From Bacteroidales bacterium (GTDB lineage Bacteria; Bacteroidota; Bacteroidia; Bacteroidales; UBA932), in assembly GCA_024401825.1 (NCBI GenBank), contig JAKSKF010000009.1, positions 1 to 52,274 of the forward strand: DNA of 52,274 nt, written 5' to 3'. The notes under the pieces were generated by a model. It was not told the origin of the DNA. It worked only from the letters and a program-made list of their open reading frames with translations, and searched no databases. The number at the start of each line of letters is the position of its first letter. The stretch's first letter is position 1. Below, piece by piece: positions 1-52,274 of this stretch. The translations under genes were made by a program, and so were the position numbers.

Positions 1-1
1 A

Positions 2-49
2 CTGGAGGATCCGTTTTTCAAACAGTGGATACTTGTCAACAACGAATAG
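2..49 (+). pseudogene. possible tail or decayed N-terminus of a FecR-like anti-sigma factor
   Basis: An open frame enters from the left edge and reads LEDPFFKQWILVNNE before a TAG at 47-49. The same frame continues as AAKFLLANYPYN before a TGA at 104-106. The pattern of acidic residues, F, W and then FL..NP resembles the N-terminal segment of Bacteroidota FecR-type anti-sigma factors. If so, the gene is interrupted here and no longer full length. The resemblance rests on about 30 residues and memory of the family. It could equally be the true end of an unrelated gene or chance reading. Confidence 0.18.
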
Positions 50-469
50 GCGGCAAAATTTCTGTTAGCGAATTATCCGTACAACAACTACTATGTACTG
101 ATATGAATAGGTTACTATTCCAGATTTCCGTTCCACCGGAAGATGGCGGGCTGCCATTGATTGTATTGCGGGGTAGCAAATGGCATTTGGTCCCCCGATT
201 GAATGTTCCAAGTTTCAAACGGGGAAATATTGAGCCGGAATTCCCCCGCGAGCCCGGCAAAGACGTCAGGTTCATCCGCGCACGCGGAAAAGCGGGCGGC
301 ATCAGCCGCCGCGACGGAGGAAGTGAGCGATGCGAACGACGGGAGTCGCCCGCGAAGACGAAGTCGGAGCGGCAATGCCCCTGAAAGAGGCCGGCCAAGG
401 GCCGGAGGTTGAGAAGGCAAGAGAATCGCGCAGCGATTCATCCGCGCATGCCGATTGAAGGAAAATCAC
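50..469. other. non-coding left region with five perfect small stem-loops
   Basis: No convincing gene lies here. The first half is AT-richer and has stops in all frames that matter. The second half is very G+C-rich and holds five perfect inverted repeats: TCCGCG/CGCGGA (275-288), GGCGGC/GCCGCC (295-310), CGAC/GTCG (337-348), CCGGCC/GGCCGG (391-405) and GAATCGC/GCGATTC (423-439). Several frames stay open across it only because it is G+C-rich, and their products are low-complexity and Arg/Ser-rich. It could be a structured RNA, a repeat family of this genome, or the leader region of the next gene. Confidence 0.5.
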
Positions 470-478
470 TATCTTTGC
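470..478 (+). promoter_or_regulatory. Bacteroidota -7 element (TATCTTTGC) before the L,D-transpeptidase gene
   Basis: TATCTTTGC matches the phylum consensus TAnnTTTGY and lies four bases before the ATG at 483. No TTTG is seen at the usual distance upstream. Transcription would start at or next to the start codon. Confidence 0.5.
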
Positions 479-482
479 AACT

Positions 483-1172
483 ATGAAAAAGCAGACGGCA
501 AGACTTGCCACATACATATTCCTCGCGGTGACGGCAATCGTCTCCTGCGGGCAGAAAAAAGCGGACTGCGCTGCGGAAGAGCCGGTCACCGGACCGGTTT
601 TCCGTACAGATGCGGAAGGGCTTCCGGTAAAGGAGGTCTTCGAGCCCGCCCTGGACGCAAGTAACTGCTTCCTTGTGATATCCAAGGTTCATCAGGAGCA
701 TCTGTGCGTCTATGAGGTCAGACAGAATGACACCGTTCTGCTGGCGTACTACCCGGCCTGTCTTTCAAGGAACAAAGGGCCCAAAGAGCGCCCAGGAGAC
801 CTCAAGACGCCGGAGTCCTACCCCGGAGAGCCATTCACAATCAGTGAGATAGCGGATGCATCCACCTGGTGTCACGATTTCTCGGACGGAAGAGGTTCCA
901 TCCCCGCATACGGTCAATGGTTCCTGAGGCTGGCCGTTCCCGGAGTCAGGGGAATAGGAATCCACGGGAGCACCGGCAACAGACAGAGCATCGCGTCCGG
1001 AAGGGACAGCGAAGGTTGTATCCGGCTTCTCGATGAGGACATCATCCATCTTCACGACAACTATGTCCAAGTGGGCACAAGGGTCATCATACTGCCCGAA
1101 GGACAGGGACCCCTCCCCTTCCAGACCAAGGCCCTAGAGGCGAGGTTGAACCCGGTCCGCGGGAACAGGTGA
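483..1172 (+). CDS. L,D-transpeptidase family lipoprotein (YkuD domain)
   Basis: The 229-residue product begins with a lysine-led hydrophobic stretch ending in IVSC, a lipoprotein signal with the lipid-anchoring Cys at about residue 22. The C-terminal half carries the YkuD signature: His161 in HGSTGN, and Ser-Glu-Gly-Cys179-Ile-Arg-Leu, where Cys179 is the expected nucleophile. Enzymes of this family cross-link peptidoglycan or attach proteins to it, and some members cleave it, so the exact reaction is open. The ATG at 483 is the only start giving a full signal peptide. The stop is followed after six bases by the exporter gene at 1179, so the two are probably co-transcribed. Confidence 0.85.
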   Translation: MKKQTARLATYIFLAVTAIVSCGQKKADCAAEEPVTGPVFRTDAEGLPVKEVFEPALDASNCFLVISKVHQEHLCVYEVRQNDTVLLAYYPACLSRNKGPKERPGDLKTPESYPGEPFTISEIADASTWCHDFSDGRGSIPAYGQWFLRLAVPGVRGIGIHGSTGNRQSIASGRDSEGCIRLLDEDIIHLHDNYVQVGTRVIILPEGQGPLPFQTKALEARLNPVRGNR

Positions 1173-1178
1173 ACCGAT

Positions 1179-2249
1179 ATGCAAGACCTTCTGCACATTC
1201 TCGGGCACTCTCTGCTGAATTCAATCCTGATTTCGGGGCTCGTGGTCATTATGATGATAATGATAGAGTCCCTGAACATAGAGTCCAGGGGAGGCTTCTT
1301 CGCGGGCCTGACAAAGAGCAGGGCGGGAGGAGTGCTGGTAGGTTCCATCCTGGGCATAATTCCCGGATGTCTCGGAGGATTCGCGACAGTGTCCCTGTAC
1401 ACTCACAGGATGTTGAGTTTCGGGGCGCTGGTGGCTATGATGATTGCATCCGCCGGAGACGAGGCGTTCGTGATGCTGGCTACTATGCCGGAGGATTCCC
1501 TGTGGATTTTCGCGCTGCTGTTCACCATTTCCATCGCCGCCGGAATCCTGACGGACATATTCGTGAAGGGCAAGGTCAGGATGCGCTGTTCCGACAGTTA
1601 CGCTCTTCACGACACTGACAGCGGTTCAAGCATAAAAGGGCCCCGGCACGCAGGATGGAGAAGAATTGTACTTTTCTGCGGCATAAGCCTGTTCCTCGCG
1701 GCGCTGGTCACCGGACTTCTGAGTCACGAGGACGCCGAGTTCCAGAAGGAAGCGGCGGCCGGGCTCAATCTGCTGAGCGAGGAATGGATGAACGTCTTCT
1801 TTGCCATACTCAGCCTGGTGGTGCTGGTGATTCTGGTCACAGGTTCAGACCATTTTGTGGAGGAACATCTGTGGAAGCACGTGGTCCTGGGACATCTTCC
1901 CACAATATTCGCCTGGACTTTCGGAGTTCTTGTGGGGCTCGGGCTCATCCTCGGCCATCTGGACATAAGGGAATGGATAAGCGGCAACACGGCCCTTATG
2001 ATACTGCTCGCCACCGTAATCGGCATCATCCCGGAATCCGGGCCTCACCTGATTTTTGTGACCCTCTACGTTGCGGGGGTGGTTCCCCTGCCGGTTCTGC
2101 TGGCAAGTTGTGTCAGCCAGGACGGACACGCTTCCCTGCCCCTCTTTGCAGAGAGCAGGAAAAGTTTCTTTCTTGCAAAACTGATAAACTGCGCCGTGGC
2201 CCTTGTGACAGGGTTTACCGCGATGGCTCTTTCTTCTCTTCCCTGGTAA
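1179..2249 (+). CDS. putative manganese/heavy-metal exporter (ArsP_2-like, about 10 TM segments)
   Basis: The 356-residue protein is almost entirely hydrophobic helices separated by a charged central loop at about residues 140-160. It has the features I associate with the family called putative 10TM heavy-metal exporter or putative manganese transporter: IPGCLGGFATVSLYTHR near residue 65, ASAGDEAF near 90, IIPESGPHLIFV near 285 and SQDGHASLPLFAES near 310. The acidic and His residues inside helices fit cation transport. Substrate is inferred from the family only. It follows the L,D-transpeptidase gene by six bases. Its last 35 bases overlap the end of lspA on the other strand. Confidence 0.75.
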   Translation: MQDLLHILGHSLLNSILISGLVVIMMIMIESLNIESRGGFFAGLTKSRAGGVLVGSILGIIPGCLGGFATVSLYTHRMLSFGALVAMMIASAGDEAFVMLATMPEDSLWIFALLFTISIAAGILTDIFVKGKVRMRCSDSYALHDTDSGSSIKGPRHAGWRRIVLFCGISLFLAALVTGLLSHEDAEFQKEAAAGLNLLSEEWMNVFFAILSLVVLVILVTGSDHFVEEHLWKHVVLGHLPTIFAWTFGVLVGLGLILGHLDIREWISGNTALMILLATVIGIIPESGPHLIFVTLYVAGVVPLPVLLASCVSQDGHASLPLFAESRKSFFLAKLINCAVALVTGFTAMALSSLPW

Positions 2250-2766
2250 AGAACTTCCACTGGAAGAGAATCAGATAAAACGCTCCGACGGTCACACAGG
2301 AATCCGCGAAATTGAACACGGGTTCAAAGAAGGTGAAAGTCTCCGTCCTTATGATGGGGAAATAGAGCATATCCACCACTTTCCCGAACATAAACGGAGC
2401 ATAATCCCAAATCAGTCCGTAGAACAGACAGTCCATCACGTTTCCGAATGCTCCGGCGGTAATCATAGTCAACCCTACGAGCACCCCGACAGGAGTACCT
2501 TCCTTGCGGTTCAGCGAGTGAATCCACCATATCAGGAAGCCACCCAGAATCACTCTGAAGGAAGAGAGCAGGAGTTTCCCCGTCTGGCCGCCGAAAGACA
2601 TTCCGAACGCCATCCCCTCATTTTCCACGAAGCACAGCCTGAACCACTGTCCAAGGACAAAAATCTGTTCTCCGAGTTCCATATTGGTCTTGACCAGGAC
2701 TTTGAAGACCTGGTCAATGACAACCAACAGGACACCCAGAAGGATAAGTTTTCTACCTCTGCCCAC
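2215..2766 (-). CDS. lspA: lipoprotein signal peptidase (signal peptidase II)
   Basis: This membrane aspartyl protease removes signal peptides from diacylglyceryl-modified prolipoproteins, which this organism uses heavily. Four hydrophobic segments are visible, with the conserved VVIDQVFK near the N-terminus, NEGMAFGM in the first loop, and the two catalytic aspartates in GNVMDCLFYG and FNFADSC. No ATG fits. A GTG at 2766 gives 183 residues and a 14-base overlap with the upstream dksA-like gene; a TTG at 2793 would give 192 residues and a longer overlap. I prefer the GTG because the extra residues are only the shadow of the upstream gene. The 3' end overlaps the exporter gene. Confidence 0.9.
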   Translation of the reverse strand: MGRGRKLILLGVLLVVIDQVFKVLVKTNMELGEQIFVLGQWFRLCFVENEGMAFGMSFGGQTGKLLLSSFRVILGGFLIWWIHSLNRKEGTPVGVLVGLTMITAGAFGNVMDCLFYGLIWDYAPFMFGKVVDMLYFPIIRTETFTFFEPVFNFADSCVTVGAFYLILFQWKFFTREEKKEPSR

Positions 2767-3154
2767 CCTTTGAAAGCATTTCTTTGGCCTCAACGGTCAA
2801 GGTTGCGTGGGGAACGAGACGCAGTCTCTCCTTGGGAATGAGTTTTCCCGTGACACGGCATATTCCGTAGGTCTTGTTCTCGATACGGACGAGCGCCTGT
2901 TCCAGGTTCTGGATGAACTTGTACTGACGTTGTGCTAGCTGGCTTGCCTCCTCCTTGGAGAGCTGGTTTGCGCCGTCGTCCTCAACGGTCTTGAATGACG
3001 GGGACGTATCCTCGATATCATTGGTACCGTTATGCATCACGACATTACGCAAGGTGTCGTATTCAGCTTTGGCCTTTGCCAACATATTCTCGATGATTTC
3101 CCTGAATTCGGCGAGTTCCTCATCGGAATAGCGAGTTCTGATTTCGTCTGCCAT
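2753..3154 (-). CDS. DksA/TraR-family protein with a degenerate zinc finger
   Basis: The 133-residue product has the DksA/TraR layout: a long charged helical N-terminal half forming a coiled coil (about residues 10-95), then the finger region beginning YGICRVTGKLI. DksA-type proteins insert into the RNA polymerase secondary channel and modulate promoters, often with ppGpp. Only one cysteine (Cys99) is present; the other three zinc ligands of the C4 finger are absent, so zinc binding is unlikely. I recall similar one-Cys members in other Bacteroidota, so this is probably a family variant and not decay. It lies between ileS and lspA, 12 bases after ileS ends. Confidence 0.85.
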   Translation of the reverse strand: MADEIRTRYSDEELAEFREIIENMLAKAKAEYDTLRNVVMHNGTNDIEDTSPSFKTVEDDGANQLSKEEASQLAQRQYKFIQNLEQALVRIENKTYGICRVTGKLIPKERLRLVPHATLTVEAKEMLSKGGQR

Positions 3155-3166
3155 AGTTGAAGAATT

Positions 3167-6100
3167 TTAACGGGTTATTCTAATTTTTATGAACTGTTCT
3201 CCCCACTCCACTTCCGAAGCATCGGCCGGGGCATCGGCCATTGCTCTCAGCTCGACGCTGAGGGAAAGAGTCTGGGATGACACGTAATCCTTGTAATGGG
3301 ACAGAGACGCCTGAATGTCGGAGTAAGCCTCCGAGTCGGCGAAAATCTCCGTATGAATCCTGTCCGTAACCTCGAATCCGCTTTCCTTCCTGAGATTCTG
3401 TATGGGGCGGATGAGTTCGCGGGCCGTACCTTCCTCTATCAGTTCCCGGGTCAGGGTTACGTCGAGGGCGATGGTCAGCGCTCCTTCCGAAGCCACGAGC
3501 CATCCCGGCATATCCTCGGAATGGATTTCGTAATCCTCCCTGTTCAGGATGACCTCCCCGTCGGGGAGCATCAGACTGAATGGGCCTTCGCTTCTTTCGA
3601 TTTCCGCAATCCGGCTCTGGCTCAGCGTCTGGAACGCGGCGGCTATCGATTTCATCCTGGGCCCGTATGTCTTGCCCAGGGTCTTGAAGTTGGGCTTGAT
3701 TTTCTTGGTAATCACTCCCGACGTGTCGGAAATGAATTCCATAGTCTTGACGTTGACCTCGGACAGGATAACGGTCTTCACCGCCTCCAGGCGGGAACGG
3801 AGGTCCTCCGAAATGACGGGAACCACAAGCCGGGGCAGAGGCCTCTTGACGTTGATGCCCACCTTCTTTCTGAGCGCGAGCACCATCGAGCAGGACTTCT
3901 GCGCGAGAGCCATCTTCTCTTCAAGGTCCCTGTCCGTCAGGGATTCGCAAGGCCGGGGCATCAGTTCCAGGTGAACGGATTCCCTGTCGGGGCAGAGGTC
4001 CAGGAAAAGACTGTCCATAAAGAAAGGAGCGATGGGAGCCGAGAGCAGCGCCACCGTCTTGAGAGTCTCGTAGATGGTCTGGTATGCCGAAAGCTTGTCA
4101 TCCGACATTCCTGAAACCCAGATGCGCTTCTTGTTCAGTCGGATGTACCAGTTCGAGAAGTCGTCGCACACGAAATCCTGAATCAGGCGGCCGGCATTTG
4201 TGACGTCATAGTCCTCGTATGCCTGCGTCACCCCTGTGATGAGGGTGTTGAGCCTGCTTGCCATCCATCTGTCGAATTCCGGACGCTCCACCGCGGGCGC
4301 CGCGGGGTCGAAACCGTCGATATTGGCATACACCGCGAAGAGCGAGTAAGAGTTGTAGAGAGTTCCGAAGAACTTGCGGCGCACCTCCTCGACTCCCGCC
4401 TGGTCATAGCGGAGATTGTCCCAGGGCTGGGCGTTGGTAAGCATATACCAGCGCAGCGCGTCGGCTCCGTATCTGTCCAGCTGGTCAAAGGGGTCAACCG
4501 CATTGCCCAGCCTCTTGCTCATCTTGTTCCCGTCCTTGTCAAGCACAAGTCCGTTGGAAATCACGCGCTTGAATGCGGGAGTTCCGCTGACCATAGTGTG
4601 TATGGCGTGAAGGGTGTAGAACCATCCCCTGGTCTGGTCAACTCCTTCGGCGATGAAATCGGCAGTGCAACCGAAGTCGGGGGTATCCATACCGCGGAGG
4701 CCCGTCTGGGCATAGGGCATAGCGCCGGAGTCGAACCAGACGTCGATGAGGTCCGGCTCCCGGGTCATCTTCTTTCCGGAAGGGCTGACAAGGAAAATGT
4801 TGTCCACATAAGGTCTGTGGAGGTCTATCCTGTCGTAGTTGTCCTTGCTCATATCACCGGGGACAAAGCCGGCGGCCTTCAACGGGTTCTCCTTCATAAA
4901 GCCCGCGCTGACGGACTTCTCTATCTCGTCATAGAGCATTGTCACGCTGCCGATGCAGATTTCCTCCTTCGCGTCGTCGGTTCGCCAGATGGGAAGAGGC
5001 GTCCCCCAGAACCGGCTTCTGCTGAGGTTCCAGTCCTGGATGTTCTCCAGCCAGACTCCGAAGCGTCCGCTTCCGGTAGATTCCGGTTTCCAGCGGATGG
5101 TCCTGTTCAGCTCCACCATCCTGTCCTTGACCGCGCTGGCCTTGATGAACCAGGAGTCGAGAGGATAATAGAGCACGGGCAGGTCAGTGCGCCAGCTGTG
5201 AGGATAACTGTGGGTATGTTTCTGAATCCTGAACGCCCGTCCGTCGGACTTGAGCATCATACAGATGTCCACATCCAGCGTGGGGTCCTGAGGGTTCTCG
5301 TCGTGCTCGAAATAATTTCTGAAACCTTTCTTGACGTAGCGTCCCGCGAATTCCCCGTATGAGGGGTCCACGAAGTCCCTGACATATCCCGGGTCCAGGT
5401 CTTCCAGACGGCAGAACCTTCCCTGACGGTCCACCTGGGCCTGCGGGTTGCCGTCCCTGTCAACCGGCATTATTCCGGGAATTCCGAAGTTTCCGGCCAC
5501 CCTCTTGTCGTCCGCTCCGAAGGTCGGGGCTATGTGGACTATTCCGGTTCCGTCCTCGGTCGTGACGTAATCTCCGCTTATCACGCGGAACGCATCTCCC
5601 TCGACGGGCTTGAACCAGGGGATGAGCTGCCTGTATCGCATTCCCACAAGGGTGCTGCCCTTGAAACTGCCGGGCAGGACCTCGAACGGGGTCTTGCCGT
5701 CGAACCAGGCCCCCACCAGAGCCTTGGCAAGGATGTAGGTGGCTTCTTTCCCGGAATAGGGGTTTGTGCCGCGCACCTTGACATACTCTATGTCAGGGCC
5801 CACACACAGGGCGGTGTTGGAAGGGAGCGTCCAGGGCGTGGTGGTCCACGCCAGGAAGTACAGTTCATCCTCACCCTCAACCTTGAACTGGGCAGTGACG
5901 GTGGTGTCGGTCACGTCCCTGTAGCAGCCGGGCTGGTTGAGTTCGTGGGAACTCAAGCCGGTTCCGTCCGTCGGGCTGTAAGGCTGGATAGTGTATCCCT
6001 TGTAGAGGAGCCCCTTGTCGTAAATCTTGCTCAGAAGATACCAGAGAGTCTCTATGTAGCGGTTGTCATAGGTGATGTAAGGGTCGTTCATATCGACCCA

Positions 6101-6520
6101 GTAACCTATGCGCTCGGTCATATTGACCCATTCCCCGGTGTATTTCATCACCTCCTTGCGGCAGGTGTCGTTGTACTCCGCTATGCTGACCTTGGTACCG
6201 ATGTCGGACTTGGTGATGCCGAGTTTCTTCTCCACTCCGAGTTCCACGGGCAGGCCGTGGGTGTCCCAACCGGCGCGGCGGCGAACCTTGTAGCCGGTCT
6301 GCGTCTTGTAACGGCAGACGGCGTCCTTGATGCTGCGCGCCATCACGTGGTGTATGCCCGGCATTCCGTTGGCGGAGGGAGGTCCTTCAAAGAATATGAA
6401 TTCGGGAGAACCCTCACGCAATTCCAGGGATTTGCGGAACGTTTGCCTTTCACGCCACCTTTCCAGCATCCTGTCGGAGATGCCTGCCATATCCAGCCCC
6501 TTGTACTCTTTGAAACTCAT
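3167..6520 (-). CDS. ileS: isoleucyl-tRNA synthetase, long eukaryote-like form
   Basis: Class I aminoacyl-tRNA synthetase charging tRNA-Ile. The HIGH-type motif is HHVM at residues 57-60 in the context GPPSANGMPGIHH, and the KMSKR loop is near residue 664. The editing domain lies between them (for example the TTPWTLPSNTAL segment). At 1117 residues it is longer than the roughly 940-residue bacterial type 1 enzyme, and it lacks the C-terminal Cys-rich zinc site, as in type 2 (eukaryote-like) IleS, which includes mupirocin-resistant enzymes. It starts the leftward unit ileS, dksA-like, lspA, from a promoter at 6557-6589 that faces the tsaB promoter. Confidence 0.97.
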   Translation of the reverse strand: MSFKEYKGLDMAGISDRMLERWRERQTFRKSLELREGSPEFIFFEGPPSANGMPGIHHVMARSIKDAVCRYKTQTGYKVRRRAGWDTHGLPVELGVEKKLGITKSDIGTKVSIAEYNDTCRKEVMKYTGEWVNMTERIGYWVDMNDPYITYDNRYIETLWYLLSKIYDKGLLYKGYTIQPYSPTDGTGLSSHELNQPGCYRDVTDTTVTAQFKVEGEDELYFLAWTTTPWTLPSNTALCVGPDIEYVKVRGTNPYSGKEATYILAKALVGAWFDGKTPFEVLPGSFKGSTLVGMRYRQLIPWFKPVEGDAFRVISGDYVTTEDGTGIVHIAPTFGADDKRVAGNFGIPGIMPVDRDGNPQAQVDRQGRFCRLEDLDPGYVRDFVDPSYGEFAGRYVKKGFRNYFEHDENPQDPTLDVDICMMLKSDGRAFRIQKHTHSYPHSWRTDLPVLYYPLDSWFIKASAVKDRMVELNRTIRWKPESTGSGRFGVWLENIQDWNLSRSRFWGTPLPIWRTDDAKEEICIGSVTMLYDEIEKSVSAGFMKENPLKAAGFVPGDMSKDNYDRIDLHRPYVDNIFLVSPSGKKMTREPDLIDVWFDSGAMPYAQTGLRGMDTPDFGCTADFIAEGVDQTRGWFYTLHAIHTMVSGTPAFKRVISNGLVLDKDGNKMSKRLGNAVDPFDQLDRYGADALRWYMLTNAQPWDNLRYDQAGVEEVRRKFFGTLYNSYSLFAVYANIDGFDPAAPAVERPEFDRWMASRLNTLITGVTQAYEDYDVTNAGRLIQDFVCDDFSNWYIRLNKKRIWVSGMSDDKLSAYQTIYETLKTVALLSAPIAPFFMDSLFLDLCPDRESVHLELMPRPCESLTDRDLEEKMALAQKSCSMVLALRKKVGINVKRPLPRLVVPVISEDLRSRLEAVKTVILSEVNVKTMEFISDTSGVITKKIKPNFKTLGKTYGPRMKSIAAAFQTLSQSRIAEIERSEGPFSLMLPDGEVILNREDYEIHSEDMPGWLVASEGALTIALDVTLTRELIEEGTARELIRPIQNLRKESGFEVTDRIHTEIFADSEAYSDIQASLSHYKDYVSSQTLSLSVELRAMADAPADASEVEWGEQFIKIRITR

Positions 6521-6539
6521 AAAAATTCCCTAATTTTGC
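6509..6539 (+). promoter_or_regulatory. tsaB promoter (TTTG, 18 nt, TAATTTTGC)
   Basis: TTTG at 6509-6512 and TAATTTTGC at 6531-6539 match the Bacteroidota -33/-7 pattern with an 18-base spacer. It points at tsaB and would give a leader of about 80 bases. The -33 part lies inside the start of ileS. Confidence 0.6.
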
Positions 6540-6556
6540 ACCTGATTGTCAATCCT

Positions 6557-6589
6557 ACAAAGTTAACAAATTCCGTCATTTATTACAAA
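6557..6589 (-). promoter_or_regulatory. ileS promoter (TTTG, 20 nt, TAACTTTGT)
   Basis: Read leftward, TTTG at 6589-6586 and TAACTTTGT at 6565-6557 are separated by 20 bases, a good match to the phylum consensus. The expected start site lies about 30 bases before the ileS ATG at 6520. Confidence 0.7.
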
Positions 6590-6624
6590 TGACAGAAAGC
6601 ATAAAAGAGGTGATAATCTCATAA

Positions 6625-7317
6625 ATGCATAAACTCATACTCATCGAAACATCGACCGAACTGTGTTCCACGGCACTTTCAGACGGAGACAGGATAATCT
6701 GCGAACGTTTGAGCACGGAACCCCGCGCGCACGCCGCAATGACGGCCGTCTTCGTAAAGGAAATGCTCGACCGGGCCGGATGGAAGGTTCAGGACTGCAG
6801 CGCGGTGGCGGTAAGTTCCGGCCCCGGTTCATATACCGGACTCAGGGTCGGCAGCAGCACGGCCAAGGGCCTCTGCTTCGGAGCGGGGCTGCCCCTGATA
6901 GCGGTGAGCACTCCCGAAGTTCTCTTCAACCAGGCCCTGGAGGATGGCCTTCTGCCGCAAGGTTGCAGGCACGTCATACCTATGATAGACGCCCGCAGGA
7001 TGGAGGTTTACTCCGCCGTATTCTCACCCGACGGACAGATGCAGGGCGAAATATGCTCCAGGATAGTTGACAGGGACAGTTTCAGGGCCGAACTGGAGGA
7101 CGGCCCCTGCCTGTTCATAGGAGACGGGGCGGACAAATGCGCAGAGACGCTCGCCTGTCCCAACGCCTTCTTCAACCAGTGCTGTCCCAGGGCGTCGTCG
7201 ATGTTGGGGCCTGCCCTGAAGGCGATGGAAGAAAAAAGGTTCGAAAGCACGGCGTACTTCGAACCCTTCTATCTGAAAGATTTCATTGCAACGGTGAGCA
7301 GGAAGAAACTGTTCTAG
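6625..7317 (+). CDS. tsaB: tRNA threonylcarbamoyladenosine biosynthesis protein TsaB
   Basis: TsaB is the catalytically inactive partner of TsaD in making the t6A37 modification of ANN-decoding tRNAs. The 230-residue length is typical. The ASKHA-fold N-terminus is recognisable: LILIETSTELCSTAL at residues 4-18, and the conserved SSGPGSYTGLRVGSSTAKGL near residue 64. It is the only rightward gene in this part of the window and has its own promoter. Its last four bases overlap the end of the convergent lipoprotein gene at 7314, so there is no room for a terminator between them. Confidence 0.95.
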   Translation: MHKLILIETSTELCSTALSDGDRIICERLSTEPRAHAAMTAVFVKEMLDRAGWKVQDCSAVAVSSGPGSYTGLRVGSSTAKGLCFGAGLPLIAVSTPEVLFNQALEDGLLPQGCRHVIPMIDARRMEVYSAVFSPDGQMQGEICSRIVDRDSFRAELEDGPCLFIGDGADKCAETLACPNAFFNQCCPRASSMLGPALKAMEEKRFESTAYFEPFYLKDFIATVSRKKLF

Positions 7318-8426
7318 AGAAGAGCGTTCAATTCCCTGCGAAGGTCCTGCTCCCCCTTTATGGAAGAGCCGGAAAGGCTTCCCTCGAATATGAGGATTCC
7401 ACCGGGGACTCCGTTGATGTTGTAAGTGCGGACCAGAGGGGAAGATGCCCCGCGGATGTCGCAGACGTTCACCCAAGGCAGTTCCTGCGCCCGTACGGAT
7501 GCGGCCCAGCCCACCTTGTCCGGAGAAAGGGCCACGGAATAGATGTTGAAGCCCCTGTCCCTGTACTGATTGTAAACCGGAAGCAGGACGTCCAGACTGT
7601 ACATCTTCTGCGCGCGGTCGGAAGGGTCCCAGAAATACAGGAGGATACATCTGTCCTTCAAGGAACTCAAGGCGCACTTCCGGCCCTTTATGTCGGGCAG
7701 GGTGATGTCAGGGAAGCCCAGTTGCTCGGCGGAATTGAGCTTGACCTCCAGGCTGAAGAGCTTTTCCCTCCTCTCCGTCTCGTTCTTGAGCGCCTGGACA
7801 TAGCGGGAGTCCGGGTATCTGCCCATCAGGGAGTCGCACACTGAACGGAAATGCAGGGCGTCGGTGGACTGGGAGAACAGAGGAATGTCCCCCGCCACCT
7901 TCTGGTAGAGCACGGGGATTGCGGTCATTGAAGACGCGTTTGTCATAACGTATTTGACCCTGTCCCTGTAATAGTCCACAAACAGTCTGTTGACGGCCCC
8001 CTGTGTGGTCTTGGGGTCGGAAATCAGCCTGGAATATTCAAAGTTGAACTCGCTGAGGGCATATTCCACGTCGCGCAACTTTTCAGAAGACTCTGAACCT
8101 TTGACGCTGTAGTGTCCCAGCGTATCCGCCTCAAGGGTGACGTTCCCCTTCTCTTCCAGAAGGAGGGATGCCACCTTGCGTCCGGAATAGAAGAAATACA
8201 CGAATTCGGGCTCACCCTTCCTGATTGAAAACTTGTAGGAGAACGAGCCGGAGCCCTTGGTCCGGACAGTGTCCAGAACCGTATATGACGCCCCGTCAAG
8301 TTGCTTTATCACTATTTCAGTACCCTTGGGGACATCCGTCAGGGTTCCGTTGACCTTGATTTTCTGTGTGCAGGCCACAATTGAGAACAATGCCAGGACC
8401 GGCACGATGATTCTACAGACTTTCAT
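7314..8426 (-). CDS. TlpA-like lipoprotein with DUF4369-like N-terminus, lacking the CxxC redox motif
   Basis: The 370-residue protein starts with a lipoprotein signal ending in SIVAC (Cys near residue 19). Residues about 22-120 form a beta-rich domain resembling DUF4369, common in Bacteroidota in front of thioredoxin domains. The C-terminal part (from about 235) follows the TlpA/AhpC layout, with LPDIKGRKCALSSL and LYFWDPSDRAQK. Where a redox protein has WCxxC this one has WDPSDR, so no active-site cysteine pair exists. It is therefore probably a non-redox binding or scaffold protein of the periplasm. It is the last gene of the long leftward run and overlaps the HIT gene by 14 bases. Confidence 0.8.
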   Translation of the reverse strand: MKVCRIIVPVLALFSIVACTQKIKVNGTLTDVPKGTEIVIKQLDGASYTVLDTVRTKGSGSFSYKFSIRKGEPEFVYFFYSGRKVASLLLEEKGNVTLEADTLGHYSVKGSESSEKLRDVEYALSEFNFEYSRLISDPKTTQGAVNRLFVDYYRDRVKYVMTNASSMTAIPVLYQKVAGDIPLFSQSTDALHFRSVCDSLMGRYPDSRYVQALKNETERREKLFSLEVKLNSAEQLGFPDITLPDIKGRKCALSSLKDRCILLYFWDPSDRAQKMYSLDVLLPVYNQYRDRGFNIYSVALSPDKVGWAASVRAQELPWVNVCDIRGASSPLVRTYNINGVPGGILIFEGSLSGSSIKGEQDLRRELNALL

Positions 8427-8817
8427 AAGCTTTCAATATTGCCGCGGCTATTTCCGCCTTACGTTCATCGGACACCTGGGGACGTTTCCTGCGGAAATCC
8501 AAATCCGCTTCGCTCTGAAGGGGAACCAGATGTATGTGAGTGTGAGGGACCTCCATCCCCAGCACTGCCACGCCCACTCTCTTGCAGGGCACGGCCTTGC
8601 CGATGGCCAGGGCCACCTTGCGGGCAAACGCCCACAGGCCGTCATAGACGTCGGGAGGCAGGTTGAAGACATAGTCATCCTCCAGATTCTTGGGGATGAC
8701 CAGGGTATGGCCCTCCGCCAGAGGGCTAATGTCAAGGAATGCGTAGAAGTCCTTGTCTTCCGCGCATTTGAAGGAAGGAATCTCCCCCTTGGCTATCTTG
8801 GTGAAAATGGTGGCCAT
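8413..8817 (-). CDS. HIT-family nucleotide hydrolase (HinT-like)
   Basis: The 134-residue product has the histidine-triad motif HTHIHLVP near residue 92, the catalytic signature of nucleotidyl hydrolases and transferases acting on adenosine phosphoramidates and related nucleotides. The N-terminus MATIFTKIAKGEIPSFKCAED is typical of HinT proteins, as is GHTLVIPKN near residue 36. It sits three bases after greA, so the two are almost certainly co-transcribed. The natural substrate cannot be told from sequence. Confidence 0.92.
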   Translation of the reverse strand: MATIFTKIAKGEIPSFKCAEDKDFYAFLDISPLAEGHTLVIPKNLEDDYVFNLPPDVYDGLWAFARKVALAIGKAVPCKRVGVAVLGMEVPHTHIHLVPLQSEADLDFRRKRPQVSDERKAEIAAAILKAYESL

Positions 8818-8820
8818 ATG

Positions 8821-9291
8821 CTACAGCGCAATTTCAATGATTTTGAACTTGAGCACTCCGGCGGGCACCTGAGCCTCCACGACTTCACCCTTCCCGTGCC
8901 CGAGCAGGGCCTTCGCAATGGGCGTCGTGGCGGCGAGTTTCCCCTTGGAGAAGTCGGCCTCGGTCTCACCCACTATGGTGAACACCATCTTCTGTCCGTT
9001 GCCCATATTTTCAACGGTCACCTTGTTCAGCATCTGAACCTTGTCCGTTCCTATCCTGCTTTCGTCAATCACCTTTGCGGCGGTAACCTTGCTCTGGAGG
9101 TTCGCTATCTTGAGTTCCAGCAAGCCCTGCGCCTCACGGGCGGACTCATACTCCGCGTTCTCGGACAGGTCCCCCTTCTCGCGGGCCTCCGCTATTGCGG
9201 CCGCGATGACGGGACGCTGGGCAAGCGCTTCGGAGAGTTCCTTCTTGAGTTTGTCCAGGCCTTCCTGGGTCATATAAATGTTTTCTGCCAT
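8821..9291 (-). CDS. greA: transcription elongation factor GreA
   Basis: GreA rescues backtracked RNA polymerase by stimulating cleavage of the nascent RNA in the active site. The 156-residue length matches the family. The N-terminal coiled coil carries the tip motif GDLSENAEYESAREAQ near residue 40, with the acidic residues that coordinate the catalytic metal, and the C-terminal FKBP-like domain is complete. I place the start at the ATG at 9291 (MAENIYMTQEGL); an upstream TTG at 9300 would add three residues. The gene starts one base after the stop of the 52-residue gene, so translation is probably coupled. Confidence 0.96.
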   Translation of the reverse strand: MAENIYMTQEGLDKLKKELSEALAQRPVIAAAIAEAREKGDLSENAEYESAREAQGLLELKIANLQSKVTAAKVIDESRIGTDKVQMLNKVTVENMGNGQKMVFTIVGETEADFSKGKLAATTPIAKALLGHGKGEVVEAQVPAGVLKFKIIEIAL

Positions 9292-9292
9292 A

Positions 9293-9451
9293 TCAATCAA
9301 ATTTGGGCTTCAATATTTCCGAATAAACAATCATCTTCTTCAGGTCGATACGGTTCTTCCGCTCACCGGAATCAAATGATTTTTTTTGCTCCCGCAGGAT
9401 GGACCTCTGACCTTCCATCTCGGGAGCAAAATCCTTTTGCTCTGTTTTCAT
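9293..9451 (-). CDS. unnamed 52-residue basic protein between ribF and greA
   Basis: The frame begins with ATG at 9451, where the last base of the ATG region overlaps the ribF stop as ATGA, and ends with TGA at 9293, one base before greA. The product is short and highly charged, beginning MKTEQKDFAPEME; its last third reads RKNRIDLKKMIVYSEILKPKFD, too regular (amphipathic, IDLKK then YSEIL.PKF) to look like random sequence. The perfect fit between two coupled genes argues that it is translated. I recall short Bacteroidota proteins ending in a similar SEIL motif, but I cannot name a family or function. No signal peptide or membrane segment is present. Confidence 0.75.
   Translation of the reverse strand: MKTEQKDFAPEMEGQRSILREQKKSFDSGERKNRIDLKKMIVYSEILKPKFD
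9384..9442 (-). promoter_or_regulatory. two mutually exclusive hairpins at the start of the 52-aa gene
   Basis: GAGCAAAA at 9424-9431 can pair with TTTTGCTC at 9435-9442 (8 bp, 3-nt loop) or, as part of CGGGAGCAAAA at 9421-9431, with TTTTGCTCCCG at 9384-9394 (11 bp). The second pairing is extended by GATGGA/TCCATC at 9398-9403 and 9414-9419. In the leftward mRNA the first hairpin starts seven bases after the ATG at 9451. No U-run follows either stem, so neither is a simple terminator. Confidence 0.45.
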
Positions 9452-10296
9452 AATCCAAATATAAGGTTTTTTGCTGAAACTTCATCAATGGCGAGTTGAT
9501 TTTTCAACTCTTCCGGTGAAGAAAAATCCATCCTGTCCCTCAGACGCTCCACAAAGGATATCCTGAGGTCCAGACCATATATGTCCTCGTCAAAATCGAA
9601 GATATGGGTTTCTATGACGTCCCCCACGTCGGTCATCCCGTAGAGTTCCTTTCCCAGGGCGCGCACCTTGGTCAGATAGGCTCCCTTGCCCGGCAGCATC
9701 TTCAGGGGGTCGTAGAGTTGCATATTGGCCGTGGGGAAGCCTATTGTCCTTCCCAACTGCTTGCCGGACACCACGACGCCCTTCAGGGAATATTCGTAGC
9801 CGAGCTGTTCGTTGGCCAGGCGCACGTTCCCCTCCGACAGGGCAGTGCGGATGCTGGTGGAACTGATTCTTCCTACAGCCTCGCAGATTGTGGTTTCCAG
9901 GCCGAAACGGGCGGCCAGGCCGGCCGTCTCCTCCGGTTTCATCTGGTCGGAGCCGAGACGGTTGTCATAGCCCAACACCAGCATTGTTCCGGCATACTTG
10001 CCGCAGACTATGTCCCTGAGATACTGCTCGGTGGTAAGCGAGGAAAAGTCTCTGGTGAATTCTATGACCTCCACCCTGTCCACTCCGAGGGCCTTCAGGG
10101 CGCCCGTCTTCTCCTCCATCGAGGACAAGAGTCTCAGTTGCCGGGCTTCGTGCTGGAGAGCCATTCTCGGATGAGGCCAGAACGTGAGGACGATGGCCGG
10201 CTCGGAGCGCTCCCTGGCGCACTGTACGAGGGTCTCTATGAGGCGACGGTGTCCACGGTGGATGCCGTCAAAGAACCCTGTCGCAATTACAGCCAT
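9448..10296 (-). CDS. ribF: bifunctional riboflavin kinase / FAD synthetase
   Basis: RibF phosphorylates riboflavin to FMN and adenylates FMN to FAD. The N-terminal adenylyltransferase domain has GFFDGIHRGHRRLI near residue 7 and SSTSIR near 145. The C-terminal kinase domain has the nucleotide-binding GRTIGFPTANM near 185 and ETHIFDFDEDIYG near 232. The segment usually reading like NIGxRPTF is shortened to TDVGDVIETH, which makes the protein 282 residues and not about 310. The start overlaps glgP by ten bases and the stop overlaps the next small gene as ATGA. Confidence 0.95.
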   Translation of the reverse strand: MAVIATGFFDGIHRGHRRLIETLVQCARERSEPAIVLTFWPHPRMALQHEARQLRLLSSMEEKTGALKALGVDRVEVIEFTRDFSSLTTEQYLRDIVCGKYAGTMLVLGYDNRLGSDQMKPEETAGLAARFGLETTICEAVGRISSTSIRTALSEGNVRLANEQLGYEYSLKGVVVSGKQLGRTIGFPTANMQLYDPLKMLPGKGAYLTKVRALGKELYGMTDVGDVIETHIFDFDEDIYGLDLRISFVERLRDRMDFSSPEELKNQLAIDEVSAKNLIFGL

Positions 10297-12854
10297 TGGA
10301 CAAGAGGGAAATCCATCCTGTGAGGAAGGAGAGGATTCTTTGCGAACACTCTGGTTCCCACCTGGTACATACCTGTCTTTTCAGGAAGCACCAGAGTCTT
10401 GAAGCGGGCCACTCCGTCCTTGAATTCAGTCAGTTCGAACTGACACACTTCCTGGATGCTGAGTTTTCCGTTCTTGTCATAAGTGGTGAAAAGCATTTCC
10501 ACTCCGACATCCTCAGGGGCCAGCCCCGCCAGGTCAAGAACCACCTCGCAGGACAATTTGTGTCTCTGGGTAAGGTCATACGACGCCTCCGGGCTGGTGT
10601 AGGACAGAACCTTTATGTCCGGCCAGACCTTGGACACCTTATCCTTCCAGGCCGCAATCTCACGGGCCTTGGCATTGGAGTCCGCAGTCAGCATACGGAA
10701 ACGCTTGAACTGAGGCTCGTAGAACATATTGCAGTAGTCCGTCAGCATACGGTTGGTGGTGAAGTTGCTCGCGACCTTGGCTATGGTGTTCTTAATGTAG
10801 CCGACCCATTCCTTGCTGTAGCCCAGAGACTTGTCTATGTCATAGTATGCAGGGACTATCTCATTCTCGATGATACCGTAGATGGTAGCCGCGTCAAGTT
10901 CGTTCTGGTAGTCCGGCTCATCGTAGGTGTTCTCCTGGGGCAGAGCCCATCCGGCTCCTTCCCTGTATCCTTCCACCCACCATCCGTCAAGCACGGAGAA
11001 GTGCATCACACCGTTCATCGCGGCCTTCTCTCCCGAAGTTCCGGATGCTTCCAGAGGCCTTGTAGGGTTGTTGAGCCATACGTCCACGCCCTGAACCAGT
11101 CTCTTTGCAAGCGAGATGTGATATCCGGGGACGAAGATTATCTTTCCTATGAACCTGTCCTGCTTTGAAATCTCCACAATCTGCTTGATGAGGTCCTGCC
11201 CCATTCCGTCGGCGGGGTGAGCCTTGCCGGCGAAGATGAACTGCACGGGACGGCTGGGGTTGTTCACAATCTTGTCCAGACGCTCCAGGTCCGTGAACAG
11301 CAGAGTGGCCCTCTTGTATGTGGCGAAGCGGCGGGCGAATCCTATTGTCAGCACGTCGGGACGAAGGTTTTCCTGAATCTTCACAATCTGGCTGGGGGAA
11401 TAGTGACTGCCTGTGACGGGGTTTGAGAGCCGCTCGCTGATGGCATTGAAGAGTTCTCCCTTGACGAATTTCCTTATGTTCCAGATTTCAGAGTCGGGAA
11501 TGTCGTAAACACCTTCGAAACATTTCTTGTCGTAGTGGGAAGTCTTGAAGTCGGGGCCGAACACCCTGGCGTGGGCCTGCTTCCATTCCTTGGCGGCCCA
11601 GGTAGCGTAATGCACTCCGTTGGTCACGTAAGACACGTGAAGTTCCTCCGGCAGATATCCGGGGTACATAGGAGAGAATATTTCCTGGCTCACCTTGCCG
11701 TGAAGCATCGAAACGCCGTTGATGTTCTGGCTCAGGTTCGCGGCGAGGGCGCTCATGGAGAACTTCTCTTCCTCGTCACCGGGATTCATCCGTCCCAGGG
11801 ACAGGAACCTGTTCCACTCTATGCCGAAACGGGCGGGATAATGTCCCAGGTATTTGCCCAGGAGTTCCTCGTCGAAGGCATCGTGCCCGGCAGGCACGGG
11901 AGTGTGTGTGGTGAACAGGCCGGAAGCGCGGACCAGTTCGACCGCCTCCTCGTATCTGAGACCGCCCGTCTGCATATACTCGCGAAGGCGTTCCAGGCCG
12001 GCGAAGGCCGCGTGACCCTCGTTGTAATGGTAGATGTCGGGATTCAAGCCGAGGGCGCGGAGAGCCCGGACGCCGCCGATTCCCAGAAGAATCTCCTGCT
12101 TGAGACGATTCTCCCAGTCTCCCCCGTATAGCTGGTGGGTGACCTGACGGTCTTCAGGGATGTTCGCCTCGAAATCGGTGTCGAGGAGATAAAGGTCGGT
12201 ACGGCCCACCGCAACCTTCCAGATGCGGGCGGACAACTCGCGGCCGGGCATTGCCATCTTGACCGTGAGCCAGTTGCCGTCCTTGTCGGTAACGGGTTCC
12301 GCAGGAATCTTCATAAAGTCCTGGGGCTCATAGTTGGCGACCTGGTTTCCCTGCGCGGTAAGGCGTTGGGTGAAGTATCCGTAACGGTACAGGAGACCCA
12401 CCGCCACCATATTGACGTTCATATCGCTGGACTCCTTGAGATAGTCGCCGGCAAGGATTCCGAGTCCGCCGGAGTATATCCTGAGGGAAGTGTCAAGTCC
12501 GTACTCCATACAGAAATACCCTATGGAGGGGTCTGTCCTGTGGGACTTGAGTTCCATATAGTCGTTGAATTCGGACATCACCATCTGCAGGTTGGCGAGG
12601 AAAGACTTGTCCTTCGCAAGCTGCTGGTAACGGGTGAGGCTCACGCTGTCAAGTATGACCATAGGGTTGTGTCCCGAAGTATGCCACAGGTCGGCGTCAA
12701 CCGACTTGAAAAGGGCTTTCGCGCTGTCATTCCAGCACCACCACAAGTTCTTGCAAAGGGTTTCCAGGCCGGAAAGTTCTTCGGGAAGGTGACGCGTCAC
12801 CATTACGCTTTTCCATACCGGAGAAGACGTGGAATTGTTATTCTGCATGCTCAT
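10287..12854 (-). CDS. glgP: alpha-glucan (glycogen) phosphorylase, GT35
   Basis: It releases glucose 1-phosphate from glycogen or maltodextrin ends using phosphate and PLP. The PLP-lysine region is EASGTSGEKAAMNGVMHFSVLDGWW near residue 605, and the C-terminal half holds FAGKAHPADGMGQ. At 855 residues with an N-terminal WKSVMVTRHLPEEL segment it fits the Thermus/archaeal type of alpha-glucan phosphorylase. Start at the ATG at 12854; a second ATG lies two codons in. It overlaps the end of the GH57 gene by 17 bases and closes the glycogen cassette. Confidence 0.95.
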   Translation of the reverse strand: MSMQNNNSTSSPVWKSVMVTRHLPEELSGLETLCKNLWWCWNDSAKALFKSVDADLWHTSGHNPMVILDSVSLTRYQQLAKDKSFLANLQMVMSEFNDYMELKSHRTDPSIGYFCMEYGLDTSLRIYSGGLGILAGDYLKESSDMNVNMVAVGLLYRYGYFTQRLTAQGNQVANYEPQDFMKIPAEPVTDKDGNWLTVKMAMPGRELSARIWKVAVGRTDLYLLDTDFEANIPEDRQVTHQLYGGDWENRLKQEILLGIGGVRALRALGLNPDIYHYNEGHAAFAGLERLREYMQTGGLRYEEAVELVRASGLFTTHTPVPAGHDAFDEELLGKYLGHYPARFGIEWNRFLSLGRMNPGDEEEKFSMSALAANLSQNINGVSMLHGKVSQEIFSPMYPGYLPEELHVSYVTNGVHYATWAAKEWKQAHARVFGPDFKTSHYDKKCFEGVYDIPDSEIWNIRKFVKGELFNAISERLSNPVTGSHYSPSQIVKIQENLRPDVLTIGFARRFATYKRATLLFTDLERLDKIVNNPSRPVQFIFAGKAHPADGMGQDLIKQIVEISKQDRFIGKIIFVPGYHISLAKRLVQGVDVWLNNPTRPLEASGTSGEKAAMNGVMHFSVLDGWWVEGYREGAGWALPQENTYDEPDYQNELDAATIYGIIENEIVPAYYDIDKSLGYSKEWVGYIKNTIAKVASNFTTNRMLTDYCNMFYEPQFKRFRMLTADSNAKAREIAAWKDKVSKVWPDIKVLSYTSPEASYDLTQRHKLSCEVVLDLAGLAPEDVGVEMLFTTYDKNGKLSIQEVCQFELTEFKDGVARFKTLVLPEKTGMYQVGTRVFAKNPLLPHRMDFPLVQWL

Positions 12855-14025
12855 TGATTCTTATCATAAAGTCACTCAGCACGTTCATATAGTTGATGAA
12901 GGCTTCGTAGGGAGTTTCGTATGGGTTGAAATACTTGTGCACGTCCCCGTCAGAGAAGAACTTGGTGCACATATAGTAAAAATGGTCGCTCTCCTGGAGA
13001 TGGCCGAAGTCATTCCAAAGAACGGCGTCGTCTATGATGGAGAGTTTCTCCACCAGGCCGTACAGCTTGCTGAAGGCCTCTTTCTGGAGTTCGTTTCCGA
13101 GCCAGGCGGAGGTGTCCCTCTCCTCGTCGGCCCAGGAGATTGCCTCGGGCGCCGAGAGTTCGTCCACGGCCTCGTGCCTGCGGGCGGCCTGTGACGGAGT
13201 CACGAAGTCGAACTCCCCGCTCCTGATGACTGCGTCAGGCAGAGAGCTCATAAACTCGAAGATTCCGCTGTCGCTGTCCTGATGCTCGCCGAACGTCTCG
13301 TAATCCATAAACAGATTCACAATCTCACCTTCCGCATTCTTGAGCCACTCCACATACTTTTCCGCAGTGAGGGGCCACTCCGCCCAGTCCTTGTTGGAGA
13401 AGCGGAATGCAATGTCGTCGCTGAGACCGTAATTCCTGAGCAGAAGTTTGAGCTTGGGCTGAGTCTCGTCGCAATATACGTAGTTGGGGCTCTTCCATCC
13501 CATAATGTGACGGGCTCCCTCGGTAAGCATTGTGTGGAAGCCCATCTTGTACACCTGCTCGCCGATTGAGTTCGAATAAATCAGCTCGGTGTTGCGGAAT
13601 GTCTTGGGGCTGACACCGAAATAATTCCGGATAGCCTCGGCGTGCTTGGCAACCTGATGCTTGAACTCGGTGGGGGAAACCAGTGAAGACAGTGAATGGT
13701 TGTAGGTCTCGCAGAGGAACTCCACGCAGCCGGTGTCGGCAAGCGCGCGGAAGCTGTCAAGAACTTCCGGAGCGTATCGGTCGAACTGTTCAAGAGCGGA
13801 ACCGGATATGGAGAATGCCACCTTGAACTTGCGCGGATGCCTGCGGATTTCATTCAACAGCAGCTCATTCATAGGGAGATAACATTTCTGGGCCACCCTC
13901 CTGAGAATTGTCCTGTTGGTATAGTCGTCATAATAGTGCGAATCCTTGCCTATATCGAAGAAACGGTAAAGGCGGAGCCTGGTGGGCTGATGCACCTGGA
14001 AGTAAAAACAAATATCCTTACTCAT
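12838..14025 (-). CDS. GH57-family alpha-amylase or glucanotransferase
   Basis: The 395-residue protein is a family 57 glycoside hydrolase. It shows region 1 (FYFQVHQPTRLR, residues 7-18), the nucleophile region FRNTELIYS (Glu near residue 153) and the acid/base region MDYETFGEHQ (Asp near 246). Family 57 covers amylases, 4-alpha-glucanotransferases and branching enzymes, and the sequence alone does not decide which. In Bacteroidota a GH57 enzyme is often grouped with a glycogen synthase-like transferase and a debranching enzyme, as here. It starts three bases after the glycosyltransferase gene and overlaps glgP. Confidence 0.92.
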   Translation of the reverse strand: MSKDICFYFQVHQPTRLRLYRFFDIGKDSHYYDDYTNRTILRRVAQKCYLPMNELLLNEIRRHPRKFKVAFSISGSALEQFDRYAPEVLDSFRALADTGCVEFLCETYNHSLSSLVSPTEFKHQVAKHAEAIRNYFGVSPKTFRNTELIYSNSIGEQVYKMGFHTMLTEGARHIMGWKSPNYVYCDETQPKLKLLLRNYGLSDDIAFRFSNKDWAEWPLTAEKYVEWLKNAEGEIVNLFMDYETFGEHQDSDSGIFEFMSSLPDAVIRSGEFDFVTPSQAARRHEAVDELSAPEAISWADEERDTSAWLGNELQKEAFSKLYGLVEKLSIIDDAVLWNDFGHLQESDHFYYMCTKFFSDGDVHKYFNPYETPYEAFINYMNVLSDFMIRINEHAE

Positions 14026-14028
14026 ATC

Positions 14029-15321
14029 CTACTTGTTTAATACAGATTCATATACTTTCTTGAGCTTCACCGTGGCGTTGTTCCACTTGAGCTCGTTCAC
14101 CTCGTCGAAGCCCTGCTTCGAAGCGAAATCCGAAAGCGCGGGATAGGTTACCAGCGCATAGATGTCGTCCGCCAGGGCATCGACATCCCAGAAATCCACC
14201 TTGAGGGCATACTTGAGCACCTCTGCGGCTCCCGACTGGTGGGAAATTATCGAGGGAACGTTGGAGCGCATCGCTTCAAGAGGAGAGATTCCGAAAGGTT
14301 CGCTCACGCTGGGCATAATGTACACGTCGGAGAGGGCGAACATCTTCTGCACGTCCTTGCCGCGGAGGAAGCCCGTGAAATGGAACCTGTCGGCGATGCC
14401 GAGACGTGCCACCTGCCTTATGGCGCGGTTCATCATATCGCCGCTGCCGGCCATCACGAACCTGACGTTCCTGGTACGCTTGATTACTTTCGCCGCCGCC
14501 TCTATGAAATATTCGGGGCCCTTCTGGAAGGTGATTCTCCCGAGGAAGGTGACCACCTTGTCCTTCACTCCCCTCTCTACGTCAAGATTCTCCCTGCCGC
14601 TGAAATCCACAGCATTGTGAACGGTAACCACCTTGGAGGGGTTTATGCCGTATTTGTTGATGACTATGTTCCTGGTAAGGTCAGACACGGTGACCACCCT
14701 GTCCGCCGCCTCCATGCCGCGGCGTTCGATGGCGTAAACCCTGCTGTCCACCATATCGTCCGTACCCCTGTCAAAGGACGTGGCGTGGACGTGGACTACC
14801 AGGGGCTTGCCCGTCAGTTCCTTCGCCGCTATTCCGGCCAGGTAGGTCAGCCAGTCGTGGGCGTGAATGACGTCGAACTCGGACTCGTGCGCCATTGCGA
14901 TTGTCCCGCCGACCTGGGCGTAACGGCTCACCTCTTCCAGGAGGTTCGCCCCGTACTTTCCCGAGAACTTGAATTTCTGTCCGAAGCCCACAGTGGTCTC
15001 CGTCCTGTTCTCCTTCTTCATTCTCTCGATGGCATCGAAGTAGTCATCGGGGTCCGAGTAGGGCACGAGGTTGGAATCGACGTTGATGAACTTGACCTTG
15101 TTGAGGAATTCATCCACCGTGGAACTGACGTTGCGCACTGCAACGTCGCTGGCATCGATGATGCGGGTGCAGCTCTGGTCCTCGTCGCCTGAGGCCGAGG
15201 GCATCACGAAGATGGTCTGGACTCCGTTGTGGGCCAGGCCCTTGACTATTCCTTCGCAGGCAGTTCCCAAACCGCCTGCAATATGGGGAGGAAACTCCCA
15301 TCCGAACATCAGAACTCTCAT
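14029..15321 (-). CDS. glycogen synthase-like glycosyltransferase (GT4/GT5 fold)
   Basis: The 430-residue protein is a GT-B glycosyltransferase expected to extend alpha-1,4-glucan chains. The N-terminus MRVLMFGWEFPPHIAGGLGT contains the nucleotide-sugar GGLG loop. DVIHAHDWLT near residue 155 and the C-terminal SEPFGISPLEAM (EX7E-type motif, near 355) are clear. Classical GlgA has a KxGGL motif and about 480 residues; this one has IAGGL and is shorter, so the donor (ADP- or UDP-glucose) is uncertain. It overlaps the debranching gene by four bases (ATGA). Confidence 0.87.
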   Translation of the reverse strand: MRVLMFGWEFPPHIAGGLGTACEGIVKGLAHNGVQTIFVMPSASGDEDQSCTRIIDASDVAVRNVSSTVDEFLNKVKFINVDSNLVPYSDPDDYFDAIERMKKENRTETTVGFGQKFKFSGKYGANLLEEVSRYAQVGGTIAMAHESEFDVIHAHDWLTYLAGIAAKELTGKPLVVHVHATSFDRGTDDMVDSRVYAIERRGMEAADRVVTVSDLTRNIVINKYGINPSKVVTVHNAVDFSGRENLDVERGVKDKVVTFLGRITFQKGPEYFIEAAAKVIKRTRNVRFVMAGSGDMMNRAIRQVARLGIADRFHFTGFLRGKDVQKMFALSDVYIMPSVSEPFGISPLEAMRSNVPSIISHQSGAAEVLKYALKVDFWDVDALADDIYALVTYPALSDFASKQGFDEVNELKWNNATVKLKKVYESVLNK

Positions 15322-17261
15322 TTGCCGGCCTCCTTATACTTTGAAATGAAATGGTCGGCCGCAAGAAGGGCGGCCGTACTGCCGGCGCTGGCTATGGCTC
15401 CGTGAGGTTCCTGCGGAGGGTCACCGTCGTAAAGCTCGGCGAACGCGCCGACTCCGTGCTTGGAAAGGTCATCGTAGAATCCCTCGCAGAGCCATTCGGC
15501 CTTTTTCACGAAGGATGCGCCCTTGATTCTGAACGCCACGTCAATGTATTGCTCCAGCAGGAAAGGGAATGCGCAGCCCTGATGATATGCAAGGTCGCGG
15601 TCCACCTGGGAGCCCTCATAAACACCCTTGTACTTGATGTCGCGGGGAGACAGGCTCCTGATTCCGCGCGCCGTCACAAGTTCGTTGTCTATCACCCTGA
15701 GGACGGAAGGGAAGAGTTCCTCGTCAACGGGGGAATTCCTGACCCAGATGGCAAGCAGCTGGTTGGGCCTGATATCCATATTCTGACCGAAGCCGTCAAC
15801 GTAATCCGCAAGACAGCCGCGCCCGGGATTCCAGAAAGTCTCCATAAAGGAATTCCGTATGGTGGAGCACAGGGGCTCCCATTCCTTTGTGAAGGGGCTG
15901 TTTTTCCTGCCGTGCTTCTTTTCCATCTCGACGGCGAAGCAGATGCTGTTGTACCAGAAGGCGTTGGTCTCCACCTGATAGCCCGGGCGCTCCGTGACCG
16001 GCTGGCCGTACACGTAAGCGTTCATCCAGGACAGGGCCACGTTCTCCATCTGGGCCCAGAGCAGGCCGTTCGGCTGCATTGAGACCTCGCGTCTGCGGCC
16101 GGGGAGGTAACTTTCTATGACGCCCTTCACCGTGTCACCGTATTTCTTCCAGATTCTGGCGGAATCGGCTCCGTATTCAAGGTAGGACTGCAGGACGCTC
16201 GCCAGATAGAGGGGAGCTTCAACCTGAGTGGTGCGGCGGAAGAGCCTTTCCTGCTCGTCGGCTATGAGATTGTCCAGAATCTCTTCGAATTCCGAAGGGG
16301 AATTCTTGCCGTACAGCGCAATGCCCGGCAGGGCCAGGAGAGTTTCCCTCAACAGGCCGGTGAGGAGCCAGGACAAACCGGCGTTTATCCTCTTGCGCTC
16401 GTGATGGGTGCTGATGAGAGTGTCGGCCCACCTGACAAGCTGGTCGTGCTGTCCCGTGATTTGGGGAGCCTCCTTTTCCAGTCTGGTGAACAGACGCTTG
16501 AGGGCCGTGGGGTTCGTAGGCTCCGTGGAGGCGGAGAACACTATGGAAGAACCGGGCTTCATCTGAGTCTGGAACGTTCCGGGCACAAAGAGGTCTTCAC
16601 GGCAGTCAAATCCGCGACGGTATTCGTCCGAATAGGTGATGCCGTAATTCCAATGGGGGTTGTATTCGAATTCCGTCTTCGGGTCGGAGAACTGGAGATA
16701 CAGGTCCGGGAAGGGCTCGTACATCCTGAACTTGCGGCCGCCTTCCACCTCGACGGCGGCAAAACTTGCCTCGCTGTTGGCCTCGGTCAGGGCGTGTATG
16801 TTCCTGAAAGCAAGGAAGGGCTTGAGCTGCACGGTGACCGCGGACGGGGCCTGAAGCAGTTCGTAACGAATCAGCGTCTGGTCCCCGCTGGGGTTCACAA
16901 TCAAACTCTTGCGCAGGACCACGGCGCCTACCTTGTAGGTGACGGCGGGAATGGGGTCCGCCTCGAAATCCACGACGTATTTGTGGCCGCGGGGCTCATA
17001 TATGTCTCCGTAGCAGTGAATTCCAAGATTGAACTGCTTGCCGTCCACCGTCAGGCTCTCGTCCAGAGAGGACAGCAGAAGATACTTGTCCCCGCCGAAA
17101 CGGTCCAGGGTGACCGCAAGCAGGCCGTGATAACGTCTGGTGTTGCAGAACACTATGCTGGTGTTGGCGTAGGAGCCCGACTTTCCCGCGCAGATGATTT
17201 CCCTGCGGAGGGAGTAGGACCGGTTGACCAGTTCAGATTTGTTGAACTTTAAGAAAGCCAT
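15318..17261 (-). CDS. glycogen debranching enzyme-type protein (amylo-alpha-1,6-glucosidase-like)
   Basis: The product has an N-terminal GDE_N-like domain (NKSELVNRSYSLRREI, then NTRRYHGLLAV near residue 45) and a C-terminal helical GDE_C-like domain. Members hydrolyse the alpha-1,6 stub at glycogen branch points. In the C-terminal domain the segment I expect to read RDT reads RET near residue 304, and the WMD-type motif reads WMNAYVYGQPVTERPGYQVETNAFWYN; I recall WMN in Bacteroides relatives too, so activity is likely but not proven. I choose the ATG at 17261 (647 residues), two bases after glgB. An upstream GTG at 17294 would run into glgB. Confidence 0.88.
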   Translation of the reverse strand: MAFLKFNKSELVNRSYSLRREIICAGKSGSYANTSIVFCNTRRYHGLLAVTLDRFGGDKYLLLSSLDESLTVDGKQFNLGIHCYGDIYEPRGHKYVVDFEADPIPAVTYKVGAVVLRKSLIVNPSGDQTLIRYELLQAPSAVTVQLKPFLAFRNIHALTEANSEASFAAVEVEGGRKFRMYEPFPDLYLQFSDPKTEFEYNPHWNYGITYSDEYRRGFDCREDLFVPGTFQTQMKPGSSIVFSASTEPTNPTALKRLFTRLEKEAPQITGQHDQLVRWADTLISTHHERKRINAGLSWLLTGLLRETLLALPGIALYGKNSPSEFEEILDNLIADEQERLFRRTTQVEAPLYLASVLQSYLEYGADSARIWKKYGDTVKGVIESYLPGRRREVSMQPNGLLWAQMENVALSWMNAYVYGQPVTERPGYQVETNAFWYNSICFAVEMEKKHGRKNSPFTKEWEPLCSTIRNSFMETFWNPGRGCLADYVDGFGQNMDIRPNQLLAIWVRNSPVDEELFPSVLRVIDNELVTARGIRSLSPRDIKYKGVYEGSQVDRDLAYHQGCAFPFLLEQYIDVAFRIKGASFVKKAEWLCEGFYDDLSKHGVGAFAELYDGDPPQEPHGAIASAGSTAALLAADHFISKYKEAGK

Positions 17262-17263
17262 TT

Positions 17264-19216
17264 CTATTTTGTCTTTTTCAGCACGATAGCACACCTGCAG
17301 GGCAGGTAGAGCTTCAGCATATGATTTACAGTCAAATGTTTCCCTTCACCTGAAAGCCGTCCGAAACCGCCGAAGCGATGTTCGTCCGTGTCGAACACGG
17401 AGAGATACTCGCCGTCCGCAGCCTCAAACCCGTAACCGGTGAAAGAAACCGTGGGATTGAAATTGAACGCAAAGATAGCGTTTTTCCTTCGGAAAATCAA
17501 TACTTTATCCGCTTCGTTGGCACATATCAGCTCCGGTCTTTCGTCCAGTATGCCCGGCTCGCGTAGGAAATGCACCATAACCTTGTCGAATTCCTGCAGT
17601 CCGGCGAACCTCAGTTCCGGGTTGTCCGGCAGGGACCACAGTCTCCTGGCGTGCTGGAAAGACCACCGGTTCCCCTCCCTGGGGAAGTCTATCCACTCCG
17701 GATGGCCGAACTCGTTGCCCATAAAGTTCAGGTAGCCTCCGCCGTTGGTCGCGGCTGTGACGAGCCGTATCATCTTGTGAAGCGCCACTCCCCTCTCCAC
17801 CAGCAGATTGTTCTGGTTCCTGCCCATTCCCCAGTACATCTCCTTGTCTATCAGGCGGAAAATTATGGTCTTGTCCCCCACGAGCGCCTGGTCGTGACAT
17901 TCAGAGTAGGATACGGTGCTCTCGTCCTCCCTCTTGTTGGTGAGTTCCCACCATATTCCCCCCATACTCCAGTTGTCGTCAGAGAGTTCCTTTATCCACT
18001 TTATCCAGTGGTCGGCAATCCCCATCGACATCCTGAAATCGAAGCCTGTTCCGCAGGCGTCGAACGGCGCGGCAAGTCCTGCCATCCCGCTCACGTCCTC
18101 GGCAATGGTGATTGCATCCGGATTCAGCTCGTGAACAAGCATATTGGCGAGCGCCAGATAATCTATGGCGTTCTCGTCAACCCCCTTGTCGAAATATCTG
18201 TCATAACCGTTGAAGTCAGTTCCCAGACCGTGGTCCCAGTATATCATACTGGTAACCCCGTCGAAGCGGAATCCGTCCAGATGATATTCCTGCATCCAGA
18301 ACTTGCAGTTCGAGAGCAGGAAGGCCTTGGTCTCGTTCTTCCCATAGTCGAAGCAGCGGCTGTCCCAGGCGGGATGCAGGCCTTTGTAGAAGTACAGGTC
18401 GTCCCTTCCGTCGAAATTGCCCAGGCCCTCCGCCTCGTTCTTCACCATATGGGAGTGGACAATGTCCATAATGACGGCTATGCCCCTCGAATGGGCGTCG
18501 TCCACAAGGCGCTTGAAATCTTCAGGGGTGCCGAAGCGGGAACTCAGCGCGAAGAAATTGGAGACCTGGTACCCGAAGGAACCGTAGTAGGGATGCTCCT
18601 GAAGGGCCATAATCTGCAAGGTGTCATAGCCGAGGGACTCCACCCTGGGCAGCACTCCGGTCCTGAAATCCTCGAAAGAGGCTACCTTGGGCTCCTCGGA
18701 ACTCATTCCTATGTGGCATTCGTAGATGAAGGGATGCGGGCGGGGCCCCGGCGAGGGAGACTTCCACTCATAGGCGGGAAGGTTCCACACCTGGGCGCAG
18801 AACACCTTGGTTTCCGGGTCCTGGACCACTCTGGTGGAATATGAGGGAAGACGTTCGCCCGCGCCGCCCGGCCATTCTATCCAGAGTTTGTACAAATCGC
18901 CGTGATGAAGGAAGATTTTTCCCACGCGCAGTTCCCAGTTGCCCCCGCCAATAGGCTTGAACATATAGGCGTCCGTGCGTTTCCAGTTGTTGAACTGCCC
19001 CGTCAGATAAATCCTGCTGGCGTTGGGCGCCCACTCGCGGAGAACCCATCCGTCACCGTCGGGATGCAGTCCGTAATACAGATGGTTGTTGCTGAATTCC
19101 GACAGGCTCTTCCCTCCCGTGAGGGCCTGCTTCACCTCCAGGATACGGCTGTGCCTTGCCTCCAGAGCCTTTGCGTAAGGTTCCAGCCAGGGGTCAGTTT
19201 CATAAATTTTCTTCAT
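17264..19216 (-). CDS. glgB: 1,4-alpha-glucan branching enzyme, eukaryote-like GH13
   Basis: It makes the alpha-1,6 branches of glycogen. The 650-residue protein has an N-terminal CBM48-like domain (LREWAPNASRIYLTGQFNNW), then a GH13 barrel with DIVHSHM, the nucleophile in DGFRFDGVTSMIYWDHGLG, the acid/base Glu in AEDVSGM, and YSECHDQALVGDKT. The motif order and wording resemble plant and animal branching enzymes (GH13_8) more than E. coli GlgB. I choose the ATG at 19216 (MKKIYETDPWLEPY); the longer frame to 19327 starts with TTG inside xseB. It overlaps xseB by 17 bases. Confidence 0.95.
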   Translation of the reverse strand: MKKIYETDPWLEPYAKALEARHSRILEVKQALTGGKSLSEFSNNHLYYGLHPDGDGWVLREWAPNASRIYLTGQFNNWKRTDAYMFKPIGGGNWELRVGKIFLHHGDLYKLWIEWPGGAGERLPSYSTRVVQDPETKVFCAQVWNLPAYEWKSPSPGPRPHPFIYECHIGMSSEEPKVASFEDFRTGVLPRVESLGYDTLQIMALQEHPYYGSFGYQVSNFFALSSRFGTPEDFKRLVDDAHSRGIAVIMDIVHSHMVKNEAEGLGNFDGRDDLYFYKGLHPAWDSRCFDYGKNETKAFLLSNCKFWMQEYHLDGFRFDGVTSMIYWDHGLGTDFNGYDRYFDKGVDENAIDYLALANMLVHELNPDAITIAEDVSGMAGLAAPFDACGTGFDFRMSMGIADHWIKWIKELSDDNWSMGGIWWELTNKREDESTVSYSECHDQALVGDKTIIFRLIDKEMYWGMGRNQNNLLVERGVALHKMIRLVTAATNGGGYLNFMGNEFGHPEWIDFPREGNRWSFQHARRLWSLPDNPELRFAGLQEFDKVMVHFLREPGILDERPELICANEADKVLIFRRKNAIFAFNFNPTVSFTGYGFEAADGEYLSVFDTDEHRFGGFGRLSGEGKHLTVNHMLKLYLPCRCAIVLKKTK

Positions 19217-19379
19217 ATTCCTCTCTTGCGCTGCGCAGATACTGCCTGCAATCGGCCACAATGGCGTTTGCCTTGCGAATAAGTTCCTCAACCTTGTCCA
19301 AAGGGGTTGCGGGGTCCTGGATTTCAAGTTCCAGCCGTTCCAGTTGTCCGATTGCGGACTTGTAATCGAATTTTTTCAT
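19200..19379 (-). CDS. xseB: exodeoxyribonuclease VII small subunit
   Basis: A 59-residue gene. The product begins MKKFDYKSAIGQLERLELEI and continues through PLDKVEELIRKANAIVADC, the typical XseB pattern of two amphipathic helices around a DP.T.L/PLD turn. XseB helices wrap the XseA arm in exonuclease VII, which degrades single-stranded DNA in both directions. The ATG at 19379 overlaps the xseA stop as ATGA, and the stop lies 17 bases inside glgB, so the gene is coupled on both sides. Position directly after xseA supports the call. Confidence 0.92.
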   Translation of the reverse strand: MKKFDYKSAIGQLERLELEIQDPATPLDKVEELIRKANAIVADCRQYLRSAREEYEENL

Positions 19380-20473
19380 CCTTTTACCTCGGCTTCTATC
19401 TTTCCGTCGTTAAACAAAACAGTTATCTTCTCTCCCGGCGCGACATTGCGGGAAGATTTCATTATGACGCCCCTTGCGTCGGTGACAAGGGCGTAGCCCC
19501 TGCCCAGGACCTGCCTCGGGTCCGCGGCCTTGATGCGGGACTCCAGCAGGGCCAGCTCGTTTTCCATATCGGAGAGCCTGCGGCCCACGGCGAGCGACAG
19601 CCTGTGCGCAAGTTCGGTGATTCTTGCATCCTCGGCGGCGAACGCCTCAATGAATTCATCCGCGAGCGCCGTGGGGGTCTTGACGGAACGGAATGCAACC
19701 ATATCCGCAACGTGAATGTCCCTGTCGTGCCCGATGGCCGTGAATACCGGCAGGGAGCAGCAGGCGACGGCAAGGCAGAGACTGTAGTCGTCGAAGCAGG
19801 CCAGGTCGAGCGAAGAGCCCCCTCCGCGCATTATCAGGACCGCATCGTAACCTTCCTTCGAAGTTTCAGCCAGGGCCAGGGCGTCGGCGATTGATTCCGG
19901 GGCTGATTTCCCCTGCATCACGGCTTCAAGCAGGGTCACCTTGAACTTGAATCCGTATTCGTTACTGTCGAGATGGTTGCAGAAGTCACCGAAGCCGGCG
20001 GCGTCCCTTGCGCTGATGACGGCCAGGCTGTAGGGAAGGTCCGGAAGTTCCAGTTCCCGCTGCCTGTCCATCAGGTTCTCCTCTTCGAGACGGGCGACGG
20101 TCTTCCTCCGTTCCATTTCCGCCTCCCCCAGGGTGAACTGCGGTTCGAGGTCCTCAACCACAAGGGAAAGCCCGTAGAGTTCGGAATAATTCACCCGGCA
20201 GAGAGCCAGTATGGTCATTCCCGCGGCGAGGGGAGAGCCCGTAGCCCGGGCGAACGCCCGCCCTACCGAGGCGTAGGTCCCTTTCCAGATGACAGCCTTT
20301 GCCTTTGCCACAAGGCCGGACGCCCCGCTCTGGCACAAATCCATATAGCAGTGTCCGTTGGACCGTATCTGAACCTGGGCGACCTCGGCCTTCACCCACA
20401 ATGACTCGGGAAAGCGCTCGTCGAGGCTCTCCCTGATTTCTTGCTGAAGTTCGAACAGGTTTACGAATTCCAT
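19376..20473 (-). CDS. xseA: exodeoxyribonuclease VII large subunit
   Basis: Catalytic subunit of exonuclease VII, used in mismatch repair and removal of single-stranded DNA. The N-terminal OB-fold starts NLFELQQEIRESLDERFPESLWVKAEV and contains GHCYMDL. The core has MRGGGSSLDLACFDD near residue 212 and AIGHDRDIHVADMVAFRSVKTPTALADEF near 242, both hallmark motifs. At 365 residues it is shorter than the 456-residue E. coli protein, mostly through a reduced coiled-coil arm. It starts 20 bases after der and is followed by xseB with an ATGA overlap. Confidence 0.96.
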   Translation of the reverse strand: MEFVNLFELQQEIRESLDERFPESLWVKAEVAQVQIRSNGHCYMDLCQSGASGLVAKAKAVIWKGTYASVGRAFARATGSPLAAGMTILALCRVNYSELYGLSLVVEDLEPQFTLGEAEMERRKTVARLEEENLMDRQRELELPDLPYSLAVISARDAAGFGDFCNHLDSNEYGFKFKVTLLEAVMQGKSAPESIADALALAETSKEGYDAVLIMRGGGSSLDLACFDDYSLCLAVACCSLPVFTAIGHDRDIHVADMVAFRSVKTPTALADEFIEAFAAEDARITELAHRLSLAVGRRLSDMENELALLESRIKAADPRQVLGRGYALVTDARGVIMKSSRNVAPGEKITVLFNDGKIEAEVKG

Positions 20474-20479
20474 ATCGTA

Positions 20480-20488
20480 TCAAAGATA
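20480..20488 (-). promoter_or_regulatory. possible xseA -7 element inside a palindrome
   Basis: Read leftward, TATCTTTGA lies six bases before the xseA ATG. It sits within the perfect 15-base inverted repeat CGTATCAAAGATACG (20476-20490). No good TTTG is seen at -33. It may be an internal promoter, an operator or a small hairpin at the der stop. Confidence 0.3.
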
Positions 20489-20493
20489 CGAAA

Positions 20494-21801
20494 TTATTTT
20501 TGTCGAATGTAAATCTGGACCGGACAACCCGTGAGTGAAAACTCCGAACGCAGTTTGTTTTCCAGGAAACGGCGGTAGGGTTCCTTTACGTACTGGGGCA
20601 GATTGCAGAAGAACGCAAAGGCCGGGAACTTGGTCGGAAGCTGGGTTATATACTTGATTTTTACGAACTTGCCCTTCCAGGCAGGAGGCGGGGTCTCCTC
20701 GACTATGGGAAGCAGCGCCTCGTTCAGCCTTGCGGTGGGTATCTTGCGGGAATAGTTCTCATAGACCGCGCTTGCCGCATCCAGCACGTCCTGTATCCTC
20801 TGCATCTTCACTACGGAGGTGAAGATGACGGGGACGTCGTCGAAAGGCGCCAGCCTGCTTCGGAGCGCCCTTTCATAATCCCTCAGAGTGTTGCTGTCCT
20901 TGATGAAGAGGTCCCACTTGTTCACCACCAGCACGCAGCCCTTGCGGTTGCGGAGAATTAGGTTGAAGATATTCATATCCTGGGACTCCATTCCGGTGGT
21001 GGCGTCTATCATCATAATGCAGATGTCGGAATGTTCTATGGCCCTTATGGAGCGCATCACGGAATAGAATTCCAGGTCCTCGCGCACCTTGGTCCTCCGC
21101 CTGATTCCGGCGGTGTCCACCAGCATGAATTCGTGGCCGTACTTGTTGTAGTGGGTCTCGACGCTGTCCCTCGTGGTACCCGCCACGGGAGTCACGATAT
21201 TCCGCTCCTCGCCCAGAAGGGCGTTTGTGAGGGAGGACTTGCCCACGTTGGGTTTTCCCACTATCGCAATCCTGGGAAGGGCGGAATACGGGTCCTCCGA
21301 CTGAGTTTCCTTGGGAAGCACCCTCACTATCTCGTCCAGCAGGTCGCCGGTGCCGCTTCCGTTTGCGGCTGACACACTGAAAATCTCTCCCAGCCCCAGG
21401 CCGTAGAACTGATATGCGTCATATTGTTTCTCGCCGGAGTCCACCTTGTTCACGCAGACCACGACAGGTTTCCTGCAACGTCTCAGCACCGAGGCAATCT
21501 CCGAATCGTAGTCGGTGATGCCGGTGGCGGCCTCTACCATAAAGAGAACGACGTCCGCCTCGTCTATGGCTATTTCGACCTGGCGCCGGATTGCGGCCTC
21601 GAACACGTCGTCGGAGTTGGTCGTGTACCCGCCGGTATCGACAACGGAAAACTCCCGTCCGCACCAGTCGCAACGGCCGTAATGACGGTCACGGGTAACG
21701 CCCGCCACGTCATCCACAATAGCCTGGCGCATTCCCACCAGACGGTTGAACAGGGTCGATTTGCCCACATTAGGCCTTCCCACTATCGCTACCAGTGCCA
21801 T
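20494..21801 (-). CDS. der: ribosome assembly GTPase Der (EngA)
   Basis: Der has two tandem GTPase domains and a C-terminal KH-like domain and acts in assembly of the 50S subunit. Both P-loops are present: GRPNVGKST near residue 8 and GKPNVGKSS near 182. The switch II motifs DTGGY and DTAGI and the base-recognition motifs NKVD and NKWD are also visible. I start at the ATG at 21801 ([13 protein letters not shown], 435 residues), the usual N-terminus; an ATG at 21864 would add 21 residues that only read across the upstream gene. The first 32 bases overlap the small Cys-rich gene. Confidence 0.96.
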
Positions 21802-22018
21802 ACAAGCTGCAATCTTTACATTCTTCGGAACAACTTCCGCATTTCCGCCTATGCATTCCGGCATCCTCTTCCTTGAAACAACGGATGCCGCGTTTTCTCA
21901 TTTCTTCGTTGGACCCCACGTCGTAATGCGGGAAATCCTTCTTCCTGAAGAAGACGTTCACCCCCAGGCACAGCGCGCAGAAGGCCACCACGGCCAATGT
22001 CAGGAGAAACAGTTTCAC
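21770..22018 (-). CDS. small membrane-anchored cysteine-rich protein
   Basis: The 82-residue product starts at a GTG five bases after the prs stop. Residues 2-22 form one membrane helix ([20 protein letters not shown]), followed by [23 protein letters not shown], a pattern I recall from short unnamed Bacteroidota membrane proteins. The tail holds closely spaced cysteines ([11 protein letters not shown]) that could bind a metal or cluster. I cannot assign a function. It lies between prs and der in the long leftward run and overlaps der. Confidence 0.75.
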
Positions 22019-22023
22019 AGTGT

Positions 22024-23004
22024 CTAGAATATGAATTCAGTGCTGATGGGTTCGTAGCGGTAAACCTTGTTGATTACGCTGGCGAACACTTCGGCCATCG
22101 ACACTATCCTCATCTTGGAATCGCCTTCAAGCTCGGGATGGGGTATGGTGTCGGTGATGTACACCTCCTCCAGGGCAGAATCGTGGATTCTCTTCAACGC
22201 ATCCCCGGAAAGAACGCCGTGAGTCGCGCAGGCCCTGACGCTGGCGGCGCCCATCGCCTTGAGCACGTCGGCCGCCTTGCACAGAGTGCCCGCCGTGTCT
22301 ATCATATCGTCCATTATGACCACATCCTTCCCCTCGACCTCGCCTATCGCGGTTATTTTCCCCACCACGTTGGCCCTTTCCCTGGTCTTATGGCAGATAA
22401 TCACGGGACAGTCCTTCCTCTTGGAAAGTTCGCGGGCATAGGAATTGGCCCTCTTGGCTCCTCCCATATCGGGCGCCGCGATTGCCAGGTTCCTGAGGGG
22501 GAGATTGCTGATAACCGGAAGGAACACCTTGCTGGCATAGAGATGGTCCACGGGAACATCGAAGAACCCCTGAATCTGGTCGGCGTGAAGGTCGCAGGTC
22601 ATTATCCTGTCCACACCGGCGGCGGTCAGGAGATTGGCCGCCAGTTTGGCTCCTATGCTGACGCGGGGCTTGTCCTTGCGGTCCTGGCGCGCCCATCCGA
22701 AATAGGGGATGACGGCCACCACCTTGTCTGCCGAAGCCCTCTTTGCGGCATCCACCATCAGAAGCAGTTCCATCAGGTTTTCTGCGGGCGGCATTGTGGA
22801 CTGCACGATGAATACGGTCGCCCCGCGGACACTCTCCGTGAACGAGGGCTGGAACTCACCGTCGCTGAAGTTGGTAACCTCCGAATCTCCGAGATGGATT
22901 TTCTCAGCCTCGGGGACCATAGTGTTCAGATAGTCGACAATTTTCTGCGCGAAGCCGCGGGATGCCCTGCACGCGAAAACTTCCATTCGATGTTCAAACT
23001 GCAT
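22024..23004 (-). CDS. prs: ribose-phosphate pyrophosphokinase (PRPP synthetase)
   Basis: It makes PRPP from ribose 5-phosphate and ATP for nucleotide, histidine, tryptophan and NAD synthesis. The 326-residue protein has NFSDGEFQPSF near residue 46, the ATP/Mg region YFGWARQDRKDKPR near 99 with CDLHADQIQGFF near 136, and the PRPP-binding loop VVIMDDMIDTAGTL near 225. ATG start at 23004, three bases after yihA, placing it in the long run with der. Confidence 0.97.
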   Translation of the reverse strand: MQFEHRMEVFACRASRGFAQKIVDYLNTMVPEAEKIHLGDSEVTNFSDGEFQPSFTESVRGATVFIVQSTMPPAENLMELLLMVDAAKRASADKVVAVIPYFGWARQDRKDKPRVSIGAKLAANLLTAAGVDRIMTCDLHADQIQGFFDVPVDHLYASKVFLPVISNLPLRNLAIAAPDMGGAKRANSYARELSKRKDCPVIICHKTRERANVVGKITAIGEVEGKDVVIMDDMIDTAGTLCKAADVLKAMGAASVRACATHGVLSGDALKRIHDSALEEVYITDTIPHPELEGDSKMRIVSMAEVFASVINKVYRYEPISTEFIF

Positions 23005-23007
23005 ATT

Positions 23008-23604
23008 CTATAGATTATTAAGTATTGTCCCGATGTAGTCCAGAATTGCGTCCCTTCCCGCTCCTGTCCTGGATGAGCTGGTGAACACAGGGGGAAGTTC
23101 CTCCCACTGTTCAGACAGAATCATCCTGTCCCTCTCTATCTGCGCCGCAAGAGCGTTGGGGCCCTGTTTGTCACACTTGGTGAAGATTATGGAGAAGGGT
23201 ATTCCGTTCTCCCCCAAATCCGCCAGGAAATCAAGGTCGTTGGCTCCGATGTCGTGCCGTGAATCAATCAGCACGAACAGCAGGCGCATCTCTTCCGAAT
23301 TGAAGATGTAGTCCCTTATGACCTCTGCAAGTTCTTCCCGGCCTTTCCGGCCCATCTTTGCATAACCGTACCCCGGAAGGTCCACCAGATACCAGCCGCC
23401 GTTTATCAGGAAATGATTGACGAGCTTCGTCTTTCCGGGCGTAGCCGAGGTCATCGCAAGTTTGCCGTTGGAACAGAGCATATTGATGAGCGAGGACTTG
23501 CCCACGTTGCTCCGGCCGATGAAGGCGAATTCCGGCAGTCTCGGCGCCGGTTTCTGGGAAACCCTTGCGCTGCTGCCCGCGAATCTGGCCTCGGAAATTT
23601 TCAT
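23008..23604 (-). CDS. yihA: ribosome biogenesis GTPase YihA/YsxC (EngB)
   Basis: A single-domain TRAFAC GTPase needed for late 50S assembly. The 198-residue length is typical. Motifs are FIGRSNVGKSSLINML (P-loop, near residue 28), TPGKT (switch I), DLPGYGYAKMG (switch II) and FTKCDK (base recognition). It is the first gene of the 16-gene leftward run and has a -7 element 21 bases upstream of its ATG. Confidence 0.96.
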   Translation of the reverse strand: MKISEARFAGSSARVSQKPAPRLPEFAFIGRSNVGKSSLINMLCSNGKLAMTSATPGKTKLVNHFLINGGWYLVDLPGYGYAKMGRKGREELAEVIRDYIFNSEEMRLLFVLIDSRHDIGANDLDFLADLGENGIPFSIIFTKCDKQGPNALAAQIERDRMILSEQWEELPPVFTSSSRTGAGRDAILDYIGTILNNL

Positions 23605-23625
23605 TTTACCACTTTAACAATCCTT

Positions 23626-23634
23626 GCAAAGATA
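23626..23634 (-). promoter_or_regulatory. yihA -7 element (TATCTTTGC)
   Basis: Read leftward, TATCTTTGC is a full match to TAnnTTTGY and lies 21 bases before the yihA ATG. A clear TTTG at -33 is missing. It is the only evident promoter at the head of the 16-gene run. Confidence 0.55.
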
Positions 23635-23656
23635 GTAAAAAACCCTCAATTTCCGC

Positions 23657-26600
23657 CTATTTTCCGGGATAGTGTATTGTGAAGCAGGCGCCGCCCAAGG
23701 TAAAGGAACGGCTGTAGGAAACGGATGCGTTGCAACGCTGCAGGATACTGCGGCTTATGGCAAGTCCCAGCCCGGAGCCGGAAGTCTTTGTGGTGAATGA
23801 AGGAGTGAACAGCTTGTCGAGATTCTCTTCAGGCACTCCCGGTCCGTTGTCCTCCACCACAATGTCGTAGTAACCCCTTTCCGCGGAGTTACGTACAGAA
23901 AGCAGAATCTTCCCGCCCTCGACGTTTTCCAGCGCCTGTACGGCATTTGTCAGCAGATTGACTATCACACGGGTGAGCTGGGGCTTGGGACCGTCCACCA
24001 CGGCATTCTCCAGGCCCATATATTCTATTTCCACCCCTTCCCTGCCGGAGAACATGCTCACCTCCTCGGAAATCAGGCGGTCGAGATTGATTTCCGTCAT
24101 TTCCTCGGTGGGAAGCTTGGCTATCTCAGAGAATTCGTTGGCAGTGTCCGAAAGTATGTCTATGTGGTCCAGCACCAGGCGGCTCACTTCGTCGAACTTC
24201 TCCTCCCACTGGGAATCCCCCTTGTCCTTAAGACGGATAAGCCTCTGCAGCTGGAGTTTCATAGGAGTCAGGGGGTTCTTGATTTCGTGGGCCACCTGAC
24301 GGGCCATTCCGCTCCAGGCCTTGTCCCTTTCCGCCTGCGCCAGCTTGCGCGAACTGTCGGTGAGGTCGTCCACCATCCTGTTGTATGCGGCCACCAGGGA
24401 GCTCAATTCGTCATCCCGGTCATAGTCGATGTGTTCCAGGGAGTCGAGGTCCGCGTCCGCCATCTTCCGGCCCATCTCGCTCAGAGGCTTGAACAGTTTG
24501 TCAACGACGGTGGCGGAAATCATCCTGGCTATCAGCAGAAGTATGAGGAACATCACCACGATGGTGACGGAATGCACGACGGCATCCTTCTCGAAGTCAT
24601 AACTGTTGTCCGTGTAAGGCGCGCAGATAATGGACTGAAGCGTTCCGGAAGAGCTGTAAACGGGGGCGTACATACTGAAATACGCCTTCGAGCCCAGGAT
24701 TTCCCTCTGCACGAAGAACTTCTTGTGCTGGCCCGCTATGTTGTCATACGCCGTCTTGTCTATACGGCCCGCAAGCAGCAGCCTGGAGTATATCTCGGGC
24801 ACCGTGGAAATCATCAGCCTTCCGTTCTGGTCATACAGGGTGATATCTGTCCCGGAGGCCCTCGCCACACTCTGGATGACCTGCATTACGTCCTGGACGG
24901 CAACCCCGTCCGGTCCCTGGGGTGCGCGGCGGAGTTCCCCCTCCACCAGCGAGCGGATAGCGTTGATTTTGTCGGACATCATAGCTTGCTTGTTGGCGTC
25001 GTTCCTCCGGTACACGAAGAGCACGCTCACCATCACCAGGGACACCAGAGTGACCGAGAGGGAGAGCATAAGAATCCAGGATATTCTCCGCCGGTAGTAG
25101 TTGCTCCCGCCGTCCTCTTTCCTGGGGTTCCTGGAAAGTCCGATGGAAATCAGGAGATACATCAGCAGGGCTATGAAAGCGCCGTCGACGACATAATAGA
25201 ATACGTCCAGGGACGGTCTGGATATGACAACCGTCTCCTCATTGTCTATGTTATACACGAAGTGGACGTGCTTCCCCTTCACGAAAGAAGTCTCCGAACT
25301 GATGTACAGGTTCCTGAAATCCTCGTCATCCAGAGACGTTGGATAGGCGAAATTGCCCTTTGAGAACTGCAGGTTGCGGCCGTTGTACTTTGCATAGGAA
25401 TACACGGGAGGTATGACCACCTGTCCCGGCGCCGCGAATCCCAGTATGCTGTTGTAGCCCTTCTCCTCGTGGTTGCTCTTGGCCATAATGCCCAGGAGCA
25501 GCCTGGAAATCCCGGTCTGCGGGTTATAGTAGATGAAAATGCCGGAATACCTGACCCGTCCGTCACCCGTCGAAATGTACATGAAGTGGGAGCCCTCGGA
25601 GATGGGAGTGGCGCCGTACATGCTTTCCTCCATAACGGCTTGGACCTGACGGTCATTCTCCCAGTCCCTGGAGGACAGCACGGCTATGTCGTAATCCTGA
25701 GCGAGCCGGGACAGGTATTTTTCAGTCAGGTAATTGACCAGCGCCTCCTGGGCGTCGGGGAGTTGGGAAGCGTTCGCCACGGCCTTGTCGGTGGCGATGG
25801 CCTCTTCCACACGCTTCAGCATCAGTTCCAGGTTGATGTTGCGGTCCACGGCCAGCCTGCACGCCTTGATGCCGAGGTCACCCTTTTCCTTCTGAAAGCC
25901 AACGAAAGACGTTTCCAGAAGCAGCAGGGCGCCCACCGCGACGCTGTACACCACTCTGCCGAGCCTGGAATTCAATCCGGGGAAGGACATCTTCAGAAGC
26001 ATCGGCACGCAGAGGAGCAGGGCCAGGAACGAGACATACACCAGCGCCGTGTAATAGGACAGTTCTTCCAGCCTGTAAAGTTCCAGGCATATGCTGGAGT
26101 TCAATATGATGCTCCTGAGCACGAAGAAGCAGTAAGCGATGATTCCGGCGGCGATGGCCAGGTTCACCGGAGTCCCGGCCTTGACCACGGAGCGTCCGAG
26201 ATACAGGCATATCACCACTCCCAGGATGCCGGCGTTCACAATCAGGACGGCGCCCATAGAGTAGAAGAAGTCGGTTGCGGCGTACACCAGGGGCGAGAAT
26301 ACGGGAAGGTCGTCAACCATCGTTTTCCCCCAGAAGAACATCAGGGTCAGAGAAAGCAGAATTCCTCCCACGGAAATGATGAAACTGCGTACGCTGCGAT
26401 TGCGGGCAAGGGACAGGATGAATCCCATTATTACGAGGAAGAGGGCGCTCCAGATAAGCAGGGAACCCGAATATCCGGACGGGCCGGACGATGAATACAG
26501 GACATTGAACAGGGGCCGGCCCTGGACAGAGACCGTCTCCCCTTCAACGGACGGGGCGGGAGTCAGCGTGAACCTGTCCGGAAGCAGGAGCCTCGGATTC

Positions 26601-27085
26601 ACTCCGTTGGACTCTCCTCTCCCCCAGAGGTCCATAATCTCAAGGCCGTAAACCGTCTTTCTGTCATTTTCGGGGTCCGTCTTCATCCTGACCAGATACC
26701 ACTTCCGGCCGAAGTTCCTGAAACTCAGGCTGTCGGTCAGTTCGCTCAGGGGAGGGGTCCTTCTCATTCCGTATCTCTGCGGGAGACTGAAGAACGCATT
26801 CCGGCTTATATTGTCGTCAGTAATGGAAAAACGGTTGGTCCAATCGTAAAGAGTATCCCCCTTGTAACGGTATATGACCATATCCGAGGGAATGGACCCG
26901 GCGTCAGAATCCACGAGCCTCTCCAGCCTCGCCATTCGGGAAGAAACCTTCTTCTCGAGCTTTCGCGCGGCTCTCAGTTCGCCTCCGGATGGACGTGAGT
27001 TGAACAATGCCCAACCCAGCATGACCATAGCCGCCACGAACAGGCAGGCTATTCCGATTCCGGTGATTCTGCGCTTTTCCAACAT
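23657..27085 (-). CDS. large NtrY-like membrane sensor histidine kinase
   Basis: The protein of about 1142 residues has one N-terminal membrane helix (about 8-28), an outer segment, a block of about six helices (about 215-400), a second outer segment, then more helices around 640 and 695, a third outer segment and a last helix near 855. A HAMP-like linker follows. The kinase core has HEIKNPLTPMKLQLQRL (phospho-accepting His near 933), an N-box with NLLTNAVQAL, DNGPGVPEE and a G-box with SGLGLAIS. HEIKNPLTP is typical of NtrY. I start at the ATG at 27085; an upstream TTG at 27094 is less likely. No response regulator is adjacent. Confidence 0.9.
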   Translation of the reverse strand: MLEKRRITGIGIACLFVAAMVMLGWALFNSRPSGGELRAARKLEKKVSSRMARLERLVDSDAGSIPSDMVIYRYKGDTLYDWTNRFSITDDNISRNAFFSLPQRYGMRRTPPLSELTDSLSFRNFGRKWYLVRMKTDPENDRKTVYGLEIMDLWGRGESNGVNPRLLLPDRFTLTPAPSVEGETVSVQGRPLFNVLYSSSGPSGYSGSLLIWSALFLVIMGFILSLARNRSVRSFIISVGGILLSLTLMFFWGKTMVDDLPVFSPLVYAATDFFYSMGAVLIVNAGILGVVICLYLGRSVVKAGTPVNLAIAAGIIAYCFFVLRSIILNSSICLELYRLEELSYYTALVYVSFLALLLCVPMLLKMSFPGLNSRLGRVVYSVAVGALLLLETSFVGFQKEKGDLGIKACRLAVDRNINLELMLKRVEEAIATDKAVANASQLPDAQEALVNYLTEKYLSRLAQDYDIAVLSSRDWENDRQVQAVMEESMYGATPISEGSHFMYISTGDGRVRYSGIFIYYNPQTGISRLLLGIMAKSNHEEKGYNSILGFAAPGQVVIPPVYSYAKYNGRNLQFSKGNFAYPTSLDDEDFRNLYISSETSFVKGKHVHFVYNIDNEETVVISRPSLDVFYYVVDGAFIALLMYLLISIGLSRNPRKEDGGSNYYRRRISWILMLSLSVTLVSLVMVSVLFVYRRNDANKQAMMSDKINAIRSLVEGELRRAPQGPDGVAVQDVMQVIQSVARASGTDITLYDQNGRLMISTVPEIYSRLLLAGRIDKTAYDNIAGQHKKFFVQREILGSKAYFSMYAPVYSSSGTLQSIICAPYTDNSYDFEKDAVVHSVTIVVMFLILLLIARMISATVVDKLFKPLSEMGRKMADADLDSLEHIDYDRDDELSSLVAAYNRMVDDLTDSSRKLAQAERDKAWSGMARQVAHEIKNPLTPMKLQLQRLIRLKDKGDSQWEEKFDEVSRLVLDHIDILSDTANEFSEIAKLPTEEMTEINLDRLISEEVSMFSGREGVEIEYMGLENAVVDGPKPQLTRVIVNLLTNAVQALENVEGGKILLSVRNSAERGYYDIVVEDNGPGVPEENLDKLFTPSFTTKTSGSGLGLAISRSILQRCNASVSYSRSFTLGGACFTIHYPGK

Positions 27086-27090
27086 ATCCC

Positions 27091-27099
27091 GCAAATATA
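27091..27099 (-). promoter_or_regulatory. -7 element (TATATTTGC) before the sensor kinase gene
   Basis: Read leftward, TATATTTGC matches the consensus and ends five bases before the ATG at 27085. A TTG lies 20 bases further upstream. The transcript would have little or no leader. Confidence 0.5.
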
Positions 27100-27135
27100 C
27101 TAACGTGGCTCAAAATTTGCAAGAATCAAACCCGT

Positions 27136-27567
27136 ATGAAATTGATTGTCAAGCTTTCCTGCATTCTCGTTCTTTTGGGCCAACATACCGTTTCGGCGGC
27201 TCAGAACAATTTCACGCAGACTATTCAGATTCCCAGCGGAGACGTCTTCGTCCCCATAGGAAAATACATCGAGCAAGGCGATGCGGAGGCCCTTTCCGCG
27301 TGGTTCGACAAGAATCTGGAGGTTTCCATAATGTCCCGCGGGGGGATGGCCTCAAAAGTGCAGGCGACACAGATAATGAGTTCCTTCTTCAACACCCACA
27401 AGCCCGAGTCGTTCGAGGTCAGTCACAAGGCGGGAAGGGCCAATATGAAATACATACTCGCCCGTCTGAAAGCAGGGGGCGAGCTGTACAGTGTCGTTCT
27501 GTTCCTGAACGGAAGGCGCGGGACCTACCGCATCCAACAGATTAAAATAGACCGCATAGCCTACTAG
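27136..27567 (+). CDS. secreted DUF4783-family protein
   Basis: The 143-residue product has a signal peptide (about residues 1-22, ending around VSAAQ) and a small NTF2-like domain. The pattern VFVPIGKYIEQGDAEALSAWF, SKVQATQIMSSFF, and YSVVLFLNGRRGTYRIQQIKIDR fits the Bacteroidota family DUF4783, whose function is unknown. No lipobox is seen, so it is probably a soluble periplasmic protein. It is divergent from the sensor kinase gene and convergent with efp, ending four bases before the efp stop. Confidence 0.8.
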   Translation: MKLIVKLSCILVLLGQHTVSAAQNNFTQTIQIPSGDVFVPIGKYIEQGDAEALSAWFDKNLEVSIMSRGGMASKVQATQIMSSFFNTHKPESFEVSHKAGRANMKYILARLKAGGELYSVVLFLNGRRGTYRIQQIKIDRIAY

Positions 27568-27571
27568 AGGA

Positions 27572-28138
27572 TTACACCCTCTGTCCGTAGCTGCGGTCCG
27601 TCGTGTTGACGGTGATGACGTCTCCCTGATTGATGAACAGGGGGACCATAATCTTTGCGCCTGTTTCCAGGGTGACTTCCTTGAGCGCGCTCGTGGTAGC
27701 CGTGTTTCCCTTTACCGCGGGTTCCGCATAGGTGACTTCAAGAGTGACGTAAGTGGGAAGTTCGCAGGTCAGGCAGCGCTCTTCCGGAGCGGTGACGAAC
27801 ATCATCTCGACGTGCTGGCCGTCTTTCATAAGGTCGGCGTTGTCAACCACGTCCTTGGGAAGGGAAATCTGCTCGTAGGTCTCCTCGTGCATAAAGTTGA
27901 AGCCGCTCTCGTCCGCATAGAGGAACTGATAGGGACGGCGTTCAACCTCGATGGTCTCAATCTTGGCTCCTGCGGTGAAAGTGTTCTCCAGGATTCTGCC
28001 GTTCTCAAGGTTGCGGAGCTTCGTCTTCACGAAAGCGGGCCCCTTGCCGGGTTTCACGTGCTGGAAATAAACAATCATACAGGGCTTTCCGTTGAAATTC
28101 AAGTAAAGGCCGTTCTTAAAATCTGCTGTTGTTGCCAT
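27572..28138 (-). CDS. efp: translation elongation factor P
   Basis: EF-P prevents ribosome stalling at polyproline motifs. The 188-residue length and three beta-barrel layout are standard. The loop reaching the peptidyl-transferase centre is VKPGKGPAF, with Lys32 at the position modified in many bacteria. No modification enzyme is encoded nearby. It has its own promoter at 28175-28207, 59 bases separate it from ispH, and it converges with the DUF4783 gene. Confidence 0.97.
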   Translation of the reverse strand: MATTADFKNGLYLNFNGKPCMIVYFQHVKPGKGPAFVKTKLRNLENGRILENTFTAGAKIETIEVERRPYQFLYADESGFNFMHEETYEQISLPKDVVDNADLMKDGQHVEMMFVTAPEERCLTCELPTYVTLEVTYAEPAVKGNTATTSALKEVTLETGAKIMVPLFINQGDVITVNTTDRSYGQRV

Positions 28139-28174
28139 AATATATTAATTGTTGATTTTCCGTCATTTAGACTT

Positions 28175-28207
28175 GCAAAGATAAGTCTTTGAGTCCACTA
28201 TTGCAAA
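28175..28207 (-). promoter_or_regulatory. efp promoter (TTTG, 20 nt, TATCTTTGC)
   Basis: Read leftward, TTTG at 28207-28204 and TATCTTTGC at 28183-28175 are separated by 20 bases, an excellent match to the Bacteroidota consensus. The expected leader is about 30 bases. The -33 part overlaps the end of ispH. Confidence 0.75.
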
Positions 28208-29091
28208 TTTTCCACACAGGCGGCGACCTCTTCCAGAAGCCATTTGGGCGTGGACGTGGCTCCGCAGATGCCCACTCTGTCGTCCGGACGGAACCATTCC
28301 CTCTTGATGTTCCCGGCCCTCACTATATTGAATGTCCTGAAGTTTGCCTCCTTGCACAACTCGCTCAGCACCTTGCCATTGGAACTGGTGCGGCCGGAGA
28401 CGAACAGAATCACGTCGTGATTTGCGGCGAAATCCTGAAGCTGCCTGTGTCTGGATGCCATCTGCCGGCATATCGTGTCGTGTACGGTCAGTTCCGCCCC
28501 GTCCCTCATCCGGGTCCTGAGCCTGTCGCAAAGCGCGGCATATTCCGGCGGACTCATTGTGGTCTGGGAGAAAACGTCAATGTCCCTGGACGTGTCCAGT
28601 TCCCCGAGGCTGATTTTCTCATCAAGCTGGACAGTGTTCTCCACCACCACGGCACTACTCTCCGTCTGCCCCACGAGACCCAGGACCTCGGCGTGGCCCA
28701 CCTTTCCGAATATGAGGATGCTTCCGCCGTATTCGAGGCTCTTTTCATAGGTCCGGCGTATCATTTCCTGAAGGTTCAGCACTACCGGGCAGGTACAGTC
28801 GACAATCTCGAAGCCCAGTGACCGAAGACGGGCATAAGTGGCCGGAGGTTCACCGTGCGCCCTGATTATGAGATGCTTCCCTCCGGCTTCCACTATCTGG
28901 TCAAGATCGTCGTAGTCTATGGATACGAGTCCCTTCCCGCTGAGCCGGGAGAGTTCCGCCTCGTTGTGGACCATATCTCCCAGAGAATAGAGTTCCTTTT
29001 CCGAACGGAGCAGTTTCTCCGCCGTCTGGATGGCGTGGATGACACCTCCGCAGAAGCCTGACCGGCTGTCTATTTCCACACTCTTGGGCAT
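28198..29091 (-). CDS. ispH: 4-hydroxy-3-methylbut-2-enyl diphosphate reductase
   Basis: IspH (LytB) is the last enzyme of the MEP isoprenoid pathway and makes IPP and DMAPP with a [4Fe-4S] cluster. The three cluster cysteines are Cys14 in SGFCGGV, the Cys of CTCPVV near residue 98 and the Cys of DTICRQMASR near 208. The motif usually reading DATCP is DCTCP here, adding a fourth cysteine beside the cluster ligand. The 297-residue length fits. It starts directly after the cmk stop; in Bacteroidota cmk and ispH are often neighbours. Confidence 0.95.
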   Translation of the reverse strand: MPKSVEIDSRSGFCGGVIHAIQTAEKLLRSEKELYSLGDMVHNEAELSRLSGKGLVSIDYDDLDQIVEAGGKHLIIRAHGEPPATYARLRSLGFEIVDCTCPVVLNLQEMIRRTYEKSLEYGGSILIFGKVGHAEVLGLVGQTESSAVVVENTVQLDEKISLGELDTSRDIDVFSQTTMSPPEYAALCDRLRTRMRDGAELTVHDTICRQMASRHRQLQDFAANHDVILFVSGRTSSNGKVLSELCKEANFRTFNIVRAGNIKREWFRPDDRVGICGATSTPKWLLEEVAACVENLQ

Positions 29092-29775
29092 CTACTCCAT
29101 TATTCCGAATTTTCCCTGGAGAAGTCCCCTGGCCCAGGCTATTTCTTCCGTCATAGTCATATTGGAATTGTCCAGAAGGAAGGCGTCCGCGGCCCGGGCG
29201 AGAGGAGAGGTTTCCCTGTGGGAATCTATGAAATCCCTCTCCAGCAGGTTTTTCCTCACTTCCTCCATATCCGGACTCTCCCCCTTTCCAAGGAGTTCCT
29301 CATAGCGCCTGCGCACTCTGACGTCGATGGATGCCGTCATAAAAATCTTCAGCCCGGCATTCGGGAACACGGTGGTTCCTATGTCCCTTCCATCCATAAC
29401 CACCCTGCCTGACTCCGCCATCCTGTGAAGCCGGTCGTCCACATATTCGCGCACATAGGGAAGCGCGGACACGGGGCTCACCTGGGAAGACACCTCCATC
29501 GAGCGGATTTGCCTTTCCACAAGTCTCTCCCCTATATAAGTCCCTCCGGGGCCGAAACTGACTTCCAGCCCCCTGAGTTCATCCTTCAGAAGTCCCGAAA
29601 TGCTGTTGTCCCTGCGAATCAGGTTCTCCTCCCTGGCAAAAAGGGTCACAGCCCTGTAAACGGCTCCGGAATCCAGATAGACAAGGTTGAATTCCCGGGC
29701 CATGAGCTTGGCGAAAGTGCTTTTCCCTGTAGAGGAATAGCCATCAACAGCTATCACTATGTCGGGAATCCTCAT
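29092..29775 (-). CDS. cmk: cytidylate kinase
   Basis: It phosphorylates CMP and dCMP. The P-loop is DGYSSTGKSTFAK (residues 11-23, with STGKST in place of the usual GSGKST), followed by YLDSGAVYRAVT and the catalytic GRDIGTTVFPNAGLKIFMTAS near residue 130 with the lid VRRRYEELL. The 227-residue length is normal. The start overlaps the carboxylase-like gene as ATGA, and ispH follows immediately. Confidence 0.96.
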   Translation of the reverse strand: MRIPDIVIAVDGYSSTGKSTFAKLMAREFNLVYLDSGAVYRAVTLFAREENLIRRDNSISGLLKDELRGLEVSFGPGGTYIGERLVERQIRSMEVSSQVSPVSALPYVREYVDDRLHRMAESGRVVMDGRDIGTTVFPNAGLKIFMTASIDVRVRRRYEELLGKGESPDMEEVRKNLLERDFIDSHRETSPLARAADAFLLDNSNMTMTEEIAWARGLLQGKFGIME

Positions 29776-31499
29776 AATACGAAACCGACTATCTCGTTCT
29801 TCTCCACGGTTTCACCCTGCTGGAGCTGGATTGCGGAAATCTGCCCGTCGGCGGCGGATATTATCTCCTCCATCCCGTAGGATGTCTGGACATAGCCCAC
29901 GGTCTGGCCCTTGCTGACCTTGGTTCCCAACGCGGGTGCGGTGGAGTCATCCTTCACGTCATACTGCCACAGCATACGTCCCTTTGCGGGAGCCTGCAGG
30001 GCCACAGCTCCCGGATGAGCCTTGACATAAGAGTCTATGTCGAACTTGGGAACTTCCACTACGGGACGCACAACCGTGACGGGAGCGCCCGCCTTGGCCT
30101 TGAGGTCCTCGAGTTCCGCATTGAACTTCTGCTTGGCCACTCCTGACCTGTAATCCCTGTACTGACGCTCGTGCATCGCGAACTCAAAGAGTTCCTCCCT
30201 GTCGGGTCCTTCCTCCCATCCCTCTTCCTTCATCATCCGGCTGAACTTGGGAAGTTCGTCGGGATACTCGTCCTGAGGGTTGCCCGTATAGAATTCGAGT
30301 CCCTTCTCCTTTGCGAGTTCCACAATCTCGGGGGCGAGTTCGCCGGGAAGTTTTCCCATCTTTCCGAGAATCATTCCCCAGGTGTCCTTGTCTATGGTGC
30401 TGAACCGGGGCTTGCCCTGCTTCATTGCGAGCAGGTTCATCAGGGCCGTGTTCTTGGTGTACTGGCTGAACGGCGTCACAAGCGGGGGATAACCCAGTCT
30501 CGGCCATACATACTCCACCTCGCGGAACAGGTCAACCACATTTATGTTGAAAGGTTTCAGGTCCGCCATCATCGAGCCCATCATTCCTCCCGGAAGTCCA
30601 CAGCCCACGAGCAGTGAAGTCATCCTGGCGTTTGCGGGGTTTATCCAGTAGCCCAGGAAGTCGTCCATAAACTCCTGAGTCAGCCGGCGGACCTCCATAT
30701 ATGCGTCCATATTGACGGGCTTGACGCTGAATCCGTCCGATGCGAGCATCTCACGGATGGTTATAACGTCCGGGTGAACCTTGCCCCAGCTCAGCGGCTC
30801 CACCGCAACGTCAAGGTAGTCGGCTCCGGCGCGGGCGACTTCGAGCATCGATGCCGGAGAGAATCCAGGGCCGCAGTGTCCGTGGTACTGAACCTTGATG
30901 TGGGGATATTTCTTCTTTATCCTGGACGTGAGTTCCGCCAGGTCGGCGGGACGGCCTATGCCGGCCATATCCTTCAGACAGATTTCATCCGCGCCGTACT
31001 CCACGAGCTTGTCCACGACGCCCATATAGTAATCCACCGTGTGAACCGGGGAATGGGTGATGGAAAGCGCCGCCTGGGAAATCATTCCGGCCTTCCTGGC
31101 GTATTCGATGGACAGCTTGAGGTTGCGGTGGTCGTTGAGGCCGCAGAAACTTCTGGCTATGTCAGTGCCCTGCGCCTTCTTGACCTTGAACATAAGTTCA
31201 CGCACGTCCGCAGGAACCGGATTCATCCTGAGTCCGTTGAGTCCCCTTTCCAGCATATGGGTCTGGATGCCGGCCTTGCGCAGAGGCGCCGTCCACTCCC
31301 TGACGGCCTTGTTGGGGTTTTCCCCGAACAGCAGATTCACCTGCTCGAAGGCTCCGCCGTTGGTCTCGACGCGGTCAAAGCAACCCATATCGACAATTGC
31401 CGGGGCCACTCTCGTCAACTGGTCAACCCTGGGGACATATCTGCCGGAGGATTGCCACATATCCCTGTAAACCAGGGAGAATTTTATCTCTTTTGCCAT
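29772..31499 (-). CDS. pyruvate carboxylase B / oxaloacetate decarboxylase alpha-like protein without the biotin lysine
   Basis: The 575-residue protein has a TIM-barrel carboxyltransferase domain (SLVYRDMWQSS, then CLKDMAGIGRPADL with the expected Lys, YHGHCGPGFSPASML with the metal-binding HxH), the PycB/OadA-type middle domain and a C-terminal biotinyl-like domain. That last domain reads TSYGMEEI where EAMKME is expected, so Gly542 replaces the lysine that carries biotin. The first barrel motif is also altered (RDMWQS for RDxHQS). It may work with a separate carrier protein or do something else. Start at the ATG at 31499; the same frame stays open to 32516, but that part is antisense to the GH3-like gene. 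Confidence 0.8.
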   Translation of the reverse strand: MAKEIKFSLVYRDMWQSSGRYVPRVDQLTRVAPAIVDMGCFDRVETNGGAFEQVNLLFGENPNKAVREWTAPLRKAGIQTHMLERGLNGLRMNPVPADVRELMFKVKKAQGTDIARSFCGLNDHRNLKLSIEYARKAGMISQAALSITHSPVHTVDYYMGVVDKLVEYGADEICLKDMAGIGRPADLAELTSRIKKKYPHIKVQYHGHCGPGFSPASMLEVARAGADYLDVAVEPLSWGKVHPDVITIREMLASDGFSVKPVNMDAYMEVRRLTQEFMDDFLGYWINPANARMTSLLVGCGLPGGMMGSMMADLKPFNINVVDLFREVEYVWPRLGYPPLVTPFSQYTKNTALMNLLAMKQGKPRFSTIDKDTWGMILGKMGKLPGELAPEIVELAKEKGLEFYTGNPQDEYPDELPKFSRMMKEEGWEEGPDREELFEFAMHERQYRDYRSGVAKQKFNAELEDLKAKAGAPVTVVRPVVEVPKFDIDSYVKAHPGAVALQAPAKGRMLWQYDVKDDSTAPALGTKVSKGQTVGYVQTSYGMEEIISAADGQISAIQLQQGETVEKNEIVGFVL

Positions 31500-31516
31500 A
31501 ATGAAAAGTCTATATC

Positions 31517-31525
31517 GCAAATATA
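31517..31525 (-). promoter_or_regulatory. -7 element (TATATTTGC) before the carboxylase-like gene
   Basis: Read leftward, TATATTTGC matches TAnnTTTGY and lies 17 bases before the ATG at 31499. No TTTG is seen at the best distance. Confidence 0.5.
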
Positions 31526-31573
31526 ACAAATTCCCCCGACTTTTCATACACCCCGCAAGAGCCCGTCCCACTC

Positions 31574-31606
31574 TTTGGCAAAGGAAGAATTTTTGAGTAA
31601 CTTTGT
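31574..31606 (+). promoter_or_regulatory. promoter of the GH3-like gene (TTTG, 20 nt, TAACTTTGT)
   Basis: TTTG at 31574-31577 and TAACTTTGT at 31598-31606 are spaced by 20 bases, a near-ideal Bacteroidota promoter. The leader would be about 25 bases before the ATG at 31638. Confidence 0.75.
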
Positions 31607-31637
31607 ATTTTGCAACTAAACCTAACCTGTTCATAAA

Positions 31638-33374
31638 ATGTCCCGCAAAAGAAGCAGACTTCTTTCCCTCCTTCCCTTCACGGCGCTGAAGTGGTGCGGG
31701 AGCATCGAGTTCAGAAAAGTCAGGAAAGCCAGCCTGGACCCCGCAGGGAGCCAGGAATCCACCCTCAGGAAGATTCTCCGCTACGGCAGGGATACCGAGT
31801 TCGGAAGAATCCACGGCTTTTCCCACATACTCGAGGCCGGGGACAGGGCGGAACTGTACAGGAGGTACAGGGAAAGCGTGCCCGCATCGGACTACGAGTA
31901 TTTCCGCCACTATGTGAACAGGATGAAGGAAGGGACTCCGGACGTCCTTTTCAAGGGAAAGCCCGTGATGTACGCCACCACTTCCGGTTCCACGGGAGAA
32001 CCCAAGTGGATTCCGGTATCCAGACGCTACCTGAAAAAAGTCTATCGGAGGATGAACCGTTGCTGGATTTATGAGTGGCAGAGGCTCCGCCCCGGGGTCT
32101 ATTCCGGGAAAATCCTCAGCGTAGTGGGAAAGACGGTCGAGGGGCGCACCGCAGACGGGACAGCCATAGGCTCCGTTTCCGGTTTCACGCTCAGCAAGGT
32201 CCCCAGGGTATTCTCCAATATCTATTCGGCTCCTTCCGCAGTCTTCGGAATCCGGGACTACACTGCCAGGAACTATGCCATAATGAGGATAGGAATCGAG
32301 CAGGACATCACTCTTCTGGTAACCCCGAACCCCAGCACGCTGCTCGAACTCCAGCACAATGTCAATGACTGGCTGGACGAATACATAACGGACATCGAGA
32401 ACGGCACCCTGACCGACAAGGTGGACATTCCCGGGGACATCAGGGCGGAACTCCTGAAGGGACTTTCGCCGAATCCCGGAAGGGCAGAAGAGCTCAGGCA
32501 GCTCAGAAAGAAGCATTCAATGCTCGTCCCAAGGCATTTCTGGCCCAATCTCAAGATTCTCTGCACCTGGAAATGCGGCAACACCCAGATATACGTTGAC
32601 AAAATCAGGCACGGTTTCCCGAAGGACATCCTGCATCAGGAGATGGGCTATTTCTCCTCCGAATGCCGCGCCGGACTTGTCCTGGACGACTCGGACGAGA
32701 CTGTTCTCTTCCCCCATCTGCACTTCTACGAATTCAGGAAGGCCGACCAGGCGGACAATCCCGACGCAAAGTTCCTCACCCTGGACGAACTTGTCCCCGG
32801 AGAGCGCTACTGTCCCTTCGTAACCACATTCTCCGGCTTGTACCGCTACAATATGAATGACATAGTGGAGGCGTCCGCTCCCCTGTTCGGGACCACTCCC
32901 AGAATCCATATGGTGCAGAAAGTCAACGGAATAGTCACCATCACCGGAGAAAAGCTGTATGAGAGCCAGTTCATAGACTGCGTGAACAGGGCGTCCAGGG
33001 AAACAGGGCTGGGACTGAACTACTTCACCGCCTACGCCAATCTCAAGGAATCCCGCTACGACTGGTACTTCGAATTCTCGGACGAGAGCGTCAACCAGAA
33101 GAGGGCCGAGGATTTTTCAGAGGTGGTGGACGCCTTCCTGAAAGAGACCAATATAGAATATGCCGCCAAGCGCGACAGCAACAGGCTCAAGGCCCCGGCC
33201 ACTTTCCGTCTCCAGAAACAGAGTTTCGACAGTTTCAAGGAGGCCATCCTGTCCAGGACGAGGAGAGACCCCTCGCGGTTCAAGCCCAACGTGCTGGCGC
33301 AGAATGAAGAAAGACACGACATCATATCCCAATTCATACTCAAGTCAGGACTAAAGCGAAAGAACAGGAAATGA
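31638..33374 (+). CDS. GH3 auxin-responsive-promoter-family adenylating enzyme
   Basis: The 578-residue protein resembles plant GH3 acyl-acid amido synthetases, members of the acyl-adenylate-forming superfamily. The ATP-binding loop TTSGSTGEPKWIPVS is near residue 115, and the C-terminal part has GLYRYNMNDIVE and KVNGIVTITGEKLYESQF, both typical. Plant relatives couple amino acids to jasmonate or auxin; the substrate of the bacterial family is unknown to me. It shares an ATGA overlap with the downstream response regulator, so both come from the promoter at 31574. Confidence 0.88.
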   Translation: MSRKRSRLLSLLPFTALKWCGSIEFRKVRKASLDPAGSQESTLRKILRYGRDTEFGRIHGFSHILEAGDRAELYRRYRESVPASDYEYFRHYVNRMKEGTPDVLFKGKPVMYATTSGSTGEPKWIPVSRRYLKKVYRRMNRCWIYEWQRLRPGVYSGKILSVVGKTVEGRTADGTAIGSVSGFTLSKVPRVFSNIYSAPSAVFGIRDYTARNYAIMRIGIEQDITLLVTPNPSTLLELQHNVNDWLDEYITDIENGTLTDKVDIPGDIRAELLKGLSPNPGRAEELRQLRKKHSMLVPRHFWPNLKILCTWKCGNTQIYVDKIRHGFPKDILHQEMGYFSSECRAGLVLDDSDETVLFPHLHFYEFRKADQADNPDAKFLTLDELVPGERYCPFVTTFSGLYRYNMNDIVEASAPLFGTTPRIHMVQKVNGIVTITGEKLYESQFIDCVNRASRETGLGLNYFTAYANLKESRYDWYFEFSDESVNQKRAEDFSEVVDAFLKETNIEYAAKRDSNRLKAPATFRLQKQSFDSFKEAILSRTRRDPSRFKPNVLAQNEERHDIISQFILKSGLKRKNRK

Positions 33375-34510
33375 AGATACTTGTAATAGATGACGAGCGG
33401 TCAATCCGCAACTCCCTCAAGGAGATTTTCACCGATGAAGGACACGAGGTGGACACCGCCGAAGACGGCGTCCAGGGACTTGAAATTGCAGGACAGGAGC
33501 GATACGACGCCATTTTCTGCGACATCAAGATGCCCAATATGGACGGGATGGAACTTCAGGACAAACTTCTTGAAAACGGAATAGAGAGTCCCCTGATTAT
33601 GATTTCCGGACACGGAGACGTGGACACCGCGGTGGAATGTATGAGGAAGGGGGCGTTCGACTTCATCCAGAAGCCCCTGGACCTCAACCGCATCCTCATC
33701 ACGCTCAAGAATGCCGTCGAGAGGAACAGCCTCATTGCGGAGAACAAGATTCTCAAGAAAAAGGTTTACGGAGCCGATATGATAGGGAACTCGCAGCCTA
33801 TGAAGCATATACGCGAGATGATAGAAAGGGTTGCGCCCACCGACGCGAGAGTGCTCATCACAGGGCCCAACGGCTCCGGAAAGGAACTCGTGGCCCGCAA
33901 CCTCCACCAGCAGAGCAAGCGCAGCGCTATGCCTTTCATAGAGGTCAACTGCGCCGCGATACCTTCCGAACTGATTGAAAGCGAACTTTTCGGGCACGAG
34001 AAAGGTTCCTTCACCTCCGCAATAAGACAGCACAAGGGCAAGTTCGAGCAGGCGGACGGAGGCACCCTTTTCCTGGATGAAATCAGCGATATGAGCCTTG
34101 CGGCACAGGCCAAGGTCCTGAGGGTGCTTCAGGAACGCAAGCTCTCCCGCGTGGGTTCGGACAAGGACATCACCGTGGACGTCCGCGTGATAGCGGCCAC
34201 GAACAAGAACCTCGCTGAAGAGATTGGCAAGGGCAATTTCAGGGAAGACCTCTACCACCGCCTGAGCGTCATACTCATCCAGGTGCCCTCGCTCGACGAG
34301 AGGAAAGACGACATTCCCGAACTCATAGAGCACTTCATCCGCAAGTACACCGAGGGAGGCAAGGCCCGCAGGTTCTCCCCCGAGGCGGTCAGGATGCTTC
34401 AGGAAAAGCACTGGCCCGGGAATATCCGGGAACTGGACAACGTAGTGGACAGGCTGCTCATCCTCGGAGACGACGAGGTGTCCGGGCAGAATGTCAGGGA
34501 TTACGTCTAG
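33371..34510 (+). CDS. NtrC-family response regulator lacking the DNA-binding domain
   Basis: The 379-residue protein has a receiver domain (DDE at residues 7-9, phospho-acceptor Asp51 in [11 protein letters not shown], Lys in FIQKPLD) and an AAA+ sigma-54 activator domain with a Walker A written [30 protein letters not shown] and the arginine-finger region. The sigma-54 contact loop reads GSFTSA and not GAFTGA. The protein stops at NVRDYV, where a Fis-type helix-turn-helix would normally follow. No frameshifted continuation is evident because the lptB end overlaps the stop by four bases. The NtrY-like kinase at 23657-27085 is a plausible but unlinked partner. Confidence 0.9.
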
Positions 34511-35295
34511 AACTTTGTGGGCTCCATAAGTCCGGCCTCATAGTCGGCGCGGGCTCTTTCCACTGACACAGAACGTTTGAGGGTGAATCCGGTCCCCAGG
34601 TACTTCGTGCGTACATCCTCGTCGGACGCGAGCGATGCGGGGGTCCCTTCCTGGAGGATGGCACCCTCGTAAAGGAGGTATGCCCTGTCCGTGATGGCCA
34701 GGGTCTCGCCCACGTTATGGTCGGTGATGATGACTCCGATATTGCGGTACTTGAGCTTTGCGATGATGTACTGTATGTCCTCGACGGCGATGGGGTCGAC
34801 CCCGGCGAAGGGCTCGTCCAGAAGGATGAACTTGGGGGCGATGCTCAGCGCGCGGGCAATCTCACAACGGCGCCGCTCTCCTCCGGACAGCTGTATTCCC
34901 ATATTCTTGCGGACCTTCTGGAGATTGAACTCCTCAATCAGGCGTTCCAGCCTGTGATTGCGTTCCGCCTTGCTCAGGGGAGTCAGTTCCATAACGGACA
35001 TTATGTTGTCCTCGACCGTCATCTTGCGGAACACGGAAGCATCCTGAGGCAGATAACCGATGCCTTTCTGGGCGCGCAGATACATAGGGAGCCCGGTGAT
35101 TTCCTCGTCATCGAGGAACACCCTTCCCCCGTCGGGCTTTATCTGCCCCGCTATCATATAGAAACTCGTGGTCTTTCCGGCTCCGTTGGGTCCGAGGAAT
35201 CCCACGACCTCACCCTGTTCCACTTCCATCGAAACGCCCTTGACCACTGTCCTGGGCCCGTACCGCTTAATAAGATTCTCGCAGCGAAGTCTCAT
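34507..35295 (-). CDS. lptB: LPS export ABC transporter ATPase
   Basis: LptB powers extraction of lipopolysaccharide from the inner membrane with LptFG and LptC. The 262-residue protein has Walker [10 protein letters not shown] near residue 36, the signature [15 protein letters not shown], Walker [17 protein letters not shown] and switch His in ITDHNVGET, a wording typical of LptB. The C-terminal 20 residues extend beyond the E. coli protein. It follows dnaX by five bases and ends the ten-gene leftward run. Its partners are not in the window. Confidence 0.95.
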
Positions 35296-35300
35296 ACTTA

Positions 35301-37142
35301 TTACTTTATGTCAAGTCCTAAATCCGACACGAGGCCGGCCACTTCAGGATTGTTCTTCATCAAATCTTCCGCCTTTTCCGCGGGCATATACAGTTTCTTT
35401 TCTTCCTCGCTGTCAAGCACGCGGGACACCGCCACGTCCAGACGCACCCTGGACGTCCCCAGAATGGTTCTGAAAGAAGCCTCCAGCCGGCTCAGCAGGG
35501 TGTTCTTTATCCACTGCCGCTGGGCATCGTTGAGGACTGTGAACGTAACCCACTTGCAACCGTCCCTCTCTTCGATTTCCAACTCCGAATTCTCAAGCGC
35601 GCTGGCAAGTCGGGGCCTGTCGGAATTCTTGTCCGCGAGTACTTTCCAGTTGCTGCGGATGTAGTCGTCCTCCGGGAGAGGGTCCTTCCCTGCAGGTTCC
35701 GCTTCTTTTGAACCGTCGGTGACTTCGGCAATCATAGCGCTCAAGGAAAGCCCGGACGATTTCCCTGCCCTTTTCTTCGGTGACTTGGGAGACGGTTCAG
35801 GTGCGGGGGCCTCAGGTTCGGGGGTATTTTCCTCCTTCCGTGCGGGGACGCTCTCCCTGACAGGGGTGTCCTTCTGTTCAGATGCAGGCGCGGATGCCGG
35901 CTTCGGAGAGACTTCCGGGGCGCTCTCAACGGCGGGAACCGTCTTCGGGGCGCTCTCAACGGCGGGCGCGTCCTTCTTCACCGGGGAAGGGGCCTGCGCC
36001 ACCTTCTGCGCTGGGGCGGGGGCGGACGGACGTACGCCGCTGTCCGGGCGCATCAGGAACGCTATCCTCATCAGCGCATATTCTATGTGCAGTCTCTGGT
36101 TGGCGCTCGCCTTGTATCCGGCCTCGCAGCCTGTCGTGATGCCGAGCGCGTCGTATATGAATTTGACGTCACAGCGGTCCGCCTGCTCCTTGTACCTGGC
36201 TTTCAGCGATTCGGGAAGGTCCAGAAGCGAGTCCAGCCCTCCGGTCCTGCACACCAGCAGGTCCCTGAAATGAGAACTCAGGGCCGTCACGAAATACAGG
36301 GAGTTGAAACCTTTCGAAAGTATTTCGTCGAAGGTCAGGAGCGGTCCTGCATAATCTCCCTTGAGGAAACAGTCCACCAGACGGAAACTGTATTCGTAAT
36401 CGAGGACGTTGAGGTTGCGGATGACGTCTTCATAGTGAATCTCATTGCCGCAGAACGCCACTGTCTGGTCAAAAATGGTGAGGGCGTCGCGCATTGCCCC
36501 GTCCGCCTTGTCCGCAATCACGTGAAGACTCTCCTCATCCACACGGACACCCTCCTTCTTCGCAATGTTCCTGAGGTTTCCCACTATGTCACCTATGCTT
36601 ATCCTGTTGAAGTCATAGGTCTGGCAACGGCTCAGGATAGTGGGTATAATCTTATGTTTCTCAGTGGTGGCCAGAATGAAGATGGCGTGGGCGGGCGGCT
36701 CTTCAAGAGTCTTGAGGAAGGCGTTGAAGGCCGACTGTGAAAGCATATGCACCTCGTCTATGATGTACACGCTGTACCGGCCCGTCTGAGGCGGTATCAT
36801 AACCTGTTCCAGCAGGGCCTTTATGTCTTCGACTCCGTTGTTGGAGGCGGCGTCCAGCTCGTGGATGCAGTAGGAGCGTCCCTCGTTGAAACTCCGGCAG
36901 CTCTCACATTCTCCGCAGGGTTCGGTTTCAGCGGTGGGGTTCAGGCAGTTGATGGTCTTTGCGAAGATTCTGGCCATACTGGTCTTGCCCACTCCCCTTG
37001 GCCCGCAGAACAGATATGCGTGAGCCAGCTGGCCCCGCACGATGGAATTCTTGAGGGTCCGGGCAATGTTGTCCTGACCTATGAGAGTCTCGAAGGAGTC
37101 CGGCCTGTATTTGCGCGCCGACACTATGTACTGTTCTGCCAT
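35301..37142 (-). CDS. dnaX: DNA polymerase III subunit gamma/tau
   Basis: Clamp-loader ATPase. From the ATG at 37142 ([17 protein letters not shown]) the protein has 613 residues. Walker A is GPRGVGKTS near residue 45, followed by a zinc module with cysteines in [13 protein letters not shown], then [11 protein letters not shown] and the SRC motif near residue 175. Residues about 380-480 are a low-complexity Pro/Ala/Glu linker, then a tau-like C-terminal domain. The TTG at 37163 is a less likely start. A -7 element lies 17 bases upstream, inside the 38-base gap after the methyltransferase. Confidence 0.96.
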
Positions 37143-37159
37143 ATACTGCAATTTCTGAA

Positions 37160-37168
37160 GCAAAAATA
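37160..37168 (-). promoter_or_regulatory. dnaX -7 element (TATTTTTGC)
   Basis: Read leftward, TATTTTTGC matches TAnnTTTGY and lies 17 bases before the dnaX ATG. It sits in the largest gap (38 bases) of the ten-gene run, so dnaX and lptB may also be transcribed separately. Confidence 0.5.
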
Positions 37169-37180
37169 GTAAAATTTTCC

Positions 37181-37822
37181 TTACTTCTTCCGAATCAGCG
37201 TGAGCCCGTCACGCAGCGGAAGCACCACCGTTTCCACCCTGGAATCGGAGGCCACGGCGTCGTTGAACCTGAGCAGGGCCGCAGTCTGGGAATCATTCCC
37301 GGATTCAGGAGCGTACACCTTCCCGTCCCAAAGGGTGTCGTCTGCAACCACAAGTCCTCCCGGCCTCAGCAGAGGAAGGACTTTCTCGAAATATTGGGGA
37401 TATTCCCTCTTGTTGGCGTCGATGAATGCCATATCGAAAACGGCTCCCTCGGCGGCAAGGACGTCCAGAGTGTCGAGCGCAGGTCCGAGCCTGAGCCTGA
37501 TTCTGTCCTGAACGCCGGCCTTCTCCCACGCCTGCCGCATCAGGGGTTCAAGCTCGTCATTGATTTCCAGCGTTTCCACAACACCTCCTTCCGGGAGGCC
37601 CAGAGCCATAAACGCGGAGGAGTATCCGGTGAACGCGCCTATTTCAAGGACACGGCGGGCGGAGGACAATTCCACGAGAATCTTCAACAGACGCCCCTGG
37701 ACGGCTCCCGACAGCATCCTGGGATAGTTGGTCCTTATGTGCGTCTGCTTCTCAAGCCACTCCAGGGCTTCAGGCGCCGGGGTGCTGTGCTCACGTATGT
37801 ACCTGTCAATCGCCGGTTCCAT
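37181..37822 (-). CDS. class I SAM-dependent O-methyltransferase
   Basis: The 213-residue protein has the SAM-binding LEIGAFTGYSSAFMAL near residue 60, acidic LEINDE near 83, and DMAFIDANKREYPQYF near 130, matching the catechol-type/COG4122 methyltransferase family. LRPGGLVVADDTLWDGKV is the usual strand-4 to strand-5 segment, with the metal-binding Asp residues. The substrate is unknown. It overlaps the end of the secreted-protein gene by 17 bases and precedes dnaX. Confidence 0.92.
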   Translation of the reverse strand: MEPAIDRYIREHSTPAPEALEWLEKQTHIRTNYPRMLSGAVQGRLLKILVELSSARRVLEIGAFTGYSSAFMALGLPEGGVVETLEINDELEPLMRQAWEKAGVQDRIRLRLGPALDTLDVLAAEGAVFDMAFIDANKREYPQYFEKVLPLLRPGGLVVADDTLWDGKVYAPESGNDSQTAALLRFNDAVASDSRVETVVLPLRDGLTLIRKK

Positions 37823-38588
37823 CGGAGAAACTTGAAAAAAGCCTAAGTTCCGAAGCGCTGAATTCCGACCCTCCCTTCACGACATTGCAGGAGTACAGCT
37901 TATGATTGCCCGCGCCGATGACCATATGGTAATAGCGCGCCTTGCGGTCCTTTTCCCGGGGCCCCACTATTACGGCAACCGCGGCGTCCTCCCTGCCTTC
38001 CTCAAGCATCAGGGCCGCCGTTCCGGCTTCGGCGGACACCGTCAGGATGCCGTCGTTTCCGAGAGCGGGCTTGCGGTGATACCAGGAGAGTCCTGCGGTG
38101 GCGGCGACAGCGGAAGAGGAAGCCTCGATGACATACTGCTGCACGATATCTATCATTGCAGGCACGAGGGCGGCCTCCAGAGGGGTGAGCATCTTCTCTT
38201 CCGACGACGCGAAAGGAATCTGGATTATGTCGAAGGCGGCGTCGAGGCTTTCCCTGTCAGCGTTTCCTCCCTGCGACAAATCCAGATAAAGCAGGCCCGG
38301 AGTCTGTTCTTCGCCGCTGACCCTGACGAAACGGAGGAAATAGTACCCCGGCTGTTCCCTCAGGCGGTCATACTCCTCCTCGGAGCAGAACTCATAGGGC
38401 GTGAGAGTCCACAGATGAGGGATTTCCTCAAGCAGCAGGGCATCCATCACAGTGTTGCCGGGAAGCACCACCTTGGTAGTCTTGGAAACGTAGGCGGAAA
38501 GCCTTGTCTTTTTGGTGTAAATCTTCCCCTGACCGCAAACCAGGACGGGCAGCAGGAGAACAAGTATGAGAGTTATCGTCTTTTTCAT
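37806..38588 (-). CDS. secreted protein of unknown function
   Basis: The 260-residue product begins with a clear signal peptide (Lys-Lys, hydrophobic core to about residue 17, cleavage near CGQG). The mature part starts KIYTKKTRLSAYVSKTTKVVL and has LTPYEFCSEEEYDRL and YYFLRFVRV, suggesting a beta-rich fold. I recall comparable unnamed secreted Bacteroidales proteins but no family name. I choose the ATG at 38588, which shares one base with the metG stop (TGATG); a TTG at 38600 would precede the signal peptide. It is coupled to metG upstream and to the methyltransferase downstream by a 17-base overlap. Confidence 0.8.
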   Translation of the reverse strand: MKKTITLILVLLLPVLVCGQGKIYTKKTRLSAYVSKTTKVVLPGNTVMDALLLEEIPHLWTLTPYEFCSEEEYDRLREQPGYYFLRFVRVSGEEQTPGLLYLDLSQGGNADRESLDAAFDIIQIPFASSEEKMLTPLEAALVPAMIDIVQQYVIEASSSAVAATAGLSWYHRKPALGNDGILTVSAEAGTAALMLEEGREDAAVAVIVGPREKDRKARYYHMVIGAGNHKLYSCNVVKGGSEFSASELRLFSSFSDGTGD

Positions 38589-40642
38589 CAGCCTATGCAA
38601 GCGCCGTTCGCCAATATTTCAGCAGGTGTCAGGAAGCGCATTTTGCCGTCACCCTGCCTGGCCATAAGAATCATTCCCCTCGATTCGATTCCCCGTATGG
38701 TGCGGGGCTGAAGATTCGCCAGCACGCATATCTGCCTGCCGACCATTTCCTCGGGGGTGTATTGCTCCGCTATTCCGGACACTATGACACGACGGTCCAG
38801 GCCGGTGTCTATCGTAAGCTTGAGCAACTTGTCGGTCTTGGGGACCCTTTCAGCCTCCAGCACCGTCGCAGTGCGGATATCCATTTTCTCGAAATCCTCG
38901 AAAGAACATTCCGCCTTCCGGGGCTCGACCTTCGCCGCGCTTTCCGCGGCGGCATCCGCTTCTCTCTGCTCGCGGATGCGCTGCAGTCTCTGAAGCTGTT
39001 CCTCAATCTGACTGTCCTCAATCTTTCCGAAGAGCAGTTCAGCCTCTCGAATCTGATGTCCCGAAGACAGTATGCTCGGCCGTCCCAGAATCTCCCAGTC
39101 CAGGGGAGAATCTATCATCCTGCGCAGCCTTGCGGCGGCGAAGGGCGTGAAGGGCTCGAACGCTATCCCGAGGTCAGCGCAAATCTGGAGGGATATGTTC
39201 AATATGGTTCCGCAGCGTTCCATATCAGTCTTCGCGACTTTCCAGGGTTCGGTGTCGGATATGTACTTGTTGCCTATCCTCGCTATTCCCATAGCGTCCT
39301 TGAGGGCCTCGCGGAACTTGAAGGAGGTTATGTTCTTCTCCATAGACTCCTTCAGCGCGGGAATCTGGCTCAGGACTTCCTTCTCCACCGCGGTCAGAGA
39401 GCCGCAGGGAGGAACTTTCCCCGCAAAGTACTTGTGCGTCAGGACCACCGCCCTGTTCACGAAGTTGCCGAAAACGGCCACGAGCTCCGAATTGTTGCGG
39501 GCCTGGAAATCCTTCCAGCTGAAATCATTGTCCTTGGTCTCTGGAGCGTTGGCAGTAAGCACGTACCTGAGCACGTCCTCCTTGCCGGGGAAATCCCGGA
39601 CATATTCGTGAGCCCAGACGGCCCATCCCCTGGAGGTTGAAATCTTCTCTCCCTCGAGGTTCAGGAATTCATTGGCGGGAACGTTCTCCGGGAGGATGTA
39701 CCCGTCTCCGTAGGCCTTGAGCATAGAGGGGAACACTATGCAGTGGAAAACGATGTTGTCCTTGCCTATGAAGTGAATCAGCCTGGTATCCTCCGATTTC
39801 CACCATTTCTCCCAATCGTCGGGAAGAAGTTCCCTGGTGTTGGAAATGTACCCGATGGGAGCGTCGAACCAGACGTAGAGGACCTTCCCCTCCGCACCCT
39901 CGACGGGAACCGGTACTCCCCAGTCAAGGTCGCGGGTTACGGCGCGGGGCTGGAGACCTCCGTCCAGCCAGCTCTTGCACTGGCCGTAAACGTTGCTTCT
40001 CCATTCCTTGTGACCGTCAAGAATCCACTGCTTGAGCCAGGACTCGTACTTTTCCAGAGGCAGGTACCAGTGGGTGGTCTTCTTCCTGACGGGCGCCGCT
40101 CCGCTGAGCTTGCTCCTGGGATTCACGAGTTCCTCAGGGCTGAGCGTGCTGCCGCACTTCTCGCACTGGTCGCCGTACGCGTCGGGATTGCCGCACTTGG
40201 GGCAGGTGCCCACTATGTAACGGTCCGCAAGGAAAGTGTTCGCCTCGGGGTCGAAGTACTGCTCGCTCTCGGCGGTCACGAACTTTCCGTTGTCATAGAG
40301 CTTGCGGAAAAACTCGGACGCGTTTTTCTCGTGAACCTTGGAAGAGGTGCGTCCGTAAATGTCGAAGTTGATTCCGAGAGCCTTGAAACTGTCCTTTATG
40401 ATGTTGTGATATTTGTCAACTATGTCCTGCGGGCTGCATCCCTGCTTGCGGGCGGCTATCGTGATGGGAACTCCGTGTTCGTCGGAGCCGCACACGTACA
40501 GGACTTCCTGCCCGCGCATCCTGAGGTAGCGGACATATATGTCGGCAGGCACGTAAACTCCTGCAAGATGTCCTATGTGAACCGGGCCGTTGGCGTAAGG
40601 AAGCGCGCAGGTCACCAGTGTTCTCTTATAAGTTTTTGCCAT
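38588..40642 (-). CDS. metG: methionyl-tRNA synthetase with C-terminal tRNA-binding domain
   Basis: It charges elongator and initiator tRNA-Met. The 684-residue enzyme has [15 protein letters not shown] (HIGH motif near residue 22), a zinc knuckle CPKCG...CEKCG near residue 145, and [18 protein letters not shown] as the KMSKS-type loop near residue 335; KISTS is normal for this subgroup. The C-terminal 110 residues are the EMAP/Trbp-like tRNA-binding domain ([20 protein letters not shown]). The start overlaps the dnaG end by 17 bases. Confidence 0.97.
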
Positions 40643-42611
40643 ATTGTTTTTTTATGTTTGTCCTGATATTCTGTAGTCTGACGAGTTTTTCCATCGCTTC
40701 CACCTGTCCCTGCTCGTCAAGTTGGGGCAGTGATTTGCGTATATTGTCCATCTGGTCCTGGAGACGGCGGTCGCTGTAGGCAATGAGGGCCTTGGGCACG
40801 AACTGCGCCAGCCAGGACGACGTTGCGGTGAGAGATTCCTCGAAGTTCTTGACCGTAAGCTGGTAACGCTCCGTGGAAAGTTCCGCAGCCGCAGCCGCCA
40901 CCTGCCTGTCTTCAGAATTCATAAGCGAGGTCACAATCTTTTCCTGGGGCATTTCCAGGTCGAGACACTGCATATAGGCTTCGTAGGTCTTCCTGTAAAC
41001 CTCATTGCTGAAAGAGCAGCTGTCCTCGTCGAGGGTGTCCCTTATGAAGCCGGCCACCCGGGGGTTCTCCCCGTCCGGGCCGGCTGCGCGGAAGGGCGAG
41101 TCGGAAGGAAAAGCCAATTCGTCCTGCCCGTTTGTAAGAATGAAACTCAGAAGTTCCGCTTCCGCAGGGGCGAGAAGGGCATTCTCCAGGCTGAAGTTCG
41201 CCTGAGGGGAAGACGGCTGTTCTTCCGTTTCAGAGGACTGCGGAGGCAGGGGCAGACCGTTTTCCTGCCATCTTGCCGCACGTATGCGTTCCTTGCGCTT
41301 CTGCTCGAGCGCTTCCCTCAGCCGTGTCTTGATTCTGTTGAAAATCAACTGTGAATCTATGTTGAAACGCTGGGCGCAGGTCTCGACGTAAACGGAACGT
41401 TTCACGGCGTCAGGTATGTCGGCGATGGTGTCCGCGATGTCATTTATGAGGTTGGCCCGTTTCAAGGGGTCCGTGCCTGCCTCGTCGGAAAGCAGCTGGG
41501 CCTTGAACGTTATGAAATCCTGCTCGTTGTCCTCGATGTAACGGGTGACTTCCTCCAGGGTGTGCGCCCTTGCGAACGAATCGGGGTCCTCCCCTTCCGG
41601 AAGCAGGACTATCTTCACGTTGAGTCCTTCCCTGAGAGCCAGTCCGATTCCCCGGATGGCGGCGTGAATCCCCGCGGAATCCCCGTCATACATTATGGTT
41701 ATGTTGTCCGGAGACAGACGGCGGATGAGCCTGACCTGCTCCGTGGTGAGGGAGGTTCCGCAGGATGCCACCACATTGGTTATCCCCAGCTGGTGCATCA
41801 TCACCATATCCACGTTGCCCTCGACGAGTATGCACTTGTTCCGGCGGGACATCTCCGCCTTGGCGAAGTAGATTCCCAGCAGGTTGCGGCTCTTGACGTA
41901 TATCTCGGTCTCGGGAGAATTGACGTACTTGGCGGGATTGTCGCTGCGCAGGGTCCGCCCGCTGAAAGCCACCACTCTTCCGCTCACGGAATGGATGGGG
42001 AACATAACCCTCTCCCGGAACTTGTCCACCACCGTGCCGTCCTCTTTCCTGACTGCAAGGCCGGCGTCGATGAGATATTCCAGCTTGTGTCCGGCCGCAA
42101 GGGCCGCGTCAGTGAGGGCGGTCCTGGCGGAAGGGGCCCATCCCAGGCCGAACTTTTCTATTGTCTCGTCTTCCAGGGACCTCGAACGTAAGTACTCATA
42201 ACCTATCTGCCTGCCCTCGCCGGACTTGAGCTGCTCTGCGAAGAATTTCTGGGCGAATTCGGACACTACCATCAGCGACTCGCCGTGCTGGCGCGCCGCT
42301 ATCTCCTCGGGGGTTTCCTCCTTTTCCTGCACCTCTATGTGATATTTGCGGGCAAGGGTCCTGAGAGCCTCAGTGTAGGTGCAATGCTCCATCTCCATCA
42401 CGAAACCCACGGCCGTGCCGGATTTTCCGCAACCGAAGCACTTGAAGATGCCTTTTCCCGGAGACACGTAGAAAGACGGCGTCTTTTCGTTGTGGAAAGG
42501 GCAGCAGGCCACCAGATTGGCTCCCCTGCGCCTGAGGGAGACGTAGTCGCCGACCACGTCCTCGATGCGCGCAGAGTCAAGTATGAGGGTTACGGTGTCC
42601 TGGGGTATCAT
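40626..42611 (-). CDS. dnaG: DNA primase
   Basis: DnaG makes RNA primers at the replication fork. The 661-residue protein has the N-terminal zinc finger [16 protein letters not shown]...CFGCG (residues about 36-62), the RNA polymerase domain with [11 protein letters not shown] and VAFSGR, and the TOPRIM segment [15 protein letters not shown] then MYDGDSAG with the metal-binding acidic residues. The C-terminal helicase-binding region is divergent, as usual. It overlaps recQ by four bases (ATGA) and metG by 17. Confidence 0.97.
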
Positions 42612-44821
42612 GATGCCACTTCACACAAGAATTTTATCCTGGCCAGACGGATTTCAGTATCGCTGTAGTCCCCCTCCAGGGCGGAAAGGGCGTCCGGGAG
42701 GGAATCGGACTCGGCTTCATTCCTGAAATAATCGCAGATTTCCTCCACTATGCTCTCATCCAGATTCTGGTCGATATAATAGTTCAGGTCAAGTTTCGTG
42801 CCCGTGGACACGATGGCCTCTATCTCGCTGAGCAGTTCATCCATCTCCAGCCCCTTGGCGCTGGCTATGTCCTCGAGGGACATACGCCTGTCTATGCTCT
42901 GGATTATGGATATCTTCTCCGCCGACTTGTTGGGGGCTGACTTGAGCACGAAGTCGTCGGGACGTTCTATCTCGTTCTCCTCAACGTATTTGGATATGAG
43001 GGAAACGAACTCCTGCCCGAATTTCCTGGCCTTTCCGTCTCCCACTCCCTGACAGCTCTTGAGTTCCTCAAGGGTTTCCGGATACAGTATGGACATATCC
43101 TCGAGGGCCGGGTCCCCGAAAATTATCCAGGGCTGGAGCCCCAGTTTCCTGGACATATCCTTCCTCAGGTCCTTCAGCATAGAAAGGAGAACGGCGTCGC
43201 CTCCCCCTCCTCCGGCCGCGGCCTGGGCTGCGCGCAGGTCGTCTTCGTCTTCATCTTCCTGCTCCCCTTCTTCAGAGAACACCCGGTCCTCGGCCAGTAC
43301 AACCGGCCAGGGGGATTCGGCGAAACGGCGGCCCTCGTCAGTCACGAAAATCAGACCGTAACTTTCAATCTCCTTGTCCAGGAGGTGCAGCAGCAGGCCC
43401 TGATGGATGACCGCCTCCCAGAAACGCACGTTATGCCCGTCACCGGCGCCGAACAGTTCAAGTTCGTCGTGCCTGTAGGACTCTATCCTGGAATTCGTGC
43501 CTCCGGACAGAATGGTGGCCAGATGCTCCACCTTGAAATGTTCCGGCAGGGATTCTATCAGTTTGATTACCAGGGACATTTCCTTCTGGCCGTCGAAGGT
43601 GGGCCTGGGATTCAGGCAGTTGTCGCAGGCGTCGCATCCGTCCTTGTCGTAAAACTCTCCGAAGTAATTGAGGAGGAGTTTGCGACGGCATCTGTTGGAC
43701 TCCGCATAGGCGACGACCTCGTCCAGAAGCTGCTTGTTGATTTCCTGCTCCGAAACCGGTTTCCCCTGCATAAACTTCTCCAGCTTGCGTATGTCCTTGG
43801 AACTGTAGTACGCGATGCAGGTGCCTTCCTGTCCGTCCCTTCCCGCACGTCCGGTTTCCTGGTAATAGCTTTCTATGCTCTTTGGAATGTCATAGTGAAT
43901 CACGAAGCGCACGTCCGGCTTGTCGATTCCCATACCGAAGGCTATCGTCGCCACTATCACGTCCACCTCCTCCATAAGGAAGGCGTCCTGGTTGTCGGCG
44001 CGGGTCCTGGCATCCAGTCCCGCGTGGTACGGGAGAGCCTTTATCCCGTTGATACAGAGCAGTTCCGCAAGTTCCTCAACTTTCTTTCTGCTCAGACAGT
44101 ATATTATTCCGGACTTGCCCGGGTTCTGACGTATGTACTTGATGATGTCCTTCTCAGGCTCAATCTTGTCCCTGATTTCGTAGTAGAGGTTGGGACGGTT
44201 GAAAGAGGATTTGAAGATTCCAGCCGAAGGGATGCCGAGATTCTTGAGTATGTCGCTCTGGACCTTCGGGGTGGCCGTCGCGGTGAGCGCGATTATGGGC
44301 CTGCGTCCTATGTCGTCTATCAGATGCCTTATGCGCCTGTACTCGGGTCGGAAGTCGTGCCCCCATTCGGAGATGCAGTGCGCCTCGTCTATGGCGTAGA
44401 AAGAAATGTTTATCTCCCTGAGCAGGCTGACGTTCTCCTCCTTGGTGAGGGACTCCGGCGCCACGTACAGGATTTTGGTTTTCCCGCAGAGAAGGTCCTC
44501 CCGCACGTCATCCAACTGGAGACGGTTGAGCGAAGAATTGAGGAAATGGGCAATGCTCTCGTTCCCCGACTCGAAGCCGCGGATGGCGTCGACCTGATTC
44601 TTCATCAGCGCAATCAGGGGGGAAATCACCACGGCGGTGCCTTCCATAAGCAGGGCGGGGAGCTGATAACACAGCGACTTGCCGCCTCCTGTGGGCATAA
44701 GGACGAATGCGTCTCCCCCTTCCATAAGGTGGGCGATGACTCTTTCCTGGTCGCCTTTGAATGCATCATATCCGAAGAAGTCCTTCAGGATTCTGTGTAT
44801 TTGTACAGTATCGGCTTTCAT
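42608..44821 (-). CDS. recQ: ATP-dependent DNA helicase RecQ
   Basis: A 3'-5' helicase of recombination and fork repair. Walker A is MPTGGGKSLCYQLPAL, motif II is DEAHCISEWGHDFRPEY, and motif VI is QETGRAGRDG. The RecQ-Ct zinc site CRRKLLLNYFGE...CDACDNC and winged-helix follow, then an HRDC domain near residue 560 after an acidic/Gly linker (EDEDEDD, AAAGGGGG). The last 120 residues add a helical C-terminal domain found in Bacteroidota RecQ; total length 737. It follows the DUF1015 gene by five bases and overlaps dnaG. Confidence 0.97.
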   Translation of the reverse strand: MKADTVQIHRILKDFFGYDAFKGDQERVIAHLMEGGDAFVLMPTGGGKSLCYQLPALLMEGTAVVISPLIALMKNQVDAIRGFESGNESIAHFLNSSLNRLQLDDVREDLLCGKTKILYVAPESLTKEENVSLLREINISFYAIDEAHCISEWGHDFRPEYRRIRHLIDDIGRRPIIALTATATPKVQSDILKNLGIPSAGIFKSSFNRPNLYYEIRDKIEPEKDIIKYIRQNPGKSGIIYCLSRKKVEELAELLCINGIKALPYHAGLDARTRADNQDAFLMEEVDVIVATIAFGMGIDKPDVRFVIHYDIPKSIESYYQETGRAGRDGQEGTCIAYYSSKDIRKLEKFMQGKPVSEQEINKQLLDEVVAYAESNRCRRKLLLNYFGEFYDKDGCDACDNCLNPRPTFDGQKEMSLVIKLIESLPEHFKVEHLATILSGGTNSRIESYRHDELELFGAGDGHNVRFWEAVIHQGLLLHLLDKEIESYGLIFVTDEGRRFAESPWPVVLAEDRVFSEEGEQEDEDEDDLRAAQAAAGGGGGDAVLLSMLKDLRKDMSRKLGLQPWIIFGDPALEDMSILYPETLEELKSCQGVGDGKARKFGQEFVSLISKYVEENEIERPDDFVLKSAPNKSAEKISIIQSIDRRMSLEDIASAKGLEMDELLSEIEAIVSTGTKLDLNYYIDQNLDESIVEEICDYFRNEAESDSLPDALSALEGDYSDTEIRLARIKFLCEVAS

Positions 44822-44826
44822 ATCTT

Positions 44827-46068
44827 TCAGTCCAGACTGTGTATTGCGAGGCCGGATTGGAGCTTGGGTTCGAACCAGGTGGTCTTGGGAGGCATTATGG
44901 CTCCTTTGTCGGCAATGTCCATTATCTGCTCCATAGACACGGGATAGAGGGCGAACGCCACCGCCATCTCACCGGAATCGACCCTGGAACGCAACTCGCC
45001 CAAACCGCGGATTCCTCCCACGAAATCTATTCTCTTGTCCGTACGCAAGTCCTTTATCCCCAATATCCTGTCCAGCACGCAACGGCTCAGCGTCTCCACG
45101 TCCAGGCGCTTCAAGGGGTCGGAATCGTCGTATCTGCCGGGGAGGGCGTCAAGGGAGTACCAGCGTCCCTGAAGGTACATCGAGAAATTGTGAAGGCCCT
45201 GCGGGCGATATTCACTCTCCCCCTTGCATTCCACGGTGAAATCCCTGCTCAGGGCGGAGAGGAATTCATCTGGACTCAGGCCGTTCAGGTCCCTGACGAC
45301 CCTGTTGTAGTCCATAACCTTCAACCGGCTCTGAGGGAAACACACGGCAAGGAAGAAATTGTACTCCTCCTCCCCGGTATGGAACGGATTCAGGAGGCTC
45401 AGTTCCTTGCACACCCGCGCGGCCGCGGCCGTGCGATGATGTCCGTCGGCCACGTAAAAGGCCTCGACCTCGGATTGGAAGGCGTCAGTGACGGTCTGTA
45501 TGTCCTCGGGGGAGTCGATGACCCAGAAGCGGTGAATGAAACCGTTTGCGTCCGCATAGTCGTATTCCGGTTCCTTGAGCGCTGTCTGCTCCATCACGGC
45601 ATTCAGGCGGGCGTTGTCCTTATAGGCAAAGAACACCGGCTCGATGTTGGCGTTCTGAATGCGGACGTGGACCATCCTGTCATCCTCCTTGTCCCGTCGG
45701 GTGAGTTCGTGCTTCCTGATTCTGCCGTTCTCGTAATCGGGGGCATAGGCGCAGAGAACTATTCCGTACTGCGTGTGGTCCCCCATTGTCTGCGAATACA
45801 GGTAATAGAACTCCCCGGGGTCCTTCCTGAGCCAGCCTCTCTCCTGCCAGAGCCTGAAATTCTCCACTGCCTTGTCATAGCTGCGCCGCTCGTTCTCCCC
45901 CGCCGGCGGACAGAAGTCAATTTCCGGCCGGGTTATGTGAAGCAGGGATTCGGGACCGGCCTGCGCGGCCGCTTCGGCGCTGTCCAGCACGTCGTACGGA
46001 GGCGCCGCTACCTTCGACACCATTTCCCTGGGAGGGCGTATTGCCGAAAAAGGTTTTACTCTGACCAT
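44827..46068 (-). CDS. DUF1015-family protein
   Basis: The 413-residue protein starts VRVKPFSAIRPPREMVSKVAAPPYDVL, has YYLYSQTMGDHTQYGIV near residue 87 and YVADGHHRTAAAARV near residue 208, all typical of DUF1015. The DGHHR segment resembles ParB/SpoOJ-like annotations given to the family, but the function is not established to my knowledge. In Bacteroides it is commonly next to serine biosynthesis genes, and here its ATG shares one base with the serC stop (TAATG). Confidence 0.88.
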   Translation of the reverse strand: MVRVKPFSAIRPPREMVSKVAAPPYDVLDSAEAAAQAGPESLLHITRPEIDFCPPAGENERRSYDKAVENFRLWQERGWLRKDPGEFYYLYSQTMGDHTQYGIVLCAYAPDYENGRIRKHELTRRDKEDDRMVHVRIQNANIEPVFFAYKDNARLNAVMEQTALKEPEYDYADANGFIHRFWVIDSPEDIQTVTDAFQSEVEAFYVADGHHRTAAAARVCKELSLLNPFHTGEEEYNFFLAVCFPQSRLKVMDYNRVVRDLNGLSPDEFLSALSRDFTVECKGESEYRPQGLHNFSMYLQGRWYSLDALPGRYDDSDPLKRLDVETLSRCVLDRILGIKDLRTDKRIDFVGGIRGLGELRSRVDSGEMAVAFALYPVSMEQIMDIADKGAIMPPKTTWFEPKLQSGLAIHSLD

Positions 46069-47144
46069 TACCGTTTATGTTTGAATTCGAATGTTCTCAT
46101 ACACTCCGTCAGGGCCTCCACGTCTTCCAGGGTGCAGGCGTTGTACAGGGACGCCCTGAGACCTCCGGAAATCCTGTGCCCCCTGATTCCTACTATGTCG
46201 GCTCCCTCCGCGAAGGAGACGAACTCCTCCAGCAGATTCTCCCGGCCCGGGGCCATATCGAAATGCACGTTCATAATGGAACGGTCCCGGGGGTCCGCAG
46301 TGGCGCGGAACAGGGAATTCCGTTCTATCTCGTCATACAGGGCCTGCGCCTTGAGCACATTCCTCCTGTTCATTTCCGCAACCCCGCCGTTGGACTTTAT
46401 CCAGTGAAGGGTGCGGTTCATCACGAATATGGGAAAGACGGGAGGGGTGTTCGGCATAGAAAGCGCGTCTATGTACAGGCGATAGTCCAACAGCGTGGGG
46501 ATATGCCGGCTGACGTGACCCAGCACGTCCCTTCTGACAATCACGAAATTGACTCCGGCGGTCCCGACGTTCTTCTGGGCCCCGCCATAAATGAGAATGT
46601 ATTTGGAAACGTCCACGGGCCTGGTAAGCATATCGGAGGACATATCCGCCACGAGAGGCACCGGGCAGTCGGGGTCCGTCCTGATTTCTGTCCCGAAGAC
46701 CGTATTGTTGGTGGTTATGTGCAGGTAGTCGAGGTCTGCGGGAATCTCGAACCCGTGGGGTATGTAACTGTATCTCCTGTCCGCGGAGGAGGCCACGGCG
46801 AAGGCATTGCCTATTCCGGCGGCTTCCCTGAGAGCGTTTCCGGCCCAGACTCCCGTGTCAAGATAGCCCGCCTTGTGTTCCAGCAGGTTCATAGGGACGC
46901 GGAGGAATTCCATAGAGGCGCCTCCTGCCGTAAAGAGGACCTCGTATTCCTGAGGTATTCCGAGCAGTTCCCTCCAGAGGGAACGGGTTTCATCCATCAT
47001 ATCACTCCACAGGGAGGTGCGGTGACTGGTGGAAAGAACTGACACGGAAGTGCCGGCAAAATCCCTGATGGCCCCGGCCGCCTCCTCGTAAACAGGCTGC
47101 GGCAGCAGGCTCGGTCCGGCATAGAAGATGTGCTTCTTTCCCAT
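46068..47144 (-). CDS. serC: phosphoserine aminotransferase
   Basis: SerC converts 3-phosphohydroxypyruvate to phosphoserine with PLP, and also serves pyridoxal phosphate synthesis in some bacteria. From the ATG at 47144 (MGKKHIFYAGPSLLP) it has 358 residues, the normal size. Landmarks are STSHRTSLWSDMMDET near residue 38, TAGGASMEF near 72, and YGGAQKNVGTAG near 185 with the PLP lysine. A longer frame to 47261 only reads across yigZ. serA is not in this window. Confidence 0.95.
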   Translation of the reverse strand: MGKKHIFYAGPSLLPQPVYEEAAGAIRDFAGTSVSVLSTSHRTSLWSDMMDETRSLWRELLGIPQEYEVLFTAGGASMEFLRVPMNLLEHKAGYLDTGVWAGNALREAAGIGNAFAVASSADRRYSYIPHGFEIPADLDYLHITTNNTVFGTEIRTDPDCPVPLVADMSSDMLTRPVDVSKYILIYGGAQKNVGTAGVNFVIVRRDVLGHVSRHIPTLLDYRLYIDALSMPNTPPVFPIFVMNRTLHWIKSNGGVAEMNRRNVLKAQALYDEIERNSLFRATADPRDRSIMNVHFDMAPGRENLLEEFVSFAEGADIVGIRGHRISGGLRASLYNACTLEDVEALTECMRTFEFKHKR

Positions 47145-47145
47145 C

Positions 47146-47751
47146 TTATTGGATTTTCTCTTTAAAGATACCTGAATTTTCGGTTTTTTCCAAGAAATCG
47201 CGAAGCAGTTTCGTACGCACCCGCACCTCGACCGAACAATCCGCTCCGAAATTCTGGCCACGCTGGGGCAAATCCATATCTTTGAGCATTTTCATTGCCT
47301 TGGGCAGAAGTTCATACCTGAAATTCAGCCTGTACCAGCTTCCCTCAACCTTCTCCGTCCTTTCCGCCTTTCCCAGCGCATCCGCAGTCGCCGTCCTGTA
47401 TGCGCGAATCAGACCCGGAATTCCCAGTTTTATGCCCCCGAAATACCTTACCACGATGACAAGGACGTCGCTCAGTCCGGCCGAATCAATCTGTCCCAAT
47501 ATCTGCCTGCCGGCGCTTCCCGAAGGCTCTCCGTCGTCATTGGCCCTCCATACGCCGCCGTCAAGCCCCAGACGGTAGGCGAAACAGTGATGGCGCGCGT
47601 CGTGGTATTCCTTTCTGGCCGACTCCACCAGCTCCTTAATGCGCGCCTCATCCTCCACGGGATACGCAAGCGCTATGAAGCGGCTTCCGTTGTCCCGGAA
47701 CAATCCTTCGGACGGAGACAGTATGCTGTTATAGGTATCGGCGGACTGCAT
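47146..47751 (-). CDS. yigZ: YigZ/IMPACT-family protein
   Basis: The 201-residue protein has the IMPACT N-terminal domain pattern: SRFIALAYPV, ARHHCFAYRLG near residue 53, NDDGEPSGSAGRQILGQI near 71 and VIVVRYFGGIKLGIPGLIRAYRTA near 98. The C-terminal DUF1949-like part follows. The family is linked to translation control in eukaryotes, but the bacterial role is unclear. It heads the ten-gene leftward run and ends one base before serC. Confidence 0.92.
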   Translation of the reverse strand: MQSADTYNSILSPSEGLFRDNGSRFIALAYPVEDEARIKELVESARKEYHDARHHCFAYRLGLDGGVWRANDDGEPSGSAGRQILGQIDSAGLSDVLVIVVRYFGGIKLGIPGLIRAYRTATADALGKAERTEKVEGSWYRLNFRYELLPKAMKMLKDMDLPQRGQNFGADCSVEVRVRTKLLRDFLEKTENSGIFKEKIQ

Positions 47752-47757
47752 ATCAAT

Positions 47758-47766
47758 TCAAAATTA
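47758..47766 (-). promoter_or_regulatory. possible yigZ -7 element (TAATTTTGA)
   Basis: Read leftward, TAATTTTGA fits TAnnTTTG and lies six bases before the yigZ ATG at 47751. No TTTG at -33 is seen. Confidence 0.35.
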
Positions 47767-47778
47767 GTGAATTATTCT

Positions 47779-47787
47779 TATCTTCGC
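47779..47787 (+). promoter_or_regulatory. possible -7 variant (TATCTTCGC) before the pRiA4b-like gene
   Basis: TATCTTCGC differs from TATCTTTGC at one base and lies three bases before the ATG at 47791. It is the best candidate in the 39-base space between yigZ and this gene. Confidence 0.3.
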
Positions 47788-47790
47788 AAT

Positions 47791-48318
47791 ATGAATTTCA
47801 AATACAGAGTCACACTTGACGGCATAAAGGGCTTTTTCCGCGTGTACGCGGTGAGACCCGACACCACGCTCTACACTTTCCAGAAGCAGATGAGACTGGA
47901 TATGGAATTCCCTCCGGACGTTCCTGTTCTGTTCAAGGGATATGATGCGGCGGGAACGGTCGTGGCAAGATACGCTTTCGTAGACCTGGGGTACGGCACC
48001 GTTGACCAGGTGACAATTGCGGACACCGTCAAGGCAGGAATATTCAGTTTTGTATTTTTTTATGACACGGCGGAAAAACGCAGTGTCACCGTCTCCTTCG
48101 AAGATGACTTTCCGGGAACGGTTTCCTCTCCGCTGATTGTCGAGAGCAAGGGTCCCAACCCGATAGAATTCCTGGAGCACGGGTACGTTTCCTTCGAGGA
48201 TATGACAAAGGAGCAGCTGGCCCGGGATGAGGAGGACGACGATGAGGAAGAGGGCTTCGGCCACGACGGGGACTGCGACTGCGAAGACTGTGCTGACTGC
48301 GAAGACTGCGAGGACTGA
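47791..48318 (+). CDS. pRiA4b ORF-3-like protein with acidic, cysteine-rich tail
   Basis: The 175-residue product starts MNFKYRVTLDGIKGFFRVYAV, and its central pattern (VPVLFKGYD, ARYAFVDLG, FSFVFFYDTAEKRSVTVSF) resembles the plasmid pRiA4b ORF-3 family seen in many Bacteroidota chromosomes. After about residue 145 comes an acidic stretch (EEDDDEEEGF) and then DCDCEDCADCEDCED, five cysteines spaced by one or two residues, suited to metal binding. The ATG at 47791 begins the family-like region; the same frame is open further upstream only as antisense to yigZ. The function is unknown. A strong terminator follows at 48372. Confidence 0.7.
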   Translation: MNFKYRVTLDGIKGFFRVYAVRPDTTLYTFQKQMRLDMEFPPDVPVLFKGYDAAGTVVARYAFVDLGYGTVDQVTIADTVKAGIFSFVFFYDTAEKRSVTVSFEDDFPGTVSSPLIVESKGPNPIEFLEHGYVSFEDMTKEQLARDEEDDDEEEGFGHDGDCDCEDCADCEDCED

Positions 48319-48371
48319 GGTCCCTCACCGCTGACAATCTCTTTCGGAGAGCGGTCCGAAGATAAACGAAA

Positions 48372-48410
48372 CGGCCTGCCGGGAATGTTCCGGGCAGGCC
48401 GCCTTGTTTT
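48372..48410. terminator. bidirectional terminator hairpin
   Basis: CGGCCTGCCGGGAA (48372-48385) pairs with TTCCGGGCAGGCCG (48388-48401) with a single G/G mismatch. On the + strand it is followed by CCTTGTTTTG. On the - strand it is followed by TTTCGTTTATC. It lies between the convergent pRiA4b-like and FKBP genes and can serve both. Confidence 0.8.
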
Positions 48411-48421
48411 GTGTCAGGGCA

Positions 48422-49207
48422 CTATTCCTCGGGCTCTGCGGTCTCTACGAAAGGTTTGATTTCCTTGACCTGGATTTCAAACTGGAGAGCCGTGTTGGGC
48501 TCGATTGCCTGGTTTCCACGCTCGCCGTATCCCAGTTCGGAGGGGATGTAGGCAATGATGGAACCGCCGATCTTCACGTGCTGGAGAGCCTCTACGAAGC
48601 CGGGGATGAGGCCTGAAGGAGAAACCGTGAAGGTCATAGGTTCTCCGGTGCTGGGGCATTCGTCAACCACTGTTCCGTCCTCAAGCGTGAGCTTGTAGAA
48701 TGCCAGAACAGTGTCCTTGGGAGCGGCGAACTCGCCGGTACCCTCAGCCACGGTCTCGTAGCGGAGACCTGACTCGGTCTTCTGGACGCCTTCGCGGGCA
48801 TCGATTTTCTGGAAGAAGGCATCCTGCTTTGCAAGGTTCTGCTTTGCCTGAATCTTGCGGCTCTTCTCAATGTATGAGGAGAACTGGGGGCCCATTCCGT
48901 TGGGGTCAATCCTGAACTGTTTTACAAACTCGGAATCCCTGGGATTTCCCTTTGCCTTGAACATATCGGACATACCCTTCTTGATTTGGCTGAAACTCAG
49001 TTCAGTGCCGAAGCCCTGGCCCTTTACTATAGAGCCGAGCCATACGCCCACGAGCTAGGATACTGAATCCCTTTCCGCGGATGAAATGGTAACATCTTCA
49101 GTTTCAACGGGATTTCCGTTCTCGTCAACCTGAGCCTCAACCTTGGGGGTGCAGGCGATGAATGTCAGGCCCAACGCAAGGGCCGCCATAAATTTTACTT
49201 TTTTCAT
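48422..49207 (-). pseudogene. FKBP-type peptidyl-prolyl isomerase lipoprotein, interrupted by an in-frame amber codon
   Basis: From the ATG at 49207 the frame encodes a lipoprotein signal (lysine-rich start, LTFIAC with Cys19) and an acidic linker ending ERDSVS, then TAG at 49055-49057, then LVGVWLGSIVKGQGFG and a complete FKBP domain (CPSTGEPMTF, GSIIAYIPSELGYGERG, LQFEIQVKEI). In relatives the motif is DSVSY followed by hydrophobic residues, so the TAG replaces a Tyr codon. Everything after it is intact. TAG is also this gene's terminal stop and that of several neighbours, so recoding is unlikely. Reinitiation at the GTG at 49051 would give a 209-residue protein without a signal peptide. 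It is the last gene after the permease and glucokinase. Confidence 0.85.
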
Positions 49208-49232
49208 ATTAAACAAACATTGATAAGTTCAG

Positions 49233-50189
49233 TTATACCTCCCAGCCGAGGGCTGACGCGCCGAGTATGGCGGCATCGGACTCCTTGAGGGTGGAGAAGA
49301 GGAGTTTCACTTTGTTCTTCCACAGGAAAACCACATTCTCGTTCATAGCCCTGACTATGGGTTCCTCTATGAACTCGCGGGAGCGGGCCATTCCTCCGAA
49401 CAGCACGATGGCCTCGGGCGCGGAGAAGGCTATGAAGTCGGCGAATTTCTCGCCGAGGATGCGGCCCGTGAACTCGAACACCCTGAGAGCCAGGGCATCT
49501 CCCTGCTTTGCGGCATCGTAAACGTCCTTGGAAGTGATGTTCTCCACCTGACGCAGAAGTGAAGGTTCATCGTTCATATCGAGCCATTCGCGGGCGGTAC
49601 GGGCCACTCCTATGGCTGAAGCGTATGCCTCGAGGCAGCCGTCCTGACCGCAATTGCAATGACGTCCGTTGTGACGCACCGCGCAGGTGTGGCCGAGTTC
49701 TCCGGCAAAACCGTCGTGGCCGTAAACCACCTTGCCGTCAACCACGATTCCGCTTCCGACACCGGTTCCGAGGGTTATCATAATGAAATTCTTCATTCCC
49801 TTTGCTATGCCGTAGGTCATTTCTCCCATAGCGGCCGCATTGGCGTCGTTGGTGAGCGATACGGGGATGCCTGTGGCCTCCTTGAGCATCTTGGCGAAGT
49901 GGACGGTCCTGGAACCGCACCAGGTGATGTTCATCGCTCCTTCTATGTCTCCCGTATAGTAGTTTCCGTCAGGGGCGCCCACGCCGATTCCGCGGACCTG
50001 TCCTTCCACGTCAGCCTGCTTTATGAGTCCGAGGACCGTCTGCGCGAGATAATCCACGAATTCCTTGGCGTCGGTGTGCTTGTTGGAAGCTATCACGGTC
50101 TGGCTGAGGACTTCACCTCTGGCGTCCACTATACCTATCTTGGCGGACTGTCCGCCTATGTCTATTCCTACTACGTATTTCTTGTCCAT
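49233..50189 (-). CDS. ROK-family glucokinase
   Basis: The 318-residue protein phosphorylates a hexose, probably glucose. It has the ROK phosphate motif VGIDIGGQSAKIGIV (residues 7-21), the catalytic Asp in LTNDANAAAMGE, MITLGTGVGSGIVVDG, and the zinc signature GHTCAVRHNGRHCNCGQDGCLEAY. It lies 12 bases after the permease gene, giving a simple uptake and phosphorylation pair whose product can enter the glycogen cassette. ROK kinases vary in sugar preference, so the substrate is an inference. Confidence 0.92.
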   Translation of the reverse strand: MDKKYVVGIDIGGQSAKIGIVDARGEVLSQTVIASNKHTDAKEFVDYLAQTVLGLIKQADVEGQVRGIGVGAPDGNYYTGDIEGAMNITWCGSRTVHFAKMLKEATGIPVSLTNDANAAAMGEMTYGIAKGMKNFIMITLGTGVGSGIVVDGKVVYGHDGFAGELGHTCAVRHNGRHCNCGQDGCLEAYASAIGVARTAREWLDMNDEPSLLRQVENITSKDVYDAAKQGDALALRVFEFTGRILGEKFADFIAFSAPEAIVLFGGMARSREFIEEPIVRAMNENVVFLWKNKVKLLFSTLKESDAAILGASALGWEV

Positions 50190-50201
50190 AAATTCTGTCT
50201 G

Positions 50202-51455
50202 TTATTCAACGGGGATATCCTTGTTGACGTTCCTGCTGCCGACAAGGGCATAGAACACGAGGAAGAGCAGGCAGGCAATGATGAGCCAGTAGCTGTTCAC
50301 GGAACCTATGCTGTCAACACCTGCAAGGAGATTCTGGAGGAAGGGGATAATACCGCCACCGCAAACCATCGTCATAAAGATGCCGGAAGCGGATTCGGTA
50401 TATTTTCCGAGGCCTTCGACTGCAAGGTTGAAGATTGAACCCCACATCACTGAAGTGCAGATACCGCAGATGGTGATGAAACCGAGCTGCAGGGGAAGAG
50501 TGTTCTTGCCGATGGTAATCCGGACGGTATCGGGAGTGAATATGAAGGCCAGCAGGAAGACTATCGCGAGCAGGGAGGTGAAGCAGAGCATTGACTTTGA
50601 AGACACCTTCGCGCCGATGGCGCCGCCTGCCAGACGGCCGAGCATCATACAGAACCAGTATGCGCCAATCATTACGCCGGTAAGGGCGGGTCCCACCCAG
50701 TCAAGGCCTGAGAAATAGACGTTGGCGGTGTTGGGGATGCCGACCTCGATACCTACGTAGAAGAAGATTGCAATGGCTCCGAGCACGAAATGACGGAAAC
50801 TCAGGGGTGAATATTTGTCCTTCTCCTTCTTGACGGCAACGTCAGAATGAGGTTCGGGGATTCTGGTGAGCGCGATTATGACGAATGCCAGGGCGAAGAT
50901 TCCCATTGCGATGAGCATCGCGGGAGCGGCGTCCTTGACGCTTGCGTTCTCAACCTGACCTCCGATGAGATATCCGAGCAGGATGGGAGCTATGGTTCCT
51001 CCGACAGAGTTGCAGGAACCGCCGAACTGGATAAGCTGGTTACCCTTGTTTCCGCCTCCGCCCAGAATGTTGAGCATAGGATTGACGACCACGTTGAGCA
51101 GACACATTGAGATACCTGCCACGAATGCGCCGATTACATAGACGAGGAAGGATGCCGTGGGTCCGGCTATCCACTGTATGCCCACTCCGACGAAACCCAC
51201 GGTAACAGCCGTGAGGGCGGTAAACTTGTATCCTTTCTTCTTGAGAAGAATTCCGCAGGGGATGCCGAAGCAGAGATACGCTATGAAATTTGCAAGAGTT
51301 CCGAGCTGGGAAAGAGCCTTGGAAGCTCCGAACTGGTTAGTGACTATCACACCCATTGACCCCGCGAAGTTGGTCACGAATGCAATCATAAAGAACAAAG
51401 CGAACATCACCGCAATGGCGGGAACGACGTTCTGTTTTTTTGTTGTGGTTGGCAT
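50202..51455 (-). CDS. MFS sugar permease of the FucP/GluP type
   Basis: The 417-residue protein has about 12 hydrophobic helices with a basic central loop (about residues 205-222). Features fit the fucose/glucose-galactose symporter family: FVTNFAGSMGVIVTNQFGASKALSQLG at the first helices, FGIPCGILLKKKGYK, and NVVVNPMLNILGGGGNKGNQLIQFGGSCNSVGGTIAPILLG near residue 125. Substrate is probably glucose or galactose given the ROK kinase next to it. It is the first gene of the three-gene unit. Confidence 0.9.
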   Translation of the reverse strand: MPTTTKKQNVVPAIAVMFALFFMIAFVTNFAGSMGVIVTNQFGASKALSQLGTLANFIAYLCFGIPCGILLKKKGYKFTALTAVTVGFVGVGIQWIAGPTASFLVYVIGAFVAGISMCLLNVVVNPMLNILGGGGNKGNQLIQFGGSCNSVGGTIAPILLGYLIGGQVENASVKDAAPAMLIAMGIFALAFVIIALTRIPEPHSDVAVKKEKDKYSPLSFRHFVLGAIAIFFYVGIEVGIPNTANVYFSGLDWVGPALTGVMIGAYWFCMMLGRLAGGAIGAKVSSKSMLCFTSLLAIVFLLAFIFTPDTVRITIGKNTLPLQLGFITICGICTSVMWGSIFNLAVEGLGKYTESASGIFMTMVCGGGIIPFLQNLLAGVDSIGSVNSYWLIIACLLFLVFYALVGSRNVNKDIPVE

Positions 51456-51471
51456 AAGATTATTGATTTTG

Positions 51472-51500
51472 TTGAAATTTCATTTCAAACTACGAAGTTA
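51472..51500 (-). promoter_or_regulatory. palindrome and -7 variant upstream of the sugar permease
   Basis: TTGAAATTTCATTTCAA (51472-51488) is a perfect inverted repeat of 7-bp arms with a 3-base spacer, lying 17 bases before the permease ATG. Read leftward, TAACTTCGT at 51500-51492, one base off TAACTTTGT, lies just upstream. The arrangement suits an operator covering the transcription start. Confidence 0.4.
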
Positions 51501-51580
51501 CTAAATAAATCGAATATTCGGGTATGGAATCGGAAGTTTTTTGTCCTGACGCCCGGAGAACGGACCTGTGCGGGTGGTCC

Positions 51581-52195
51581 CTATTTGAAAAGTCCGAAGA
51601 GTTTGGCGTCCAACATATTGGTGACCTTCTCGAAATCCTCCGGGTTGTTGCCGAACTTGACGTGGTCCGCGTCTATGATGAGAAGATTGCCCGTATAACC
51701 GTTTATCCACTCCTCGTATTTCTCGTTCAGGCCCGTGAGGTAGTCTATCCTTATCCCCCTCTCGTATTCGCGGCCGCGCTTCTGAATCTGGGACACCAGG
51801 TTGGGAATCGAGGAGCGCAGGTAAATCAGCAGGTCCGGCATACCCACGAGCGACATCATCAGTTCGAAGAGTTCCACATAGTTTTCAAAATCCCTTGTGC
51901 TCATCAGGCCCATATCGTGAAGGTTGGGGGCGAATATCTTCGCGTCCTCGAAGATGGTGCGGTCCTGGATGACTATGTCGTCTGTCCTGGTGATGTCAAC
52001 CACGTCCTTGAACCGCCTGTTCAGGAAATAAATCTGGAGATTGAAGGACCAACGCTCCATATCCTCATAGAAATCAGCAAGATAAGGGTTGTAATCAACA
52101 GACTCGAATTTGGGCATCCAGCCATAATGGGCGGCGAGCATCTTGGTGAGGGTGGTCTTGCCGCTGCCGATGTTTCCTGCTATCGCAATATGCAT
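51581..52195 (-). CDS. deoxynucleoside kinase
   Basis: The 204-residue product is of the dCK/dGK family that salvages deoxynucleosides. The P-loop is IAGNIGSGKTTLTKML (residues 5-20), followed by FESVDYNPYLADFYED, QDRTIFEDAKIFA with the DRT/S substrate motif near residue 78, and the lid region QKRGREYERGIRIDYL with its arginines. Preference for dA, dG or dC cannot be told from sequence. 125 bases separate its stop from the permease gene and contain the palindrome described there. No convincing promoter is seen in the 79 bases to the window edge. Confidence 0.94.
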   Translation of the reverse strand: MHIAIAGNIGSGKTTLTKMLAAHYGWMPKFESVDYNPYLADFYEDMERWSFNLQIYFLNRRFKDVVDITRTDDIVIQDRTIFEDAKIFAPNLHDMGLMSTRDFENYVELFELMMSLVGMPDLLIYLRSSIPNLVSQIQKRGREYERGIRIDYLTGLNEKYEEWINGYTGNLLIIDADHVKFGNNPEDFEKVTNMLDAKLFGLFK

Positions 52196-52274
52196 ATCAA
52201 TAGAATTTCAACACAAAATTCATTAGTGTCCACTAAAAATTCATAAAAGTTCTTTGAAAATATTGAAAGTTAGG

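Follow-up and report, generated by a model that had tools for sequence, protein, structure and literature searches.

The window, a stretch of 52,274 nucleotides of contig JAKSKF010000009.1 from a Bacteroidales bacterium (assembly GCA_024401825.1), carries an open reading frame of 52 residues between ribF and greA, with a HIT-family gene following greA (Table 1). The initial annotation had placed its ATG over the ribF stop, as ATGA, and its own stop one base 5' of the greA ATG. The overlap is present as described, on the minus strand, which had been left unstated, and so is the exact fit at the other end: the TGA occupies positions 9293-9295 and the greA ATG begins at 9291, leaving a single base between them. 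This one-base fit is nearly peculiar to the window's genome, the gap to greA ranging from -8 to 229 bases in the other 57 loci with a long or short copy of the gene in which it was measured.

Table 1. Features at and around the 52-residue open reading frame (positions in the window).
Feature	Position	Strand	Basis or content
52-residue ORF, ATG start, TGA stop	9293..9451	minus	product MKTEQKDFAPEMEGQRSILREQKKSFDSGERKNRIDLKKMIVYSEILKPKFD
Short (anchor-less) form of a predicted Bacteroidota single-pass membrane protein family	9293..9451	minus	homology, hydropathy
C-terminal conserved tail IDLKKMIVYSEILKPKFD, residues 35-52	9296..9349	minus	alignments A1, A3 and A5; pN/pS
PEMEGQRSI stretch, residues 10-18	9398..9424	minus	homologous to the pre-tail linker of the nearest long forms
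ATGA overlap of ribF stop and ORF start	9448..9451	minus	sequence
TGATATG: ORF stop, one base, greA start	9289..9295	minus	sequence
ribF, 5' neighbour of the ORF	9448..10296	minus	PF06574, PF01687
greA, 3' neighbour of the ORF	8821..9291	minus	PF03449, PF01272, NF001263
HIT-family gene, next after greA	8413..8817	minus	PF01230
TATATTTG, candidate TAnnTTTG box at the ribF end	9456..9463	minus	fit to the Bacteroidales promoter consensus

The candidate box TATATTTG lies four bases 5' of the ATG of the ORF. TAnnTTTG is the promoter box of Bacteroidales, and if this copy were used as a promoter the message of the ORF would be nearly leaderless. The surrounding segment of the window (6625-12854) is packed very tightly: the tsaB-like gene shares 4 bases, tail to tail, with the DUF4369 gene, the DUF4369 gene overlaps the HIT gene by 14 bases, and ribF overlaps a phosphorylase-like gene by 10 bases. 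Of the genes in the window, those that we take to be tsaB, IleS and GlgP (phosphorylase-like) were named by reading, outside the family-library scan. In the window's own genome, which is 89% complete, the tail of the ORF occurs once, and no further copies of it were found there.

A search of 61 genomes with the single peptide returned something at E <= 10 in 21 of them, its own genome included. The clearest matches came from genomes of the same genus, with E values from 6.7e-9 to about 0.01 (the best being 6.7e-9, 1.6e-8 and 1.1e-7), and reading of the frames revealed that most matches are longer proteins aligning by their C-terminal part. In an alignment of 17 such sequences (A1), the long rows present a hydrophobic N-terminus, a variable linker and a common end, IDPKKLIVYSEIMKPKF. 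The profile made from A1 matched 46 of 151 same-genus genomes at E <= 0.1, a count that includes at least one spurious match (G159) and a set in which many genomes are incomplete. At E <= 1 it matched 121 of 198 genomes of the order, weak chance matches included, A1 already containing three order-level sequences (L014, L016 and L017). Profile A3, assembled from 24 rows (22 from other genera and two from the window's genus) with the window sequence excluded, recovered the window ORF at E 9.7e-8. At E <= 0.01 its matches numbered 79 among 246 genomes at class level and 25 among 247 at phylum level; these counts take in the genome of the window itself and a few hits within long unrelated frames (e.g. 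L222). The family, for which we coin the working name YSEIL-tail, spans the order, the class and, in diverged form, other classes of the phylum Bacteroidota.

Long forms within the genus measure 100-198 residues: a single membrane helix at the N-terminus is joined by a low-complexity linker to a tail that is conserved at the C-terminus. In full-length relatives this tail reads (F/I)D.(R/K)KA(V/I)IYSEIL(K/N)(P/R)(K/P)(F/Y), and the window ORF carries the pattern (F/I)D.(R/K)K.(V/I)IYSEI(L/M).P.(F/Y) at or near its end. Loci of the genus that were read by the motif filter have 4-13 residues after the YSEIL core (the filter allowed up to 14). Among the 29 order-level loci (L056-L084), the motif filter recovered the tail in 24, and four more show variants by eye such as YTEILNRKY and YSTILRAPY, L072 being the one left unread. 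In the nine loci retrieved from further classes of Bacteroidota, all nine ends read like a diverged tail, ...YIVVSEILQKP... or ...AIILREILGRPKGAR..., followed in some of them by at least 15 residues. Similar C-terminal ends (...SEILGPPRALR...) may occur in other phyla. The homology of the window ORF extends past the tail into the linker: an ungapped alignment of residues 10-52 with a long form shows 60% identity (E 2e-14, counted for this one comparison), and FAPEMEGQRSI of the window ORF corresponds to FRPEMEGRRMI in L002. Since the homology of this region reaches upstream of an inner methionine, Met12, the ATGA start is favoured.

The tail also behaves as a coding sequence. Over its 17 codons, pairs of short forms gave pS 0.89 and pN 0.22 and differed at 25% of first, 16% of second and 61% of third codon positions; the resulting pN/pS of 0.25, taken at saturated divergence, is a coding test and not a measured dN/dS. 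The same test in the two shifted frames gave ratios of 1.9 and 1.6. These values indicate that the tail of the short forms is under protein-level constraint. Long forms gave 0.16 against the 0.25 of the short forms, which are slightly less constrained; constraint may have been slightly relaxed in them, and the weaker value would be expected for decay or for greater divergence. With same-genus homologues, a match to profile A3 in which the window sequence had no part, and protein-like tail codons, the early proposal that this frame is a real protein-coding gene is borne out. Conservation of the frame in close relatives, suggested then as a check, holds for the C-terminal part, but many genomes of the same genus carry no copy.

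It had also been said that the product belongs to no nameable family, and the curated libraries agree. The window ORF matched 0 families of Pfam and NCBIfam at E <= 1, and PHROGs gave no match and no phage families. None of the 17 members of A1 reached a Pfam cut-off or had a credible match in NCBIfam (best E over the two libraries 0.0083); ten distant relatives, compared with Pfam only, likewise reached no cut-off, the best of them (E 0.001) falling under its own. Rfam returned no family in the window or in three further loci scanned. In the PDB we found no credible solved structure containing the tail, and the sole profile match, an erbB-2 structure at E 0.54, aligns to the membrane helix and is due to chance. 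Another candidate, PF16118 (DUF4834), came from one distant relative (L211), which scored 12.8 bits against a gathering threshold of 27.8 (E 0.24), and no stretch of it passes alone. Nothing on the gene was found in the literature by title or abstract, and the accessible part of a smORF metaproteome paper (PMC13376575) was not informative on the ORF.

Long and short forms were compared over 94 of 121 loci, those left after dropping identical GreA+HIT pairs (loci whose GreA shares 64% identity or more with that of the window, together with L068, of the same family). Of these loci, 54 have the long form and 12 the short form, and in 28 the gene was not found. Eight of the 54 long loci belong to a clade in which the gene adjoins tsaB; L087, of this type, is cut by the contig end and was counted as long. 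Because loci L085-L143 were found by a profile led by the window ORF, the sampling of long and short forms is uneven. Complete long forms present a strong N-terminal hydrophobic helix followed by K/R, with a best 17-residue hydropathy mean of 2.1-3.0, against -0.3 to 0.4 in the 12 short forms. The window ORF reaches a maximum of 0.2 and shows no N-terminal membrane helix, and we therefore file it as a truncated homologue and not as a full member of the family: the helix and most of the linker are missing, and the tail is kept.

The locus tree, a FastTree phylogeny of GreA, HIT, RibF and the DUF4369 protein, describes the history of the locus and not of the species. On it, the 12 short forms resolve into six changes from long to short, a number that holds whether costs are irreversible or reversible and whether the absent tips are kept or left out, and also with nodes below 0.8, 0.9 or 0.95 collapsed. 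On this tree, loss of the helix together with most of the linker occurred in the lineage of the window and on five or more further occasions in related lineages. Named relatives with the family include Candidatus Cryptobacteroides species (L117, L129, L136 and L138), which lie within the tree; of these, L136, which the motif filter missed and which was placed by hand, belongs to the clade adjoining the window (node support 0.78). The window may thus come from a Cryptobacteroides-like MAG. Where ribF is adjacent, the gene overlaps it in seven of nine short forms against five of 42 long forms (Fisher p 2e-4, scored with the first ATG as start), as if a deletion had joined the tail to the end of ribF.

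Short forms also sit in smaller genomes. Completeness-corrected medians are 2.02 Mb for the short form (10 genomes, L095 and L113 of the 12 having no size), 2.65 Mb for the long form (34 genomes, excluding the cut G015 and the spurious G159) and 2.50 Mb where the gene is absent (28 genomes). By Mann-Whitney tests uncorrected for ancestry, short differs from long (p 7e-5) and from absent (p 5e-4), and absent from long (p 0.04). Since genomes without the gene are also slightly smaller than those with the long form, a smaller genome is not a mark of the short form only. One genome, G101 (L172), has a long copy on one contig and a short copy on another, the latter identical except at one residue to the protein of G123 (L173). 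This pair is probably contamination of that genome, and as the sole case seen it leaves no trusted long and short pair within one genome.

The 28 loci in which the gene was not found derive from 30 same-genus genomes with no match, G011 and G072 having been dropped as they had no greA match; in all 28 the gene is absent and greA is kept. A profile of the tail found nothing in these 28 loci and recovered 11 of 11 controls, three of which (L001, L187 and L189) are or match rows of A1. A tail profile of 22 positions, run on 14 no-match genomes, gave only partial matches at E >= 0.28, against 1.6e-12 for the window's genome. The gene is dispensable, and as most genomes of the genus gave no match, any universal partner must do without it.

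The usual arrangement in the genus is ribF, the gene, greA and HIT. In the tsaB clade (L085, L086, L088-L091, L102 and L136) the gene adjoins tsaB, away from ribF, and in six of these eight loci it lies between tsaB and a DUF4369 gene. A fusion to TsaB, suspected from a 423-residue frame in L090 and L051, was discarded when the upstream part turned out to be an alternative frame across tsaB. Puteibacter and Maribellus records show the gene followed by greA and HIT. In Alistipes-type records HIT comes after the gene, and in L132, the single such locus scanned with Pfam, relA/spoT immediately precedes the gene. A frame similar to that of L132 recurs in nine more loci with the Alistipes-type neighbourhood. 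More generally, some of the other families have the gene in the company of greA and HIT, or of HIT only. Many other loci have after the gene what we take, by reading, to be a carboxypeptidase-regulatory/TonB-type protein; a LytTR response regulator lies near it in some loci and rhomboids recur elsewhere (both by Pfam), as does what is presumably, again by reading, a Rieske-like lipoprotein. None of these recurrent neighbours, relA/spoT included, recurs everywhere. The initial annotation had read a role in transcript elongation or flavin metabolism from the position between ribF and greA; because the neighbours vary among relatives and greA persists without the ORF in every no-match locus, we reject such a role. 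The position is a local arrangement that says little about function.

Upstream of greA in the relatives, 57 of 94 loci contain some terminator-like hairpin within 110 bases of the start of the GreA match, against 0.4 expected from mononucleotide shuffles. A strict consensus, GRGTTCTGnn...AGGACTY, is found in 33 of the 94, and all 33 have a TAnnTTTG box (scored free of shuffle control) at most 45 bases before the hairpin, which would therefore lie in the greA leader; L086, L187, L117 and L186 are examples. In an alignment of 21 examples (A6), five of ten pairs have changes on both sides (15 cells; 0/500 shuffles; 1-2 pairs when slid), with the hairpins hand-chosen from those that passed the filter, so that pairing is 100% by construction and the pairing score is inflated. 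It is possible that this hairpin is a greA attenuator. The strict pattern has 0 matches in the window, where the gene abuts greA, and Rfam returned no family for the hairpin in the four sources scanned.

The previous observations lead us to propose, with a probability of about 0.5, that the ORF is a functional minimal form of a Bacteroidota-wide adaptor whose tail docks on a cytoplasmic partner. The data establish the homology, the absence of an anchor, the recurrent truncation (on the locus tree) and the protein-level constraint on the tail. Mechanistically, the N-terminal helix of the full-length protein would anchor it in the inner membrane, and the run of lysines after the helix predicts a cytoplasmic C-terminus, this charge being what both the membrane location and the orientation are drawn from. 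The flexible linker would then present a C-terminal, probably helical peptide, DLRKAVIYSEILKPKF, which would dock onto a cytoplasmic partner. The tail is the only part common to all forms, and the layout of a short conserved C-terminal peptide on a variable linker that follows a membrane helix suggests a tether presenting a docking peptide. In the short form the tail would be what is left, made as a small soluble protein still able to bind. Judged from its sequence, the window copy is a truncated version of a longer, predicted membrane-anchored protein, a real gene of an uncharacterised family that has lost its anchor and kept its tail. With the tether gone its product should be a small soluble peptide, and since its start overlaps the ribF stop, its translation is probably coupled to that of ribF. 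More tentatively, we put forward a broader version, in which these 17 residues serve throughout the phylum as the docking peptide of some conserved cytoplasmic machine, with an anchor that is separable from function.

The chief rival to docking is decay towards loss, the short form being a relic that survives by relaying ribosomes from ribF to greA. We regard this as unlikely, though to be taken seriously: none of the 28 examined no-match loci of the genus has the gene, the short forms, besides being truncated, mostly overlap ribF, they are slightly less constrained than the long ones, and in the window the ORF ends one base from greA. Against decay, the same 17-residue tail was kept through six independent truncations on the locus tree, its codons are strongly constrained, and nine of the 12 short loci have a gap of 34-135 bases with a TAnnTTTG box before greA, so no direct relay can operate there. 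Other explanations are less probable still. The soluble tail might fill the site of the partner without recruiting it to the membrane, acting as an inhibitor or modulator; a kept tail, a lost tether and a single copy in the window's genome would suit such a free regulator, but it has no trusted genome with both forms to support it (the G101 pair looks like contamination), and we hold it improbable.

Slightly more doubtful than this is a regulatory upstream ORF or leader, in which translation of the ORF, and not its product, controls greA. The single base from stop to start, with no TAnnTTTG box between, would favour it in the window; however, the amino-acid sequence is conserved where greA is not adjacent (beside tsaB, relA/spoT or the protein read as TonB-type), synonymous positions are free, and no Rfam family was found in the window. 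No conserved link of the gene to greA emerged, the protein occurring beside other genes. Finally, a chance open frame without product, to which the small size and the lack of firm homology in residues 1-9 might point, deserves hardly any credence in view of the homology, the constraint and the frame controls, which already refute it for residues 10-52.

If the broader version is true, six or more deletions that arose naturally in streamlining lineages have reduced the protein to its docking peptide, a ready-made minimal-element experiment. Given the repeated natural loss of anchor and linker, it is the C-terminal tail that deserves testing first, and the short tail peptide could be used directly as bait for the partner. 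The family extends across Bacteroidota, a major gut phylum, with no curated model in the libraries searched and no function found, and it serves as a warning against reading function from the position between ribF and greA.

Compared with known systems, the hairpin layout of the relatives is comparable to that of GraL, the greA leader RNA of E. coli, which works in autoregulation (PMC6829880). The closest approach to a catalogued family is the weak score to PF16118 (DUF4834) of the distant relative L211, the window protein itself having no match there. In ATGA-coupled small genes, the start overlaps the stop of the upstream gene. The window ORF likewise starts over the stop of ribF; unlike in such genes generally, the overlap here is common in truncated forms and rare in long ones. 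Among named organisms, long forms ending in DLRKAVIYSEIL(K/N)(P/R)(K/P)(F/Y) are found in Puteibacter caeruleilacunae (L135), Maribellus sediminis (L133) and Alistipes MAGs (L132 and L121), in all of which greA-HIT or HIT lies downstream of the gene. The window ORF has the same C-terminal tail, and with the nearest long forms it shares the pre-tail linker as well. These four proteins have an N-terminal membrane helix and 120-200 residues, whereas the window copy has 52 residues and no helix.
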